Source of the DNA: Bowmanella denitrificans
GTDB lineage: Bacteria > Pseudomonadota > Gammaproteobacteria > Enterobacterales > Alteromonadaceae
Direction: 5' to 3'
Assembly: GCF_002887595.1 (NCBI RefSeq)
Contig: NZ_PEBU01000006.1
Coordinates: forward strand, 62,001 to 126,000
DNA: 64,000 nt
Shown here: positions 1 through 64,000 of the stretch, piece after piece
Numbering within the stretch: the stretch's first letter is position 1
Layout: each line of letters starts with the position of its first letter
Program-made: the position numbers and the translations under genes
Notes under the pieces: generated by a model
What the model was told of the DNA's origin: nothing
Seen by the model: only the letters and a program-made list of their open reading frames with translations
Database searches by the model: none

Positions 1-1
1 G

Positions 2-475
2 AGCTGTGATCAGTTCTACGTGAACAAGCGCTGGTTGGGCGGTATGTTGACCAACTGGAAAACCGTTCGTCAGTCCATCAAGCGTCTGAAAGATCTGGAA
101 CAGCAAGCTCAGGACGGTACGTTCGACAAGCTGACCAAGAAAGAAGCGCTGATGCTGTCTCGCGAAATGGCCAAGTTGGAATCCAGCCTGGGTGGTATCA
201 AGGACATGGGCGGTTTGCCTGATGTTCTGTTTGTGATCGATGCTGACCACGAGCACATTGCCATCACTGAAGCCAGAAACCTGGGTATCCCTGTTGTATC
301 TGTAGTAGATACTAACTCTGATCCAGACGGCGTAGACTACATCATTCCTGGTAACGACGACGCCATCCGTGCCGTTCAGTTGTACCTGAAAGCTGCTGCC
401 GACGCTATCAGCCAGGGTCGTGAACAGAACCTGGAAACTCAGGCTGAAAGCGACGACTTCGTAGAAGCTGAATAA
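2..475 (+). CDS. rpsB: 30S ribosomal protein S2, 5'-truncated by window edge
   Basis: The reading frame is open from base 2 to the TAA at 473-475 and gives the C-terminal 157 residues of ribosomal protein S2. The visible part starts [19 protein letters not shown], which matches the conserved S2 core. It then runs through the region that helps bind S1 and 16S rRNA ([25 protein letters not shown] is split here only by description). S2 sits on the solvent side of the 30S subunit and is needed to recruit S1. The usual length is about 240 residues, so roughly the first third is outside the window. A GTG at 20 is internal and is not the true start. It is followed by tsf, the usual gammaproteobacterial pair. 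Confidence 0.97.
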
Positions 476-480
476 TCGTC

Positions 481-525
481 ATCCCTTTGTCATGGCAGGC
501 CGACATACTGGCCTGTCAATGGGAT
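481..525 (+). other. Hairpin in rpsB-tsf intergenic region
   Basis: GGCAGGCC (494-501) pairs with GGCCTGTC (510-517) through one G-T wobble, around an 8-base loop. The flanks ATCCC (481-485) and GGGAT (521-525) can close an outer stem. There is no T-tract, so this is more likely an mRNA structure than an intrinsic terminator. It lies just upstream of a second, stronger inverted repeat. Confidence 0.45.
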
Positions 526-530
526 GTCAT

Positions 531-558
531 AACACAAGGGCTTTTAAGCCCTTGTGTT
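531..558 (+). terminator. Inverted repeat between rpsB and tsf, possible attenuator
   Basis: A 13-base arm AACACAAGGGCTT (531-543) is followed after TT by its exact complement AAGCCCTTGTGTT (546-558). In RNA the top pairs must open to form a loop, leaving a stem of about 11 bp. No long T-run follows, so it may reduce read-through or stabilise mRNA ends rather than terminate fully. It sits about 30 bases before the tsf start. Confidence 0.5.
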
Positions 559-589
559 CCATACGAACAAATCTACTGAGGAAAACAAA

Positions 590-1462
590 ATGGCAGTGAC
601 TGCAGCCCTAGTAAAAGAACTTCGTGAGCGTACCGGCGCAGGTATGCTGGATTGTAAAAAAGCATTGGAAGAAACCGCTGGTGATATCGAGCTGGCGATC
701 GAGAACATGCGTAAATCTGGTCAGGCCAAAGCCGCCAAGAAAGCTGGCCGTATCGCCGCTGAAGGCGTGATCCTGACTGCCGTTGACGGCAACACCGCAG
801 TGATGATGGAACTGAACTGTGAAACTGACTTCGTTGCCCGTGACGAAAGCTTCCTGGCTTTCGGCGCTAAAGTTGTTGCTCTGGCTCTGGCCAATAAAGT
901 CAACGACGTGGAAGTGCTGAATGGTCTGGAAATCGACGGCGCAAAAGTTTCTGACGTACGTGATACGCTGGTGGCTAAAATCGGTGAAAACATCAACGTT
1001 CGTCGCGTCGTAACCATTGAAGGTGACAACCTGGGTGCCTACGTGCACGGTGGTCGTATTGGCGTTCTGGCTATCCTGCAAGGTGGCGAGAGCGATTTGG
1101 CTAAAGACGTTGCCATGCACGTTGCCGCCAGCAACCCACAATTTGTTAAGCCTGAGCAAGTACCTGCCGACGTGGTAGAGAAAGAGAAGGCAATTCAAAT
1201 TGATATCGCTATGCAAAGCGGCAAGCCTGCAGACATCGCTGAAAAGATGGTTGCTGGCCGTATGAGCAAATTTACCGGCGAAATCAGCCTGACTGGTCAG
1301 CCTTTCGTAAAAGATCCTTCTCAGACCGTTGGTCAGTTGCTTAAAGCTGCCAATGCTGACGCTGTTAACTTCGTGCGTTTCGAAGTAGGTGAAGGTATCG
1401 AGAAGAAGACCGAAGACTTCGCTGCCGAAGTTCAGGCGCAGATGGCCGCGGCCAAGAAATAA
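590..1462 (+). CDS. tsf: Elongation factor Ts
   Basis: EF-Ts is the guanine nucleotide exchange factor that releases GDP from EF-Tu in the cytoplasm. The start at ATG 590 gives [18 protein letters not shown], the family N-terminus, and follows a GAGGAAAA ribosome site at about 579-586. An upstream in-frame ATG at 554 lies inside an intergenic inverted repeat and would add a non-conserved tail. The product is 290 residues, close to the usual 283. The UBA-like N-domain (1-55) has the [13 protein letters not shown] motif and is followed by the TDFVARDE segment of the core that contacts EF-Tu. It forms a transcription unit with rpsB. Confidence 0.97.
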
Positions 1463-1508
1463 ATAGACGCTGTGACTTTTGCCTCAGGGCATTGTCATAT
1501 AAACTACG

Positions 1509-1535
1509 GGCACCTCAATTGGGGTGCCTTTTATT
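1509..1535 (+). terminator. Rho-independent terminator after tsf
   Basis: GGCACC (1509-1514) and GGTGCC (1523-1528) form a perfect 6-bp stem around TCAATTGG, followed by TTTTATT. It ends the rpsB-tsf unit, so pyrH probably has its own promoter in 1536-1640. Confidence 0.8.
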
Positions 1536-1652
1536 ATGTGCTGGTTTCTGAATAGAAATCCGGCCATATACCCCAAAGACTCAGAGGCTTTGCCAGACTC
1601 AGTGTCAGGGCAGAGCGCGGGCCAAGCAGAACTTACAGGAAGCATCTTTTCA

Positions 1653-2393
1653 ATGAGTATCAATCCAAAATCCGCCTATCGACGCATATTGTTAAAACTC
1701 AGTGGTGAAGCCCTGATGGGCGAAGAAGGTTTTGGTATCGATCCCAAGGTGCTGGATCGTATGGCACAGGAAATTAAAGAGCTGGTTGAACTGGGCGTGC
1801 AAGTTGGCCTGGTGATCGGCGGCGGTAACCTGTTCCGCGGTGAAGGTCTGGCGAAAGCCGGAATGAACCGCGTGGTGGGTGACCATATGGGCATGCTGGC
1901 GACGGTAATGAATGGTCTGGCCATGCGTGACGCTTTGCACCGAGCCTTTGTCAATGCCCGTTTAATGTCTGCCATTCCCCTAAACGGCGTATGCGACGCC
2001 TACAATTGGGCCGAGGCCATCAGCCTGCTTAAATCTGGCCGGGTGGTAATTTTTGCCGCCGGTACCGGTAACCCCTTCTTCACCACTGACTCTGCCGCCT
2101 GTTTGCGCGGTATAGAAATTGAAGCCGATGCGGTACTGAAAGGAACCAAAGTAGACGGCGTATATGATTCCGATCCGGCTAAAAACCCCAATGCCGTGAT
2201 GTATGAGCAACTAAGTTATCAGGAAGTGCTGGAAAAAGAGCTTAAGGTGATGGATCTGGCCGCCTTTACCCTGGCCCGTGACCATAGTTTGCCAATTCGG
2301 GTGTTCAATATGAACAAGCCAGGCAGTCTAAAAGCGGTTGTCATGGGTGAAAATGAAGGTACTCTAATCGATCACCTCGATAATCTGAATTAA
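1653..2393 (+). CDS. pyrH: UMP kinase
   Basis: Phosphorylates UMP to UDP with ATP in pyrimidine nucleotide synthesis; bacterial enzymes are hexamers of the amino acid kinase fold. Start chosen at ATG 1653 ([20 protein letters not shown]) with ACAGGAAG upstream; the frame stays open to 1524, but that extension crosses the end of the tsf terminator and is not family-like. The product is 246 residues, near the usual 241. Visible motifs are LKLSGEAL (phosphate-binding N-terminus), [23 protein letters not shown] (UMP binding) and [13 protein letters not shown]. It is followed after 23 bases by frr, the normal order. Confidence 0.97.
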
Positions 2394-2416
2394 GCACTGT
2401 AGACAGGATTGAAAGC

Positions 2417-2974
2417 ATGATTAACGAAATAAAAAATGACGCCAAAGAGCGTATGAGCAAATCTATCAGCGCACTGAAAAGCCAGTTCAGCAAGATCCGT
2501 ACGGGGCGCGCTCATCCAAGCCTGTTGGACAGTATTATGGTGTCCTATTACGGCTCTGATACGCCGCTGCGCCAGATCGCCAACGTGGTCGCTGAAGATG
2601 CCCGGACCTTGTCGCTGACCGTATTTGATAAGGGGGCTACTCAGGCAGTTGAAAAAGCCATTATGCAATCGGATCTGGGTCTCAACCCCATGAGTACCGG
2701 TACCGTGATTCGTATTCCATTGCCGCCATTGACCGAGGAACGTCGTAAAGATCTGATTAAAGTGGTACGTGGTGAAGCCGAACAAGGCCGCGTAGGGATC
2801 CGCAATGTGCGTCGTGACGCTAATGCCGGAATTAAAGATCTGGTAAAAGAAAAAGAAATCAGTGAAGACGATGGTCGCCGTGCTGAGGATGATGTTCAGA
2901 AACTGACGGACGATTTCATCAAGCAGATCGATCAACTGCTGGTGGAAAAAGAAAAAGAACTCATGGAAATCTGA
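2417..2974 (+). CDS. frr: Ribosome recycling factor
   Basis: Together with EF-G it splits the post-termination ribosome so that the subunits can be reused. The 185-residue product has the normal length. It shows the conserved [14 protein letters not shown] motif of the long three-helix domain I (about residues 20-35) and a C-terminal run of charged helix (residues 140-185) ending KEKELMEI. The tRNA-shaped two-domain fold is known for the family. ATG 2417 follows a GGATTGAAAGC segment. It lies between pyrH and uppS as in E. coli relatives. Confidence 0.97.
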
Positions 2975-3005
2975 TCGGTTTCATCACGCCATCGGAGTTT
3001 TCCTC

Positions 3006-3734
3006 ATGATGTCTTCACAAAGCATTCCAAGGCATGTTGCCATCATTATGGATGGCAACGGGCGTTGGGCCAAGCAGCGGGGTAAGATTCGTACCTTCGG
3101 CCATAAGGCTGGAGTCGATTCTGTACGCAGCTCGGTAACCTATGCTCGCAAGAAAGGGATTCAAGTCCTCACCCTGTTTGCTTTTTCCAGTGAAAACTGG
3201 AATCGACCTGCTGATGAAGTTGGCGTATTGATGGAGCTTTTCAAGCTGGTTTTGAAAAGTGAAGTCAAACGTTTGCATAAGAATGATGTGCGCCTCAAGG
3301 TCGTTGGGGATCTTAGCCGTTTTGATGAGAAACTGGTCACGCGCATTCGCGAAGCAGAAGCCATGACCGCTGGTAATCAATCACTGGTATTGAATATCGC
3401 TGCTAATTACGGCGGTCGATGGGATATAGTCCAGGCTGCCAGGCAATTGGCTGACAAAGTTAAGTCCGGTGAAATGGACAGCGCTCAGATCGATGAGACC
3501 AGCTTTGATGCCCATACCTCGTTGTCTGGTTTGGCGGATTTGGATTTACTGATCCGTACCGGCGGCGAAAGTCGGGTGAGCAATTTTCTGCTTTGGCAGT
3601 TGGCCTATGCAGAGCTTTATTTTACGTCAGCCCTGTGGCCGGATTTCACTGAACAGGAATTCGAGCTGGCCGTAGCCGATTTTTCCGCTCGCCAGAGGCG
3701 ATTCGGTAAAACCGGCGAGCAGGTCGAGGTATGA
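3006..3734 (+). CDS. uppS: Undecaprenyl diphosphate synthase (cis-prenyltransferase)
   Basis: Condenses isopentenyl diphosphate onto farnesyl diphosphate in cis to make the C55 lipid carrier for peptidoglycan and O-antigen. The product is 242 residues. Conserved motifs are HVAIIMDGNGRWAK (catalytic Asp about residue 16), FAFSSENWNRP, and RTGGESRVSNFLLWQ near residue 185, which binds the pyrophosphate. Two adjacent ATGs (3006 and 3009) are possible starts; a GGAG at 2994 supports either. It is followed by cdsA after 19 bases. Confidence 0.96.
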   Translation: MMSSQSIPRHVAIIMDGNGRWAKQRGKIRTFGHKAGVDSVRSSVTYARKKGIQVLTLFAFSSENWNRPADEVGVLMELFKLVLKSEVKRLHKNDVRLKVVGDLSRFDEKLVTRIREAEAMTAGNQSLVLNIAANYGGRWDIVQAARQLADKVKSGEMDSAQIDETSFDAHTSLSGLADLDLLIRTGGESRVSNFLLWQLAYAELYFTSALWPDFTEQEFELAVADFSARQRRFGKTGEQVEV

Positions 3735-3753
3735 CGTTCCGAGGATCAACCCT

Positions 3754-4617
3754 TTGCTAAAACAACGCATAATCACCGCTTTGGTGTTGGCCCCCCTGGC
3801 GCTTGGCGCTATTCTGTTCCTGCCTTTAACCGGTTTTGAACTGTGTATTGGCCTGATTGTAGGCCTTGGCGCCTGGGAATGGGCCAATCTGATGAGTCTT
3901 TCCAGCCGCAAGGCGAAGGCACTCTTTACGTTACTGGTTATGGGTATCTGCTTGGTCCTGACCTGGCAAATACCCACAGAGCAAATCTGGGTGCAAGGCC
4001 AGCTTAACCCTGTGTATCTTGCTATTCTGAGCGCTGCGGCGGCCTGGTGGGCACTGGCTTTGCTGATGATCCTGGCATATCCCAGACATACCAGCATGTG
4101 GCGTAACAGTGTGCCGATTCGTGGGCTGTTTGGCCTTTTGACACTGGTCCCCACCTGGGTTGCTATCGTGACCCTGCGTACCAAACTCTATGATATCGAC
4201 CCTTACTATGGAGCTTCGCTGATATTCTACGTACTTGGTATTGTCTGGGCGGCAGATATTGGTGCTTTCTTTGTCGGCGTGAAATTCGGGCGGCGCAAGT
4301 TGCGCCCTAATGTATCGCCCGGTAAAACCTTAGAAGGCTTATTAGGGGGTATTGCTGCTTCGTCTGCCATTATAGGTTTTGCGGCTTTGCATTATCAGGT
4401 TAATGCCAGCATGATCTGGACACATATACTGATTGGCGGACTGACGGTTGGCGTGTCTGCGCTGGGCGATCTGAATGAAAGCATGTTTAAACGCTGCGTA
4501 GGGTGCAAAGACAGTGGCACTCTGTTGCCTGGCCATGGCGGTATACTGGACAGAATTGACAGTCTGACTGCAGCCTTCCCGGTGTTCGCCCTTTGCTATG
4601 TATTATGGATGACCTGA
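3754..4617 (+). CDS. cdsA: Phosphatidate cytidylyltransferase (CDP-diglyceride synthase)
   Basis: Makes CDP-diacylglycerol from phosphatidic acid and CTP, the branch point for membrane phospholipids. An integral inner-membrane protein of 287 residues with several hydrophobic segments. The start is TTG 3754, preceded at 8 bases by GAGGA (3741-3745); no ATG fits. The C-terminal signature is clear: SPGKTLEGLLGG near residue 190 and GDLNESMFKRCVGCKDSG...LPGHGGILDRIDSL near 245-280, which hold the metal-binding and substrate residues. Its TGA overlaps the dxr ATG by one base, suggesting translational coupling. Confidence 0.96.
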   Translation: MLKQRIITALVLAPLALGAILFLPLTGFELCIGLIVGLGAWEWANLMSLSSRKAKALFTLLVMGICLVLTWQIPTEQIWVQGQLNPVYLAILSAAAAWWALALLMILAYPRHTSMWRNSVPIRGLFGLLTLVPTWVAIVTLRTKLYDIDPYYGASLIFYVLGIVWAADIGAFFVGVKFGRRKLRPNVSPGKTLEGLLGGIAASSAIIGFAALHYQVNASMIWTHILIGGLTVGVSALGDLNESMFKRCVGCKDSGTLLPGHGGILDRIDSLTAAFPVFALCYVLWMT

Positions 4618-5801
4618 TGCCAGGAATTTGCATATTGGGTTCAACCGGCTCTATTGGCCAAAGTACGCTGGATGTGCTGGCTCGTCATCCGCAGCGTTAT
4701 CAGGTAGTTGCCCTTACCGCGCACAAGAATCTGCCCTTGCTGATTGAGCAAGCCAGACTGCATCAACCCAGATATCTGGTGGCGGCAGATGAGGCTGATT
4801 ATGCAAGTCTGTCTGAACTGGCCGCTGATGCAGGGGTGACAGCAGAGATTTTAGCAGGAGACGATGGACTGGCGTATGTAGCCAGCCATGGCGAGTCTCA
4901 GGTGGTGATGGCGGCTATTGTCGGTGCGGCAGGCTTGCTTCCTACCCTGGCCGCTGTCAAAGCTGGCAAGCGGGTGTTATTGGCCAATAAAGAAGCGCTG
5001 GTCATGTCTGGGCACCTGTTTATGCAAGCTGTGCGGGAACATCAGGCGACGCTGCTTCCCATCGACAGTGAGCACAATGCTATTTTTCAATGTCTGCCCG
5101 ACGATTTTCGTTATGGTGATTTGCAGGCTGCCGGGATCAGTAAAATTTTGCTGACCGGTTCTGGTGGCCCTTTTCTGAACTACCAGCTAGACGAGCTTAG
5201 TCTAGTTACCCCCGAGCAAGCCTGTAAACATCCCAACTGGAGCATGGGGCGGAAAATTTCGGTGGACTCGGCCACCATGATGAATAAAGGCTTGGAGTTT
5301 ATCGAAGCTTGCTGGCTGTTTGGTTTACAAGCCAGTCAGATTGAAGTGGTCATACATCCACAAAGTGTCATTCATTCAATGGTGCAATATCGCGACGGCT
5401 CTGTTTTAGCGCAAATGGGTAACCCGGATATGCGTACGCCCATTGCCCATGCATTGGCCTATCCACAGCGTATTGATGCCGGGGTCAGCCCCCTGGACTT
5501 TGCCACTCTGACAGATTTCTCCTTTCAGTACCCTGACTATGCGCGGTATCCTAATCTGAAGCTGGCGATTGAGGCGTGCCAGGCCGGTCAATATGCCACA
5601 ACCAGTCTCAATGCTGCCAATGAGATAGCGGTGGAGGCCTTTTTGCACAAACAAATTAGTTTTACCTGTATTGCCGAGGTCAATGCTGCAGTGCTGGCAA
5701 GCATTGAACGTCGGCAACTGCAAAGTATTGACGCAGTAGTGGCTATGGATGCTGAAGCTCGCAGTCTGGCGCACCAGACCATAAAAAGGCTGGCCGTATG
5801 A
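4617..5801 (+). CDS. dxr: 1-deoxy-D-xylulose 5-phosphate reductoisomerase
   Basis: Converts DXP to 2-C-methyl-D-erythritol 4-phosphate with NADPH, the committed step of the MEP isoprenoid pathway and the target of fosmidomycin. ATG 4617 gives MPGICILGSTGSIGQST, placing the GSTGSIGQ nucleotide-binding motif at residues 8-15 as in the family; ATGs at 4593 and 4605 would add a short tail. The product is 394 residues. LANKEALV, PIDSEHNAIFQ and GRKISVDSATMMNKGLE carry the metal and substrate ligands. In this genome dxr follows cdsA rather than lying between frr and uppS. Confidence 0.96.
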   Translation: MPGICILGSTGSIGQSTLDVLARHPQRYQVVALTAHKNLPLLIEQARLHQPRYLVAADEADYASLSELAADAGVTAEILAGDDGLAYVASHGESQVVMAAIVGAAGLLPTLAAVKAGKRVLLANKEALVMSGHLFMQAVREHQATLLPIDSEHNAIFQCLPDDFRYGDLQAAGISKILLTGSGGPFLNYQLDELSLVTPEQACKHPNWSMGRKISVDSATMMNKGLEFIEACWLFGLQASQIEVVIHPQSVIHSMVQYRDGSVLAQMGNPDMRTPIAHALAYPQRIDAGVSPLDFATLTDFSFQYPDYARYPNLKLAIEACQAGQYATTSLNAANEIAVEAFLHKQISFTCIAEVNAAVLASIERRQLQSIDAVVAMDAEARSLAHQTIKRLAV

Positions 5802-7153
5802 TTTTGTCTTTTTTGTGGAGTCTGCTGTTTTTTGTTATCGCGTTGGGATTGCTGGTGGCGGTGCATGAATGGGGGCATTTTATTGTGGCCCGCTGGTGTG
5901 GCGTAAAAGTGCAGCGCTTTTCCATCGGTTTTGGTAAAGCATTCTGGCGTCGTACCGATCGTCATGGCACCGAATTTGTGCTGGCGGTGATTCCGCTTGG
6001 CGGGTATGTCAAGATGCTGGATGAGCGGGTAGAGCAGGTAAGTGAAGCCGAGCTGCCAAAAGCCTTTAACCGACAAAGCGTGTATAAACGAATCGCCATT
6101 ATTGCGGCAGGTCCTTTGACCAATTTCATTTTCGCCGTTTTTGCCCTGATGTTGATGTACATGCTCGGGGTAGAAACAGTCAAACCTGTAGTGGGGGATG
6201 TGCCGAAGGAATCCATTGCGGGAAGGGCTTTTGTTCAGCCCGGTATGCAGATTACCCGGATAGCGGATCATGATACCCTCGACTGGGAAGCCGTGAATCT
6301 GGAGCTGATTTCACATATTGGTAAAGACATGATGCAAGTCGAAGCCATCTGGCCTGAATCTGGTCAAAAAGTGGATCTAACCCTGGATTTGCGTGATTGG
6401 CAGTTTGACCCGGAGAAGGATTCGGCATTGCTCAGTTTGGGACTAGTGCCCTATCGCCCAGAAGTAACGACCCGTATTGCACAGGTGGCTGACGATTCAC
6501 CAGCAAAAGCGGCTGGGCTGAAGGTAAATGATAAAATTGTCCAGTTAGATGGAACTCCGGTGCAGAATTGGGAACAAATAGTGGACCGGATTGCCGCCAG
6601 GCCCAATCAGATGATGAATATCTCCCTGCAGCGGGATGGCTATTTAGTTACGCTGGATGTGCGGGTCGGGCAGCGGCAGGGACAAGACAGTCAGCAGGGT
6701 TACCTTGGGGTCGTACCTTATGTGGAGCCATGGCCTGATTCTTATCGCTTTAGCCATGAGTACGGGCCTGTTGGCGCGTTTATACAAGGTGCGCAGAAGA
6801 CCTGGCGTTGGATGGTATTGAGTGTGGAAATGATCGGTAAGCTGATCAGCGGCGATGTGTCGGTGAAAAATCTCAGCGGCCCCATTTCCATAGCGCAGGG
6901 CGCAGGGGCCAGCGCTGGATTTGGATTGGTATATTTCCTGAGTTTTCTGGCACTTATTAGTGTAAATCTTGGGATCATTAACCTTTTACCCCTGCCGGTA
7001 CTTGATGGCGGACACCTACTCTATTATTTTATTGAGCTTTTAACGGGTAGGCCGGTACCGGAGTCGGTTCAGGAGATCGGGTTTCGTATTGGTGGCGCAC
7101 TGTTGTTGTTGCTGATGACGATAGCCATAGTTAACGATATAACTCGCTTGTAG
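5798..7153 (+). CDS. rseP: RIP metalloprotease RseP (site-2 protease)
   Basis: An inner-membrane zinc protease that cuts anti-sigma factor RseA within the membrane to release sigma-E, and also clears remnant signal peptides. The product is 451 residues with the zinc motif HEWGH at 23-27 in the first membrane helix and the third ligand in LPVLDGGH (Asp about 403) in the penultimate region. Between them lie two PDZ-type segments (about 115-310). Its ATG overlaps the dxr TGA (ATGA), and bamA, a typical sigma-E-related gene, follows. Confidence 0.96.
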   Translation: MILSFLWSLLFFVIALGLLVAVHEWGHFIVARWCGVKVQRFSIGFGKAFWRRTDRHGTEFVLAVIPLGGYVKMLDERVEQVSEAELPKAFNRQSVYKRIAIIAAGPLTNFIFAVFALMLMYMLGVETVKPVVGDVPKESIAGRAFVQPGMQITRIADHDTLDWEAVNLELISHIGKDMMQVEAIWPESGQKVDLTLDLRDWQFDPEKDSALLSLGLVPYRPEVTTRIAQVADDSPAKAAGLKVNDKIVQLDGTPVQNWEQIVDRIAARPNQMMNISLQRDGYLVTLDVRVGQRQGQDSQQGYLGVVPYVEPWPDSYRFSHEYGPVGAFIQGAQKTWRWMVLSVEMIGKLISGDVSVKNLSGPISIAQGAGASAGFGLVYFLSFLALISVNLGIINLLPLPVLDGGHLLYYFIELLTGRPVPESVQEIGFRIGGALLLLLMTIAIVNDITRL

Positions 7154-7206
7154 GCTGCCATGTTGGCGTTCCAGCGAAACCCAGTAGTTTGGAAGAATAA
7201 TAGTAA

Positions 7207-9675
7207 ATGAAGTTAAAACCTCTAATTGCAGCCTTGATGCTGGCCGGTACTACCAATGTCTCTGCCAATAGTGACAGTGAATTCATCGTTGAAGACATCA
7301 AGGTGGAAGGCCTGCAGCGGGTTGCCCTGGGTGCCGCGCTGACCTATCTGCCGGTGAAAGTGGGCGACCGCCTGAATGATTTCCGCGTTTCGCAGTTAAT
7401 CCGTTCACTGTATGCCTCTACGCACTTTGAAAGTATTAAAGTACTGCGTGATGGCGGCACACTGGTGGTGCAGGTGAAAGAACGCCCCACCATCAGCAAG
7501 ATCACCTTTGAAGACAATAAAGACATTAAGGACGAGCAGCTCCAGCAAAGTCTGGATGACAGTAAGATCCGGGTCGGGGAGCCGCTGGATAAAACAGTGC
7601 TGACGTCTATTGAAAATGGCCTGAAAGATTTTTATTACAGCATTGGTAAATACAATGCTGAAGTGAATGCCATTATTACGCCGTTGCCCCGCAACCGGGT
7701 GGATCTGAAACTGTCCTTTGAAGAAGGGGACGCCGCTAAGATAAAGCAAATCAACGTGGTGGGTAACGAAGTCTATTCAGATGTCGAACTGATGGATCAG
7801 ATTGAGCTCAAGTTCGATACACCCTGGTGGGATTTCTTGTCTGAGACCCGTTATCAGAAGCAAAAACTGACCGGTGATATGGAAACCCTGCGCAGTTACT
7901 ACATGGACCGGGGCTACTTGCGTTATAACCTGGATTCCACGCAGGTTTCTATGACTCCGGATAAATCCGGCATCTATATCACCCTAAACGTGACTGAGGG
8001 CGAACAATACACTGTTTCTGATGTGGAACTGGTGGGGGATTTGCTTGGTCAGGAAGAATTCGTTAAGCAGATACTGCCGCTACGTAGCGGCGAGATGTAC
8101 AACCTAGCCGAAGTGACCTATACCGAAGAGTTTATCAGTAAGTATCTGGGCCGCTTTGGTTATGCTTTCCCAACGGTCACCACCATTCCTGAAATTAACG
8201 ATGAAGACAAAACCGTTAAGCTGACTCTGTCGGTAGACCCAGGCAAACGCATTTATGTGCGCCGGATTAACTTCCAGGGCAATGAAGTGACTTCTGATGA
8301 GGTACTACGCCGTGAAGTGCGCCAGATGGAAGGTGCCTGGTTATCCAATGTGGCACTAGAATCATCTAAAGGCCATATGTCGCGACTCACCTATGTAGAG
8401 GAAGTCGAGTTTGACACGGTGCGTCTGCCGGGTGAGGAAGACAAGGTCGATGTGGACTTTAAAGTCAAAGAGCAGCCATCGGGTTCATTTAACGCCGGTA
8501 TTGGTTACGGCGACCGCACCAAGTTGAGTCTGCAGGCCGGTATTCAGCAGGATAACTTCCTCGGCACCGGCAAACGCCTGGCGCTGAATCTGAACACAGT
8601 TTCCTATCAGCGTAGTGCAACTATTTCATACACTGATCCCTATTTCACCATTGATGGCATCAGCCTGGGTGGCACACTGTTCTATTCAGACTTTGATGCC
8701 GGCAATGCCAACCTGGTGCAATATAAAAATAAATCCTGGGGCATTGGAGCGAACTTTGGTTACCCGGTGGACGAATATAACCGGTTGAATTTTGGCGTTA
8801 CTTACCGCTACAACGAAATTTCACAGTTACGCACCTATGATCAGATCCGTAATTTCTATGAGTTGTTTGCCGATCCTAGTAACCCGGATGCAGGTATTGA
8901 ATTTAACAGCTATGAGTTTAGTGCCGGCTGGAGCAGAACTACCTTAAACCGCGGGATTTTCCCTACCGCTGGCTCGTCACAACGGGCTGTGGCCAAAGTC
9001 ACTGCACCGTTTTCTGATGTGGATTATTTTAAGCTGAGCTTTGATACCCGTTTCTATTTCCCCTTGTCCCGTGATCAGCGTTGGTCGGTATTGGCCAGGT
9101 TGGAACTTGGTTATGGTAATGGTTATGGTGATATCGACGGCAATGATCAGATCTTGCCATTCTGGGACAACTTCCGGGCCGGTGGTAGTGACTCGTTGCG
9201 CGGCTTTGAAAGTAATACCGTGGGGCCGAGACCGGTTTACCGTAGAACATCTGTCATCGATGGCCCGGGTGGCGTGAAAATACCTCTTGGACCCGATCAG
9301 GATTTCATTGACGACCCAAATAACCTGAGATCCATTGGCGGCAATGCGCTGGCCCTTGCTGGTCTTGAGTTGATAGTGCCGACTCCGTTTGTGGATGAGG
9401 AATTCGACAATTCAGTGCGTACCAGCTTGTTTGTTGATGCTGGTAATGTATGGGACACTGAGTTCAGGCTGGACAGGTATAAGAATCTGCGCGACAGTGA
9501 GCGCGCCAAAATTCCGGACTTTGCTGACCCTGGTCGTTTCCGCGCCTCAGCAGGTATTTCAGTACAATGGCTATCGCCTATGGGTCCGATGATTTTCAGT
9601 TTCTCACGGATCCTGAAAGAAGAAGAGGGTGATGAAAGTCGCTTCTTCTCCTTCAATATCGGCCAGACATTCTAA
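7207..9675 (+). CDS. bamA: Outer membrane protein assembly factor BamA
   Basis: The central subunit of the BAM complex, which folds and inserts beta-barrel proteins in the outer membrane. The product is 822 residues with a signal peptide cleaved probably after VSA (residue 20), five POTRA domains (about 22-425) and a 16-strand barrel. The conserved lid-loop motif LRGF is present (Arg 665, Gly 666, Phe 667), and the protein ends in FNIGQTF with the C-terminal Phe recognised by BAM. It lies between rseP and skp in the expected order. Confidence 0.97.
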   Translation: MKLKPLIAALMLAGTTNVSANSDSEFIVEDIKVEGLQRVALGAALTYLPVKVGDRLNDFRVSQLIRSLYASTHFESIKVLRDGGTLVVQVKERPTISKITFEDNKDIKDEQLQQSLDDSKIRVGEPLDKTVLTSIENGLKDFYYSIGKYNAEVNAIITPLPRNRVDLKLSFEEGDAAKIKQINVVGNEVYSDVELMDQIELKFDTPWWDFLSETRYQKQKLTGDMETLRSYYMDRGYLRYNLDSTQVSMTPDKSGIYITLNVTEGEQYTVSDVELVGDLLGQEEFVKQILPLRSGEMYNLAEVTYTEEFISKYLGRFGYAFPTVTTIPEINDEDKTVKLTLSVDPGKRIYVRRINFQGNEVTSDEVLRREVRQMEGAWLSNVALESSKGHMSRLTYVEEVEFDTVRLPGEEDKVDVDFKVKEQPSGSFNAGIGYGDRTKLSLQAGIQQDNFLGTGKRLALNLNTVSYQRSATISYTDPYFTIDGISLGGTLFYSDFDAGNANLVQYKNKSWGIGANFGYPVDEYNRLNFGVTYRYNEISQLRTYDQIRNFYELFADPSNPDAGIEFNSYEFSAGWSRTTLNRGIFPTAGSSQRAVAKVTAPFSDVDYFKLSFDTRFYFPLSRDQRWSVLARLELGYGNGYGDIDGNDQILPFWDNFRAGGSDSLRGFESNTVGPRPVYRRTSVIDGPGGVKIPLGPDQDFIDDPNNLRSIGGNALALAGLELIVPTPFVDEEFDNSVRTSLFVDAGNVWDTEFRLDRYKNLRDSERAKIPDFADPGRFRASAGISVQWLSPMGPMIFSFSRILKEEEGDESRFFSFNIGQTF

Positions 9676-9720
9676 TAACAGTGCAGTTACAGCACACCCA
9701 AAGACTTAAAGGAGAACAAA

Positions 9721-10239
9721 TTGAAAACCCTTAGAAAAAGCATGCTGACCGCCGCCATTTTGGGCACTGCCATGATGAGCTCTGCCGCGATGGCTGAGCA
9801 GAAACTGGGTTTTGTCAATGTACAGGGCGTGTTCCAGGCCCTGCCCCAGGCAGCACAAATCCAGGAAACGATTCGCACTGAGTTTAAGGACCAGTTCGAC
9901 GAAGTGGCTCGCCTGGAAAAAGACATTAAGTATTATCTGGAAAAGCAGCAGCGCGATGCTGCGACAATGAGCGACAAGGAAAAGAAAGAGCTGGAGACTA
10001 AACTGATCAGTCTGCGTGATGATTATCAGGCCAAGGCTCAGCCACTTCAGCAGAATGCCCAGCGTCGCCAGATGGAAGAGCGCAACAAAATTCTGGGTTT
10101 GATCAAACAAGCCATCGACAGCATTGCAGCCAAAGATAAGTATGATTTAGTCATCAATGCTGAAGCGGTACTCTATACTGCAGATGAAAAGCATGACCTG
10201 TCCAAGCAGGTTATTGATCAGGTCAGCAAAATTAAATAA
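9721..10239 (+). CDS. skp: Periplasmic chaperone Skp (OmpH family)
   Basis: A trimeric periplasmic holdase that keeps unfolded outer-membrane proteins soluble on the way to BamA. The product is 172 residues. The start codon is TTG 9721, preceded by AAAGGAGAAC at 9708-9717; this yields a signal peptide [15 protein letters not shown]... cleaved probably after AMA (residue 25). The rest is charged and helical (about 40-135), matching the tentacle coiled coils. It is placed directly behind bamA and ahead of lpxD. Confidence 0.95.
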
Positions 10240-10250
10240 CGGACCCTTGC

Positions 10251-11276
10251 ATGAAGCCAATCAGCTTGCGCGAACTCGCGCAGCATTTGGGCGCCAGGCT
10301 GGTTGGAGATGGCGACCTGATGATTCAGTCAGTGTCGACCCTCTCCAGAGCTGGCAAAGGTCAGATTTCCTTTTTGTCCAACAGCAAGTATCGTAACCAA
10401 CTCGCTGACACGTCGGCCGATGCCGTGATTCTGAGCGAAGATGATCTGCCTCACTCTCCTTGTGCCGCGTTGGTATTGGCCAACCCTTATGTAGGATTTG
10501 CCAGAGTTGCCCAGTTAATGGATACCACTCCCGCAGCGGCACAGGGTGTTTCATCTAAGGCGGTGATTGCCGATGATGCAGTGCTTGGCCAGGGCGTGGT
10601 GATTGGGCCTAATGCGGTGATTGAATCCGGTGTTGTATTGGGTGACCAGGTGCAGATAGGTGCAGGTTGCGTGATTGGGCGTAACAGCAGAATCGGCGCG
10701 CGCACCAAGCTTTGGGCCAATGTGACCCTTTACCACGAAGTGGAAATTGGTGAAGACTGCCTGGTGCAATCCGGAGCGGTAATTGGTGCTGACGGCTTTG
10801 GTTACGCCAATGATAAGGGTGCCTGGGTAAAAATTCCGCAACTTGGCCGGGTTATTCTGGGCAACAGAGTGGAAATTGGTGCCAGCACCACAGTTGATCG
10901 CGGTGCACTGGACGATACCATCCTGCATGATGGTGTGATAATCGATAACCAATGCCAGATTGCTCATAATGTGGTGATCGGTGAGAACACGGCGATGGCT
11001 GGTTGTAGTGTTATCGGTGGCAGTACCCGTATTGGCCGAAATTGTACTATTGGCGGGCTGAGTGCCATAACCGGTCATGTGGAAATTGGCGACAATGTCC
11101 ATTTTACTGGCATGAGTATGGTAACCAAAGGGGTAACCGAGCCTGGCTTGTATTCGTCTGGTCTGCCCTCACAGAGCAGCAAAGACTGGCGCAAGTCGGT
11201 GGCCAATGTACGTAGCCTGGACAAGCTTGGTCAACGTGTCAAAGCATTGGAAAAGAAATGTGCTGAGCGGGATTAA
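10251..11276 (+). CDS. lpxD: UDP-3-O-acylglucosamine N-acyltransferase LpxD
   Basis: Third step of lipid A synthesis: transfers a 3-hydroxyacyl chain from ACP to the amino group of UDP-3-O-acylglucosamine in the cytoplasm. The product is 341 residues. The N-terminal uridine-binding domain (1-100) is followed by a left-handed beta-helix built from many hexapeptide repeats ([17 protein letters not shown]-type, residues about 105-290) and a helical C-terminus. The catalytic His lies in the QIAHNVVIG segment, and [10 protein letters not shown] is typical of LpxD. It is part of the lpxD-fabZ-lpxA-lpxB run. Confidence 0.96.
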
Positions 11277-11299
11277 TCCCGCCTTTTGGAGACAAACAG

Positions 11300-11746
11300 T
11301 TGGCTAACGAACTGAATCTGATTCAAATTGAAGAAATTATGGAGTTGTTACCCCATCGCTATCCGTTTCTACTGATAGACCGGGTGACCGACTATACTTT
11401 GGGCGAGTCTATTCGCGCATACAAGAATATTACCTTTAATGAACCTTGCTTCACTGGCCATTTCCCTGGCAAGCCCATCTTCCCGGGTGTGTTAATTCTG
11501 GAAGCCATGGCGCAGGCGGCTGGTGTCTTGGGTTTTAAAACCGTAGGTAATTCTGACCAATTGTATTTATATGCCGGTATTGATAACGCTCGCTTTAAAC
11601 GCCCGGTGGTACCTGGGGACAGACTGGACTTCGACGTGAAGTTAGTTAAGGAAAAGCGCGGTATCTGGAAGTTTGCCGGGGTGGCCAGCGTGGATGGTGC
11701 GGAGGCCTGTAGTGCCGAGTTTATGTGTGCCATGAGGAAGATGTAA
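11300..11746 (+). CDS. fabZ: (3R)-hydroxyacyl-ACP dehydratase FabZ
   Basis: Dehydrates beta-hydroxyacyl-ACP in fatty acid elongation, competing with LpxA/LpxD for hydroxymyristoyl-ACP. The product is 148 residues, a single hot-dog fold. The start is TTG 11300 with GGAGA at 11288-11292. Motifs are [13 protein letters not shown] and [20 protein letters not shown], containing catalytic His 54 and Glu 68. It sits inside the lipid A gene run, as usual for gammaproteobacteria; lpxA starts three bases after its stop. Confidence 0.97.
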
Positions 11747-11749
11747 CCG

Positions 11750-12520
11750 GTGATTCACCAGACTGCCATTGTTCATCCGAGTGCCAAGCTGGGTAAAAAT
11801 GTCCAGATTGGTCCGTATTCTGTTATTCAGGGAGAGGTGGAGATCGGTGACGATACCCGCATCGAATCCCATGTGCTGATTAAAGGCCCTACTCGTATTG
11901 GTACGGGAAACCATTTCTATCAGTTCAGCTCCATTGGCGAAGACTGCCAGGATAAGAAGTATGCCGGTGAGGACACCCGGCTGGAGATCGGTGATAACAA
12001 TATCTTTCGCGAATGCGTGACCGTGCATCGCGGCACAGTTCAGGATCAGGGGCTGACCCGCATAGGTTCCAATAATCTGTTTATGAACTACGTGCATGTC
12101 GCGCATGATTGCATGATTGGTGACAATAACATATTTGCCAATAACGCCAGTACCGCAGGGCATGTACATGTTGGCGACTGGGCCATTCTTGGCGGTATGT
12201 CAGGTGTGCATCAGTTTTGCCATATCGGTTCTCACAGCTTCGTGGGCGCCGGTTCCATTATGGTGAAGGATCTGCCTCCTTATGTGATGGTGGGCGGCGT
12301 GAATGTGACCCCTCACGGTATCAATTCCGAGGGCTTGCGCCGTCGCGGTTACTCTAAAGAAGCGATATTACAGATTCGCCGAGCTTATAAGGTGTTGTAC
12401 CGTAACGGTAACACCGTGGAACAGGCTTTGGTGGAGTTAAACGAGATGGCCAAAACTACCCCGGAGCTGCAAATTCTGGCCCAGTTCGTTGCCAATTCTC
12501 CACGGGGGATTGTCCGCTGA
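11750..12520 (+). CDS. lpxA: UDP-N-acetylglucosamine O-acyltransferase LpxA
   Basis: First enzyme of lipid A synthesis, adding a 3-hydroxyacyl chain to the 3-OH of UDP-GlcNAc. The product is 256 residues. The start is GTG 11750, three bases after fabZ. Residues 1-185 are hexapeptide repeats of a left-handed beta-helix; catalytic His is at 119 in [11 protein letters not shown], and [16 protein letters not shown] forms the acyl-chain ruler region. The C-terminal helices (about 190-256) contain [11 protein letters not shown], typical of the family. Confidence 0.96.
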
Positions 12521-12531
12521 CAATCTCATCT

Positions 12532-13689
12532 GTGCCTCTGGAAAAAGCACCATTACGAATTGGAATTGTCGCCGGAGAAACCTCCGGCGATATTCTTGGT
12601 GCCGGTTTAATTCAAGCCCTCAATAGCCGCTTCCCGCATATTCAATTCGAAGGTATTGGCGGTCCCCGTATGCAGGCGCAAGGCTGTCAGTCGTTGTTTG
12701 ATATGGAAGAGCTGTCTGTTATGGGGCTGGTTGAGGTATTGTCGCGGATCCGGCGCTTACTACATATCCGCGCATCACTGGTCGAACATTTTATTGCCAA
12801 CCCACCAGACCTGTTTATCGGCATCGATGCGCCTGATTTCAATCTGGGGTTGGAAAAACGCCTCAAAGCCGCAGGCATATGCACGGTTCAGTATGTTAGT
12901 CCGACCATTTGGGCCTGGCGTGAGAAGCGGGTATTCAATATCGCGAAGGCGACCAATCTGGTGCTGAGTTTATTGCCCTTTGAAAAGGCGTTTTACGACA
13001 AATACCAGGTGCCGTGCACTTTTGTCGGTCATACCCTGGCCGATGCTATTCCTGTTGAAGTTGATTCAACTGGAGCCAGAGCGCGACTGGGGTTATCCGA
13101 ACAGTGCAAGGTGCTGGCGCTGTTACCTGGCAGCCGGGGTGGGGAGGTCAGCCTGTTATTACCTGCCTTTGTGCAAACCGCTGCGCTGCTGCAGCAGCAG
13201 ATCCCAGATTTGCAGGTGGTATTGCCTGCCGCCAATGCCAAACGTCGTCAGCAGATTGAAGAGTATTTGGCCAGCACCCAGAGCCAAGCGCACATTCAGA
13301 TCCTGGATGGACAGTCCCGAGACGCGATGAGCGCCGCTGATGCGATTTTGCTGGCATCCGGTACCGCTACCCTGGAGGCCATGTTATGTAAAAAGCCGAT
13401 GCTGGTGGCATATAAGTTCAACTGGCTGACCTATCAGATTGCCAAGCGTATGGTCCGGGCTAAGTATTTTTCCCTGCCCAATTTGCTGGCGGGTGAGGCC
13501 TTGGTACCCGAGCTGCTGCAGCACGATGTCGAGCCAGAGCGGATGAGCAAAATTTTAGCTCCCATGCTCACTCAGGGCGCACCTGGCTTGGTAGATAAAT
13601 TCACTGCTTTGCATCAACAACTCAGGCTCAATGCTGACGAACGCGCAGCAGATGCCATCAGTAAATTAATAGAATCCAATGGAAAATAG
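12532..13689 (+). CDS. lpxB: Lipid-A-disaccharide synthase
   Basis: A membrane-associated GT-B glycosyltransferase (family GT19) that joins UDP-2,3-diacylglucosamine and lipid X into the lipid A disaccharide. The product is 385 residues, starting at GTG 12532 eleven bases after lpxA. Family motifs are [14 protein letters not shown] (residues 13-26), [32 protein letters not shown] and [12 protein letters not shown]. The stop overlaps the start of rnhB by 11 bases. Confidence 0.96.
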
Positions 13690-14272
13690 ATTGATTGCCG
13701 GTGTCGACGAGGTTGGCCGCGGCCCACTGGTCGGTGACGTGGTCACTGCTGCCGTGATCTTGCATCCCGACCAACCCATTGTTGGACTGGCAGACTCTAA
13801 AGCCATTTCAGAAAAGAAACGTCTTAGACTTGCCGACGAAATCCGTGAAAACGCCCTGTGCTGGTGTATTGGCCGGGCCAGTCCGGCAGAAATTGATAAG
13901 CTGAATATCCTGCATGCCACTATGCTGGCTATGACCCGTGCTGTGCAGGGCCTGGCCGTTCAACCTGAGCATGTGATGGTAGACGGCAATCGTTGCCCGC
14001 CCTGGCAATATTCCAGTGAGGCTGTGGTAAAGGGCGACGGCCTTATCGCCGCCATTTCGGCAGCTTCGATACTGGCGAAAGTCACCCGTGACGAAGAAAT
14101 GCAGCAGTTAGATGCCCTGTATCCGGCTTATGGTTTTGCCAAGCACAAAGGCTATCCCACCGCATTGCACTTACAAAAGCTGGCTGAGCTTGGCCCCACC
14201 CCTTTGCACCGCATCAGTTTTAAGCCGGTGCAATTGGCATTGCAGTCACGTCAGGGAGAGTTACATGGCTGA
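13679..14272 (+). CDS. rnhB: Ribonuclease HII
   Basis: Cleaves RNA in RNA-DNA hybrids, especially single ribonucleotides left in DNA. The product is 197 residues. The N-terminal signature [16 protein letters not shown] holds two acidic active-site residues (Asp 10, Glu 11); VMVDGNRCP and KVTRDEEM supply the others. Its frame overlaps lpxB at the start and dnaE by 8 bases at the end, so the three genes are probably translated from one mRNA. Confidence 0.96.
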
Positions 14273-17200
14273 TGCTAAGTTTGTGCATCTAAGGGTGCAC
14301 AGCGATTTTTCCATGCGCGATGGTCTGAATAAGGTCAAGCCCATACTTGGCAAGGTCAAGGCGCTGAATATGCCGGCGGTGGCCATTACCGACCAGATGA
14401 ACTTCTGTGGACTGGTAAGGTTCTACAGTGAGGCACATGCTCAGGGGATTAAACCCATAGTGGGTGCTGACTTCTGGGTGCAGAGCGAAGAGCTGGAAGA
14501 ACAGATGTTCCGCCTGACCCTGCTGGCCGCCAACAACGAAGGCTATAAAAATATCACTTTGTTGATATCCCGTGCCTATCAGCGCGGCTTTCATCCTGAC
14601 CGACCGGTCATTGATAAGAACTGGTTGGCAGAACATAAAACCGGTGTGTTGATTTTATCCGGTGCCAGGGAAGGGGATTTGGGTATTGCCCTGAGCAAGG
14701 GCAATCAGGATATGGTGAAAGAGATCCTGGCCTTTTACCAGCAGCATTTTCATGATGCATATTACCTGGAGCTGATGCGCACTGGTCGGCCGGGAGAAGA
14801 TGACTATCTGCACCGGGCGGTGGAGATTGCCCAGCAATATGATTTACCCGTGGTGGCAACCAACGAAGTGTGCTTTATTGAAGCGGATGCCTTCGATGCC
14901 CATGAAGTGCGGGTCTGTATTCACGACGGCTATACGCTGGAGGACAGCCGCCGTCCTAAGCGTTACAGTGAGCAGCAATATTTACGCAGCAGCGAGGAAA
15001 TGGCCGAGCTGTTTGCCGATATTCCCGAAGCCCTGGAAAATACCCTGGAGATTGCCAAGCGCTGCAACGTCACTATGCGTTTGGGTGAATACTTCCTGCC
15101 TAATTTCCCCACCGGGGATTTAAGTATTGAGGACTTCCTGGTCAAAGTATCCGAGGAGGGTCTTGAAGAGCGTCTGGCGTTTTTGTTCCCCGACCCTGCT
15201 GAACGGGCAGAGAAGCGCCCAGCCTATGATGAGCGCTTGGCCATCGAGCTGCAGGTGATTAACCAGATGGGCTTTCCCGGTTACTTCCTGATCGTGATGG
15301 AGTTTATTCAGTGGAGTAAAGACAATGGAATTCCGGTTGGACCAGGGCGTGGCTCGGGTGCCGGTTCACTGGTGGCTTATGCACTGAAGATCACTGATTT
15401 GGATCCCCTTGAGTTTGATTTGCTGTTCGAACGTTTCCTCAACCCCGAACGGGTATCCATGCCGGATTTTGATGTGGATTTCTGTATGGACCGGCGTGAT
15501 GAAGTGATTGATCACGTGGCGGATTTATATGGACGGGATGCGGTATCGCAGATCATTACCTTCGGTACTATGGCGGCGAAAGCCGTGGTGCGGGATGTGG
15601 GCAGGGTATTGGGTCACCCCTATGGTTTTGTTGACAGAATTTCTAAGCTGATTCCTGGTGATCCAGGCATGACACTGGCTAAAGCCTTTGAGGTGGAGCC
15701 ACGCCTGCCCGAACTTTATGATCAGGACGAAGAAGTTCGCGACCTCATTGATATGGCCCGCACCCTGGAAGGGGTAACCCGAAACGCCGGTAAGCATGCC
15801 GGAGGGGTGGTAATCGCGCCCACCAAAATTACCGATTTCGCTGCACTGTATTGCGATGATGAAGGAAAAAACCCGGTTACCCAGTTTGATAAAAACGACG
15901 TAGAAACGGCCGGGCTGGTCAAGTTTGACTTTCTGGGATTGCGCACCCTGACCATTATCCAGTGGGCACTGGATATGGTCAAACAAACCAAAGGGCTGGA
16001 TATCGATATCAGCGCGATCCCCCTGGATGATCTGCCCAGTTACAAGATGCTGCAAAATGCTGAGACAACAGCGGTCTTCCAGCTTGAATCGCGGGGCATG
16101 AAGGACCTTATCAAGCGTCTGAAGCCGGACACCTTCGAAGACATTATCGCCTTGGTTGCCTTGTTCCGGCCTGGTCCGTTGCAGTCAGGCATGGTGGATA
16201 ATTTTATCGACCGTAAGCATGGCCGCGAGGACATATCTTACCCGGATGCCGAATACCAGCATGAATGCTTGAAAGAGATCCTTGAGCCCACCTACGGCAT
16301 CATTCTGTATCAGGAACAAGTGATGCAGATTGCCCAGGAAATGGCTGGCTACAGCTTAGGTGGCGCTGACCTGTTACGCCGCGCCATGGGTAAGAAAAAA
16401 CCCGAGGAAATGGCCAAGCAGCGCTCTACCTTTGAGGACGGTTCGAAAAACAATGGCATTGACGGCGAGCTGTCAATGAAGATCTTCGACCTGGTGGAAA
16501 AATTCGCCGGGTATGGTTTCAACAAGTCTCACTCTGCTGCCTATGCCCTGGTGTCATATCAGACCCTGTGGCTTAAGAAGCATCATCCAGCCGAGTTTAT
16601 GGCGGCAGTGATGTCGGCGGATATGGATAACACCGATAAAATTGTGACTCTGGTGGACGAGGTTCAGCGCATGGAGCTGACAGTCTTGCCACCGGATGTG
16701 AATACCGGCCTGTACAAGTTTACGGTGAACCCGCAAGGGCAAATTGTTTACGGCATTGGTGCTGTAAAAGGCGTGGGCGAGGGCCCGATTGAAGCCATTA
16801 TCCAGGCCCGTCAGGCCAAAGGTCCGTTCAGCGATTTATTTGATTTTTGTGCCAGAGTTGACCTTAAAAAAGTCAACAAAAGGGTGTTGGAAAAGCTGGT
16901 GTTATCTGGTGCCATGGACAATCTTGGGCCGCACCGGGCTTCGCTGATGGCCAGTCTGCCCGAAGCGATTGCTGCTGCCGACCAGCATGCCAAAGCCGAA
17001 TCTTTTGGTCAGAGCGATATGTTTGGCTTGCTGACAACCGAACCCGAGCAGGTGCAACAAGCCTTTGCTGATGTACCCAAATGGCCGGAAAAGGTCTGGC
17101 TGGAAGGCGAGCGGGAAACGCTGGGACTGTATCTTACCGGCCACCCCATTAATCAGTATCAAAAGGAAATTAAAAACTACACCAAAATCCGTCTGGTGGA

Positions 17201-17732
17201 TGTTAAACCTACTCCCAGGGATGGCAGTGTCACCGCCATTGGTCTGGTGATCGATATGCGGGTAATGGTGAACAAGCGAGGCCGGCGCTGGGCCATTGTC
17301 ACTCTGGATGACAAAAGTGCCAGGCTGGATGTGCGCTTTTTCCCCGACATGTTTGAACAATTCGAAAGCACGCTGGAGAAAGATCGTATTCTGGTGGTGT
17401 CCGGACAGGTCAGCTTTGATGAATATTCCGGGGGCAATACAATGTCGGCCCGCGATGTATTGGATATTGTACAGGCCAGGGAAAAGCATGCCAGGGCGAT
17501 TCTGCTGGGACTTGAACAACCCTGGTGTAATGCCGACAATATCGGCAGGTTACGAGAACTGCTTAGTCAGTATCAGGGCGGCACCTGTCCTATTCAGTTG
17601 TCATACCAGCACCCGGATGCCAGTGCGATGTTGACCGTTGGTGCGCAGTGGTACGTGACGCCGCAGGATGAACTGTTGCATGAATTGCAGGTTTTGCTGG
17701 GCGAAGAGCGGGTGTCTCTGACATTCCATTAA
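14265..17732 (+). CDS. dnaE: DNA polymerase III subunit alpha
   Basis: The replicative DNA polymerase catalytic subunit (family C). The product is 1155 residues against about 1160 in E. coli. ATG 14265 gives [17 protein letters not shown], the conserved N-terminus of the PHP domain, and is preceded by GGGAGAG; a start at 14112 would lie inside rnhB. The catalytic acidic residues lie in PDFDVDF (Asp 401, Asp 403). The thumb and fingers regions contain RNAGKHAGG and [10 protein letters not shown], and the C-terminal OB-fold and tau-binding region occupies about 960-1155. Confidence 0.97.
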
Positions 17733-17810
17733 GCATGTGGCTGTTGAAAACAGACAAAATGTACCCATGAAGCTGGTCAAGGGCCGGTTTCATCCATAGA
17801 ATTCAAAGGA

Positions 17811-17827
17811 TGTCCGGGAGCCGGACA
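17811..17827 (+). other. Small hairpin in the accA leader
   Basis: TGTCCGG (17811-17817), GAG, CCGGACA (17821-17827) form a perfect 7-bp stem with a 3-base loop, 25 bases before the accA start. No T-run follows. It could affect accA translation or be a remnant of a repeat; function is unknown. Confidence 0.4.
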
Positions 17828-17852
17828 ACCAAACAACCAATAAGGTAGTGGG

Positions 17853-18809
17853 ATGAGTTTAAACTATCTGAGTTTTGAACAACCGATTGCAGAGCTGGAA
17901 GCCAAGATTGAAGAGTTGCGCCTGGTCAACCGGGGCGGCGAGTTTGACGTGGGCCTGGAAGAGGAAATCACCAAGCTCAGGGAAAAGAGTGGCGAGCTGA
18001 CCCGCAAGATCTTCAGTGATCTGGGCGCCTGGCAGATTTCCCAGTTGGCGCGTCATCCCTTGCGCCCTTACACACTGGATTATATTTCCCGGATCTTTAC
18101 CGATTTTGACGAATTGGCCGGTGATCGGGCCTTTGCCGATGACAAAGCCATTGTGGGCGGACTGGCCAGACTGGATGATCAGCCGGTGATGATTATCGGC
18201 CACCAGAAAGGCCGGGATACAGCCGAAAAAATTAAGCGCAATTTTGGTATGCCCAAGCCTGAGGGATACCGCAAAGCCTTGCGTCTGATGGAAATGGCTG
18301 AACGATTCAACCTGCCGATTATTACCTTTATTGATACACCTGGCGCCTATCCTGGGGTGGGGGCTGAGGAACGCGGTCAAAGTGAGGCCATTGCCCGCAA
18401 TCTGAAGGTGATGGCCGGACTGAAAGTACCGGTTATCTGCACTGTGATTGGTGAAGGTGGCTCCGGTGGCGCACTGGCTATCGGGGTGGGTGATAGGGTC
18501 AATATGCTGCAATACAGCACCTACTCGGTAATATCTCCAGAGGGCTGTGCCTCTATTTTGTGGAAAAGTGCTGAAAAAGCCCCGCTGGCCGCAGAAGCCA
18601 TGGGCGTCAGTGCACCGCAGATTAAAAAACTGGGGCTGATCAACAATATCATCGATGAACCCTTGGGCGGTGCACATCGTGATCATGATGGTATGGCGGC
18701 AAACCTCAAGGCTTGTATTAAACAGCAACTGGCCCAATTACAGAAATTGTCCAAGGTGGATCTGCTGAATGAGCGTTACGAGCGTTTGATGTCTTTTGGC
18801 TATTGCTAA
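17853..18809 (+). CDS. accA: Acetyl-CoA carboxylase carboxyltransferase subunit alpha
   Basis: With AccD forms the carboxyltransferase that moves CO2 from carboxybiotin to acetyl-CoA, giving malonyl-CoA for fatty acids. The product is 318 residues, the standard length. Visible motifs are [18 protein letters not shown] (N-terminal helix), [32 protein letters not shown] and [11 protein letters not shown], the last two forming the oxyanion and CoA-binding loops of the crotonase fold. It follows dnaE, as in enterics, after 120 bases. Confidence 0.97.
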
Positions 18810-18826
18810 GTAAATCCCCTAGAATA

Positions 18827-18850
18827 GGCCGCAATTAAGCGGCCTTTTTT
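18827..18850 (+). terminator. Rho-independent terminator after accA, abutting tilS
   Basis: GGCCGC (18827-18832), AATTAA, GCGGCC (18839-18844) then six T residues (18845-18850). It is a strong intrinsic terminator whose U-tract ends two bases before the tilS ATG. Read-through transcripts would hide the tilS start next to a hairpin. Confidence 0.85.
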
Positions 18851-18852
18851 AT

Positions 18853-20193
18853 ATGTCAGACAGTTTATATTCCAGCTTCGAATCCAGCCTGATGGCTATT
18901 TGGCGGCCACCCCAGCCCATTGTCGTTGCCTATAGCGGCGGACTGGATTCAACCGTGCTATTGCACTTACTGGCCAGCTTCAAACAACGGCATCCGAATG
19001 CTGTGGTCAGTGCAGCGCATGTTCATCATGGTTTGAGTGCCAATGCCGATAGCTGGCTGATACATTGCCAGAAACAGTGTGAGCGACTGGCTGTGCCTTT
19101 TGCTGCCCGTCATCTGGCGCTGCAACGCTCGCCAAGACAGAGTCTGGAAGCTTTGGCCAGAAAGGGGCGTTATCAGGCGCTGGCCGAGCTGACCGAAGAA
19201 GATGCACTGATACTGCTGGGCCAGCATCAAGATGACCAACTGGAAACCCTGTTATTGCAATTAAAACGAGGGGCCGGTCCCAAAGGGCTGTCTGGAATGG
19301 GGGGGGATACTACCCATTGTCAGCGTCGCTATGCCAGACTTCTGCTTAATCATAGCCGGGCTGCGCTTGCTGACTATGCGGCTTGCCATCAGCTTGACTG
19401 GATTGAAGATGAGTCTAATCAGAACCCGGCGTATGAGCGTAATTTTTTGCGCAATGCGGTTATTCCGCTGCTCAGGGAGCGCTGGCCCAGCATTGGTACT
19501 ACGGTATCGCGCAGTGCCAGATTGTGTGCCCAGCAGCAGGCGTTGTTAGATGAGGTGGCGCAGCAGCGACTTAAGCTGGTGCGAGTGGCGGCCGATTGTC
19601 TGGATTTGCAGTCCCTGGCCGACTACAGCTGGGCCTGGCAGCAACAGATAATCCGCCTATGGTTGCAGGAAATGGCAGTACCCGCCCCCTCTGAACTGCT
19701 CTTGCATCGCTTACCGACAGAGTTATTTAACGCCAGGGAAGATGCCCAGCCCTGTATACAATGGGACAATTGGCAATTTCGCCGTTTTCGTCAGAGGCTG
19801 TATATCGTCAAATCACAGTGTTGGCAGCCTGAGCCTATCAACTGGTTGGGAGAAGGAGCGTTGTTGTTACCCGATCAGCGCGTGATGGAGTTTGATCTGA
19901 CCGAAGACACCACTGAGTGTCCATTACTCTATTTACATCAAACAGATAGGGTACAGATTCGATTTGGTGAGTTTAGCCACAGTTTTACACCGGCGGATGC
20001 GCTCCACAGCAAACCGTTGAAACAATGGTTTAAGTTTTGGTCTGTGCCACCCTGGCTCAGAGATAAGCTACCACTGGTGTTTGTCAATGATAGGTTGGCC
20101 GCCGTGCCCGGTTATGCTGTCGACCAGGCATTTTCCCAACCACAGCAGGATAAGTCAGCCTGGCGGCTTAACCTTGCCGGATCTGGCAAATAG
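18853..20193 (+). CDS. tilS: tRNA(Ile)-lysidine synthetase
   Basis: Adds lysine to C34 of the CAU-anticodon tRNA-Ile so that it reads AUA. The product is 446 residues. The N-type ATP pyrophosphatase loop is AYSGGLDSTVLL (Ser 28 to Ser 33), followed by HVHHGLSANAD and GQHQDDQLET; the tail (about 215-440) is the TilS-specific substrate-binding region. ATG 18853 has no Shine-Dalgarno sequence because the accA terminator lies directly before it. An in-frame ATG at 18892 (MAIWRPPQPIVV) is an alternative. It ends 8 bases from a convergent gene. Confidence 0.93.
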   Translation: MSDSLYSSFESSLMAIWRPPQPIVVAYSGGLDSTVLLHLLASFKQRHPNAVVSAAHVHHGLSANADSWLIHCQKQCERLAVPFAARHLALQRSPRQSLEALARKGRYQALAELTEEDALILLGQHQDDQLETLLLQLKRGAGPKGLSGMGGDTTHCQRRYARLLLNHSRAALADYAACHQLDWIEDESNQNPAYERNFLRNAVIPLLRERWPSIGTTVSRSARLCAQQQALLDEVAQQRLKLVRVAADCLDLQSLADYSWAWQQQIIRLWLQEMAVPAPSELLLHRLPTELFNAREDAQPCIQWDNWQFRRFRQRLYIVKSQCWQPEPINWLGEGALLLPDQRVMEFDLTEDTTECPLLYLHQTDRVQIRFGEFSHSFTPADALHSKPLKQWFKFWSVPPWLRDKLPLVFVNDRLAAVPGYAVDQAFSQPQQDKSAWRLNLAGSGK

Positions 20194-20201
20194 TTTCCGG
20201 G

Positions 20202-21080
20202 TCAGGCGGTCTTTCCCAGCAGGCTGGCATTCTGTTTGTCCTGATACAGTGCTGCATCGGCCCGACTGAACAAGGCACCACGCTCTTCACCAGACTGATA
20301 GAGTCCTGTGCCTATACTGCAGCGCATATGGTGCTTGGCCAGCAAGGGTTGGTTGTGCATCGCCTGGCGAATGCGGTGACTGACCCGTTGTAACGTTGCG
20401 CTGTCAGCGTCTGGAATTAAACAACAAAATTCGTCACCACCGAAGCGAAAAGCAAAATCGGTATCCCTCAGGCTGGTGCTAATAGCTTGTGCCATAGCAA
20501 TCAGTACATTGTCACCCTCCTGGTGGCCAAAGTTGTCATTAATAGCTTTGAATTTATCCATGTCCAAGACCATCAGGCCGAACACTTCGCCACTGCGTTT
20601 GGCGTGGCTAAATAACCTGCTGAGATGTTCTTCAAAGCCGGCCCGGTTGCCCAGGCTGGTTAGATGGTCCTTGCTGGCCAAACGTTTAATCTCACTGTGC
20701 CTGATAACGTTGCGCAATTGCGGTGTCACAAGGGTATGGATCTCATCCAGTCGCCTGGTATCCAATGCATTCAGTGGTCGGTTAAAGTGATAGCGGATAG
20801 CCGTGGCGGTATCCCGCGGACAATCCATCAGTCGGGTTAGTGTACCGCTGCTACCCAAGGCTAATCGTCCTGCTGGCGACTGAATTTCCAAGCCACATAA
20901 TCCAAGGCGCACAGTTAACAGGTTTTGCAGGGTCTGGGCGAAATCCGCCAGGTCCAGACAGCCCAGCAAGGTTTCGAGGATATGCAGACGCTCGGCATCG
21001 CCCAATTGCTTGTCTATTTGGCTGAAGCGGAAAAAGCTATCAGAACCTGCGTTGTCGTAAAAGGGAAGATGTTGTTCCAC
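20202..21080 (-). CDS. GGDEF-domain protein, probable diguanylate cyclase
   Basis: Predicted to make cyclic di-GMP from two GTP. The C-terminal half holds a complete GGDEF domain: motif RFGGDEF intact (GGDEF at about residues 214-218) and an inhibitory I-site RxxD (RDTD) five residues before it. The N-terminal half has no clear transmembrane segment and resembles no sensor I can name; it may be a small GAF-like input. Start chosen at GTG 21080, with AGGAG six bases upstream (21087-21091). The frame also stays open to a TTG at 21152, which would add 24 residues. Convergent with tilS; divergent from the histidine kinase gene. Confidence 0.85.
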   Translation of the reverse strand: MEQHLPFYDNAGSDSFFRFSQIDKQLGDAERLHILETLLGCLDLADFAQTLQNLLTVRLGLCGLEIQSPAGRLALGSSGTLTRLMDCPRDTATAIRYHFNRPLNALDTRRLDEIHTLVTPQLRNVIRHSEIKRLASKDHLTSLGNRAGFEEHLSRLFSHAKRSGEVFGLMVLDMDKFKAINDNFGHQEGDNVLIAMAQAISTSLRDTDFAFRFGGDEFCCLIPDADSATLQRVSHRIRQAMHNQPLLAKHHMRCSIGTGLYQSGEERGALFSRADAALYQDKQNASLLGKTA

Positions 21081-21426
21081 CGTCTGCTCCTGGTTGCGTA
21101 ACGGCCTGTGCCGGCAACCTTTGCTATATTTTCTCTGCTTAGATTCGAGCAAAAACTATGCCGGACTCCTTGTGAGCATATTCGTCGGTAACCATGCTAT
21201 TGAAGCTTATGAACTTTTTTTGCCTTGAAGTCGAAGACTCTATGGCCATAGTGAGTTGGCGTTCTGGCCAGAGACGTCAAATAACCGCCGGTTATTGTTT
21301 AAATTGGTTATGCGCTGTTTGTTTAAGCCGGTATTTGACAATTGCTGCAGATATTTGTGCTTAGCTGCGCCTGTCACACTATATTGGTAAAGCAGATGTT
21401 CTTTTCGCTTTGGACAAGGAGCCCTG
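21081..21426. promoter_or_regulatory. Divergent intergenic region between GGDEF gene and histidine kinase gene
   Basis: This stretch must hold promoters for both flanking genes. A TTGACA lies at 21335-21340 on +, but no convincing -10 stands 16-18 bases downstream. TATATT at 21380-21385 is another possible -10. A perfect 17-base palindrome is at 21280-21296 and a 10-base one (TATGGCCATA) at 21241-21250. No credible extra gene is seen. Confidence 0.4.
21280..21296. promoter_or_regulatory. Perfect palindrome, possible operator
   Basis: AATAACCG-C-CGGTTATT, an uninterrupted 8+1+8 inverted repeat in the divergent region. The form fits a dimeric repressor or activator site, but no matching regulator is known. 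Confidence 0.4.
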
Positions 21427-23661
21427 ATGGAGCAGCACCTCAATGACTTTTTCCGCGCCGATTATATGCCGCATGGACATTGTTTTTTATGGCGACCGGA
21501 CATTCTGTGGCTGAATGTACTGTCCGATGCGCTGATTGCCACTGCTTACTTTACCATCCCTTTAGTGCTCTATCTGTTTGTCCGTCAACGGCCGGACATT
21601 CGTTTTGGCTGGATGCTGTATTTATTTGCCGCCTTTATCTTATGTTGTGGCGTGACCCACTTATTTGGCATCTATGTTATCTGGCACGGGGCTTATGGTT
21701 ACCACGGCCTGGCAAAGCTGGTCACAGCTATCGTTTCCATCAGTACTGCTTATGTGTTGATTCGGCGCCTGCCAGACGCGCTGGCTATGCCCAATTTATC
21801 GGAATATTCTCAGCATAAGGAAATGGCCTACCGGGCCGAGCTGGACAGGTTGGAGCTGATCAGAGAGCAGGAACGGCTGGCCATGGTGCGACTGGCAGTA
21901 GAAGGCTCCCCTTTTGGTATGCTGGTAACCGATGCTGGCGGACATATTCGTATGGTCAATTCTGCCCTGACCCGCATGTTTGGTTACAGTGAACAGGAAT
22001 TACTGAATGAACATGTCAATATGCTTCTACCGACAGAACAGCGCAGTCGTCACAGAAAGCTGGTAGAGGAAATCAGTATCGGTGCCCGTAGCTCAGGTTT
22101 AATGACCTCCAGGCTGGTGTATGGGGTGGCCAGAAATGGCGATAAAATCCCGGTGGAGGTGACCCTGCATCGCAGCGAAGTGGATGATGAGGTGCGGGTG
22201 TTTGCCACCGTGGTGGATATTAGTGAACGCTTGTCCTTTCAGGCCAGATTGGTGGAGGCCAATAACCGTTTTGAACGGGTTATCTCAGGTTCAAGAGACG
22301 CCCCCTGGGAATGGCATCCCAAAGATAACAGTAACTGGTTCTCACCGCGTTTCCATGAACTGTTGGGCTGGCCAGCTCAGGTGCCGGGCCACTTTGATAC
22401 CTGGATTGCTCATGTACACCCTGATTATCATGACAAAGTGATGGAACACTTAAAAAGTCACATCGAGCAGCGCAGCAAGTACGATATTAATTACCTGGGA
22501 CTGGCGGCAGACGGGACTTACCACTGGTTTAATACCAGGGGCGACAGCCAGCGGGATGAAAACGGCAATATTGTGATTATGTCCGGGGTGATTTCCGATA
22601 TTCAGGAAGAAAAGGAAATGGAAGCGGCGGTAATGCATAAAACGGCGTTTCTTGAGTCGGTATTTGCCGGCGCATCCTGTGGTTTACTGGTGCTCGACTG
22701 GGAAGAAGATGACAAGGTTAGCATCTCTGCCGTTAATCAACGTTTTAGCATTTTGTTGGGTGATCAGGCTGGCGATTTAGAGGGGCAGGAGCTGCATCAT
22801 CTGGCCCAGTCAGACGAGCGGGGCGTAATGGCTCGCTTGCAAGCACTGCTGTTTGGTTCGGCTATGGAAGCCGAGCAGGGCAGTCCGGTTGGTTTTCTAT
22901 TTCAGGCTCAGGAGCATTGGGTGCAGATAGATGTACATCCTATTTCCGACGCGAAAGGAGAATGGTTCAGAGTGATAGTGTCTGCCAGTGACGTCAGCGA
23001 ATTAAAGCAGGCCGAAGAGGAACTGGAAGAGGCCTTACAGGAGAAAGTTTCGCTGCTTAATGAAGTGCATCACCGAGTGAAGAACAACCTGCAAATTGTC
23101 AGCAGTCTGATGGATATCCAAAGCCGTCAGGTTAAAAAAGAAGATCTGGCGGTGATGAGCGATCTGAAAAACCGGGTGCGGGCCATGGCCCTGATCCACG
23201 AGTTACTCTATCAAAATGACAGCCTGGGCTCGATTAACTTGCAAAGTTATGTGCAGCGTCTGGTCAACCTTATCGGCGATACCCTGAATCACTCCAGTCG
23301 TGAACAACTGACCTTGGATATTCAGGCAGGAAGTGGCGAACTAAACATCAGCATAAACCAGATGGTGCCTTTGGGGCTGCTGATTTGTGAGGCGGTCACC
23401 AATGCCTTTAAATATGCCTTTAGCGGTCGCCCGGGTAAGTTGACCATCAGTATGAAAAGGGAAGACGCGCGGCTGCAACTGGCGATCTGTGACGATGGCC
23501 CGGGTTTTGATGCTGAGCTGTTCGAACAAGCCAGCCTGACCAGCCACCTTGGCTTTACCCTGATGAAAACCTTTGCCAAGCAAGCAGGTTTTACCATTCA
23601 GGTGGATGGCAGTCAGGGCACCTGTATTTATCTGACTGAACAGGCCAGCAATTCAGACTAG
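21427..23661 (+). CDS. Sensor histidine kinase with ethylene-receptor-like membrane domain, PAS repeats and HisKA_2
   Basis: The product is 744 residues. Residues about 27-118 are hydrophobic and align without gaps with the plant ETR1 sensor: SD (Asp 34), AYF (Tyr 41), IP (Pro 45) and CGVTH (Cys 74, His 78), all offset by nine from ETR1 residues Asp 25, Tyr 32, Pro 36, Cys 65 and His 69, the last two being the copper/ethylene ligands. Next come PAS segments at about 150-275, 280-400 and 405-535, then a HisKA_2 dimerisation motif EVHHRVKNNLQ (His 549 before Arg is the likely phospho-acceptor) and an HATPase domain (EAVTNAFKYAF, CDDGPGFD). Ethylene binding is inferred; a redox or other ligand is possible. 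ATG 21427 follows AAGGAG. It meets the next gene tail to tail. Confidence 0.9.
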   Translation: MEQHLNDFFRADYMPHGHCFLWRPDILWLNVLSDALIATAYFTIPLVLYLFVRQRPDIRFGWMLYLFAAFILCCGVTHLFGIYVIWHGAYGYHGLAKLVTAIVSISTAYVLIRRLPDALAMPNLSEYSQHKEMAYRAELDRLELIREQERLAMVRLAVEGSPFGMLVTDAGGHIRMVNSALTRMFGYSEQELLNEHVNMLLPTEQRSRHRKLVEEISIGARSSGLMTSRLVYGVARNGDKIPVEVTLHRSEVDDEVRVFATVVDISERLSFQARLVEANNRFERVISGSRDAPWEWHPKDNSNWFSPRFHELLGWPAQVPGHFDTWIAHVHPDYHDKVMEHLKSHIEQRSKYDINYLGLAADGTYHWFNTRGDSQRDENGNIVIMSGVISDIQEEKEMEAAVMHKTAFLESVFAGASCGLLVLDWEEDDKVSISAVNQRFSILLGDQAGDLEGQELHHLAQSDERGVMARLQALLFGSAMEAEQGSPVGFLFQAQEHWVQIDVHPISDAKGEWFRVIVSASDVSELKQAEEELEEALQEKVSLLNEVHHRVKNNLQIVSSLMDIQSRQVKKEDLAVMSDLKNRVRAMALIHELLYQNDSLGSINLQSYVQRLVNLIGDTLNHSSREQLTLDIQAGSGELNISINQMVPLGLLICEAVTNAFKYAFSGRPGKLTISMKREDARLQLAICDDGPGFDAELFEQASLTSHLGFTLMKTFAKQAGFTIQVDGSQGTCIYLTEQASNSD

Positions 23662-26069
23662 AACAAATTGCGGTTGCCGTCTTTATTGTCAGACAAGTAC
23701 CTGAGTAAATCATTTAGCGGCATGGGTTTGGCAAAATAATAGCCCTGCATGCTGTGTACGCCTTTGTCACGCAGGTAGTGCCATTGTTCCTTGGTCTCAA
23801 TGCCTTCGGCGGTAATCAGCAAGCCCAGGCTTCTGGCCAGGTTGATAATGGCCTCGATTATGATCTGGTGGCGGCTGTCGGTCCCCAGACTATCCACAAA
23901 GGTCCGGTCTATTTTTAGCTTGCTGACCGCCATTTCCGCCAGTCTGGATAAGGATGAATACCCGGTGCCGAAGTCATCAATGGCAATATTGACCCCGGTC
24001 TGGCGAATCTGCCAAAGCAGCATGGCGGCGTTTTCCGATTGCAGGGTGCTTTCGGTGACCTCCATTTCCAGATGGGCGGGGTTTATCTGACAATCCTGGA
24101 TAATTTCATTCAGGGCATCGAGGATTTCGCTGTCTTTTAACTGGGCACCGGATACATTAACCGCAACCCGAATATCGCTGAAGCCGCGCTCGTCCAACAG
24201 TTTCAATAACATGCAGGATTCTCGCAGCATATGCAGGCCGATACTTTGGATCAGGCCGGTTTCTTCCGCTACCGGAATAAAAGCATCAGGTGACACCATG
24301 CCCACGTCTTTGTCTATCCAGCGACACAGGGCTTCCACTCCCACCACCTGACCACTGTGGCCATCGACAATAGGTTGCCAGTGCGCGGTAATGCTCTGCT
24401 CGGTCAGAGCCTTACGCAGCCCCTGTTCGATAAACAGGCGATAGCGGACTACATCCACCAGATCATTGGAATAAAAGGTATAAGTGTACTTGCCCCGGCG
24501 CTTGGACTCATACATGGCGGCGTCTGCATGTTTAAGCAGTGACGCCGCGCAATCTACGCTTTCATCGGCAATGGCGACACCTATGCTGCAGGTGACCATA
24601 ATATCTCTGCCGCTGATATTAAATGGCTCGTTGCAGATGGCGATGATTTTTTCTGCCAGCCGCTCAAAGTCCTGACGCCGTTCTACGTCCTCGACTATCA
24701 CGACAAATTCATCGCCGCCCAGTCGAATCAGCACATCCTCGGCACGCATGATCTGCTGTAATCGCTGAGCAAACTCTATTAACAATTGATCGCCGGGCTC
24801 ATGGCCCATGGAATCGTTAATCAATTTAAAAGAGTCAATATCAATAAAAAACAAGCCAATTCCGCTACCTTTCTGACAATCCAGCTCCCCTAATACCTGG
24901 TTCATCAAATTTCGGTTGCCAAGGCCAGTCAGCCCATCACGATAGGCCATACGATTCAGTTCCCGTTCGGCCTTTTTCAGCGACGAGATATCGGTCAGGA
25001 TCATGATAAATAATTCAGGGTTGTGTTCGGTGGCAGCGATGCGACTGATATTTTGCAAGGCATGAAAATGACTGTGATCGCGTCGATGTACCACCACTTC
25101 ATGACGAATACTTTTGTTGCAGTCGGCCAGCACTTCATCGTGGCGCCTGTTGCCGGATAATACCATGGAGACCGGAGCGCCAATCACGTCATTGGCATTG
25201 AAGTGAGTGTGTTTATAGAAGGCCTTGTTCACCGAGCGAATGGTGAAATCTGAGTAGAGTACAATCACCGACTCATCAATATTGGCCAGAATGTTGTAGG
25301 CGGTGCGAAGCTCATTGACAAAATTTTCCCGTTCCGATACGTCTTTAACCGCGCCAATGCGAATCAGGCCCTGTTCCAGGGTCATGTCACTTAAGTACAG
25401 CTCTATCCAACGTTCGTCCTGAACGTCCTCACTTCGGGCTTTGAGTTTAAAGGTGCGACTGACATTTTGTCCGTTACGCAGCATGGCTTCCAGTTCGTCC
25501 ACATCCTCCAGCGCCAGACGGGCGAAAAAATCGTGAGCCTTGAGTTCCACCTTATCGCCAACGATATTAACTTGTTCACCGAACAAGCCCTCAAACAGCA
25601 CCGTGCCGCGCTGCACGTTGTATTCCCAAAGCCCCAGCTTAGCTGCATGCACGGCTGCTTTGAGACGCTTTTCGGAGCGCTCAGTGATTTTTTCATATCT
25701 GTGCCTGGCCAGGGCGGTTTCTATACTGGCTTTTAACTCCCGCACATTATATGGCTTGACGATATAACCGTAAGGTGCAGTCAGACCGGTGCGGCGGATA
25801 AGGTCGTCACTGGTGTAGGCGGTAAGGTAAACTACCGGAATATGTAATTCTGCGCCAATCCGTTGGGCAGCGTTGATGCCATCCCCCCCAGCACCCAGGT
25901 TAATGTCCATCATCACCAAATCAGGCTGATGCTGCTTGGCCATGTCAAAGGCTTCTTTTTCAGAACTGGCAATACAGCAGACATGGTAGCCGTTATCCTG
26001 CAAATCCAGAGAAAGATTCAGGGCGATGAGCTGTTCATCCTCGACAATCAACAAAGTGCTACGTTCCAT
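23658..26069 (-). CDS. Response regulator with REC, PAS, GGDEF and EAL domains
   Basis: The product is 803 residues. The receiver domain (1-120) has the acidic pair near 10-11, phospho-acceptor Asp 55 (VMMDINLG), Thr 83 and Lys 105 (IVKPY). One or two PAS-type segments span about 140-375. The GGDEF domain has an intact GGDEF at 451-455 preceded by an RxxD I-site (RAED). The EAL domain has EAL at 579-581 and DDFGTGYSSLSRL, so both synthesis and hydrolysis of c-di-GMP are possible. The start is ATG 26069 behind AAGGAAGG. Its TAG and the kinase TAG share the four bases CTAG at 23658-23661, so the two genes are probably cognate. Confidence 0.9.
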   Translation of the reverse strand: MERSTLLIVEDEQLIALNLSLDLQDNGYHVCCIASSEKEAFDMAKQHQPDLVMMDINLGAGGDGINAAQRIGAELHIPVVYLTAYTSDDLIRRTGLTAPYGYIVKPYNVRELKASIETALARHRYEKITERSEKRLKAAVHAAKLGLWEYNVQRGTVLFEGLFGEQVNIVGDKVELKAHDFFARLALEDVDELEAMLRNGQNVSRTFKLKARSEDVQDERWIELYLSDMTLEQGLIRIGAVKDVSERENFVNELRTAYNILANIDESVIVLYSDFTIRSVNKAFYKHTHFNANDVIGAPVSMVLSGNRRHDEVLADCNKSIRHEVVVHRRDHSHFHALQNISRIAATEHNPELFIMILTDISSLKKAERELNRMAYRDGLTGLGNRNLMNQVLGELDCQKGSGIGLFFIDIDSFKLINDSMGHEPGDQLLIEFAQRLQQIMRAEDVLIRLGGDEFVVIVEDVERRQDFERLAEKIIAICNEPFNISGRDIMVTCSIGVAIADESVDCAASLLKHADAAMYESKRRGKYTYTFYSNDLVDVVRYRLFIEQGLRKALTEQSITAHWQPIVDGHSGQVVGVEALCRWIDKDVGMVSPDAFIPVAEETGLIQSIGLHMLRESCMLLKLLDERGFSDIRVAVNVSGAQLKDSEILDALNEIIQDCQINPAHLEMEVTESTLQSENAAMLLWQIRQTGVNIAIDDFGTGYSSLSRLAEMAVSKLKIDRTFVDSLGTDSRHQIIIEAIINLARSLGLLITAEGIETKEQWHYLRDKGVHSMQGYYFAKPMPLNDLLRYLSDNKDGNRNLF

Positions 26070-26152
26070 TTACCTTCCTTGTCGCACAAGAGGTTTACCG
26101 GACGTTGTCCGGCCTGGGAGCGGCTATTAACACTGAAAGTGTGATAAGTATC

Positions 26153-26179
26153 CTAAATCTCCCACCTCTTCAGATTTAG
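26153..26179. promoter_or_regulatory. Inverted repeat upstream of the REC-GGDEF-EAL gene
   Basis: CTAAATCT (26153-26160) and AGATTTAG (26172-26179) are exact complements 11 bases apart. It could be an operator for the regulator gene or a weak hairpin behind the patatin gene; no T-run supports a terminator. A CCGGAC-GTT-GTCCGG hairpin lies nearer the gene at 26098-26112. Confidence 0.35.
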
Positions 26180-26190
26180 TCTAAGAGAGA

Positions 26191-27318
26191 TTAGATTTCC
26201 AGAAAGGCGCGAATTTCATCCAGTCTTTGCAGACCATCTTCCAGACCTTTGTCCATCATGGCCTGGCAAAAGCCGCCTTCAAACAGCAGATAGCTGAGCA
26301 AACTGGACTGTGAATCGGGTTTAATGCCCATAAAACGCATCAGGGTGCGAATGCCCAGCGGCAGATTGGCATAGTAGTCGGCCGCCTGCTCATTAATATT
26401 AAAACTGGGGTTGATGGCCAGGCATTGCACGGGTTTTAGCTGGGTCGCCTGACGTTGCTTGTCATTTAACAGCGACAGGGTGTGGTTGATTCGATACAAA
26501 CGCTCTAAATCTGAATGCAGGGTATCGGCGAAGATGGTGTCCAGTAAATGACCGGCAATGGTGGCACTGTTTGGATAATGTTGTAACTGATGGCGGCGGT
26601 CCGGCCGGGGCTGCTCAACACCCACAATCAGGATTTTTTCTGCGCCCAGATGAATGGGCGGACTTAAAGGAGAAAGTTGGTGAATGGAGCCATCGCCAAA
26701 ATACTGGTCGTTGATTTTGACCGGTGGAAAAACCAGTGGAATGGCAGCGGACGCCATCAGGTGTTCCACATTTAGTTGGGTTTTGATACCCAAACGCTTG
26801 GAGCGTTGCCAGGAGTTGAGCTCGGGCGCGCCCTGGAAGAAGCTGATGGAATCATTGGTGCTGAAACTGGATGCCGTGACACTGATCGCTTTCAAATGTC
26901 CGGTCAGCAGGTTGCGGTCAATGCGGCTAAAGTCCAGAGTATGTTTCAGCAAACGACGCAGCGGCTGGTTGTTAAGCAGGCTTGAAGGTCGTCGGCTTTT
27001 GTCTTTGGCACTCAAGTGTTGTAACTGGTTGCCAAGTAAATAGCTAAACAGCGGTAATGTGTCGCTGGCATATACCTGTTGGGTATGAAAGTTTTTCCAT
27101 ACCCACTCCAGCTTTCTCACGCCTAAATGATAGCAGGAGGCAAAACAGGCCAGCGCGGTCGCATTAATGGCACCGGCAGACGTGCCGCAGATGATGGGAA
27201 AGGGCAGACTGTGATTGCGTGGCAGCAAGCGGGTAATGGCTTTCAGTACGCCCACCTGATAGGCAGCGCGGGCACCGCCTCCTGTTAGCAGTAAGGCAAA
27301 TCGGTGTCTTTGGGACAT
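26191..27318 (-). CDS. Patatin-like phospholipase family protein
   Basis: Predicted serine acyl hydrolase acting on lipids. The product is 375 residues with the patatin Ser-Asp dyad: oxyanion motif TGGGARAAYQ (12-21), nucleophile elbow GTSAG (Ser 47) and FGDGS (Asp 209). No signal peptide is seen, so a cytoplasmic or membrane-associated enzyme is likely; the substrate is not known. The C-terminal part (230-375) lacks features I recognise. It starts nine bases after the metallo-hydrolase gene, on the same strand, so the two are probably co-transcribed. Confidence 0.88.
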   Translation of the reverse strand: MSQRHRFALLLTGGGARAAYQVGVLKAITRLLPRNHSLPFPIICGTSAGAINATALACFASCYHLGVRKLEWVWKNFHTQQVYASDTLPLFSYLLGNQLQHLSAKDKSRRPSSLLNNQPLRRLLKHTLDFSRIDRNLLTGHLKAISVTASSFSTNDSISFFQGAPELNSWQRSKRLGIKTQLNVEHLMASAAIPLVFPPVKINDQYFGDGSIHQLSPLSPPIHLGAEKILIVGVEQPRPDRRHQLQHYPNSATIAGHLLDTIFADTLHSDLERLYRINHTLSLLNDKQRQATQLKPVQCLAINPSFNINEQAADYYANLPLGIRTLMRFMGIKPDSQSSLLSYLLFEGGFCQAMMDKGLEDGLQRLDEIRAFLEI

Positions 27319-27327
27319 GCTGAGTCA

Positions 27328-28176
27328 CTAAACCTTATCAAAATCAATTTGCATACCTTCATAGGCAGCAAATAAGTCAATATTCATCTGGCCAATCTGA
27401 ATGATGTCGCGGCAATGTTGTTGTATGGCATCTATTTCATCATCGGTACGTATATCATCGTGGCTATAAAGCGCCACACGTTTTGCTTTACAGGCCATGG
27501 CCAGCTTTACCGCTTCTTCTGCCACGGAGTGACCCCAACCCGCTTTTTTGGGCATATCGGCTTGCTGGTATTGTGCATCATGTATGATCAAGTCTGTGTC
27601 GGCAGCAAACTTCACCCAATCCAGAAAGGCGGTGGCTTTTTGATAAGGAGGGTAGAGTTCATTATCGGTAATGTAGGCGATACGGGCACCATCGGCTTCA
27701 ATAAGATAAGAACTGCCGCCACCGGGATGATTAATCGCTATACGTGAAATGCAGGCGCTGCCCAGATGCCAACTGCTTAGCTGGGCAGCCTTTGGGCAAA
27801 GCTGAATATTGGCCGGTAAATCCTGATAATGCACAGGGAAATAACTGCCAGTCATTTGTCTTAACACCGCATCCTGCTCTGGCAATTGTGTTTTTCCTGG
27901 TGTGATGTAAATAGTACGCCCGGCTTGATATATGGGGGCAAAGAAGGGAAAGCCCTGAATATGATCCCAGTGGTTGTGGGTGAGTAGTAAATGTATAGGG
28001 TTGGATTTATCTGCGAGTTTGGCACCTAAGGCTTTAATGCCGGTGCCTGCATCCAGAATGATATCTGTACCATCATTTAACTCAATGTGCACACAGGCTG
28101 TGTTGCCGCCGTAACGGATAAAGGCCTGCCCCGGAGCCGGGATAGAGCCTCTTACACCATAAAATGTCAGTTTCAT
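27328..28176 (-). CDS. MBL-fold metallo-hydrolase
   Basis: The product is 282 residues with a metallo-beta-lactamase fold. The metal motif HxHxDH is intact (His 67, His 69, Asp 71, His 72 in THNHWDH), and later ligands are probably in AINHPGG, YITDNE and YSHDD. The N-terminus MKLTFYGVRGSIPAPG resembles proteins annotated as cyclic-nucleotide phosphodiesterase-like or phosphoribosyl phosphodiesterase-like hydrolases; substrate unproven. No signal peptide is present. It is upstream of the patatin gene in a probable two-gene unit. Confidence 0.85.
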   Translation of the reverse strand: MKLTFYGVRGSIPAPGQAFIRYGGNTACVHIELNDGTDIILDAGTGIKALGAKLADKSNPIHLLLTHNHWDHIQGFPFFAPIYQAGRTIYITPGKTQLPEQDAVLRQMTGSYFPVHYQDLPANIQLCPKAAQLSSWHLGSACISRIAINHPGGGSSYLIEADGARIAYITDNELYPPYQKATAFLDWVKFAADTDLIIHDAQYQQADMPKKAGWGHSVAEEAVKLAMACKAKRVALYSHDDIRTDDEIDAIQQHCRDIIQIGQMNIDLFAAYEGMQIDFDKV

Positions 28177-28372
28177 GCCTCAACCTGCTGCAGCGTATCG
28201 GTGATGTTATACCGATACTGTTTTCCTTTGTTTTATAAGGAATTCCCTAAGCCAAGCTTAACTCTAATTAAAGCAAAAATATAAACCAAGTGTTATCTGC
28301 TTGGACTTGTGGTGCCATCCTCTGACGAACTCAGGTTGCCCCTTCAGCATACCGGCACCGCAGCTGAGCGTT

Positions 28373-28448
28373 CCTGCATAGTGTCCGTCCCTGGCCATGG
28401 CAGGTGAAAGTTCCCGACAACACCTGCATACCGTCCATCCCTGGACAT
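28373..28448. repeat. Two imperfect repeat units, shared with the hupB-ppiD island
   Basis: CCTGCATA at 28373-28380 and 28423-28430 each begin a unit continuing (G/C)-rich with GTCCNTCCCTGGNCAT. The second unit's 23 bases at 28426-28448 are the exact reverse complement of 47453-47475, 19 kb away. This marks a dispersed intergenic repeat family. Confidence 0.7.
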
Positions 28449-28449
28449 T

Positions 28450-28473
28450 AAAAAGAGCGCCTGGGCGCTCTTT
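28450..28473 (-). terminator. Rho-independent terminator of proS
   Basis: On the - strand, GAGCGC and GCGCTC (28465-28470 with 28455-28460) enclose a 4-base loop, followed by a T-rich run (complement of TTAAAA up to 28454). It lies 10 bases downstream of the proS stop. Confidence 0.75.
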
Positions 28474-28483
28474 GTTGTTTACC

Positions 28484-30193
28484 TTACAGGGCCTGGATAA
28501 AACTCAGTACCTTGTCCAGTTCCAGTAATTGTTTTTCACCGCTGCGGCGACATTTATATTCCACCTGGTTATCATCAAGATTACGTTCGCCAACCACGAT
28601 ATGGTGGGGAATGCCCATCAGTTCCATATCGGCAAACATGACGCCAGGACGCTCTTTACGATCATCAAACAATACTTCAATCCCGGCCTGTTTAAGCTGC
28701 TGATAAATAGCTTCGGCCGCTTCCTGAATTCGGTGAGACTTGTGCATATTCATCGGGATCAGGGCGACTTTAAACGGCGCAATGGCATCCGGCCAGATGA
28801 TACCGAATTTATCGTGATTCTGTTCAATGGCGGCGGCCACGATACGCGACACGCCAATACCATAACAGCCCATGGTCAGCACCTGATGCTTGCCTGACTC
28901 GGTCAGTACACCGCAGTTCATGGCCTGGGAATATTTGTCGCCTAACTGGAAGATATGCCCTACCTCAATGCCGCGCTTGATTTCCAACTGACCGTTGCCG
29001 TCAGGTGATGGGTCGCCGGCCTGGACATTACGGATATCTGCCACCTTGGGCAGCGGCAAATCACGTTGCCAGTTGATGTTAAAATAATGCTTGCCGTCAA
29101 TATTGGCACCGGCACCAAAATCGCTACATTGTGCCACGGCCCGATCGGCAACTACCGGAATCGGTAAGTTCACCGGCCCCAGTGAACCCGGCCCTGCACC
29201 AATAATGGCCCGAATTTCCTCATCACTGGCGAAGGTCAAGGGGGAAGCCACTTCCTCCAGTTTGTCCGCCTTGATTTCATTCAATTCATGGTCACCCCTG
29301 ACCAGCAGGGCCACCAACGGTGCGCCCGTTTCTTCACTGGCTTTGACGATTAGCGTCTTGATGGTTTTTTCAATCGGCAGATTAAATTGTTCCACTAATT
29401 CGCTGATAGTCCGGGCGTTGGGGGTGTCCACCAGTTGCATATCGGCGGCAGGTGCGGCGCGCTCACCGGCAGGGGCCAAAGCCTCAGCCATTTCCACGTT
29501 AGCGGCAAAATCCGACGCATTACTAAAGGCAATATCGTCCTCACCGGAAGCAGCCAGTACATGGAACTCATGGGACATACTGCCACCGATAGAGCCGGTG
29601 TCGGCGATAACCGGACGATACTCAAGGCCAATGCGTTCAAAAATACTGCAATAAGCCTGATACATATCCTGGTAGGTTTTTTCCAGGCAGTCCTGACTCA
29701 GGTGAAAGGAGTAAGCATCTTTCATGGTGAATTCACGGCCACGCATTACGCCGAATCTGGGACGAACTTCATCGCGGAATTTGGTTTGCACCTGATACAA
29801 ATTAATCGGCAGTTGTTTGTAGCTGCTGATTTCGCGCTTAACCAGATCTGTGATTACTTCCTCATGGGTTGGGCCAAGCACAAAATCGCGCTGATGACGG
29901 TCTTTAATGCGCAGCAGTTCCGGGCCATATTCTTCCCAACGACCGGATTCTTCCCATAAATCGGCCGGCTGCACCACAGGCATTAACACTTCAATGGCAC
30001 CGGCCCGGTCCATTTCTTCGCGCACGATGTTCGCCACTTTATTCAGTACGCGCAGTCCGGTTGGCAGCCAGGTATAAAGTCCGGAGGCCAGTTTGCGGAT
30101 AAGCCCGGCACGCAACATTAATTGATGGCTGATGACTTCGGCATCCGCTGGGGTTTCTTTTTGTGTAGCTAGTAAGTACTGACTGCTTCGCAT
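28484..30193 (-). CDS. proS: Prolyl-tRNA synthetase
   Basis: Class II synthetase that charges tRNA-Pro. The product is 569 residues, the bacterial-type length of about 570 with the editing (INS) domain between motifs 2 and 3. Visible are [19 protein letters not shown] at the N-terminus, [36 protein letters not shown] (motif 2), and a catalytic GCYGIGVSR segment (motif 3) near residue 440, then the anticodon-binding C-domain. trmO lies upstream on the same strand, the order known from enterics. Confidence 0.97.
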
Positions 30194-30255
30194 AGTTCAC
30201 GTTACCTGGTGTATTTCGCTGTACCTGATGGGCTGTGGTGCCCTTCGGCGTGCTG

Positions 30256-30269
30256 AGCTTATATAAGCT
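30256..30269. other. Perfect 14-base palindrome upstream of proS
   Basis: AGCTTAT-ATAAGCT lies about 65 bases before the proS start, followed by a CTGCCG/CGGCAG hairpin at 30268-30285. They could be mRNA leader structures or a protein site. No T-box features are seen. Confidence 0.3.
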
Positions 30270-30365
30270 GCCGTTATTGCGGCAGTGAAAATTGCGCCAT
30301 TCTAGCAGCGCTTTTACGGGGGCTAAAGGCAAAACTGTCGGCTTTTCACCATTGGCAAAGGAGCG

Positions 30366-31067
30366 CTAGTTTAGCGGCACAATGGCGGTCACCAGGCTTT
30401 GGCCATTTTCCACCTGCCAGCGGATATTAAATGCCCCAAGCTTAACCCCAAATTCCTGGATTTGCGGTTGATGTTTTTTGTAGGCCGGGCGGGGGTCTTG
30501 GGCTAATACCTGGCTTATCAGTTCTGTAATGCCAGGATGCAGTTGTTCTGCCTTTGCCAGGGCGGGGGCCAGATTCGGGTGGAAAGACACTGGCATTTGA
30601 TTATCCGGCATCTCGCTGGCAAACCCACCTTGCGCCAGCGGCAGGGCATCGGCGTAGGGAAGATAGGGTTTAATATCCAGTATCGGTGTGCCGTCCATTA
30701 AATCCATGCCTCGTACTTTCAGTACGGTTTTTCCTTTCGTTGTGGTGAGCCCCGCAAATTCTACTACCGACAAGCCGATGCCGTTGGGTCTATGTGTACT
30801 GCGAGTGGCGAATACGCCCAATTTGGCATTGCCTCCCAGCCTGGGGGGGCGCACCAGTGGCGACCAGCCGCGGTCTGCGGTTTGATGAAACTGAAACAAC
30901 AACCATAAATGCGAGAATTGCTCGATACCACGAAAGCCGTTGGGATCGGCATAATCGTCAAACAGATGGATTTCGCCAACCGCACTGCTAACCAGGCCGG
31001 GCTGGCGGGGAATGGCAAATTTTTCCTTGTAAGGAGTGAGGATAGTGCCTATGGGGGATAAATGCAT
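30366..31067 (-). CDS. trmO: tRNA (adenine(37)-N6)-methyltransferase TrmO
   Basis: A SAM-dependent enzyme that methylates t6A37 in threonine tRNA to m6t6A (formerly YaeB/TsaA). The product is 233 residues against 235 in E. coli. The beta-barrel TsaA domain has IGTILTPYKEKFAIPRQPG, FATRSTHRPNGIGLSVVE and GMDLMDGTPILDIKPYLPY, all family motifs. It is upstream of proS on the same strand, separated by 172 bases that hold the proS leader. Confidence 0.95.
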   Translation of the reverse strand: MHLSPIGTILTPYKEKFAIPRQPGLVSSAVGEIHLFDDYADPNGFRGIEQFSHLWLLFQFHQTADRGWSPLVRPPRLGGNAKLGVFATRSTHRPNGIGLSVVEFAGLTTTKGKTVLKVRGMDLMDGTPILDIKPYLPYADALPLAQGGFASEMPDNQMPVSFHPNLAPALAKAEQLHPGITELISQVLAQDPRPAYKKHQPQIQEFGVKLGAFNIRWQVENGQSLVTAIVPLN

Positions 31068-31089
31068 GTCGCCGGTCTGGATTCATAAT

Positions 31090-31119
31090 TTGCAACATTT
31101 TCACGGCTAACGGTAATAA
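31090..31119 (+). promoter_or_regulatory. Sigma-70-like promoter for a probable small RNA
   Basis: TTGCAA (31090-31095), an 18-base spacer and TAATAA (31114-31119). Transcription would begin near 31126, giving a transcript of about 97 bases ending at the T-tract at 31222. Confidence 0.45.
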
Positions 31120-31125
31120 TTTCAA

Positions 31126-31222
31126 AAGCTTTTACCCTTACACTGGCTACAGGATTTGAGAACATTCTCAAACTCCCCTTCCCGGACAAGTTCTTCGCCC
31201 ACCGCCCTGGTGGGTTTTTTTT
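31126..31222 (+). ncRNA. Candidate small regulatory RNA
   Basis: Between divergent trmO and the ABC operon lies a self-contained transcript-like unit. After the promoter there is a stem-loop TTTGAG/CTCAAA (31155-31172). A C/U-rich stretch with CTCCCCTTCCC follows (31173-31183), able to pair with ribosome-binding sites. It ends in CCCACC (31198-31203), a short loop, GGTGGG (31209-31214) and eight T residues. The last part is a textbook Hfq-type terminator. No coding frame explains it. It could instead be a leader attenuator for the ABC operon 125 bases downstream. I do not recognise a named RNA family. Confidence 0.5.
31198..31222 (+). terminator. Strong rho-independent terminator in the trmO-ABC gap
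   Basis: CCCACC and GGTGGG pair around GCCCT, followed by T8 (31215-31222). No annotated + strand gene lies upstream within 1 kb, which points to an unannotated short transcript. Confidence 0.8.
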
Positions 31223-31278
31223 GCCCTTTGTTTGTACCTCCACGCTTCGACTTCACTTGTATGTGAGTTATTCTGGGC

Positions 31279-31308
31279 TTGAATTTTGGCTAACCATGCC
31301 CATATGAA
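31279..31308 (+). promoter_or_regulatory. Possible promoter for the ABC/Gld-like operon
   Basis: TTGAAT (31279-31284), 18 bases, TATGAA (31303-31308), ending 38 bases before the first ATG of the operon. Moderate match only. Confidence 0.3.
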
Positions 31309-31346
31309 AGGCGATTTTCTAACTCTTTGATCATTTAAGGAATCTT

Positions 31347-32270
31347 ATGATCTCAGTAAAGAACCTGTGTAAACAATTTGGCGACTTTATGGCCGTCGAC
31401 AATCTCTCCTTCGAGGTCAGACCTGGCGATATCGTCGGTTTTCTTGGACCCAATGGGGCGGGTAAATCCACCACAATGAAGATGCTCACTGGCTTTCTGG
31501 CCCCGACCCGGGGCGAAATCCGTATCTTTGACCAGGATATGAGTCAGTCGGCCAAGCATATCCAGCGTCAGCTCGGCTACCTGCCAGAAGGTGCGCCAGC
31601 CTATGGCGATATGACGCCGCTGCAGTTTCTGGATTTTATTGCCAATGTGCGTGGCTTACGTGGTCAGCAAAAACGCCAGCGTCTGAACGATGTGGTCGAT
31701 ATGGTAGAAATCCGCTCCATGCTGGACAGGCCAATAGAAAACCTATCCAAAGGGTTTAAGCGCAGAGTAGGGCTGGCTCAGGCCATATTGCATGATCCAC
31801 AGATCCTGATTCTGGATGAGCCCACCGATGGATTGGACCCTAATCAGAAACACCAGGTCAGGGAGCTGATTCAGAATCTGTCCAAAGATAAGCTGGTGAT
31901 CATTTCCACCCATATTCTCGAAGAAGTAACGGCGGTGTGTAATCGCGCCATGATTATCGCTGGTGGCCGCATGTTGTTCGATGCCACCCCTGATGACTTG
32001 CAGCGTCGCTCCCGTTACTACCGGGCAGTAAGTTTGCATTTTACGCAGATGACCGACATCTCCGGTCTGGCGGAATTGCCAGGGGTGGATGATATGGAAG
32101 TGGAAAAAAACAGTGGCCGGGTGGTGCTGTTTCCAGAACATCAGCAGGATTTAATGCCTGTGGTGTCTGCCTATATTAAAGATCGTGGTCTGCAGGTGGA
32201 TAGCCTGTATCAGGAGCAGGGCCGTCTGGACGATGTGTTCAGACAAATGACAGCTGAGGTACGTGAATAA
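31347..32270 (+). CDS. ABC transporter ATP-binding protein, GldA-like
   Basis: Cytoplasmic ATPase of an export-type ABC system. The product is 307 residues. Motifs: Walker A GPNGAGKST near residue 36, Q-loop around YLPEGAPAYGDMTPLQF, signature LSKGFKRRVGLAQAI, Walker B ILILDEPTDGLDP and switch His in ISTHILEE. The C-terminal 90 residues after the ATPase fold are a family-specific tail. ATG 31347 follows TTTAAGGA. It overlaps the permease start by one base. The transported substrate is unknown. Confidence 0.9.
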   Translation: MISVKNLCKQFGDFMAVDNLSFEVRPGDIVGFLGPNGAGKSTTMKMLTGFLAPTRGEIRIFDQDMSQSAKHIQRQLGYLPEGAPAYGDMTPLQFLDFIANVRGLRGQQKRQRLNDVVDMVEIRSMLDRPIENLSKGFKRRVGLAQAILHDPQILILDEPTDGLDPNQKHQVRELIQNLSKDKLVIISTHILEEVTAVCNRAMIIAGGRMLFDATPDDLQRRSRYYRAVSLHFTQMTDISGLAELPGVDDMEVEKNSGRVVLFPEHQQDLMPVVSAYIKDRGLQVDSLYQEQGRLDDVFRQMTAEVRE

Positions 32271-32998
32271 TGGTCGGTACGTTATTCCGGCGCGAGTTCG
32301 CCAGTTATTTTGCCACGCCAGTGGCTTATGTCTTTATTCTTATATTTCTGATGTTAAGCGGTGTCTTCAGCTTCTTCATTGGTAATTTTTACGAACGTGG
32401 CCAGGCTGACCTGCTGCCATTTTTTAATTTCCATCCCTGGCTGTATTTGTTTTTGGTACCGGCCATGGCCATGCGCAGTTGGTCAGAGGAACGCAAGAGC
32501 GGCACCATTGAACTGTTGATGACCTTGCCGGTGACTATCTGGCAGGTGATGCTGGGCAAGTTTCTGGCAGCCTGGGCGGTACTGGGATTGGCATTGGTGC
32601 TGACCTTTCCGTTGTGGGTGACGGTTAACTATCTGGGCAATCCTGACAACGGCATTATTCTGGCGGCCTATATAGGTAGTTGGTTGATGGCCGGGGCCTT
32701 TCTGGCCATAGGTATTTGCATGTCCGCCCTCACGAAGAGCCAGGTGGTGGCTTTTATTCTGGCCGTGGTGGTGTGCTTTTTGTTTGTGCTGTCGGGCAGC
32801 AGTATTGTACTGGATTCCTTTAAAGGCTGGATGTCGCCGATGTTACTGGACACGCTGGCGTCTTTTAGCTTTCTCACCCATTTTGAATCCATGGCCAAAG
32901 GCGTGTTGGCACTGAATGATGTGGGCTACTTCCTGATTGCCATTGGCATTTGGCTATATGCTGGCTTTTTGGCCGTAGAACAGAAAAAGGCGGAGTAA
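32270..32998 (+). CDS. ABC transporter permease, GldF-like
   Basis: Integral membrane partner of the preceding ATPase. The product is 242 residues with about six hydrophobic segments and the ABC-2 type feature WSEERKSGTIELLMTLPVTIWQVMLGKFLAAW, typical of transporters annotated as gliding-motility auxiliary permeases. ATG 32270 shares its first base with the stop of the ATPase gene, so translation is probably coupled. Gliding itself is not implied in this group of bacteria. Confidence 0.88.
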   Translation: MVGTLFRREFASYFATPVAYVFILIFLMLSGVFSFFIGNFYERGQADLLPFFNFHPWLYLFLVPAMAMRSWSEERKSGTIELLMTLPVTIWQVMLGKFLAAWAVLGLALVLTFPLWVTVNYLGNPDNGIILAAYIGSWLMAGAFLAIGICMSALTKSQVVAFILAVVVCFLFVLSGSSIVLDSFKGWMSPMLLDTLASFSFLTHFESMAKGVLALNDVGYFLIAIGIWLYAGFLAVEQKKAE

Positions 32999-33001
32999 TT
33001 C

Positions 33002-34837
33002 ATGTTGAAGCGATTATCCACGTCAATAGCCGGAATTTTGTTATTACTGGTGTTTTTTGTGCTGGTCATGCTTAACAATCAGTTGTTAGGCTCTGTGCGC
33101 CTGGATCTGACCGAAAATCAGGTTTATTCCTTATCTGAGGGCAGCAAACAGGTGCTCAAAGAGCTGGATGAGCCGGTACATCTTTATTTCTTCTTTTCTG
33201 ATAAAGCCTCCAAAGGCATGACCAGTTTGCGCAATTATGCCAACCGGGTAGAAAGCTTGCTGGAAGAGTACCGTTCTGCATCAGGTGGCAAAATTGTGTT
33301 GCATAAAGTTGACCCTGAACCGTTCTCTGAAGCAGAGGATGAGGCCAATCGTTTCGGCTTGACCGCCGCGACGCTCGGTTCTGCCGGTGATGCTATTTAC
33401 CTTGGCCTGGCGGCAAGAAATGCCTTTGATGATGAAAAAGTCATCGGCTTTTTTGACCCACAGCAGGAAAGCTTTCTGGAATATGAAATCAGTAAACTGA
33501 TTTACCAGTTAAGTGATCCCAAGGACGTCAAAGTCACGGTGATTACCGACTTGCAGGTACAAGGTGGGCAAAATCCAATGACGGGGCGCTTCGATCCTGC
33601 CTGGACCAGCATCACCCAGTTGCAACAGCTTTACGACGTACAAGTGCTGGGCTCAGATATCAGCCAGGTGCCGGAAGATACTGATGTACTGCTGCTGGTG
33701 CATCCTAAAGCGTTTAGCGACGCCTTGCTGTTGAGTATTGATCAGTATGCCCTGGGCGGCGGCAAGCTGATGGCGTTTGTGGATCCTCACCATGAATCTG
33801 ATCCTATGGGGGCCATGGGCGGAGCCAATAGTTCCAGCCTGGATAAACTGTTTACGGCCTGGGGAGTACAGTTCGATGCTGGCAATGTGGTGCTTGATGC
33901 GGCGACAGGCCTGGATATCCGTACCCAAAGTGGCGTAACGCGACATATGGGCTTTTTGGGCTTGGGCAGAGAGCAACTGGATAGCAAGGATGTGGTGACC
34001 AGTGGTTTGGAGTTGTTAAACGGCGCATCATTTGGGCATTTCACGCCGCCAACCGGCCCATCACTGAAATGGCATCCGCTGCTAACCTCATCGCGTTCCA
34101 CCAGCCTGATGGACAATATGACCTATGCGATGACCCGTGATGCGAAACAACTGAGCAGTGGCTTTGTTGACGCCAATCAATCCTATGTACTGGCAGCCCG
34201 GTTATCAGGACGGGCAAATTCCGCCTTTGATGCCTTACCAGAGGGCAGCGAACCGCAGGAACTGCTTGCTTCCGGCGAACTGAATGTGATTCTGGTTGGT
34301 GATACCGATTTGTTAACGGACCGATTCTGGGTGAGTCAGAGCAATTTCTTTGGTCAGACTATCTTTACGCCTTTTGCCAATAACGGCGATTTCCTGACGA
34401 ACGCGGTGGAGAATCTGGGGGGCAGTAATGCCCTGATCAGTATCCGCAGTCGCGGTACGTTTTCCCGTCCTTTTGAGGTAGTGCAGGCTCTGACGGTTAA
34501 AGCCGAACAGGCTTTCAGGGATCAGGAACAGTTGCTGCAGCAGCAATTGGATGAGACCGAACAGGCCCTGGCCCAATTGCAGGGGCAGCGCAGCGACAGC
34601 GGTGCGCTGGTACTGGATGCTCAGCAGCAGGAAGCGCTGGAAGATTTCATGCAAAAGAAGATTGAAATTCGCAAGGCTCTGCGAGAGGTGCGTCACCAGT
34701 TGGATAAAGATATCGAACGTCTGGGCAGTTGGTTGAAGTTGATTAACATTGCCGTGATGCCCATCCTGTTGGTGCTGTTGTTAGGGCTGTTGGCCAGACT
34801 GATGCGTAAAAAGGCCGGGGAGGTTAAACATGGCTAA
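33002..34837 (+). CDS. GldG-family ABC auxiliary protein
   Basis: The product is 611 residues. An N-terminal membrane helix (about 8-28) is followed by LDLTENQVYSLSEGSKQVLKELDEPVHLYFFFSDK, the typical start of GldG-like periplasmic domains, and a long soluble region. Near residues 500-570 there is a charged coiled-coil stretch rich in Gln and Glu, followed by a second hydrophobic segment (about 578-600) and a basic tail. It is thought to act with the ABC pair at the membrane; molecular role unknown. It overlaps the next gene by 8 bases. Confidence 0.87.
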   Translation: MLKRLSTSIAGILLLLVFFVLVMLNNQLLGSVRLDLTENQVYSLSEGSKQVLKELDEPVHLYFFFSDKASKGMTSLRNYANRVESLLEEYRSASGGKIVLHKVDPEPFSEAEDEANRFGLTAATLGSAGDAIYLGLAARNAFDDEKVIGFFDPQQESFLEYEISKLIYQLSDPKDVKVTVITDLQVQGGQNPMTGRFDPAWTSITQLQQLYDVQVLGSDISQVPEDTDVLLLVHPKAFSDALLLSIDQYALGGGKLMAFVDPHHESDPMGAMGGANSSSLDKLFTAWGVQFDAGNVVLDAATGLDIRTQSGVTRHMGFLGLGREQLDSKDVVTSGLELLNGASFGHFTPPTGPSLKWHPLLTSSRSTSLMDNMTYAMTRDAKQLSSGFVDANQSYVLAARLSGRANSAFDALPEGSEPQELLASGELNVILVGDTDLLTDRFWVSQSNFFGQTIFTPFANNGDFLTNAVENLGGSNALISIRSRGTFSRPFEVVQALTVKAEQAFRDQEQLLQQQLDETEQALAQLQGQRSDSGALVLDAQQQEALEDFMQKKIEIRKALREVRHQLDKDIERLGSWLKLINIAVMPILLVLLLGLLARLMRKKAGEVKHG

Positions 34838-35849
34838 ACACTTGTTGAGTTTGTTGTTGGTATTGCTACTTGCTGTGGGGGCAGGCTTTTTGTTGCTGAC
34901 ACAGGAAGATGGGCAAGCCAAATTGCAACAAGGGCCTTTATTGCCAGCCCTGGCCGAGCAGGGCAGCCATGTGACCCACCTTGCGATTCAGGATGCCCAG
35001 GGCCTGTTGATTGAGGCTGAACTGGTGGATGGCAAATGGCTTGTCAGCAGTGAAGGTGGTTATCCCGCTGATGAACAAAAACTGGCGGAGTTACTGCAAT
35101 CTTTGGTGGATGCCAATCGCCTGCAGGCTAAAACCCGTCAGCCGGAGCATTTTCATCGCCTGGGTTTGCAGGCGCTGGATGCTCCGGGCAGCACTGCGAG
35201 CTTACTTACCCTGGAAGCCACACAGCACAGTTGGCAGCTCTTGATTGGTAATACTCCAAATAGTGGTCATGGCCGTTACGTGCGTTTTGCTGACGACCAG
35301 CAGAGCTGGTTGATTGACCAGGACCTGAGTTTGCCTATGGCTGCGCGGGACTGGATGCGCCAACCCATATTGGATTTCGACAAGCAACAGATTGCCAGTA
35401 TCAGCCGCTTGGACGGCAGCGCCTGGCAGATACTAAGAGACAGTGCCGAACAGCCGGATTACCAATTAGCGGCAATGCCTAAGGGCAGAGAGCTGAAGTA
35501 CGCAACTGTATTAAATTCCGTGGTAACCAATCTGCTGGGTCTGAATTTTGAAGAGCGCCTGGTGGTAGATGAGAAATTCTGGCAAGCGCCGCTGCAGGCT
35601 GTTTTTCAAATGGTTACTTTTGATGGCCAGCAAGTGGACATTGCGCTTTTGCAAAAGGACGACAAACACTATGTGCGTTTTACCACTTCTACGGGGCAGC
35701 CATACTGGCAGGGGCTGACCTATCAGATATCAGGGTTTTCCGCTAATCAGTTAGCGAAAACGCGGGAAGACTTCCTGGCCGAGCCTGCCGCACCACAGAA
35801 TAAGTTACCGGTTGGTCACCTGGATGAAGGCGAAGCGCCAAACCGATAA
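34830..35849 (+). CDS. DUF4340 domain-containing protein
   Basis: The product is 339 residues: one N-terminal membrane segment or signal (MAKHLLSLLLVLLLAVGAGFL, shown here in part) and a periplasm-facing domain. The family is known only as DUF4340 and is regularly linked to GldA/F/G-type operons. WLVSSEGGYPADEQKLAELLQSL and ARDWMRQPILDFDKQQIASI are visible segments resembling the family's repeated beta units. ATG 34830 overlaps the preceding gene. It closes the four-gene operon; a terminator follows at 35877. Confidence 0.82.
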   Translation: MAKHLLSLLLVLLLAVGAGFLLLTQEDGQAKLQQGPLLPALAEQGSHVTHLAIQDAQGLLIEAELVDGKWLVSSEGGYPADEQKLAELLQSLVDANRLQAKTRQPEHFHRLGLQALDAPGSTASLLTLEATQHSWQLLIGNTPNSGHGRYVRFADDQQSWLIDQDLSLPMAARDWMRQPILDFDKQQIASISRLDGSAWQILRDSAEQPDYQLAAMPKGRELKYATVLNSVVTNLLGLNFEERLVVDEKFWQAPLQAVFQMVTFDGQQVDIALLQKDDKHYVRFTTSTGQPYWQGLTYQISGFSANQLAKTREDFLAEPAAPQNKLPVGHLDEGEAPNR

Positions 35850-35876
35850 CATTTTCCACTCTGTTGTAACGCGATC

Positions 35877-35905
35877 AAACCCGCTGCCTGGCGGGTTTGT
35901 TTTTT
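35877..35905 (+). terminator. Rho-independent terminator after the ABC/Gld-like operon
   Basis: AAACCCGC (35877-35884) pairs with GCGGGTTT (35891-35898) around TGCCTG, followed by GTTTTTT. It ends the four-gene unit before the DUF2339 gene. Confidence 0.8.
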
Positions 35906-35969
35906 CTGTGTAATTGCGTATTGTCAGCAAAGTATTGTGCAGTTGATCTGACTCTGACAGGAGAGAGGC

Positions 35970-38558
35970 ATGGAGGCGATATTTGGCCTGATAATCTTGC
36001 TGGCCGCGTTGGCTGGCGTCATCGCTTTTTTTAAAGTGCAAAGTCTGAGCCGGGAGCTAAGTGAGCTGCGTCGGCTTGTTACTGATTTAAACAGCAGGAT
36101 TGTGCCTGAGTCTTCTGGTCAGATGGAATCAACAGAACGGCATAAGACGGTGGATGGCATAAATAGGCCGGTCAATGTGCAGCCCAAGCCGGCTATCCCG
36201 TCGGTGTCACCAGCGGCAGTGTTACAAGTAAAGGCGTCCGCCAATCAGTGGCAAACCAGCTTCAAAGCCTGGCAGAACGCTTTTGAGCAAAACGGTATGG
36301 TGTGGATTGGTGCTGTGGCGCTGGCGCTTGGCGGCATCTTTCTGGCCAGTTATAGCCTGGAAAGGGGCTTGCTGTCTCCCCTGGCCAGAATCTTACTAGG
36401 TAGCGTTTTTGGTGTGGGTCTGATCCTGACATCCTTGTGGTTACACCGCCGTGCAGTGGTGTTTGAAGGTTACGCCAATTACATTCCCGCAGCCCTGGCC
36501 AGTGGCGGCTTTATTAGCTGCTTTGCCATGGTGCTTCTGGCCTTATATGGCTATCAGATGCTGGGTAATCTCAGTGCCTTTGTGTTATTAGCCATTGTCG
36601 CCCTGAGCGCCAGTTATCTGTCGTTATTGCTTGGCCCCTTGCTGGCGGCCATTGGCATAGTTGGCGCTTATACGGTCCCACTTTGGGTAGGGGCTGACAG
36701 TGGCAATCTGTTTGCATTGCTCAGCTATGTGCTGTTTGTTGGCTTGGCGGTGCTGTTACTTGCCAGACGTGTGCAGCAATCCTGGCTATGGTATGCCCTG
36801 TATGGTGGCCACTTTGGCTGGTACATGCTGGCCCTGATACAGGGGCAAGCATCAGACAGTTCGCTATTTAGTGGTTTTGTGTTGCTGACCTTGTACGGAC
36901 TGGTGGTGTGGCCGGTCTGCGGCTGGCGCTTGCAAAACCGACAGCTGCAGTCGCTGCCATTTCGGTCCTTGTGGCAAGCAGACAAGGAAAACGCAGCTTT
37001 GTTGCTGAGCTTGCTTCCGGCCCTGGTATTTTTGTTATCAATCAGTTATCAAACGGCCAGTCTCACGCTGCTATTGGCGCTGGCTTTTGCCATGCTGGTG
37101 CTACCAAGGCTGCATTGCCGGTTTTCACATTGTGCGTTATTAACTTTGCCGATTTTTCTGGTCGGCATAATCATAGTGCCGACACCGGTGCGTTTGGATG
37201 AGTTGAGCGGCGCGTTAAGTGGCAATTATTTGTTGGTGGTGGGGAGCGCATTGTTGCTGTTTGTTTATGGCCTGGCGCTGGGCAGACAGCAGACAAAGCG
37301 TCTGGAATGCCATCTTTTGGCTGCCTTTGCCCCTTTTATTCTGATTGGGGTCGGCTATAGTCTGGCGCCGACAGGTGATAGCGGATTGCTCTACCCCTTT
37401 TGGGCGACCATGTTGTTGTTGATGAGCATGGGACTGGCAGGATTGGCCTGGCGGACTGCCGGTTGGCAGGCATTTTGTTACGTAGCAGGCAGTAACGCCA
37501 ATCTGGCATTAAGTCTGACCATGCTGCTGAATGATAGCGCCCTGACCCTGGCGTTGCTGACGCAGGTGCTGGTTATTAGCTATTTGGCACAAAAAAGGCA
37601 ACTGGCGCTGCCGCATTGGATTGTAAAGCTGCTGGTATCACTGATTCTATTGCGACTGAGTCTGGCGCCCTGGACGCCAGGTTACGACAATGTGCAATTG
37701 CTCGGACTGCATTGGTCTGTTGTGGTTTATCCTCTGGCCATTGGTCTTTTCTATCTCAGTGCCAGACTCTGGCAGGCTTCAGCTTTGTATCCCTGGCTGC
37801 TGGCAGCGGTACTGCATTTGTTTGCGCTGCTGGTCACCACAGAAACCAGTTATCTGTTAGTGGGGCACTATCCGCAGCCTGGTGCGCTTAGCTTTCAGGA
37901 AACAGTGTTATTGGCCATGAACTGGCTGTTATTGGGTGCTATGTATTTATATCGTGCCAGCTTTGCCGGCAATGCGCTGCCCATCTATCGATTCGCAGGT
38001 ATTCTGCTTTGCATCGCCGCAGGGCTTTTGCAACTGCAATTGCTGGTGGACGACAACCCATTCTTCATTCAACAAGGGGTGGGGCAGTGGCCGCTCCTGA
38101 ATTGGTTGTTGCCGCTATGGGCAGTGCCTGCGGCATTACTATTTTATCTCTCCCAAAGTCATCTGGCGGGGGCCGCAGCCAAGGTGGTAAAAGGCATCAG
38201 TGCCTTACTGGCGTTTTTGTTCGTCAATGCTGTGATTCGCCAGGTCTGGCAAGGTGAAGAAATCCATCTCTGGCTGGCCACCTCGGATGCTGAACAATAC
38301 AGCTATTCGTTGGTTTGGCTGCTGATTGCCAGTAGTCTGGTCGGAATAGCTTATAAATTCGTCTTGCCTGGCTGGCAACGGCTGGGGTTCGGTTTGTTAC
38401 TGATGGTTATTCTCAAGGTTTTCATTGTGGATATGGCAAACTTACAAGGCTTATTCAGGGCGGTGTCTTTTATTGGGCTGGGTCTTTGCCTGGTGGCGCT
38501 GGGTTGGCTATTTCAGCGGCTCAGGCAAAGTATTGCCAGTGAGCCTGATTATAACTGA
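35970..38558 (+). CDS. DUF2339 multi-spanning membrane protein
   Basis: The product is 862 residues. A first hydrophobic segment (3-20) leads to a coiled-coil-like stretch (SLSRELSELRRLVTDLNSR), a Pro-rich linker, then from residue 110 more than twenty hydrophobic segments with WIGAVALALGGIFLASYSLERGLLSPLARILLG at the start, the hallmark of DUF2339. Function unknown; the architecture suggests an inner-membrane protein with a cytoplasmic coil. ATG 35970 follows AGGAGAG. It is tail to tail with the DUF1415 gene, overlapping by 10 bases. Confidence 0.85.
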   Translation: MEAIFGLIILLAALAGVIAFFKVQSLSRELSELRRLVTDLNSRIVPESSGQMESTERHKTVDGINRPVNVQPKPAIPSVSPAAVLQVKASANQWQTSFKAWQNAFEQNGMVWIGAVALALGGIFLASYSLERGLLSPLARILLGSVFGVGLILTSLWLHRRAVVFEGYANYIPAALASGGFISCFAMVLLALYGYQMLGNLSAFVLLAIVALSASYLSLLLGPLLAAIGIVGAYTVPLWVGADSGNLFALLSYVLFVGLAVLLLARRVQQSWLWYALYGGHFGWYMLALIQGQASDSSLFSGFVLLTLYGLVVWPVCGWRLQNRQLQSLPFRSLWQADKENAALLLSLLPALVFLLSISYQTASLTLLLALAFAMLVLPRLHCRFSHCALLTLPIFLVGIIIVPTPVRLDELSGALSGNYLLVVGSALLLFVYGLALGRQQTKRLECHLLAAFAPFILIGVGYSLAPTGDSGLLYPFWATMLLLMSMGLAGLAWRTAGWQAFCYVAGSNANLALSLTMLLNDSALTLALLTQVLVISYLAQKRQLALPHWIVKLLVSLILLRLSLAPWTPGYDNVQLLGLHWSVVVYPLAIGLFYLSARLWQASALYPWLLAAVLHLFALLVTTETSYLLVGHYPQPGALSFQETVLLAMNWLLLGAMYLYRASFAGNALPIYRFAGILLCIAAGLLQLQLLVDDNPFFIQQGVGQWPLLNWLLPLWAVPAALLFYLSQSHLAGAAAKVVKGISALLAFLFVNAVIRQVWQGEEIHLWLATSDAEQYSYSLVWLLIASSLVGIAYKFVLPGWQRLGFGLLLMVILKVFIVDMANLQGLFRAVSFIGLGLCLVALGWLFQRLRQSIASEPDYN

Positions 38559-39085
38559 CGGCAGGTTGCCAGGAGCGCCTGCATCGCCTCCGCGCCCAGT
38601 TTTTTTGCGGTGGCTATATTGCGCTCGGGAATTGCCTCCGGTTCGCGAAAACGCGCCAGCACCTGTTCAATGCTGGCTTCACGCAGTAAGTGCAGCACCG
38701 GGTGGGGGGCTCTATTGGTATAATGCGCCGCGGAGTCTGCCGGTTCATCGGCAAAACAATACTGAGGATGAAAACTGGCAAGCTGATAAGTACCACGAAG
38801 TTGGTTGTTATCCAGACTGCGGTTGGCTTCTTCCAGTAATACAAGGTATTGCTCGTAGTCGTCAAACTGTGGATAAATCAGCAAGCTGGTGGCAATCTCA
38901 GGGTGGGCATCCAGATAGTCACACTCATCCAGCAGTGCTTCTATTGCTCTGACCATCCGTTCATGGCCGCACACCAGATAGCGGGTATTGGCCAGTTCTT
39001 TTTTAGCAAAAGGGCAAAAGTTCAGACCCACCACCACTGTCTCTACCCAGTGGCGGGTCTGGCTGATTAGCTTTTGCTCGTTCAT
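38549..39085 (-). CDS. DUF1415 family protein
   Basis: The product is 178 residues, no signal peptide or membrane segment. Its N-terminus RHWVETVVVGLNFCPFAKKEL (shown in part) with a conserved Cys, and PHPVLHLLREASIE, are DUF1415 features. Function unknown. ATG 39085 shares one base with the folD stop (TGATG on the - strand), indicating translational coupling; the TTG at 39088 is an alternative. The coupling to folD is suggestive but does not prove a folate role. Confidence 0.85.
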   Translation of the reverse strand: MNEQKLISQTRHWVETVVVGLNFCPFAKKELANTRYLVCGHERMVRAIEALLDECDYLDAHPEIATSLLIYPQFDDYEQYLVLLEEANRSLDNNQLRGTYQLASFHPQYCFADEPADSAAHYTNRAPHPVLHLLREASIEQVLARFREPEAIPERNIATAKKLGAEAMQALLATCRQL

Positions 39086-39939
39086 CAACTGTGATATTTC
39101 ACGTAGGCTTCCAGGGTGTTTTCGATCAGGCTGGCTACTGTCATTGGACCAACCCCGCCCGGTACCGGGGTGATCCAGCCAGCCCGTTCCACAGCACTGG
39201 AAAACTGCACATCACCTACTAATTTACCGTCGTCGACCCTGTTAATGCCTACGTCAATAACAATGGCACCGGGTTTGATCCAATCGCCAGGAATAAATTC
39301 TGGCTTACCAACGGCGACTACCAGCAAATCTGCCCGTTCCACATGGGCACGCAGATCTTTAGTAAACTTGTGGCAAACGCTGATTGTGCAACCTGCCAGT
39401 AGCAGTTCCAGTGACATGGGGCGACCAACGATATTGGATGCGCCCACTACAACGGCGTCCAACCCCTTGATATGACGCTTGGTGGATTCAATCAGGGTCA
39501 TAATACCTTTAGGTGTGCAGGGCCGCAGCGCCGGCAGACGCTGGGCGAGACGACCCAGATTGTAAGGATGGAAGCCGTCCACATCTTTATGCGGGTGAAT
39601 GCGCTCCAATATCTGTTCGGCATTAAGGCCGGCTGGCAGGGGCAACTGCAATAATATGCCATCGACCTGATTGTCCGCATTGAGCTCATCTACCAGATCC
39701 AGTAACTGTTGTTGTGTAGTACTGGCGGGTAAATCATAGGAGCGGGAGACAAACCCCACTTCTTCACAGGCGTTGCGTTTGCTGCCGACATAAACCTGAG
39801 AGGCCGGATCGCTGCCGACCAGGATCACCGCCAGCCCTGGGGCGCGTTTTCCTGAGGCACGTATAGAGGCTACCTGGCTGGCCACATTCTGGCGTAATTG
39901 CTTGGCAATAAGTTTTCCGTCAATAAGTTGTGCTGGCAT
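39085..39939 (-). CDS. folD: Bifunctional methylenetetrahydrofolate dehydrogenase/cyclohydrolase
   Basis: Converts 5,10-methylene-THF to 10-formyl-THF using NADP in one-carbon metabolism. The product is 284 residues. Signatures: [14 protein letters not shown] (catalytic Lys near residue 54), [19 protein letters not shown] and [18 protein letters not shown] for nucleotide binding, and [18 protein letters not shown] at the end. The stop overlaps the DUF1415 start. Confidence 0.97.
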
Positions 39940-40240
39940 GGATTTATTTATCTATATAGAAGCGTGGCCAATATTGTCCCACAGATTAATGATTCCATTA
40001 AGCACTTGATCTATAGATAGCGTTCGACAATTTGTGAATCAGGGTGGATTGATAGAAAAGCAGGGTTGTATAGAAGGAATTGCTCAAAATGTTGGCAAAT
40101 AAGTCGAAAACTAGCCAGTCTGTTTTAAAATTGCGCATACGAACTTTTTTTAATGAAAAAGTGTTTGACGGTCAAAGGTCATGTGGGTAATATTCGCGCC
40201 CCGTAGCAGCCAGTAAATGTTCTACTGCTACAGCAAGAGT
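39940..40240. other. Divergent region between folD and the tRNA cluster
   Basis: AT-rich, holding the folD promoter on - (no clear hexamers picked out) and the stable-RNA promoter on + at 40165-40193, with the tRNA leader from about 40200. No gene is seen. Confidence 0.6.
40165..40193 (+). promoter_or_regulatory. Strong sigma-70 promoter of the tRNA cluster
   Basis: TTGACG (40165-40170), a 17-base spacer, TAATAT (40188-40193), followed by the GC-rich discriminator TCGCGCCCC. Such a discriminator is typical of stringently controlled stable RNA promoters. Start expected near 40200. Confidence 0.8.
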
Positions 40241-40317
40241 CGGTGAGTAGCGCAGCTTGGTAGCGCACTTGTTTTGGGTACAAGGGGTCGCAGGTTCAAA
40301 TCCTGTCTCACCGACCA
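40241..40317 (+). tRNA. tRNA-Pro (anticodon TGG)
   Basis: The 77-base gene folds into a cloverleaf: acceptor CGGTGAG/CTCACCG, anticodon stem CTTGT/ACAAG around loop TTTGGGT (anticodon TGG), T-loop GTTCAAATC, discriminator A and encoded CCA. It is first in a three-tRNA cluster. Confidence 0.97.
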
Positions 40318-40339
40318 TCTCTTGCTTCAGGTTCGAAGA

Positions 40340-40416
<77 letters not shown>

Positions 40417-40443
40417 GCGACAGGCAGGTGAGAACAGTTCGAC

Positions 40444-40532
40444 AAAATCGCCTGGAGCGATTTTAAACATCCATAGGATGGCCCGAAAGGGCGGAGTACA
40501 GGAAGTACGAAGTCATCCTGCAGGGCGCGCCA
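40444..40532 (+). repeat. Structured repeat element ending in a copy of the tRNA-Arg 3' end
   Basis: Hairpins in order: AAAATCGC/GCGATTTT (40444-40464), CATCC/GGATG (40468-40480), GCCC-GAAA-GGGC, with AGGATG (40475-40480) also able to pair with CATCCT (40514-40519). The end, 40515-40532, equals the tRNA-Arg 3' end (40399-40416) at 17 of 18 bases including CCA. The first hairpin could also act as a weak terminator. Confidence 0.6.
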
Positions 40533-40565
40533 TTCTAATCTGGTGTGACCAAAAAGAGAATCAGT

Positions 40566-40642
40566 GGTGGGCGTAGCTCAGTCGGTAGAGCCCCGGATTG
40601 TGATTCCGGTTGTCGTGGGTTCAAGTCCCATCGTCCACCCCA
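40566..40642 (+). tRNA. tRNA-His (anticodon GTG)
   Basis: 77 bases including the extra 5' G typical of tRNA-His: GGTGGGCG pairs with CGTCCACC, anticodon stem CCGGA/TCCGG around TTGTGAT (anticodon GTG), T-loop GTTCAAGTC, discriminator C and encoded CCA. Close to the E. coli tRNA-His sequence. Confidence 0.97.
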
Positions 40643-40885
40643 CTCTTCTCTCTCTTCTTTCGAATTCTATCTTGTAATCCCTTTTTTCTTCGCTTTTATC
40701 CAATATTTTTTCGTTTTTTCAACTGGAATTGCCATGGGGCTGCCGCTATAATGCTGCGTCTTTTTATCAGGTCCAAGTTCACCCTCCAATCGCCTGATTC
40801 CCGCCAGATAGATTAGCGCGTGATTAAAAGGAAGTGGGTGGGCATATAGAAAAGCAGCCTAAGTGCGCATAGTTGAGGTAGAAGA

Positions 40886-42187
40886 ATGCAAGTTTCCGTT
40901 GAGACGACTAAAGGTTTAGAGCGCCGTCTTACCATCACTGTTCCGGCTGAAAAAGTCGATGTCGCAGTAAAATCCCGTTTGCAACAATTGGCTAAAACCC
41001 AAAGGGTTAATGGCTTCCGTCCAGGCAAGGTACCCGTTACTGTTATTCAGAAACGCTTCGGTCAAGCCGTTCGTCAGGAAATCGCTGGCGAAGTAATGCA
41101 ACGTAATTTCTATGAAGCCATTGTTCAGGAAAAATTGAACCCTGCCGGTATGCCTGCCTTTGAACTGAAAAAGGATAGCCAGGGTGAAGACCTAGAATTT
41201 GTGGCTTCGTTTGAAGTTTATCCAGAGGTGGAAATTAAGGACCTGAGTAAAATTCAGGTAGAAAAGCCGGTTGTTGAGATCGCCGATAAAGATCTGGACA
41301 ACATGATGGACACCCTGCGTAAGCAGCACGCTACCTGGAAAGAAGGCAAGCGTAAAGCCAAGAAAGACGACCGTGTCACTATCGATTTCGTTGGCACTAT
41401 CGACGGTGAAGAATTCGAAGGTGGCAAGGCCGAAGGCTTCCAGTTGGAGCTGGGCAAAGGCCGCATGATCCCAGGTTTTGAAGACCCTATCGTGGGCAAG
41501 AAAGCCGGTGAAGAAGTGGTTGCCGACGTGACCTTCCCTGAAGATTACCATGCTGAAAAACTGAAAGGCAAAGCCGCTCAGTTCACCATTAAAGTGACCA
41601 AAGTAGAAGGCTTGGATCTGCCGGAAGTGAACGAAGAGTTCGCCAAGCTGTTCGGTGTGGAAGACGGTGGTGTTGAAGCCCTTCGTGCCGAAGTACGCAA
41701 GAATATGCAACGTGAGCTGGAGCAAACGCTGAAAAACCAGGTTAAAGAGCAGGTTCTTAAAGGTTTGCTGGAGAACAACCAGGTAGATCTGCCTAAGGCG
41801 CTGGTTGACCAGGAAATCAACGTATTGCGTCAGCAAGCACTGCAGCGCTTTGGCAACCAACAGCAAGGCAATATGCCTGAGTTACCTGCCGAACTGTTTG
41901 AAGAAAATGCCCGTCGTCGCGTCAGCATCGGTTTGTTGCTGGGCGAAGTGATCAAACAGAAAGAACTGAAAGTAGATGCAGCTAAGGTTGAAGCGTTGAT
42001 TGAAACCACTGCTTCTGCTTACGAAGATCCTGCTGAAGTGGTTAGTTACTATAAAACTAACAAAGAACTGATGCAGCAGATGAATAATATTGCGCTGGAA
42101 GATCAAGCTGTTGAAAGCGTGTTGGCAGAAGCCAAAGTCAAAGAAGTGAAAAAGGCCTTTGACGAAATCATGAACAGACAAGCCTAA
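40886..42187 (+). CDS. tig: Trigger factor
   Basis: Ribosome-bound chaperone with peptidyl-prolyl isomerase activity. The product is 433 residues (E. coli 432). Domains: N-terminal ribosome-binding part with the signature [17 protein letters not shown] (about 44-60), FKBP-type PPIase domain (about 155-240, [19 protein letters not shown]), and the helical C-domain. ATG 40886 follows GAGGTAGAAG. It precedes clpP, as usual. Confidence 0.97.
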
Positions 42188-42230
42188 TTTGGCTGTTGTT
42201 CGTTGACTTGACCAGTCAGCAACTGCTTAA

Positions 42231-42261
42231 ATGCTCGGTACCTACCGAGCATTTTTATTTT
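42231..42261 (+). terminator. Rho-independent terminator between tig and clpP
   Basis: ATGCTCGGTA (42231-42240), CC, TACCGAGCAT (42243-42252), then TTTTATTTT. It ends the tig transcript and shows that an in-frame ATG at 42231 is not the clpP start. Confidence 0.85.
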
Positions 42262-42299
42262 CAGCGGACGAAACCCAAACGCTACAAGGAGGGGTCCAA

Positions 42300-42953
42300 G
42301 TGTTGAATAACGAGAAGCCTAATATGATGCAGAATGCCTTCGAGCCCATGAATTCTCTGGTACCCATGGTGGTTGAGCAAACCTCCAAAGGGGAGCGGGC
42401 CTATGATATTTACTCCCGACTGCTGAAAGAGCGAATTATCTTTATGGTAGGTCAGGTGGAAGATCATATGGCCAACCTGATCGTTGCACAGATGCTGTTT
42501 CTGGAGTCAGAAAACCCAGAAAAAGATATCTTTTTGTATATCAACTCTCCTGGCGGTTCGGTGACGGCGGGCATGGCTATTTATGACACCATGAACCTGA
42601 TAAAGCCCGACGTCAGCACGATGTGCGTAGGACAGGCGGCCAGTATGGGCGCATTCCTGCTATCCGGCGGTGCCAAGGGCAAGCGTTATTGTCTGCCAAA
42701 CTCCAGAGTGATGATTCACCAACCCCTGGGCGGTTTTCAGGGCCAGGCATCGGATTTTGAAATTCATGCCCGTGAAATACTGTCTATCAAGGAAAAGCTT
42801 AATCGTCTGATGGCTGAGCATACCGGGCAGGACTATGAGATTGTGGCCAGGGATACCGACAGGGACAACTTTATGAGTGCGGCGGAAGCCAAAGAATATG
42901 GACTGGTGGATCAGGTGCTGGCCAATCGTCTGGATGCCCATCAAGATAAATAG
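42300..42953 (+). CDS. clpP: ATP-dependent Clp protease proteolytic subunit
   Basis: Self-compartmentalised serine protease, a double heptamer that works with ClpX. The product is 217 residues. GTG 42300 is chosen because AAGGAGG ends 7 bases before it; in-frame ATGs at 42324 and 42327 are alternatives. The triad is present: Ser in GQAASMGAF, His in MIHQPLGG and Asp in ARDTDRDNF. Other family segments: [25 protein letters not shown] and [18 protein letters not shown]. clpX follows. Confidence 0.96.
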
Positions 42954-42981
42954 TCACTTCGGCTTATTTGTCGCCAAGAAA

Positions 42982-43010
42982 TTGAGAAATTGGTCGATAA
43001 GGGTTAATAC
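42982..43010 (+). promoter_or_regulatory. Possible sigma-70 promoter before clpX
   Basis: TTGAGA (42982-42987), 17 bases, TAATAC (43005-43010), 43 bases upstream of the clpX start. Suggests clpX can be made apart from clpP. Confidence 0.4.
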
Positions 43011-43053
43011 TTGTAAGACAGGTAGCCCCAGGTCTGACAGAGGTAACGAGTAA

Positions 43054-44331
43054 ATGAGTAATAGTCACAGCGGGGACGGCGATAATAAGCTGCTGTATTG
43101 TTCTTTCTGCGGCAAAAGCCAGCATGAAGTTCGCAAGCTGATTGCCGGGCCGTCAGTCTTTATCTGTGATGAATGCGTTGAGCTCTGCAACGACATCATC
43201 CGTGAAGAAATTAAAGAGATTGCCCCGAAAAAGAAACAAAGTGCCCTGCCTAAACCGCAGGACATCCATAAGCACCTGGACGACTATGTCATCGGTCAGG
43301 AGCATGCCAAGAAGGTGCTGGCAGTCGCTGTATATAATCACTATAAGCGTTTACGCAATGGTGATGTACATGAAGGCGTCGAGCTGGGTAAAAGTAATAT
43401 TTTGCTGATCGGCCCGACCGGCAGTGGTAAAACCCTGCTGGCTGAGACCTTAGCGCGTTTTCTGGATGTGCCTTTCACTATGGCTGATGCCACCACCCTG
43501 ACTGAAGCCGGGTACGTGGGGGAAGACGTTGAGAATATCATCCAGAAGCTGTTGCAAAAATGCGATTACGATGTAGAGAAAGCCCAACGGGGTATTGTTT
43601 ACATTGATGAAATCGATAAGATTTCCCGCAAGTCCGACAATCCGTCCATTACCCGTGATGTCTCCGGGGAAGGCGTGCAGCAGGCGTTGCTTAAGCTGAT
43701 TGAAGGGACCATTGCCTCTGTTCCACCCCAGGGGGGCCGCAAGCATCCGCAGCAGGAATTCCTGCAGGTTGATACTTCCAAGATCCTGTTTATTTGCGGC
43801 GGCGCTTTTGCTGGTCTGGACAAGGTGATTGAGCAGCGCATGCAAACTGGCACCAGCATTGGCTTTGTCGCCCAGGTTCGTAGTAAGGACCAGAAAGCCG
43901 GGTTGGGTAAGCTGTTCCAGCAGGTTGAGCCGGAAGATTTGATTAAGTACGGTTTAATCCCTGAATTCATCGGGCGTTTGCCGGTAGTCGCGACACTGGA
44001 AGAGTTGAATGAAGCGGCGCTTATCCAAATTTTGTGTGAGCCCAAAAACGCCTTAACCAAACAGTATGGCGCACTGTTTTCCATGGAAAACACCGAATTG
44101 GAATTCCGGGACGATGCTTTGCACGCTATTGCCACCAAGGCTATGGAGCGTAAAACCGGTGCCCGTGGATTGCGTTCCATCGTGGAAGGTGTGTTACTGG
44201 AAACCATGTACGAGCTGCCTGCCATGAGCAATGTCAGTAAGGTGGTGATTGACGAGTCGGTGATCCGCGGTGAATCCAAACCCATATTGATATACGATAA
44301 CGCCAAGGAAAAGAAGGCGGCATCCGAATAA
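43054..44331 (+). CDS. clpX: ATP-dependent Clp protease ATP-binding subunit ClpX
   Basis: Hexameric AAA+ unfoldase that feeds tagged substrates to ClpP. The product is 425 residues. The N-terminal zinc-binding domain has Cys 16, Cys 19, Cys 38 and Cys 41. Walker A is GPTGSGKT (120-127), Walker [10 protein letters not shown], and the IGF loop that docks ClpP is in the segment [10 protein letters not shown]. The arginine finger lies in [13 protein letters not shown]. Its end carries a terminator; lon follows. Confidence 0.97.
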
Positions 44332-44333
44332 TC

Positions 44334-44356
44334 AAAGGCCCCATTGGGGCCTTTTT
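44334..44356 (+). terminator. Rho-independent terminator after clpX
   Basis: AAAGGCCCC (44334-44342), ATT, GGGGCCTTT (44346-44354), then TT. Perfect 9-bp stem starting three bases after the clpX stop. Confidence 0.85.
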
Positions 44357-44399
44357 GCTGCCTTGATAAAGGGAACTGCAGAAGATGACAGGGCATGTC

Positions 44400-44427
44400 G
44401 TTGAACTTCCCCTGACCATCCCCATAT
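44400..44427 (+). promoter_or_regulatory. Sigma-32-like heat-shock promoter before lon
   Basis: GTTGAA (44400-44405), a 14-base spacer, CCCCATAT (44420-44427). This resembles the CTTGAA/CCCCAT consensus of RpoH promoters, and lon is a known heat-shock gene. It lies 37 bases before the lon start. Confidence 0.65.
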
Positions 44428-44464
44428 TATTTCCAGTTTAGATTAAAACGATAAGAGATTGAGT

Positions 44465-46825
44465 ATGACGACTGAGCGACCTGAACGTGTCGAAATGCCC
44501 GTCCTGGCCTTAAGGGATGTGGTGGTATACCCGCATATGGTTATCCCGCTGTTTGTCGGCCGGGAAAAGTCCATTCAATGCCTGGAAGCGGCCATGAACA
44601 ATGACAAGCAAATCTTTCTGGTTGCCCAGAAAGACGCTGGCATTGATGAACCGCAAACGGATGATATATACAAGGTTGGAACTATCGCCACTATTCTGCA
44701 ATTGCTGAAGTTACCCGACGGCACCGTCAAGGTGCTGGTAGAAGGCAATGTACGCGGAGAAATTCAGACTTATCTGCAAACCGACGAGTTTTTCATCGCT
44801 GAGGTCATCCGTAAGCAGGACGATGCCATGGCTGATGCGGAACAGGAAGTCTTGATTCGTTCTGCTATCTCGCAGTTTGAAGGTTACGTCAAGCTGAATA
44901 AGAAAATTCCGCCAGAGGTACTGACGTCTCTAAATGGTATCGAGGATGCCGCGCGTCTGGCTGATACTATGGCCGCGCATATGCCGCTGAAGCTGGCAGA
45001 AAAACAGAAAGTGCTGGAAATGGCTCAGGTCAATGAGCGCCTGGAATATCTGATGGCGCTGATGGAAGGGGAAATAGACCTGCTGCAGGTGGAGAAGAAA
45101 ATTCGCACCAGAGTCAAAAAGCAGATGGAGAAAAGTCAGCGTGAGTATTATCTCAATGAGCAGATGAAAGCCATTCAGAAAGAGTTGGGGGAGCTGGATG
45201 AAGCCCCTGACGAATTCGAAAGTCTGAGTAAAAAAATTGAAGACGCCAAGATGCCGGCCGATGCCAAACAGAAGGCCGCCGCAGAATTACAAAAGCTGAA
45301 GATGATGTCACCCATGTCAGCTGAGGCCACTGTGGTGCGCAGCTATATTGACTGGCTGGTGTCGGTGCCATGGCATAAGCGCAGTAAGGTGAAGAAAAAC
45401 CTCGCCGCCGCCGAGCAAATACTGGACGCAGACCATTACGGTCTGGAGCGGGTCAAAGAACGTATTATCGAATACCTGGCGGTGCAGCAGCGCGTACGCA
45501 AGTTAAAAGGCCCCATATTGTGTCTGGTTGGCCCGCCTGGAGTGGGGAAAACCTCGTTAGGACAGTCCATCGCCAAAGCGACGGGCCGCGAATATGTGCG
45601 TATGGCCCTTGGCGGGGTCAGGGATGAAGCAGAAATCCGTGGTCATCGTCGCACATACATCGGTTCATTGCCCGGTAAACTGATCCAGAAGATGGCCAAG
45701 GTTGGCGTAAAAAACCCGCTGTTCCTGTTGGATGAAATTGACAAAATGTCATCCGATATGCGGGGCGATCCGGCTTCTGCCTTGTTGGAGGTACTGGACC
45801 CGGAACAAAACAGCAGTTTCAGTGATCACTACCTTGAGGTCGACTATGACTTGTCTGATGTGATGTTTGTTGCCACCTCCAACAGTATGAATATTCCAGG
45901 TCCGTTACTGGATAGAATGGAAGTGATTCGACTGTCCGGTTATACCGAGGATGAAAAACTCAATATCGCCACCCGCCATCTGATAGAGAAGCAGATGAGC
46001 CGTAACGGCCTGAAGAAAGGCGAGTTGGTCATTGAGGAATCTGCCATTTTGGGCATCATTCGTTATTACACTCGCGAAGCGGGGGTGCGCAGTCTTGAGC
46101 GGGAGATCTCCAAGATCTGTCGCAAGGCAGTAAAGAATGTATTACTGGATAAATCCATTAAGAAAGTCGTGGTGACTCAGGACAACCTGGCCGATTATCT
46201 GGGTGTGCAACGTTTCGATTACGGCAAGGCAGACAAAAACAATCAGATTGGTCAGGTGACGGGTTTGGCCTGGACTCAGGTTGGAGGCGATCTGCTTACT
46301 ATCGAGACCGCTGCGGTCGCGGGCAAAGGTAAAACCACCTTTACCGGCTCGCTGGGTGATGTTATGCAGGAGTCAATTCAGACCGCCATGACAGTGGTTC
46401 GCAGCCGGGCCAGCAAGTTGGGCATTAACGATGATTTCTACGAGAAACGTGATATTCATGTACACGTACCTGAAGGTGCAACTCCCAAAGACGGTCCCAG
46501 TGCAGGTATCGCGATGTGTACAGCCCTGGTGTCTACCCTGACAGGTAATCCAGTGCGCTGTGATGTGGCGATGACCGGGGAAATCACCCTGCGTGGTGAG
46601 GTACTGGCCATCGGCGGTTTGAAAGAGAAGCTACTGGCCGCGCACCGCGGTGGGATAAAGACCGTGGTGATTCCCAAAGAAAACGAGCGTGACCTGAAAG
46701 AAATTCCAGACAATGTTAAGCAGGATCTGGCGATTCATCCGGTGCAATGGATTGATGAAGTGTTGGTCCTAGCCTTGGAAAACAATCCGGAAGGTTTCGA
46801 GGTGGTAAACGCCGCAAAGGCCTAG
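44465..46825 (+). CDS. lon: ATP-dependent protease La (Lon)
   Basis: Homo-hexameric AAA+ serine protease that degrades misfolded and regulatory proteins. The product is 786 residues. ATG 44465 gives [26 protein letters not shown] (shown in part), matching the family; a TTG two codons earlier is less likely. Domains: Lon N-domain (8-200), AAA+ core with GPPGVGKT and FLLDEIDKM, and protease domain with nucleophile Ser 679 in KDGPSAG and the catalytic Lys in [10 protein letters not shown]. The preceding sigma-32-like promoter fits heat-shock control. Confidence 0.97.
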
Positions 46826-46884
46826 TTGGATTGCACCGACTTGGTGCTGAAAGGTCACGAAATCCGCTGTTGTGGATGACAAAG

Positions 46885-46926
46885 CGCAAAAAGTTGTCGT
46901 AAACAGGCACTTTTTGCGTTTTTTTT
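46885..46926 (+). terminator. Rho-independent terminator after lon
   Basis: CGCAAAAAGT (46885-46894) pairs with ACTTTTTGCG (46909-46918) across a 14-base loop, followed by eight T residues. Confidence 0.8.
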
Positions 46927-47044
46927 GATTTACAGGGCTTCCCTACCCAGCAAGATATGGTAGCCTTAATTCAAGATCGCTTCAGGCCTTGTCACAAAAG
47001 GGATAGCGGCGAATCTGAATTAATTTAAATATTAAAATCTTGGC

Positions 47045-47073
47045 TTGAAGTTGCGATTCAAGCTTGTTATAAC
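47045..47073 (+). promoter_or_regulatory. Sigma-70 promoter of hupB
   Basis: TTGAAG (47045-47050), 17 bases, TATAAC (47068-47073), about 60 bases before the start codon. A second TATAAT at 47105-47110 may give another start. Confidence 0.6.
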
Positions 47074-47132
47074 ATTTTCGCAACAATTGTTTGCGGATCA
47101 GCAATATAATAAAAACTGAAGGGGATGATATT

Positions 47133-47405
47133 GTGAATAAGTCTCAACTAATCGATAAAATCGCTGCTGGCGCGGATATTTCCAAAGCTGCCGCAGGTCG
47201 TGCACTTGATGCCCTGACCGATGCAGTAACCGACGCGCTGAAAGGTGGCGATCAAGTTGCTCTGGTTGGCTTTGGTACTTTCTCCGTGCGTGAGCGTTCT
47301 GCTCGTAGCGGTCGCAATCCACAAACTGGTGCGACTATCCAAATCGCAGCTGCCAAAGTGCCTTCTTTCAAAGCTGGTAAAGCCCTGAAAGACGCTTGTA
47401 ATTAA
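47133..47405 (+). CDS. hupB: DNA-binding protein HU-beta
   Basis: Small nucleoid protein that bends DNA. The product is 90 residues, the exact family length. GTG 47133 gives [20 protein letters not shown] and is preceded by GAAGGGGA; the longer frame from 47091 would add a tail that HU lacks. The DNA-arm motif [21 protein letters not shown] (Arg and Pro at the tip) is present and is followed by [18 protein letters not shown]. It lies between lon and ppiD, the order known from E. coli. Confidence 0.97.
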
Positions 47406-47427
47406 GCCGCAATGTTCGGTTGAAAAA

Positions 47428-47452
47428 GCGATGATTTCTCATCGCTTTTTTT
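47428..47452 (+). terminator. Rho-independent terminator of hupB
   Basis: GCGATGA (47428-47434), TTTC, TCATCGC (47439-47445), then seven T residues; an A-run precedes the stem. Confidence 0.9.
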
Positions 47453-47660
47453 ATGTCCAGGGATGGACGGTATGCCGTGGTCGCATGGATGCGAGAGAAC
47501 GGCGATGTCCAGGGATGGACGGAACGAAAGCCAGCTCCTGCGTTTTCGTCACTTCCACCATCCTTGGTGGTCGGCAGAAAAGCTGCTCCTGCGCTTTCTG
47601 CACTTCCACCATCCTTGGTGGTCGTATGCCGTGGTCGCATGGATGCGAGAGAACGGCGAT
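47453..47660. repeat. Repeat island between hupB and ppiD
   Basis: Three repeat types are packed here. (A) An 18-base word at 47453-47470 and 47505-47522 (ATGTCCAGGGATGGACGG). (B) A 36-base word at 47471-47506 and 47625-47660, identical in both. (C) A 24-base word at 47550-47573 and 47601-47624 containing the hairpin CCACCA-TCCT-TGGTGG, with the tail GCTCCTGCG repeated at the same 51-base spacing. All frames through it are open by chance but no credible protein is encoded. The rest of the 47406-47790 gap holds the hupB terminator and, near 47713-47718, a TATAAT that may serve ppiD. Confidence 0.85.
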
Positions 47661-47790
47661 ATGCATGGTGCGGCAATACGCCGTTGCCATTCTGTTTCAG
47701 TTTACACTGAGTTATAATCCGGCGAATTTGATTAAGCGCTGACCAGGTCTCCCCCAAGGTATTGGCGCAAATTGGAGTTTAAAGACCAAG

Positions 47791-49686
47791 ATGTTAGAGA
47801 GAATAAGAGAAGGATCGCAGGGATTTTGGGCAAAAGCCATTCTGGGGTTGGTCATTCTGACCTTTGCCCTGGCTGGGGTTGGAAGCTACTTAAATGCTAA
47901 GTCAGATATCCCTGTCGCAACTGTTAATGGTGATGACATCAGTCAGTCCAGTCTGGAAAATGCTTATCAGAATGAACGTGCCAGAATGGAAAGCCAGTAT
48001 GGTGATGCTTTTGCCAATCTGATGGCAGACAGCGAATATATGCGGACGTTCCGTCGTGGTTTACTGGATCGGCTAATCGCCGACAAGTTGGTAGAACAAA
48101 CCGCTGCAGAGCTGGATTTGCGTGTCAGTGACAATCAGGTTAAAGAAGCTATTGTGAATATGCCTGAGTTTCAACTCGGCGGTACATTCAACAATGACAG
48201 ATATCAGGCCGTATTGCGCCAGGCCGGGATGCAACCACAGGATTTTCGTGATCGTCTTCGCCAGGACATGACGCGTCAGCAGTTGATGCGAGCCTTGGTT
48301 GGCAGTGAATTCAGTCTGGATGCGGAAGTCGCACAAACATATGCGCTGCAGCAGCAAAAGCGCGATATCAGCTATGTGAATATTCCTGCCGTTGCTTTTG
48401 AGGCTGATGTACAGGTTTCAGAGCAGGAAATCAGCGATTATTATCAAACTCACATCAGCAGTTTTGACACCGAAGAGCAGGTTGCTTTGCGTTATCTGGA
48501 ATTGAAGGTTGCCGATCTATTAGATGCGGTGCAGGTTTCAGAACAGGAGCTTAATGATTACTACCTGTCTAATCAAGACCAGTACAGAACCGAAGAGGAA
48601 CGTCGCGTCTCGCATATTCTGTTGGAGTTTGGTGAGGATAAACAGGCAACGCAGGAACAGGCAAACGCTATTCTTGAGCGCCTCAACAATGGTGAAGACT
48701 TTGCTGCGCTAGCAAAAGAGTTATCTACCGATGCATTCAGTGCTGAGAATGGTGGTGATCTGGATTGGTTTGGCCGTGGCGTGATGGATCCCGCATTTGA
48801 AGAGGCCGCCTTTGCTTTGGCTCAGGAAGGCGATGTCAGTGACGTGGTGGAGAGTGCATTTGGTTTGCATATTATCAAGCTCACGGGTGTAAAACCTGAA
48901 CAAGTGCAGACCCTGGAGCAGGTGCGGGATGAAATTGTTGCCGCAGTCAAGCAGGACAAAGCGCAGGCAGAGTTTTATCAGTTACATCAGCAGGTGGCTG
49001 AGCTGGCTTTTGAGCAGCCAGATAGTCTGGATGATGTGGCCGGTTTGTTGGGCAAGGAAATTCAAAGCACTGAACTGTTCAGTCGCACTTCTGCACCAGA
49101 AACCTTTGCTGGAAACCAGGTGTTGAATGTCGCCTTTTCAGAGGAATTGATTGAAGACCGGGTAAACAGCGAGGTGATTGATATTTCACCTGATCATTTG
49201 CTGGTACTCAGAGTGGCGGAACATCAACCACAGCGCACCCGTCAGTTAGCTGAAGTCAGCGAAGATATTAGCGCTCAGCTTAAAGCCGATAAAGCGCAAG
49301 CTGCAGCCAGACAATGGGCTGACGAGTTGGTTGCTTCAGCTAAGTCTGGAGAGAGTATTCAGTCCAAACTGGATGAGAAAGGGCTGAGCTGGGCAACGGA
49401 GTCAGGTCAAATGCGGTATGGCTCGGTACTACCGGCCGCGGTAGTGGAACAGGCCTTTAAATTGGCTGCCAACTCAGATGCGAATCTTGCTGCGGTCAAT
49501 ACAGCGGCTGGCAATGCCGCATTAGTAAGGCTAGACGCGATACACGAAGCGGAGGCTGCACAAGATACTATGCTGGCCAGCATTGAGCAGCGTCTCTCCA
49601 GTGGCCGCGGTCAGCAGCTTTATGTGGATTTTATCGATGCCTTAAAGGCGAAAGCAGATATAGAGATCCACGCTGTTCAGCAGTAA
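47791..49686 (+). CDS. ppiD: Peptidyl-prolyl cis-trans isomerase PpiD (periplasmic chaperone)
   Basis: A membrane-anchored periplasmic chaperone that meets newly exported proteins at the Sec channel. The product is 631 residues. A single N-terminal transmembrane helix (about 16-34, AILGLVILTFALAGVGSYL in part) precedes SurA-like N-domains and a parvulin domain near 270-365 with RRVSHILLEF, GGDLDWFGRG and AFGLHIIKLTG. ATG 47791 follows TTGGAG. The gene order hupB-ppiD is the enteric one; a terminator follows. Confidence 0.95.
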   Translation: MLERIREGSQGFWAKAILGLVILTFALAGVGSYLNAKSDIPVATVNGDDISQSSLENAYQNERARMESQYGDAFANLMADSEYMRTFRRGLLDRLIADKLVEQTAAELDLRVSDNQVKEAIVNMPEFQLGGTFNNDRYQAVLRQAGMQPQDFRDRLRQDMTRQQLMRALVGSEFSLDAEVAQTYALQQQKRDISYVNIPAVAFEADVQVSEQEISDYYQTHISSFDTEEQVALRYLELKVADLLDAVQVSEQELNDYYLSNQDQYRTEEERRVSHILLEFGEDKQATQEQANAILERLNNGEDFAALAKELSTDAFSAENGGDLDWFGRGVMDPAFEEAAFALAQEGDVSDVVESAFGLHIIKLTGVKPEQVQTLEQVRDEIVAAVKQDKAQAEFYQLHQQVAELAFEQPDSLDDVAGLLGKEIQSTELFSRTSAPETFAGNQVLNVAFSEELIEDRVNSEVIDISPDHLLVLRVAEHQPQRTRQLAEVSEDISAQLKADKAQAAARQWADELVASAKSGESIQSKLDEKGLSWATESGQMRYGSVLPAAVVEQAFKLAANSDANLAAVNTAAGNAALVRLDAIHEAEAAQDTMLASIEQRLSSGRGQQLYVDFIDALKAKADIEIHAVQQ

Positions 49687-49700
49687 GCCTGAAAGCACAG

Positions 49701-49729
49701 AAAAAACGCTGCAGATTGCAGCGTTTTTT
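49701..49729. terminator. Bidirectional terminator between ppiD and sapF
   Basis: AAAAAACGCTGC (49701-49712), AGATT, GCAGCGTTTTTT (49718-49729): a 12-bp symmetric stem with T-runs on both strands, between convergent genes. Confidence 0.9.
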
Positions 49730-49784
49730 GTTTTAGAAGCCAGTTGACAGCGCTCTCGAGGTCAGAATGTGATACGTCAACTGC

Positions 49785-50561
49785 CTAAGCGTCCCGGCTA
49801 ATGAGGGCCTGATAGGCATGGATCAGCCGTTGCGTATAATCTGATTTTGGCCAGTTAAAAATCACATCGGTTTTACCGGACTCCACCAGTTTTCCTTCCT
49901 CTAGCACGAGTATTCTGTCGCTGATATGCCGGACAATACCCAGATTGTGCGAGATAAAGATAAAGCCCAGGCCCAGGTCTCGCTGTAACTTCATCAACAG
50001 GTTGACCGTTTGTGAACGTACCGATGGATCCAGTGCGGCGAAGGGCTCGTCAGCTACCAACACTTGTGGGTTGAGAATTAAGGCTCTGGCAACAGCGACC
50101 CGTTGCCGTTGCCCTTCAGAAAGCATATGCCGATAAAAGAACTGATGTTCAGGCAGCATGCCTACCAGTTTCAGCGTTTCTTCAATTTTCCGCTTACGCG
50201 CCCGACTATCCAGCTCCGTGTTGAGGATCAGCGGCTCCTCCAGCAGGCTGCCCAATGTCAGTGCCGGATTGAGTGATTCCTTGGTATGCTGAAAGATCAT
50301 ACGAATGGCTTGAAAACGCTGCCTTTTGTGATGAAGAGGCTCACCATTTAGCAGTATTTCACCTGCATTTGGCCGTTCCACCCCTACCAGTAATTTAGCC
50401 AGCAGCGATTTACCTGAGCCGTTTTCACCCATGATGGCCATGGTTTCTCCGGCTTTCAGTTCAAAACTCAGAGGGTCCAGGCGAAAGCCTGCATTTTTGC
50501 CAAACCAGGATTTGTCCTTTTTGCAATAACTGAGGTTAGAAACGGTCAATAGTGGCGTCAT
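49785..50561 (-). CDS. sapF: Peptide ABC transporter ATP-binding protein SapF
   Basis: One of two ATPases of the Sap system, linked in enterics to resistance to antimicrobial peptides and to putrescine export. The product is 258 residues. Walker A GENGSGKSLLAK near residue 45, signature LSEGQRQRVAVARAL, Walker B VLVADEPFAALDP, switch His in ISHNLG. ATG 50561 overlaps the sapD stop (ATGA). Last gene of the sap run. Confidence 0.92.
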   Translation of the reverse strand: MTPLLTVSNLSYCKKDKSWFGKNAGFRLDPLSFELKAGETMAIMGENGSGKSLLAKLLVGVERPNAGEILLNGEPLHHKRQRFQAIRMIFQHTKESLNPALTLGSLLEEPLILNTELDSRARKRKIEETLKLVGMLPEHQFFYRHMLSEGQRQRVAVARALILNPQVLVADEPFAALDPSVRSQTVNLLMKLQRDLGLGFIFISHNLGIVRHISDRILVLEEGKLVESGKTDVIFNWPKSDYTQRLIHAYQALISRDA

Positions 50562-51553
50562 GTCTTATCCCGGTGCAGAGGGAAATGGCAGGCGTAATAA
50601 TGTTCATGAATACGTCGGACATCCGGCATCTTAACGCATTCTTTCTGCGCTCTTGGACAGCGGGGACCCAACCTGCAGCCAATAGGTAAATGCTGAAGCG
50701 TGGGAATGGTGCCATCCAGACTCGACAGAGCCGCCTTAGGTGGTAAATCACGTCTGAAACTGGGCGCACTGTCCAGAAGCGCCTTGGTGTAGGGATGCAG
50801 TGGTCGTCTTTTTAACTGGCTCATTTTGCCGCTTTCCACTGTCTGGCCGCAATAAAGTACGGTCATCGTGTCTGCCATGGCCGAGATAGCTAGTAAGTCA
50901 TGACTGACAAATAAGATACTCAGTTCCCTGGTTTTATTGAGCTTAGCCAGTAGGCGTAACACTTGGATCTTGGTGGTGGTTTCCATTCCCATAGTGGGAT
51001 TGTCAGCAATCAACAGTTTAGGGTTGGATACCAACGCCATGGCTAACGCAAACTTCTGGCTAATATCTTCTGCAACCTGATGCGGGTAGCTGGCCAGACA
51101 AACGTCGTGGTCCCGAATACCGACCTTATGCAATTGTTGGGTGGCAATTAAACGTCGCTGCTGCCGACGTTGCCAGAACCAACCCCTGTCAAGCTGACTG
51201 TCAGAAATACTTTCCTCAATCTGTTCCTGAAGTGTGGCTGAGGGGTCCAATGAGGTTGCTGGATTTTGCAATACCACGGACATTTCGCTGCGGGTAATGG
51301 CGCGGCGCTGACTGTCAGACATGGACAGTAAATCCCGGCCTTTCCAGTTCATACGATCAGCCGTGACTTTCCATCTGTCCGGCAGCGCGCCTACGATAGA
51401 CTTGACCACCAGACTCTTACCCGAACCTGATTCGCCCACCAATGCGCGGACCTCGCTACTGTCAATGCTGAGGTTTATCTTATCCAGTGCTTTGATCCAG
51501 CCCAGCGGTGTGTCGATTTCCAGGGTTAGATTCTTGATATCCAGAAGTGGCAT
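50558..51553 (-). CDS. sapD: Peptide ABC transporter ATP-binding protein SapD
   Basis: Second ATPase of the Sap transporter. The product is 331 residues. Motifs: Walker A GESGSGKSLVVK near residue 41, ADNPTMGMETTTK in the Walker B position (Asn for the usual Glu after the Asp, a known SapD trait), and VSHDLLA. The C-terminal oligopeptide-type extension has a Cys-rich IGCRLGPRCPRAQKECV segment, as in DppD/OppD. ATG 51553 shares one base with the sapC stop. Confidence 0.92.
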   Translation of the reverse strand: MPLLDIKNLTLEIDTPLGWIKALDKINLSIDSSEVRALVGESGSGKSLVVKSIVGALPDRWKVTADRMNWKGRDLLSMSDSQRRAITRSEMSVVLQNPATSLDPSATLQEQIEESISDSQLDRGWFWQRRQQRRLIATQQLHKVGIRDHDVCLASYPHQVAEDISQKFALAMALVSNPKLLIADNPTMGMETTTKIQVLRLLAKLNKTRELSILFVSHDLLAISAMADTMTVLYCGQTVESGKMSQLKRRPLHPYTKALLDSAPSFRRDLPPKAALSSLDGTIPTLQHLPIGCRLGPRCPRAQKECVKMPDVRRIHEHYYACHFPLHRDKT

Positions 51554-52446
51554 TATTGACTCAACCTGTTTTTCAGCGCGGTACGAAGTCCGTCTCCCAC
51601 CAGATTAATGGATAGAACCATTAGGAAGATGGCCGCCCCGGGCAATGATATGCTCCAGGGGGCAACATAAGCGGTTTCCAGTGCATCGGACAGCATCGCG
51701 CCAAGCTCAGGGGAAGGAGACTGAGCACCCAGACTCAGAAAACCAAGGGCGGATATGTCCAATATTGCCACAGACAGCGCCATAGTCGCCTGTACGACCA
51801 GCATTTCAATCATGTTCGGTAAGATGCTATGAAAGAATATGCGCAGCTCGCTGGCTCCGTCCAGGCGGGCAGCGGTCACATATTCTTTTTTATATTCACG
51901 TCTGACCATATCACGGGTGTGGTGTATAAACTGCGGTATAAGCGCCAGGGTTATGGCCCACATACTGTTCATCAGGCCAGTACCGAGGATGGCCACGATG
52001 ATAATAGCGATCAGCAGGGTAGGGATAGCCATGATGGCATCAAGCAGGTGATTAATAATACTGGCGCGAAGTCCCCGGCTCATGCCAGCATAAGCGCCGA
52101 TACTGCAGCCTATTAACATCGCCAGTAATACTAAAAACAGGCTGGCACCAAAGGTGATCTGGCAACCATGTACAACCCGGGTCAATAAGTCCCTGCCTAT
52201 GCCATCGGTGCCAAACAGGTGCGAGACATCACCATTCGCATCCCAGGCCGGAGGCAATAGAATGGCCTCAGTATTCTGATCAAGTGGGCCAAAAGGTAAC
52301 AACCAGGGGCCCAATAACACCAGCAGTACAAAGAATCCAAGGCACCATAGACCGGCCAGGGCAATATGGTTACGCTGGAACTCGTTCCAGGTATGGCGCA
52401 TTGGCGAGGGATATAACTCCTCGTTGTAAAAACTAGACTTGGGCAT
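51553..52446 (-). CDS. sapC: Peptide ABC transporter permease SapC
   Basis: Inner-membrane permease of the Sap system. The product is 297 residues with about six hydrophobic segments. The N-terminus (MPKSSFYNEELYPSPMRHTW) resembles SapC. A permease EAA-type loop, AARLDGASELRIFFHSILPNM, and the family end LGDGLRTALKNRL are present. It overlaps sapB by 14 bases. Confidence 0.92.
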   Translation of the reverse strand: MPKSSFYNEELYPSPMRHTWNEFQRNHIALAGLWCLGFFVLLVLLGPWLLPFGPLDQNTEAILLPPAWDANGDVSHLFGTDGIGRDLLTRVVHGCQITFGASLFLVLLAMLIGCSIGAYAGMSRGLRASIINHLLDAIMAIPTLLIAIIIVAILGTGLMNSMWAITLALIPQFIHHTRDMVRREYKKEYVTAARLDGASELRIFFHSILPNMIEMLVVQATMALSVAILDISALGFLSLGAQSPSPELGAMLSDALETAYVAPWSISLPGAAIFLMVLSINLVGDGLRTALKNRLSQ

Positions 52447-53470
52447 GGATTTGTTTCTTGCTCAAGGGGTAGATCATACGGATCAGCAGATCCACGGAGA
52501 TAGTAACAATCACCACCAGGGCCGATACCGCCAACATACCGCCGCGAATAGCTGGAAAGTCACGTTGGTAAATAGCCTGAATCAACCATTCCCCGATACC
52601 GGGCCAGGAAAAGATCACTTCGACAATCATGGCATTGGTGAGCAATACAGTAAACTGCATCGCCAATTGCGGCATGATGGGAAGCAGAGCATTCTTCATA
52701 CCATGGCGCCAAAAAACCTGGGGGCGACTTAACCCTTTTGCAAAGGCGGCTTTTATATAGTCACTGGCCATGACATTAATAACCGAGCGGCGTGTCAGAC
52801 GAATGACCAGGGAACTGGTCACTATGGATAAAGATAGGGTGGGTAAAATCAAATGATTCAGCGCATCCAGCAATACCTGCTGCTTATTTGCAACATTGGA
52901 CATGATTATGTCTAACAGAATAAAACCTGTTTGGTGAGGAATGTCGTAAAGCAGGCTAACCCGCCCGGACATCGGCAGCCCTCCCCATTGCAGGGCAAAA
53001 ATCAGTATTAATAGTAAGGCCAGCCAAAAAACCGGCAAAGAGAACCCCACCAGGCTAACGGACAGGATCCCCATATCAGAAATACGTCGGTGGTTTAAAC
53101 CGGCGATAATACCCAATGGAATACCAACCAGTAGCGATACAAACATGGCATACAGGCTGAGTTCAATACTGGCAGGCAGAAACTGACAAATGTCGTCGAA
53201 GATTGGATTTTGCGAGCTGAGGCTAAGACCCCATTCCCCCACAAGAGTCAGCTTCAAGTATTGCCAGAAGCCAGCAAGCGCTCCTTCATCTAACGCATAC
53301 ATCAAGCGCAATTGTTGCGCCTGATCATCCGATGGTGAGGGGGTGCCTGACAGATTTGTCAGAGGATCACCCGGAAACAGGAATGCCAGAATGTATGAGG
53401 CAATACATAGAATCAGCAAGGTGATCAGTAGCAGATTTAGTCGGCGTCCGAGGTAAATAAGCATTTTCAC
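52433..53470 (-). CDS. sapB: Peptide ABC transporter permease SapB
   Basis: Second permease of the Sap system. The product is 345 residues with several hydrophobic segments; the EAA-type loop is in AAFAKGLSRPQVFWRHGMKNALLPI (shown in part). The start is GTG 53470, overlapping the sapA TGA (GTGA) and preceded by GGAG; an ATG at 53464 is possible. It makes the pore together with SapC. Confidence 0.92.
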   Translation of the reverse strand: MKMLIYLGRRLNLLLITLLILCIASYILAFLFPGDPLTNLSGTPSPSDDQAQQLRLMYALDEGALAGFWQYLKLTLVGEWGLSLSSQNPIFDDICQFLPASIELSLYAMFVSLLVGIPLGIIAGLNHRRISDMGILSVSLVGFSLPVFWLALLLILIFALQWGGLPMSGRVSLLYDIPHQTGFILLDIIMSNVANKQQVLLDALNHLILPTLSLSIVTSSLVIRLTRRSVINVMASDYIKAAFAKGLSRPQVFWRHGMKNALLPIMPQLAMQFTVLLTNAMIVEVIFSWPGIGEWLIQAIYQRDFPAIRGGMLAVSALVVIVTISVDLLIRMIYPLSKKQIHAQV

Positions 53471-55083
53471 TTACTCTCCTTACGTGCCTGACCAAAACGA
53501 ATGCCACCAAATGGATTGATCTGCATGCCGCTAATACCTTCCCTGTATGCCTGAAAGCGATACGCATGTGCGATAGGCAGCAATGGCATTTCTTCTACCA
53601 GCAGTTCATTGGCCTGACGGTAGTAGTGCAGTCGCTTCTCCTCTTCAGTAAAGCGCAAGGCCTCGTCGATTAAGGCGTCATATTCCTGCATGCACCAGTT
53701 CGCCCTGTTAGTACCAGAAGCAATGGCCGAACAACTAAGCAGAGGGCGATAGAAATTATCCGGGTCACCATTGTCAGCAGACCAGCCAATCAGCACTGTG
53801 TCGTGCATGCCTTGCTTTAACAGTCGTCTGAAGGTGGCCCATTCATAGCTGACTATGTCGGCTCTGATTCCCACCTTATCCAGATAGCTTTGGATAAGCT
53901 CTGCCATCTTCGTTGCATTGGGGTTGTAGGCGCGCTGAACCGGCATGGCCCAGATATTCATTCTGAAACCCCTGGCGATACCAGCTTCATCCAGAAGTTG
54001 TCTGGCTGCAACAGGGTTGTAATGCACCTCACGCTGATTTTCATCGAATGCCCACGAGGTTGGGGGCAACAAGCCTTTGGACGATACTGCACTATCTGAG
54101 TAAACCGCATCCAATAAGGCTTTTCTGTCTATGGCCATGGCCATGGCCCGCCTGACACGAGCGTCATTAAAGGGCGCTTTGGTCGTATTAAAAGCCCAAA
54201 AGCCGACATTCAGCCCCGGCTTTTCTTCCAATACCAGGTCCTGGCGCTCGTCAACAATTCGCAACTCAGTCTGGGCTGGGAAGGCAATCACATCACATTC
54301 ACCGGTAATCAGCTTGGCCAGACGCATTGAGCTGGTTGGCGTAATATCAAATATCAATTGTTGTTGCTGGACGTGACCTTGCCAGTAATTTTCGTGGCGT
54401 TGATACCTGATAAAGTTGTTCTTCTTGAACTTATCAAACTTGAATGGTCCGGTTCCGATGGGTTGGCTGTCCAGTAATTCGGGCGTACCGGCCTGCATAA
54501 GCTGCTCTGCATACTCTGCCGACAGTATCACGGCAAAATCGGTGGCCAGGGTGGCCAAAAAAGAGCTGTCTGGTCTGTTTAACTTAATTTCCACTCTGTA
54601 GCCGTTAAGCTTGTTCACTTCAGCGACAATGTCCTGTAAACCAAGGCTCTCAAAGTAGGGGTATATGCCGCCCGAAATTTTATGATACGGGTGATTGGGT
54701 TGGCGCCAGCGATTAATACTGAACAGGACATCGTCCGCGTTAAAAGTTCGGCTGGGAATAAAGTAATGGGTTTGCTGAAATTGCACATCTTTGCGCAACT
54801 GAAAGGTATAAGTCAGTCCATCCTCGCTGACCAGCCAACTGTCGGCCAGCGCCGGAATAACCTTACTGGAGTCGGGATCAAAATCCAGTAAGCCATTATA
54901 CAGTTGATGTGCTGTTGCATCGGCCGTGGTGCCTGATATGTCTAACTGCGGATTGAAGGTTACCGGGCTCCCTTCCGAACAATATATTAGCCCCTGTTGT
55001 TTCACCTGGGCATCGTTGATGTCCTGGCAGCCGATGCTTAAAGTGCAGGACAACATCAGACCAAGGTAAGTTCTGTTAATCAT
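53467..55083 (-). CDS. sapA: Peptide ABC transporter substrate-binding protein SapA
   Basis: Periplasmic solute-binding protein of family 5. The product is 538 residues with a signal peptide. The sequence LSCTLSIGCQD allows lipoprotein processing at Cys, although the lipobox is imperfect, so a lipid anchor is uncertain. Family features: GLLDFDPDSSKVIPALADSW near 65, AMAMAIDRKALLDAVY and the C-terminal lobe. ATG 55083 shares one base with the pspF stop (TGATG); TTG 55086 is an alternative. Confidence 0.92.
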   Translation of the reverse strand: MINRTYLGLMLSCTLSIGCQDINDAQVKQQGLIYCSEGSPVTFNPQLDISGTTADATAHQLYNGLLDFDPDSSKVIPALADSWLVSEDGLTYTFQLRKDVQFQQTHYFIPSRTFNADDVLFSINRWRQPNHPYHKISGGIYPYFESLGLQDIVAEVNKLNGYRVEIKLNRPDSSFLATLATDFAVILSAEYAEQLMQAGTPELLDSQPIGTGPFKFDKFKKNNFIRYQRHENYWQGHVQQQQLIFDITPTSSMRLAKLITGECDVIAFPAQTELRIVDERQDLVLEEKPGLNVGFWAFNTTKAPFNDARVRRAMAMAIDRKALLDAVYSDSAVSSKGLLPPTSWAFDENQREVHYNPVAARQLLDEAGIARGFRMNIWAMPVQRAYNPNATKMAELIQSYLDKVGIRADIVSYEWATFRRLLKQGMHDTVLIGWSADNGDPDNFYRPLLSCSAIASGTNRANWCMQEYDALIDEALRFTEEEKRLHYYRQANELLVEEMPLLPIAHAYRFQAYREGISGMQINPFGGIRFGQARKESK

Positions 55084-56177
55084 CAATCCACTTCTCTGGA
55101 TGTGCCTTCCAGCAGGTTGTACTTTTTCAGGTAACCCCGTAATTGATGGTAGGTCAATCCCAGCTTATCCGCTGTTTTCTTCTGATTAAACTGACTATCT
55201 GCCAACGCCTGCCGGATCAGGTCAATTTCGAAATCCTGTGACATGGTTTTTAAGTCAACCGGGAAGCTGAACCTTACGGCACTGCTATGATCTTTCTTGG
55301 CTACAGGCATCGGCTCAGCAATACTGACCGTTGGCTCAGCAATTGGTTTAGGCGGTGGCAGCCGGTCTTGTGTTTTGATTCTGCCTTTAGGACGGAACGG
55401 CGATTCGAAGGGGTCAAGGACAATCTGATGAACCGGCAAGTGAGGATTGTTGCAACGGTAAACCGCACGTTCTACTACGTTCTTTAATTCCCGAATATTG
55501 CCTGGCCAGTGATAATCCAACAAGGTGCGTCGGGCTTTTTCGGTAAAACCGCTGAACAATTCCATTTCAAGTTCTCTCGCCATATTAATAGCAAAGTGTT
55601 CGGCCAGCATCAGAATATCTTCTGGTCTTTCACGCAGCGGCGGTAGGGTAATAACGTCAAAGGCCAGCCTGTCCAGTAAATCGGCTCTGAACTCCCCCCG
55701 CTCTGCTAAATCTGGCAAATCTTCATTAGTGGCGGCTACCAGTCTGACGTCCACTTTGACCGACTTGGAACCCCCCACACGTTCAAATTCACCATACTCA
55801 ATGACTCTTAGTAATTTTTCCTGAATCAGACCTGAGGTGTTGGCCAGTTCATCCAAAAACAGTGTGCCATTATTCGCGGTTTCAAAGCGTCCTTCACGAC
55901 GTTTGGCAGCGCCGGTAAATGCGCCAGCTTCATAGCCGAACAGTTCACTTTCCAGCAGATTGTCGTTTAAAGCCGCACAGTTCAGTTTCAGGTAAGCCTG
56001 ATCCCAACGGCCAGACAGAAAATGTAATCGGGCTGCCACCAACTCTTTGCCTGTGCCCCGTTCGCCAATAATTAATACGGGCTTGTTCAACGGGGCTATC
56101 TGAGAAATCTGCTCGAGTACTTCGAGAAAACTGTTGGATTGCCCCAACAGATTGTCTTGTTGGCGAAACCGGCTCAC
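55083..56177 (-). CDS. pspF: Phage shock protein operon activator PspF
   Basis: Sigma-54 enhancer-binding protein that drives pspA transcription and is held back by PspA. The product is 364 residues without an N-terminal receiver domain, as in PspF. AAA+ motifs: Walker A GERGTGKE (about 38-45), GAFTGA loop for sigma-54 contact, Walker B TLFLDELAN and arginine fingers in REDLLDR-type FRADLLDRL. A linker with Pro-rich text (270-310) leads to a Fis-type helix-turn-helix (KKTADKLGLTYHQLRGYLKKY). Start GTG 56177. It is divergent from pspA and continues into sapA. Confidence 0.94.
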   Translation of the reverse strand: MSRFRQQDNLLGQSNSFLEVLEQISQIAPLNKPVLIIGERGTGKELVAARLHFLSGRWDQAYLKLNCAALNDNLLESELFGYEAGAFTGAAKRREGRFETANNGTLFLDELANTSGLIQEKLLRVIEYGEFERVGGSKSVKVDVRLVAATNEDLPDLAERGEFRADLLDRLAFDVITLPPLRERPEDILMLAEHFAINMARELEMELFSGFTEKARRTLLDYHWPGNIRELKNVVERAVYRCNNPHLPVHQIVLDPFESPFRPKGRIKTQDRLPPPKPIAEPTVSIAEPMPVAKKDHSSAVRFSFPVDLKTMSQDFEIDLIRQALADSQFNQKKTADKLGLTYHQLRGYLKKYNLLEGTSREVD

Positions 56178-56274
56178 TACAATCCTTAAAAAGTGGTCTA
56201 ATCGACTAATTAGTGGTTGAGTTTAATAATAAGTCAGCTGTGATTAAAAGAATAGTAAATTAATAATCCTTTTA

Positions 56275-56287
56275 AATCAGGTTGTTA
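56275..56287 (+). promoter_or_regulatory. IHF-binding site upstream of pspA
   Basis: AATCAG-GTTG-TTA fits the WATCAR-N4-TTR consensus at every position. It ends 16 bases before the -24 element, where IHF helps PspF loop onto sigma-54 RNA polymerase in E. coli. Confidence 0.65.
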
Positions 56288-56303
56288 CTTTGCTTTGCCT
56301 GAT

Positions 56304-56319
56304 TGGCCTGTAAATTGTA
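56304..56319 (+). promoter_or_regulatory. Sigma-54 promoter of pspA
   Basis: TGGCCTG (56304-56310), four bases, TTGTA (56315-56319), close to the TGGCACG-N4-TTGCA consensus. Transcription would start near 56331, 56 bases before pspA. PspF binding sites are expected in 56178-56274. Confidence 0.8.
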
Positions 56320-56386
56320 TGGTCACATGCAAGGTTGGAAATGAACAATGCATTTCCTTTCAGATCATGACAAAGAGGTAAGCATT

Positions 56387-57070
56387 ATGGGTATTTTCTC
56401 TCGTTTCACCGACATAGTGAACTCAAATATCAATGCCTTGTTAGACAAGGCCGAAGACCCGGAAAAGATGGTCAGATTAATTATTCAGGAAATGGAGGAC
56501 ACCTTGGTGGAGGTGCGGTCAACCTCAGCGAAGACCATTGCCAATAAAAAAGAAATCAGTGCACAGATTAGCAAGCTGCAAGCTCAGTCTGACGATTGGC
56601 AAGCTAAAGCCGAACTGGCGCTGAGTAAGGAACGTGAAGATCTGGCCAGAGCCGCACTGGTGGAAAAGAAGAAAGCTGCTGAACATGCCGAAGCGCTGAT
56701 TAAAGAACTACAGTTAGTGGAAGATCAAATTGCTAAACTTCAGGGCGAGACAGCGCAATTGCAGGAAAAGCTGGCAGACGCTAAGGCCAGGCAGAAGGCG
56801 ATTATTTTGCGTCAGAAAACCGCACAGTCCAGACTGGATGTAAAACGCACCCTGGATAGCAGTAAAGTCGATGATGCGATGGGGCGTTTCGAGCGCTACG
56901 AGCGTAAGATTGATGACCTGGAAAGCCAAATTGAGGCTTATGATATGGGTAAGAAGACTCTGGCCGATGAATTTGCGGCCCTCGAAGACGGCGATAAAAT
57001 TGATGACGAACTGGCAGCGTTGAAGAAGAAAATAAGCAAGAAAACGCCTAAAGCCGCGAACAAAGAATAA
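56387..57070 (+). CDS. pspA: Phage shock protein A
   Basis: Peripheral inner-membrane protein of the ESCRT-III-like PspA/Vipp1 family that supports membrane integrity and inhibits PspF. The product is 227 residues (E. coli 222). ATG 56387 gives MGIFSRFTDIVNSNINALLDKAEDPEKMV (shown in part), the amphipathic first helix; an upstream ATG at 56348 would add 13 residues not found in the family. The rest is long coiled-coil helix. SD GAGGTA at 56375-56380. Confidence 0.96.
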   Translation: MGIFSRFTDIVNSNINALLDKAEDPEKMVRLIIQEMEDTLVEVRSTSAKTIANKKEISAQISKLQAQSDDWQAKAELALSKEREDLARAALVEKKKAAEHAEALIKELQLVEDQIAKLQGETAQLQEKLADAKARQKAIILRQKTAQSRLDVKRTLDSSKVDDAMGRFERYERKIDDLESQIEAYDMGKKTLADEFAALEDGDKIDDELAALKKKISKKTPKAANKE

Positions 57071-57102
57071 GTCATCAAGCAGCACTGGTTGAGGAGAATA
57101 TC

Positions 57103-57339
57103 GTGGAAGATATCATTGGTATATTAGTGGCGCCCATCATCATATTTATGATCTTTGTGGCTCCCATCTGGTTGATTCTGCACTATCGCAGTAAAAAGCA
57201 GGTGGCGCAGGGACTGTCCAAGGAAGAATACGCTTCGCTGACTGAACTGGCCGACAAGGCTGAAAAAATGGCCGAACGCATCCATACCCTGGAAGCCATT
57301 CTGGATGCTGAGGCCCCGCAGTGGAGGAACCGGGCATGA
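57103..57339 (+). CDS. pspB: Phage shock protein B
   Basis: Small inner-membrane protein that, with PspC, senses membrane stress and releases PspF from PspA. The product is 78 residues: one transmembrane helix (about 5-27, LVAPIIIFMIFVAPIWLIL) and a charged cytoplasmic helix with a leucine-zipper-like pattern. Start GTG 57103 with GAGGAGA upstream. The stop overlaps the pspC start (ATGA). Confidence 0.95.
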   Translation: MEDIIGILVAPIIIFMIFVAPIWLILHYRSKKQVAQGLSKEEYASLTELADKAEKMAERIHTLEAILDAEAPQWRNRA

Positions 57340-57755
57340 AAGGCAAAGGTGAAATGTTTCGCAACAGTCAAAAAGGCAAAATCGGTGGCGTATGTGCCGG
57401 CATTGCAGACTATTTCGGTTGGGAAGCCTGGTTGATCCGCATTATCCTGGTTTCAGCCGTCTTATTATCAGGGCCTTTCTTTATCATGGCGTATATTGCG
57501 GCTTGGTTTATTTTGGATAAGAAACCAGTCAATGACGATGTTTTGAAAGCGCAAGGTAAAGGTTGGTACAACGACGAAGGAGATAACTCTCAAGTCGAAG
57601 TGAAGTCCAAAGTCTGGCAGGCGGGTGAGCCGCCAAAACAGGCTTTTCACGATATCAAAGGAAGGTTTGACCGACTGGAAATGCGTCTGCGCAGAATGGA
57701 AACCTACGTTACCTCGGCTGAGTATCAATTGAACAGGGAAATTAGCCGTCTCTGA
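57336..57755 (+). CDS. pspC: Phage shock protein C
   Basis: Inner-membrane partner of PspB. The product is 139 residues. ATG 57336 is chosen because GGAGG lies eight bases upstream (57323-57327), and it overlaps the pspB stop; GTG 57321 is in frame but lies within that ribosome site. The PspC domain has GKIGGVCAGIADYFGWEAWLIRI (shown in part), a membrane region, then a helical C-terminus with paired charges. No pspD follows; ycjX does. Confidence 0.94.
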   Translation: MKGKGEMFRNSQKGKIGGVCAGIADYFGWEAWLIRIILVSAVLLSGPFFIMAYIAAWFILDKKPVNDDVLKAQGKGWYNDEGDNSQVEVKSKVWQAGEPPKQAFHDIKGRFDRLEMRLRRMETYVTSAEYQLNREISRL

Positions 57756-57777
57756 CCCAGGGACACTTATGACCAGG

Positions 57778-57804
57778 GGAGCAACATGCTCCTCTTGTTG
57801 TTTG
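57778..57804 (+). terminator. Weak terminator-like hairpin after pspC
   Basis: GGAGCA (57778-57783), ACA, TGCTCC (57787-57792), then a T-rich but broken run. A second stem CTTACCG/CGGTAAG lies at 57817-57843. It may only slow transcription into ycjX. Confidence 0.35.
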
Positions 57805-57880
57805 TGTGTCTCTTTTCTTACCGTTAAAAACAACCCCGGTAAGAAGTTGAGGTTAAAGGTTTTATACATCAGGAGTTTGG

Positions 57881-59293
57881 ATGCCCGATAAGCCCTTACG
57901 TTCTTTCTTCGATAACTTGCAAAATAAAGCTCAGGAAACGGCCAGTCGACTGGCGGATAAGCACGTCAGACTGGCAGTCACGGGCTTAAGTGGAGCTGGT
58001 AAAACGGCCTTCATTACGTCTTTGGTGAATCAATTACTTGAATCTGGCAGTACCGCCAGCCTGCCATTTTTTTCGGTGGTCAAAGAGGCACGCCTGATGG
58101 GCGTGAAGAGAGTGGCCCAACCCGATCTGCGCTTAGCCCGGTTTGCTTACGAGCAAGGGATGGGCGCGCTGAACAACATGCCACCAGCTTGGCCAGAGCC
58201 GACTCGCGGGGTAAGCCAGATCCGTTTGCACATAAAATATCAGCCTGCTGGCGGTTTGAGTAAGCTGTTGTTCGAACATTCTACTATGGTGCTGGATATA
58301 CTGGACTACCCCGGTGAGTGGCTGCTGGATTTGCCTTTGCTCAGCCTGGATTTTGGCCAATGGAGTGAATTTTGCGTCAGTCAAATGCAGCAAGGTGTTC
58401 GTCAGTCATTGTCAGCCCCATTGCGGGAGGCGTTACTGACATTTGACTGGTTTGCCGCTGGTGACGAAGTGAAACTGCTGGCTTTATCTGAACAATTTCG
58501 TCTGTACCTCAAGGAATGTAAAGCAGCCGGCCTGGAACTGGTGCAACCGGGGCGTTTTGTGCTCCCTGGTGAACTCGAGGGAGCGCCGGTCCTGCAATTT
58601 GTGCCCTTCTTGGGCGACAAGGCTGACTGGGAGCGGGTTTCAGCCGGCTCTAATCTGGCCCTTCTGATAGAGCGATACGAACAATACCGCGATAAAGTGG
58701 TCAAGCCCTTTTATAAAGCGTATTTCAGTGGCTTTGATCGTCAGATTGTTCTGGTAGATTGTTTGTCGGCTCTGAACAGAGGCGAACAGGCATTTGATGA
58801 GTTGCAGCAGTCGATTAATTGGATTTTGAAAAGCTTTGACTATGGTCAAAACTCCTTACTGAGGCGGTTGTTTTCTCCACGCATCGACAAACTGATTTTT
58901 GCTGCCAGTAAGGCCGATCATGTGACACCGGATCAGCAGGACAACCTGATTAGACTATTGGAATCCATGGTGCATAACGCCAGGCAGGACATGCGTTACC
59001 AGGGGGTGAAGATTCAAACGACGGCATTGGCATCCGTTAAGGCCTCCAAAGTCGGACAAACTCAATATCAGGGGCAAAAACTCAGTGTATTGTCCGGGCA
59101 TGACATGCATGGACAGACACTCAGTCTGTATCCGGGGGATGTACCGGCCAGGCGACCTGCTCCCACTTTTTGGCAAACACAGGGATTTGAATTTCCACAG
59201 TTTTTGCCACCTCGTCGAGACCCATTGACTGCGTTACCACATATTCGCATGGACCAGATGCTGGAGTTTTTGCTGGGGGATAAATTGCAATGA
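57881..59293 (+). CDS. ycjX: YcjX family P-loop protein
   Basis: Predicted ATP/GTP-binding protein often linked with the Psp stress response; biochemical role not settled. The product is 470 residues. The P-loop is GLSGAGKTAF (about 35-44), with VLDILDYPGEW and a Walker-B-like LVDCLSALNRGEQAF further on. ATG 57881 follows CAGGAG. Its TGA overlaps the ycjF start (ATGA). In E. coli the same pair follows the psp operon. Confidence 0.93.
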   Translation: MPDKPLRSFFDNLQNKAQETASRLADKHVRLAVTGLSGAGKTAFITSLVNQLLESGSTASLPFFSVVKEARLMGVKRVAQPDLRLARFAYEQGMGALNNMPPAWPEPTRGVSQIRLHIKYQPAGGLSKLLFEHSTMVLDILDYPGEWLLDLPLLSLDFGQWSEFCVSQMQQGVRQSLSAPLREALLTFDWFAAGDEVKLLALSEQFRLYLKECKAAGLELVQPGRFVLPGELEGAPVLQFVPFLGDKADWERVSAGSNLALLIERYEQYRDKVVKPFYKAYFSGFDRQIVLVDCLSALNRGEQAFDELQQSINWILKSFDYGQNSLLRRLFSPRIDKLIFAASKADHVTPDQQDNLIRLLESMVHNARQDMRYQGVKIQTTALASVKASKVGQTQYQGQKLSVLSGHDMHGQTLSLYPGDVPARRPAPTFWQTQGFEFPQFLPPRRDPLTALPHIRMDQMLEFLLGDKLQ

Positions 59294-60312
59294 AGGAACA
59301 AGGTGCTGTGACCAACCTGATGCCGAGAATTGAAGTTACACTCGCAGGGCATGATGAACAACAGAGCGCTGAAGCTCTGCGCAAGGCCATCAAACTGGAT
59401 GGTGATGTTGACTTGGAGGAAATGCAAGCTTGTGAGCAGGCAGATATTGCAGCGGACGTTAAAGCAGCCAGCAGACCTGGAAAGTTGTTCTGGCTGTTTT
59501 GCGCGTTGTTGTTGCTAGGGGGAGTGCAACTGGCGGTAGACATCTGGCGCAGTGTGCAATCCTTTGATTGGCTGTCTCTGGCCTGGGCAGGATTGTGGAG
59601 CCTGAGCCTGGCTGGCGTTCTGTTTTTACTCGCCAAAGAATGGCGAAGTTATCGCAAACTGGACAAGCGGGAGCATCTGCAGCATTTGTCCGCATCACTC
59701 AGCGAAAGCCCGGCGATAGGTGAAGCTCGCAATTTTTGTGAAAATCTGCTGCGACAAATGCCTGCATCGGTTCATCAAGACGCTCAACAATGGCAAACCG
59801 CTCTGCAGCAGCATTATTCTGATCAGGAAGTCATGCAGCTATTTGAGCAGTATGTACTGGCACCGGCTGATAAAAAAGCCTTAGCAGAGGTTAGCCGCGA
59901 ATCTGCCGCTTCTGCCGCTTTGATTGCCGTCAGTCCCTTTGTGGTGTTGGATATGTTTTTGGTGCTTTGGCGAAATCTGCGGATGGTAAATCGATTGTGC
60001 GCCTATTACGGGGTAAAAACCGGTTATCTGGCCAAGGTCACTTTGTTGAAAAGAACGGTTCGCACCATGCTATATGCTGGAGCGACAGAGCTTTTGGCTG
60101 AAGCCTCGGCCTGGGCATTGGGCGGAAGTTTGACCGCCAAGTTATCCACCAGAATGGCCCAAGGCGCAGGGGCTGGAGTATTGACTGCCAGATTTGGTGT
60201 GCAGGCTATTCGAATATGTCGGCCTATGCCATTTATCCATCAGCCAGCACCCCAGGTCAGCCAGATTGCTGCCTCAATTGTCAAACAACTTGGCAATGCC
60301 GGGCGGGAGTAA
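59290..60312 (+). CDS. ycjF: YcjF family membrane protein
   Basis: The product is 340 residues, TIGR01620/DUF697-type. Two hydrophobic segments (about 62-80 and 95-115) divide a charged N-terminus from a large helical C-domain that contains SAALIAVSPFVVLDMFLVLWRNLRMV and GSLTAKLSTRMAQGAGAG. Likely inner-membrane. Translation is coupled to ycjX. Function unknown but conserved next to psp genes. Confidence 0.92.
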   Translation: MKEQGAVTNLMPRIEVTLAGHDEQQSAEALRKAIKLDGDVDLEEMQACEQADIAADVKAASRPGKLFWLFCALLLLGGVQLAVDIWRSVQSFDWLSLAWAGLWSLSLAGVLFLLAKEWRSYRKLDKREHLQHLSASLSESPAIGEARNFCENLLRQMPASVHQDAQQWQTALQQHYSDQEVMQLFEQYVLAPADKKALAEVSRESAASAALIAVSPFVVLDMFLVLWRNLRMVNRLCAYYGVKTGYLAKVTLLKRTVRTMLYAGATELLAEASAWALGGSLTAKLSTRMAQGAGAGVLTARFGVQAIRICRPMPFIHQPAPQVSQIAASIVKQLGNAGRE

Positions 60313-60339
60313 CTGATGGACTTCCCACTCCTGCGCCCA

Positions 60340-60357
60340 TGTAAAACTAATGTTACA
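60340..60357 (+). promoter_or_regulatory. TyrR box upstream of phhA
   Basis: TGTAAA-ACTAAT-GTTACA matches the TGTAAA-N6-TTTACA consensus at 11 of 12 positions, with the key G and C 14 bases apart. It lies 120 bases before phhA. A weaker half-site TTTACA is at 60443-60448. Confidence 0.7.
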
Positions 60358-60477
60358 GTTGAAACTATCTGGTAAGTGCGCTGTGGCTTTTTCTTTGCCA
60401 CTATTTGGGTAGACTCACGTCCAAACTACAGGCCCGGTTATTTTTACATGGGCTGATGAATATAAGCGACAGAGTGT

Positions 60478-61281
60478 ATGAGTAAAACTACCCAGTATGT
60501 TTCCCATCAGGCTGATGAGAATGGGGTGATCCATTGGAGTGATGAGGAAAATCAGGTGTGGCACGACTTGGTGCTACGCCAGAAAGATATTATTAAAGAT
60601 CGGGCTTGCGATGAGTTTATGCATGGACTGGAACTGCTGAATTTACCCAGCGACCGTATTCCACAACTGCATGAAGTCAATGAAGTGCTGGCCAGGGAAA
60701 CCGGCTGGCAGGTTGCTCAGGTACCGGCGTTAATCAATTTTGATGAGTTTTTTCGTCTGTTGGCCAATAAACAGTTCCCGGTTGCTACTTTTATCCGTAC
60801 CCGGGAAGAATTTGATTATCTTCAGGAACCGGACATTTTTCATGAGATATTTGGCCATTGCCCACTTTTAACCAATAAAGCCTTTGCCCACTTCACACAC
60901 ACCTATGGAAAACTGGGCTATGCGGCGAATAAACAGGACCGCGTATATCTGGCCAGATTGTATTGGTTCACGGTGGAATTTGGCTTACTTAGGCAAGCCG
61001 GTAAGTTACGTATCTATGGGGGCGGGATCCTGTCCTCTCCCGGAGAAACGCTCTATGCTCTTGAGAGTGACAAACCCGAACGCCATGACATGGAGCCTCT
61101 GGAGGCATTCCGTACCCCATATCGCATCGATATCATGCAACCTGTCTACTATATTCTGCAAGAATTGGATGACCTGTTTGGTTTGGCTGAAATGGATATG
61201 ATGGCGTTAGTGGAACAAGCCAAAACACTGGGGTTGCATACACCGAAATTTCCACCTAAGCCACAGAAGATGGCCGGTTGA
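60478..61281 (+). CDS. phhA: Phenylalanine 4-monooxygenase
   Basis: Non-haem iron, pterin-dependent enzyme that hydroxylates phenylalanine to tyrosine. The product is 267 residues, the usual bacterial single-domain length. Iron ligands His 122, His 127 (FHEIFGHCP) and Glu 167 ([10 protein letters not shown]) are in place. ATG 60478 has only a weak ribosome site (AGCGACAGAG). phhB follows and regenerates the pterin; tyrR is next. A TyrR box lies upstream, consistent with induction by aromatic amino acids. Confidence 0.96.
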
Positions 61282-61315
61282 GAACCTTATTAACGAAATG
61301 GAGGAAAATCTTAGT

Positions 61316-61654
61316 ATGACCGAACTTAGTCAACAGAAATGTGAAGCCTGTCGTGCTGATGCGCCTAAAGTATCAGAACAGGAGTTAGCCGAATTAATTC
61401 GTGAAATCCCTGACTGGGTGCCTCAGGTTAGGGATAACGTGATGCAACTTGAGCGTGAATTCAAGTTTAAGAACTTCAAGTTAGCGCTGGCATTTGCCAA
61501 CCGTGTAGCCGAATTGGCTGAAGCAGAGTTCCATCATCCCTCGATTCTGCTGGAATGGGGGAAAGTGACAATAACCTGGTGGACGCATGCTATTAACGGG
61601 TTGCATAAAAATGATTTTATTTGTGCCGCCAAAACCGATGCCTTACTCGACTAA
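61316..61654 (+). CDS. phhB: Pterin-4a-carbinolamine dehydratase
   Basis: Recycles the 4a-hydroxytetrahydropterin made by PhhA. The product is 112 residues. ATG 61316 gives [18 protein letters not shown] with GGAGG at 61300-61304; ATG 61298 would use an early part of that site. PCD motifs: [11 protein letters not shown] (His 73, His 74, Pro 75), [15 protein letters not shown] (His 91). A GGGGGC/GCCCCC hairpin without T-run follows at 61677-61692. Confidence 0.95.
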
Positions 61655-61758
61655 GTAGCGTGCCACTTTAATGTTCGGGGGCCGTTGCCCCCAACATGTC
61701 ATCACCTTCTACATTCCCTTATTGTAAGACCAGATTTCACTGTTCTCATCACGGCGAA

Positions 61759-61776
61759 TGTCATAAAATGTTTACA
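61759..61776 (+). promoter_or_regulatory. TyrR box before tyrR
   Basis: TGTCAT-AAAATG-TTTACA matches the TyrR consensus at 10 of 12 positions with G and C 14 apart. It ends 23 bases before the tyrR ATG, fitting autorepression, which is known in E. coli. Confidence 0.6.
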
Positions 61777-61799
61777 ACCTTGTCATATTGGATTCGTCT

Positions 61800-63356
61800 A
61801 TGCGTCTGGAGATCAGCTGTAAGGATCGCCTTGGGATTACCCAGGATGTGCTGGATATACTGGTTGAATATGAGATTAATCTACGCGGTATAGAAATCGA
61901 CAGCAGTGGGAAAATCTTTTTGCACTTCCCCAATGTTGAGTTTGCTGAATTTCAGCACTTGATGCCAAAGATTAGGCGCATAGAAGGGATAGAAGACGTA
62001 AAAACCACGCCATTTATGCCAATTGAGCGAGAGCAAAATCAACTTAGAGCCTTACTTCGTACCTTGCCAGACCCGGTTTTTTCCATAGACAGTCGAGGCA
62101 ATATTCTGTTGGTCAACGAAGCCGTGGTATCCAGTCTGGAAAGTTCTTATGAAGAAATCGCCGGCAGGGAAATTACTGACCTGGTCAAGGGATTCAACTT
62201 CAGCCGCTGGTTGGATGGTAAGCAGGTTTTAGCACAAACCCAAAAGGTGAAATTTATTGAACAGGATTTCCTGGCTGATATTTTGCCAGTGATGGTGGCA
62301 GATGGTGATGCAGATGCTGTCCTGGCAGGCGCGGTGTTGTTACTTAAATCAGAATACCGCTTGGGGCAGCAATTAACCGTGTTTCATCAGGCCAGTAACG
62401 ATTCCTTTAATGAAATCCAGGCCACCAGTAGTCAGATGAAAAAGGTGGTGCGTGAAGCCAAAAAGATGGCCGAGCTGGATGCACCAATTTTATTGGTAGG
62501 CGAGACCGGTGTCGGCAAAGAAATGATTGCCAGAGCGTGCCATCGTGCCAGCCGTCGCAGTAGCCACGAGTTTGTGTTGCTGAATTGTGCGTCTATTCCT
62601 GATGACATGGCCGAGCAAGAGTTGTTTGGCTATGGACCTGGGGCCTATGGCCAGAAACAAAGTAAGAGTGGGTTACTGGAGCAGGCCGAAAACGGCACGT
62701 TGTTTTTAGATGAAGTAGGGGACATGTCAATGTCCCTGCAAGCAAAATTATTGCGGGTACTGCAAGACGGCTCCTTCCGACGGGTTGGTGATGCCAGGGA
62801 AGTGGTGGTTAATGTGCGGATCATTGGCACCACACAAAAAGATCTTGCCCAGATGGTGATGGAAGGGCGCTTCCGCGAAGATCTTTATTACCGTCTGAAT
62901 GTGTTGAGCCTGGTTGTGCCGCCACTTCGGGAACGTAAAGCTGATATTATTGGTTTAGCAGAGCATTTTCTTAAAAATCAAAGTACTAAACTCGGGAGAC
63001 GGCCGCCAAAACTCAACAAGTCTTGCGTGGAGTTTCTGCAAAATTATCCTTGGCCGGGTAATGTCAGACAGTTGGAAAATACCTTATACAGGGCTCTGAC
63101 ATTGCTGGAGCGGGATGAGCTGGGTAAAGAAGATATTCAACTGCCAGACAGTGCTATGAGCTCTGGCTATTTTTCGGATGAGCTTGAAGGCACGTTAGAT
63201 CAAGAAGTTAAGCGATTTGAGAAAGATCTGTTACGCCGATTGTATCCGAGTTATCCCAGCACCAGGCAATTGGCCCGGAAGCTGGGGTTAAGTCATACGG
63301 CAATTGCCAACAAGCTGAGGGAGTATGGGATCAGTAAGAAGACCGTAAAGGTTTGA
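61800..63356 (+). CDS. tyrR: Transcriptional regulator TyrR
   Basis: Regulator of aromatic amino acid synthesis, transport or breakdown. The product is 518 residues (E. coli 513). ATG 61800 gives MRLEISCKDRLGITQDVLDI, the ACT domain start; TTG 61788 is in frame but less likely. Domains: ACT (1-75), PAS (78-190), AAA+ with GETGVGKE and TLFLDEVGDM, and C-terminal helix-turn-helix (STRQLARKLGLSHTAIANKL). The sigma-54 loop GAFTGA is replaced by GAYGQK, as expected for a sigma-70-type regulator. A TyrR box lies just upstream. Confidence 0.95.
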   Translation: MRLEISCKDRLGITQDVLDILVEYEINLRGIEIDSSGKIFLHFPNVEFAEFQHLMPKIRRIEGIEDVKTTPFMPIEREQNQLRALLRTLPDPVFSIDSRGNILLVNEAVVSSLESSYEEIAGREITDLVKGFNFSRWLDGKQVLAQTQKVKFIEQDFLADILPVMVADGDADAVLAGAVLLLKSEYRLGQQLTVFHQASNDSFNEIQATSSQMKKVVREAKKMAELDAPILLVGETGVGKEMIARACHRASRRSSHEFVLLNCASIPDDMAEQELFGYGPGAYGQKQSKSGLLEQAENGTLFLDEVGDMSMSLQAKLLRVLQDGSFRRVGDAREVVVNVRIIGTTQKDLAQMVMEGRFREDLYYRLNVLSLVVPPLRERKADIIGLAEHFLKNQSTKLGRRPPKLNKSCVEFLQNYPWPGNVRQLENTLYRALTLLERDELGKEDIQLPDSAMSSGYFSDELEGTLDQEVKRFEKDLLRRLYPSYPSTRQLARKLGLSHTAIANKLREYGISKKTVKV

Positions 63357-63377
63357 TGCCATCACTTTATCAAATGA

Positions 63378-63395
63378 CGTAAATTCAGTGTTACG
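63378..63395 (+). promoter_or_regulatory. TyrR box before the fah-family gene
   Basis: CGTAAA-TTCAGT-GTTACG is symmetric and matches the consensus at 9 of 12 positions, with G and C 14 bases apart. It lies 117 bases before the start of the fumarylacetoacetate hydrolase family gene. Confidence 0.5.
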
Positions 63396-63511
63396 CCTTA
63401 GTGGACAACAAACGCGAGTCCTTTTGCAAGGGTAGGCTTTTCATTTAGTCCTGGCTATTGTTTAGTAGCAGCATAGAAATAAAGCTCAATTTGGATAGAT
63501 AAGAATATTTC

Positions 63512-64000
63512 ATGAAATTAGCAACGTTAAAAAATGGTACACGCGACGGCCAGTTGGTCGTGGTCAGCAAAGATCTTCAATCTGCAGTAGCGGTAACCCA
63601 TATAGCCCCAACTATGCAGGCGGCTTTGGATAACTGGGATACCGTGTCCATGCATTTGCAAGCAACCTATCATGCGTTGAATATTGGCCAGTTGGACGAT
63701 GTCATGGCGTTTGACGCCAGCCAATGTGAATCCCCATTACCGCGCGCTTATCAATGGGCTGACGGTAGTGCCTATGTGAATCACGTGGAACTGGTCAGAA
63801 AGGCCAGAGGCGCTGACATGCCTGATACGTTCTGGACGGATCCTCTAATGTACCAAGGTGGTTCCGATGATTTCATCGGTCCGGAAGATGACATTCTGAT
63901 GCCAAGCGATGACTGGGGCATCGATTTTGAAGCCGAAGTTGCCGTCGTTACCGGTGACGTGCCAATGGGAGTTAGCGCATTGGAGGCGGGAAATCATGTA
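63512..64000 (+). CDS. Fumarylacetoacetate hydrolase family protein, 3'-truncated by window edge
   Basis: The frame is open from ATG 63512 to the window end (163 residues visible). It begins MKLATLKNGTRDGQLVVVSKD and contains MYQGGSDDFIGPEDDILMPSDDWGIDFEAEVAVVTG (shown in part), where DFEAEVAVV is the family's metal-binding segment. The likely role is the last step of tyrosine degradation, splitting fumarylacetoacetate; the order phhA-phhB-tyrR-fah fits this, as does a TyrR box upstream. Maleylacetoacetate isomerase may follow outside the window. Confidence 0.85.
   Translation, partial: MKLATLKNGTRDGQLVVVSKDLQSAVAVTHIAPTMQAALDNWDTVSMHLQATYHALNIGQLDDVMAFDASQCESPLPRAYQWADGSAYVNHVELVRKARGADMPDTFWTDPLMYQGGSDDFIGPEDDILMPSDDWGIDFEAEVAVVTGDVPMGVSALEAGNHV

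Follow-up and report, generated by a model that had tools for sequence, protein, structure and literature searches.

A predicted ethylene receptor kinase of Bowmanella denitrificans and its probable link to cyclic di-GMP

Bacterial ethylene receptors are known from Synechocystis and Azospirillum, and the sensor considered here is thus not itself new. Both SynEtr1/UirS (Slr1212) of Synechocystis (PMC5812497) and AzoEtr1 of Azospirillum brasilense (PMC11819568) are reported to bind ethylene. In Azospirillum, biofilm is reduced by ethylene or by loss of AzoEtr1, and ethylene lowers c-di-GMP in metabolomics, through a pathway that the authors state to be unknown (PMC11819568). A diguanylate cyclase gene also adjoins GeiEtr2 of Geitlerinema (PMC6682694). 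Beyond the Azospirillum drop and the GeiEtr2 neighbor, a link between ethylene receptors and c-di-GMP is undescribed in the accessible text of the open-licence literature, where fusions may be drawn in a published figure. Here we examine a locus of B. denitrificans for which the best overall explanation, with a probability of about two in three, is a bacterial ethylene receptor controlling c-di-GMP through a convergently transcribed regulator.

The window analyzed (64,000 nucleotides, positions 62,001 to 126,000 of contig NZ_PEBU01000006.1) holds an ORF at 21427..23661, plus strand, for a sensor histidine kinase of 744 amino acids with the Pfam order ETR1_N, PAS, PAS_3, HisKA_2, HATPase. The initial annotation, made from the letters alone, had claimed an ethylene-receptor sensor fused to PAS repeats and a HisKA_2 kinase, and Pfam recovered every part: the ETR1_N domain at residues 26-121 (21502..21789, +), PAS domains at residues 153-268 and 305-389 (21883..22593, +), the HisKA_2 dimerization/phosphoacceptor domain at residues 546-616 (23062..23274, +; E=4.7e-25), with the motif HHRVKNN at 548-554, and HATPase_c (23368..23637, +; E=3.6e-10). 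The ETR1_N match (PF25487) is highly significant, with E=9.5e-35 and a score of 119.2 bits (cut-off, 27), and runs over model positions 2-97 of 97. The annotation had named lack of a significant hit to this family as grounds for dropping the idea, and the search went the other way. It is the single match in the whole 5.48-Mb Bowmanella genome, and none of 14 control genomes gave one; the match is therefore far beyond chance. The N-terminus of ETR1 scored 6.7e-34 against the same model. Aligned with this sequence, kinase residues 33-78 correspond to ETR1 without gaps at an offset of nine, just as the annotation had reported.

The structure prediction that the annotation had suggested agrees with this assignment. 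AlphaFold2 (alignment n=74) gives three long helices, at residues 24-54, 61-87, and 90-119, with a mean pLDDT of 89.7, and the hydropathy maxima of the N-terminus fall near residues 40, 73, and 103. The predicted transmembrane helices are thus three in number, as expected of the ETR1_N family. Residues 1-135 found no match among solved chains in the PDB at E up to 1. For the kinase core, the nearest solved chains are those of blue-light-activated histidine kinase 2, and a PhyK model is listed in NCBIfam, under its cut-off.

By alignment, the predicted ethylene/copper site comprises D34, Y41, I44, P45, I71, C74, and H78 (21526..21660, +). Their ETR1 equivalents, D25, Y32, I35, P36, I62, C65, and H69, are what we take to be the seven residues that ETR1 needs for ethylene binding. 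All seven are kept in the Bowmanella kinase: the five singled out in the annotation (Asp 34, Tyr 41, Pro 45, Cys 74, and His 78) and, in addition, I44 and I71. ETR1 Asp25, Cys65, and His69 are named in a published report (PMC12643061). The same seven are also kept in three Bowmanella orthologs sharing 62-75% identity with the window kinase. Such conservation argues against a vestigial sensor, in which the PAS domains would signal and ETR1_N would merely anchor the protein; since two or more PAS domains separate the sensor from the kinase core, this arrangement can be pictured, and we regard it as barely plausible.

Across 52 ETR1_N homologs over the Pfam cut-off, the equivalents of C74 and of H78 are each present in 49, and one or the other is lost in five, so the fold can remain in use when the site is incomplete. 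This leaves some room for a Bowmanella domain that keeps its copper site and responds to a cue other than ethylene (copper itself, oxygen, CO, or a different small olefin), its c-di-GMP output being unchanged; a further input might also enter through the PAS domains. That version seems unlikely to us, given that the Bowmanella kinase retains seven of seven site residues, that two bacterial relatives, AzoEtr1 (PMC11819568) and SynEtr1/UirS (PMC5812497), bind ethylene, and that Haliea, a genus with ethylene-growing members (PMC4036023), carries fused forms of the sensor. Ethylene is the presumed ligand, held here, as in the annotation, as an inference. As a separate observation, L179, L180, L183, L201, and L202 have ETR1_N domains over the Pfam cut-off in which the copper-site cysteine or histidine is lost; these are probably decaying or tuned to a different signal. 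L183 (L165 in the residue table) has lost the site cysteine while its REC-GGDEF neighbor is still there, and thus the c-di-GMP link can outlive the site.

Outside the Pfam model and before the first membrane helix, homolog alignment revealed a further motif, P15-H16-G17-H18-C19 (21469..21483, +), placed at a short helix, 16-22, in the AlphaFold2 model. H16 is present in 47 and C19 in 48 of the 52 ETR1_N homologs found by Pfam, making PHGxC nearly as conserved as C74/H78; this count leaves out the loci from named genomes, because their search patterns included the PHGHC stretch. Both PHGxC and C74/H78 are present in 45 of the 52 and neither in 4, with C74/H78 alone in 2 and PHGxC alone in 1. 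Their coupled loss gives a Fisher value of 0.0003 with descent ignored; on a tree, it comes down to about four independent losses and is not significant. We consider the coupled loss suggestive, a lead toward PHGxC as part of the copper site. The motif could serve in copper entry, as an extra ligand, or as a dimer contact. A literature search on the motif found no paper.

The likely partner of the kinase lies tail to tail with it, the two stop codons overlapping by 4 bases. The gene (23658..26069, minus strand; ORF, Pfam, and motifs) encodes a protein of 803 amino acids with the order REC-PAS-GGDEF-EAL, in which the motifs MMDINLG, VKPYN, RxxD-5-GGDEF, EAL, NVSG, EVTES, DDFGTG, KIDR, and AEGIE are in place and the RxxD is I-site-like. 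With both GGDEF and EAL motifs intact, it is predicted to be a bifunctional c-di-GMP enzyme; its best NCBIfam models are phosphodiesterases, all under cut-off except the generic GGDEF domain. The receiver (25722..26051, minus strand; Pfam and nearest solved chain) is closest among solved chains to 1s8n, a "putative antiterminator" (E=1.2e-20), which we take to be Rv1626/PdtaR, the partner of the HisKA_2 kinase PdtaS. The PhyR receiver model of NCBIfam matches partner residues 4-123, under cut-off. Receivers of the PdtaR/PhyR type pair with HisKA_2/HWE kinases, and the partner receiver, as judged from its relatives, would fit a kinase of this class.

The convergent orientation counts against the pairing, since the two genes do not form one operon. 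One can envision an ethylene receptor that acts on another response regulator, with the c-di-GMP gene a bystander; the Bowmanella genome has 56 matches to the partner's receiver, itself included. The next best of these, though, scores 50.8 bits, compared with 263 for the partner receiver. The locus across five Bowmanella genomes also speaks against a bystander. Kinase and 803-aa regulator are present together at the same locus in four, and the fifth (G003) has neither, with the flanks syntenic on both sides; its best match to the regulator is 35% over residues 222-795, the receiver not included. The kinase and the regulator are thus inherited together in Bowmanella. The kinase is also the only match to the HisKA_2 family, the family that this count covers (HWE left out), in each of the four ETR-positive genomes, and G003 has none. 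Given the joint presence and absence, and the gene order around the regulator's relatives described below, we do not favor bystander status for the 803-aa gene and consider it quite improbable.

The locus as a whole gains and loses genes. By eye, we take its flanking genes to be dnaE, accA, tilS, a GGDEF gene, an antiporter, a patatin-like gene, and proS. The GGDEF protein encoded upstream of the kinase (20202..21152, minus strand; Pfam) was set aside as a member of the system; G003 keeps a 47%-identical counterpart without kinase and partner, and the gene is therefore probably outside the system. In three of the five Bowmanella genomes, locus comparison places a 654-aa gene, antiporter-like by eye, between this GGDEF gene and the place of the kinase (L019:5016-6980, L021:5025-6989, and L168:9401-11365); it is not in the window.

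A sample of 295 genomes of the order contains ten others with relatives of the regulator's front half, and gene neighborhoods were read for nine of these, in four genera (G050 left out). Seven of the nine align over almost all of the regulator; for two, the alignment covers the receiver and the GGDEF-EAL part. Every one has an adjacent same-strand HisKA_2/HWE kinase, upstream in seven cases and downstream in two, which argues further against a bystander. In four, all from genus g24 (G027, G711, G969, and G700), this kinase carries PAS_2-GAF-PHY, a phytochrome; in the remaining five it carries PAS domains. The kinase-regulator pair is therefore constant and the sensor variable, and the Bowmanella system looks like a sensor swap, its regulator's relatives adjoining kinases of the same class with phytochrome or PAS sensors. 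The sensor part can also be followed to another core: the kinase of L022, in G025, aligns with residues 1-452 of the window kinase, the sensor and PAS part, at 41%, and domain models built for this analysis assign its core to the ordinary HisKA kind. There, and in many other gammaproteobacterial genomes, the gene order is kinase, receiver, REC-GGDEF.

The annotation had placed such sensors in cyanobacteria and a few proteobacteria. This understates the spread, as ETR1_N over the cut-off is found in 15 of 59 near relatives (16 with any match), in 12 of 369 genomes of the class sample, and in 28 of 398 of the phylum sample, the window genome being included in each.

We defined a c-di-GMP link as fusion of ETR1_N to GGDEF or a REC-c-di-GMP enzyme within two genes. 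Among near relatives, 13 of 16 ETR genes (window included) have the link, compared with 4 of 38 control kinases (p=9e-7, Fisher); with Bowmanella counted once, the figure is 10/13 (p=1.7e-5, Fisher). All of the link p-values ignore shared descent. The 38 controls were hand-picked at roughly every fourth place among the HisKA matches listed, a few overlapping places being exchanged or dropped; drawn from 8 genomes, they may include mutual orthologs, and their kinase subtype is unmatched. None of them is a fusion, and if the criterion is widened to every GGDEF or EAL gene at up to two genes' distance, they reach 7/38. At one-gene distance only, the link falls to 6 of 16 ETR genes of the family versus 4 of 38 controls, because a lone receiver lies between in most relatives. 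Further gammaproteobacterial ETR genes have the link in 6 of 15 cases, two of the six (G700 and G711) from the window's family, and other Pseudomonadota in 0 of 16, one of which has an adjacent GGDEF-EAL gene without a receiver. For loci from named genomes, sorted as gamma or non-gamma by record name, the link is present at 40 of 51 gamma loci (35/46 without five repeats of first-set genomes; Fisher, 8.6e-10) and at 0 of 27 non-gamma loci, where several contigs end close to the gene. The gene-context counts leave out G100 (gamma), G580:C233, and, in G006, a fragment of 26 residues; L058, L097, L190, L191, L198, and L203 stand outside them because the domain models built here missed the sensor ORF. 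A rapid tree built from the short domain (119 rows) requires no fewer than 12 changes of state for the link and no fewer than 3 for fusion. The c-di-GMP context of ETR genes is thus recurrent in gammaproteobacteria, and together with joint inheritance in Bowmanella and the regulator's relatives it supports the pairing with a c-di-GMP regulator that the annotation had claimed.

In thirteen ORFs, ETR1_N and GGDEF are joined in one protein, two of them also with PAS and EAL (ETR1_N-PAS-GGDEF-EAL by Pfam; L170:4951-8034 and L173:5406-7976). All have GG[DE]EF, and the C-x-x-x-H stretch is present in 13/13 (L170 being L127 in the residue table); Pfam confirmed six of the thirteen. The small ETR-GGDEF fusions are 313-397 aa as called. 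Of the thirteen, Haliea contributes two, in H. salexigens and H. alexandrii. Two further strains of this genus are reported to grow on ethylene, attaching to the vessel wall meanwhile, and ethylene concentrations in coastal water and rock pools lie between tens and hundreds of pmol per litre (PMC4036023).

Other ETR arrangements were seen as well. In split receptors, the ethylene sensor is a protein of its own, 182-253 aa as called, and the histidine kinase is encoded by a separate adjoining gene (L091:8001-8549, L101:5669-6217, L105:721-1335, L084:7989-8585, and L078:1383-2144); the sensor protein consists of ETR1_N and a likely coiled coil, at whose end these proteins share a REER-type ELK..N.L stretch. 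At L027, L036, L045, L181, and L183, hybrid ETR kinases with C-terminal receivers lie divergent beside a REC-GGDEF gene, which by predicted domain content is a further arrangement of the c-di-GMP link.

How might the Bowmanella system work? From the conserved residues and the receptors tested elsewhere, we imagine that the three membrane helices hold Cu(I) via C74 and H78 (with D34) and bind ethylene. Binding would, via the PAS domains, alter HisKA_2 autophosphorylation at HHRVKNN, and the phosphate may then pass, as genome context suggests, to the receiver of the 803-aa REC-PAS-GGDEF-EAL regulator. The phosphorylated regulator would shift the making versus the breaking of c-di-GMP, a messenger often deciding between swimming and sticking, and hence attachment versus motility. 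As to direction, our guess by analogy with Azospirillum is that ethylene would lower c-di-GMP.

Taken more broadly, the ethylene receptor of gammaproteobacteria could be chiefly a c-di-GMP input, fitted several times, with ethylene a general marine attachment cue and the bacterial PHGxC motif perhaps serving copper. We hold this wider view tentatively, at a little short of even odds. The routes would be exchange of the sensor on a HisKA_2/HWE pair which in other settings reads light via phytochrome, a kinase-REC-REC-GGDEF operon, and direct fusion to GGDEF. If so, ethylene possibly helps these bacteria find algae or, in Haliea, food, and PHGxC, which plant ETR1 does not have, may give bacterial sensors additional ligands or a copper entry route. 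The fusions are predicted single-protein ethylene-sensor diguanylate cyclases, present in cultured strains such as those of H. salexigens and H. alexandrii, and small fused proteins are handy targets for a sensor domain without a PDB match.

Compared with known systems, the likeness to plant ETR1 lies in the three-helix copper/ethylene site, gap-free over residues 33-78. The plant receptor has a GAF domain, resides in the ER membrane, and signals through CTR1, in all of which the Bowmanella kinase differs; the aligned ETR1 sequence has no PHGxC and no histidine at H16, with a cysteine aligned with C19. PdtaS with PdtaR and PhyK with PhyR are HisKA_2/HWE kinase-receiver pairings that resemble the Bowmanella pair in the classes of kinase core and receiver, with NCBIfam scores under the cut-offs, and have other sensors and other outputs. 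The phytochrome-HWE pairs of g24 share the regulator architecture (34-36% identity) and the same kinase class alongside. They differ in having phytochrome instead of ETR1_N and in lying on the same strand rather than convergent; by best score their kinases fall to HWE and not to HisKA_2, and three of the four have a C-terminal receiver (Pfam).

Among the ethylene receptors, SynEtr1/UirS is likewise a bacterial two-component kinase with an ethylene-binding domain and acts on motility; it is reported to be a cyanobacteriochrome as well, and has UirR and LsiR as its regulators instead of a c-di-GMP enzyme (PMC5812497). AzoEtr1 shares ETR1_N, PAS, histidine kinase, and the seven binding residues. 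At 525 aa it has one PAS, and just downstream is a 135-aa receiver without a recognized output domain (PMC11819568); the HisKA_2 core and the GGDEF-EAL regulator are on the Bowmanella side. The Bowmanella arrangement therefore offers, in another lineage, the kind of link that is missing there, and, while no proof of the same pathway in Azospirillum, it provides a candidate enzyme, co-inherited with the receptor, for the step from ethylene to c-di-GMP, whose pathway that paper calls unknown (PMC11819568). Otherwise a known kind of bacterial ethylene receptor, the system is new in its output wiring to c-di-GMP.
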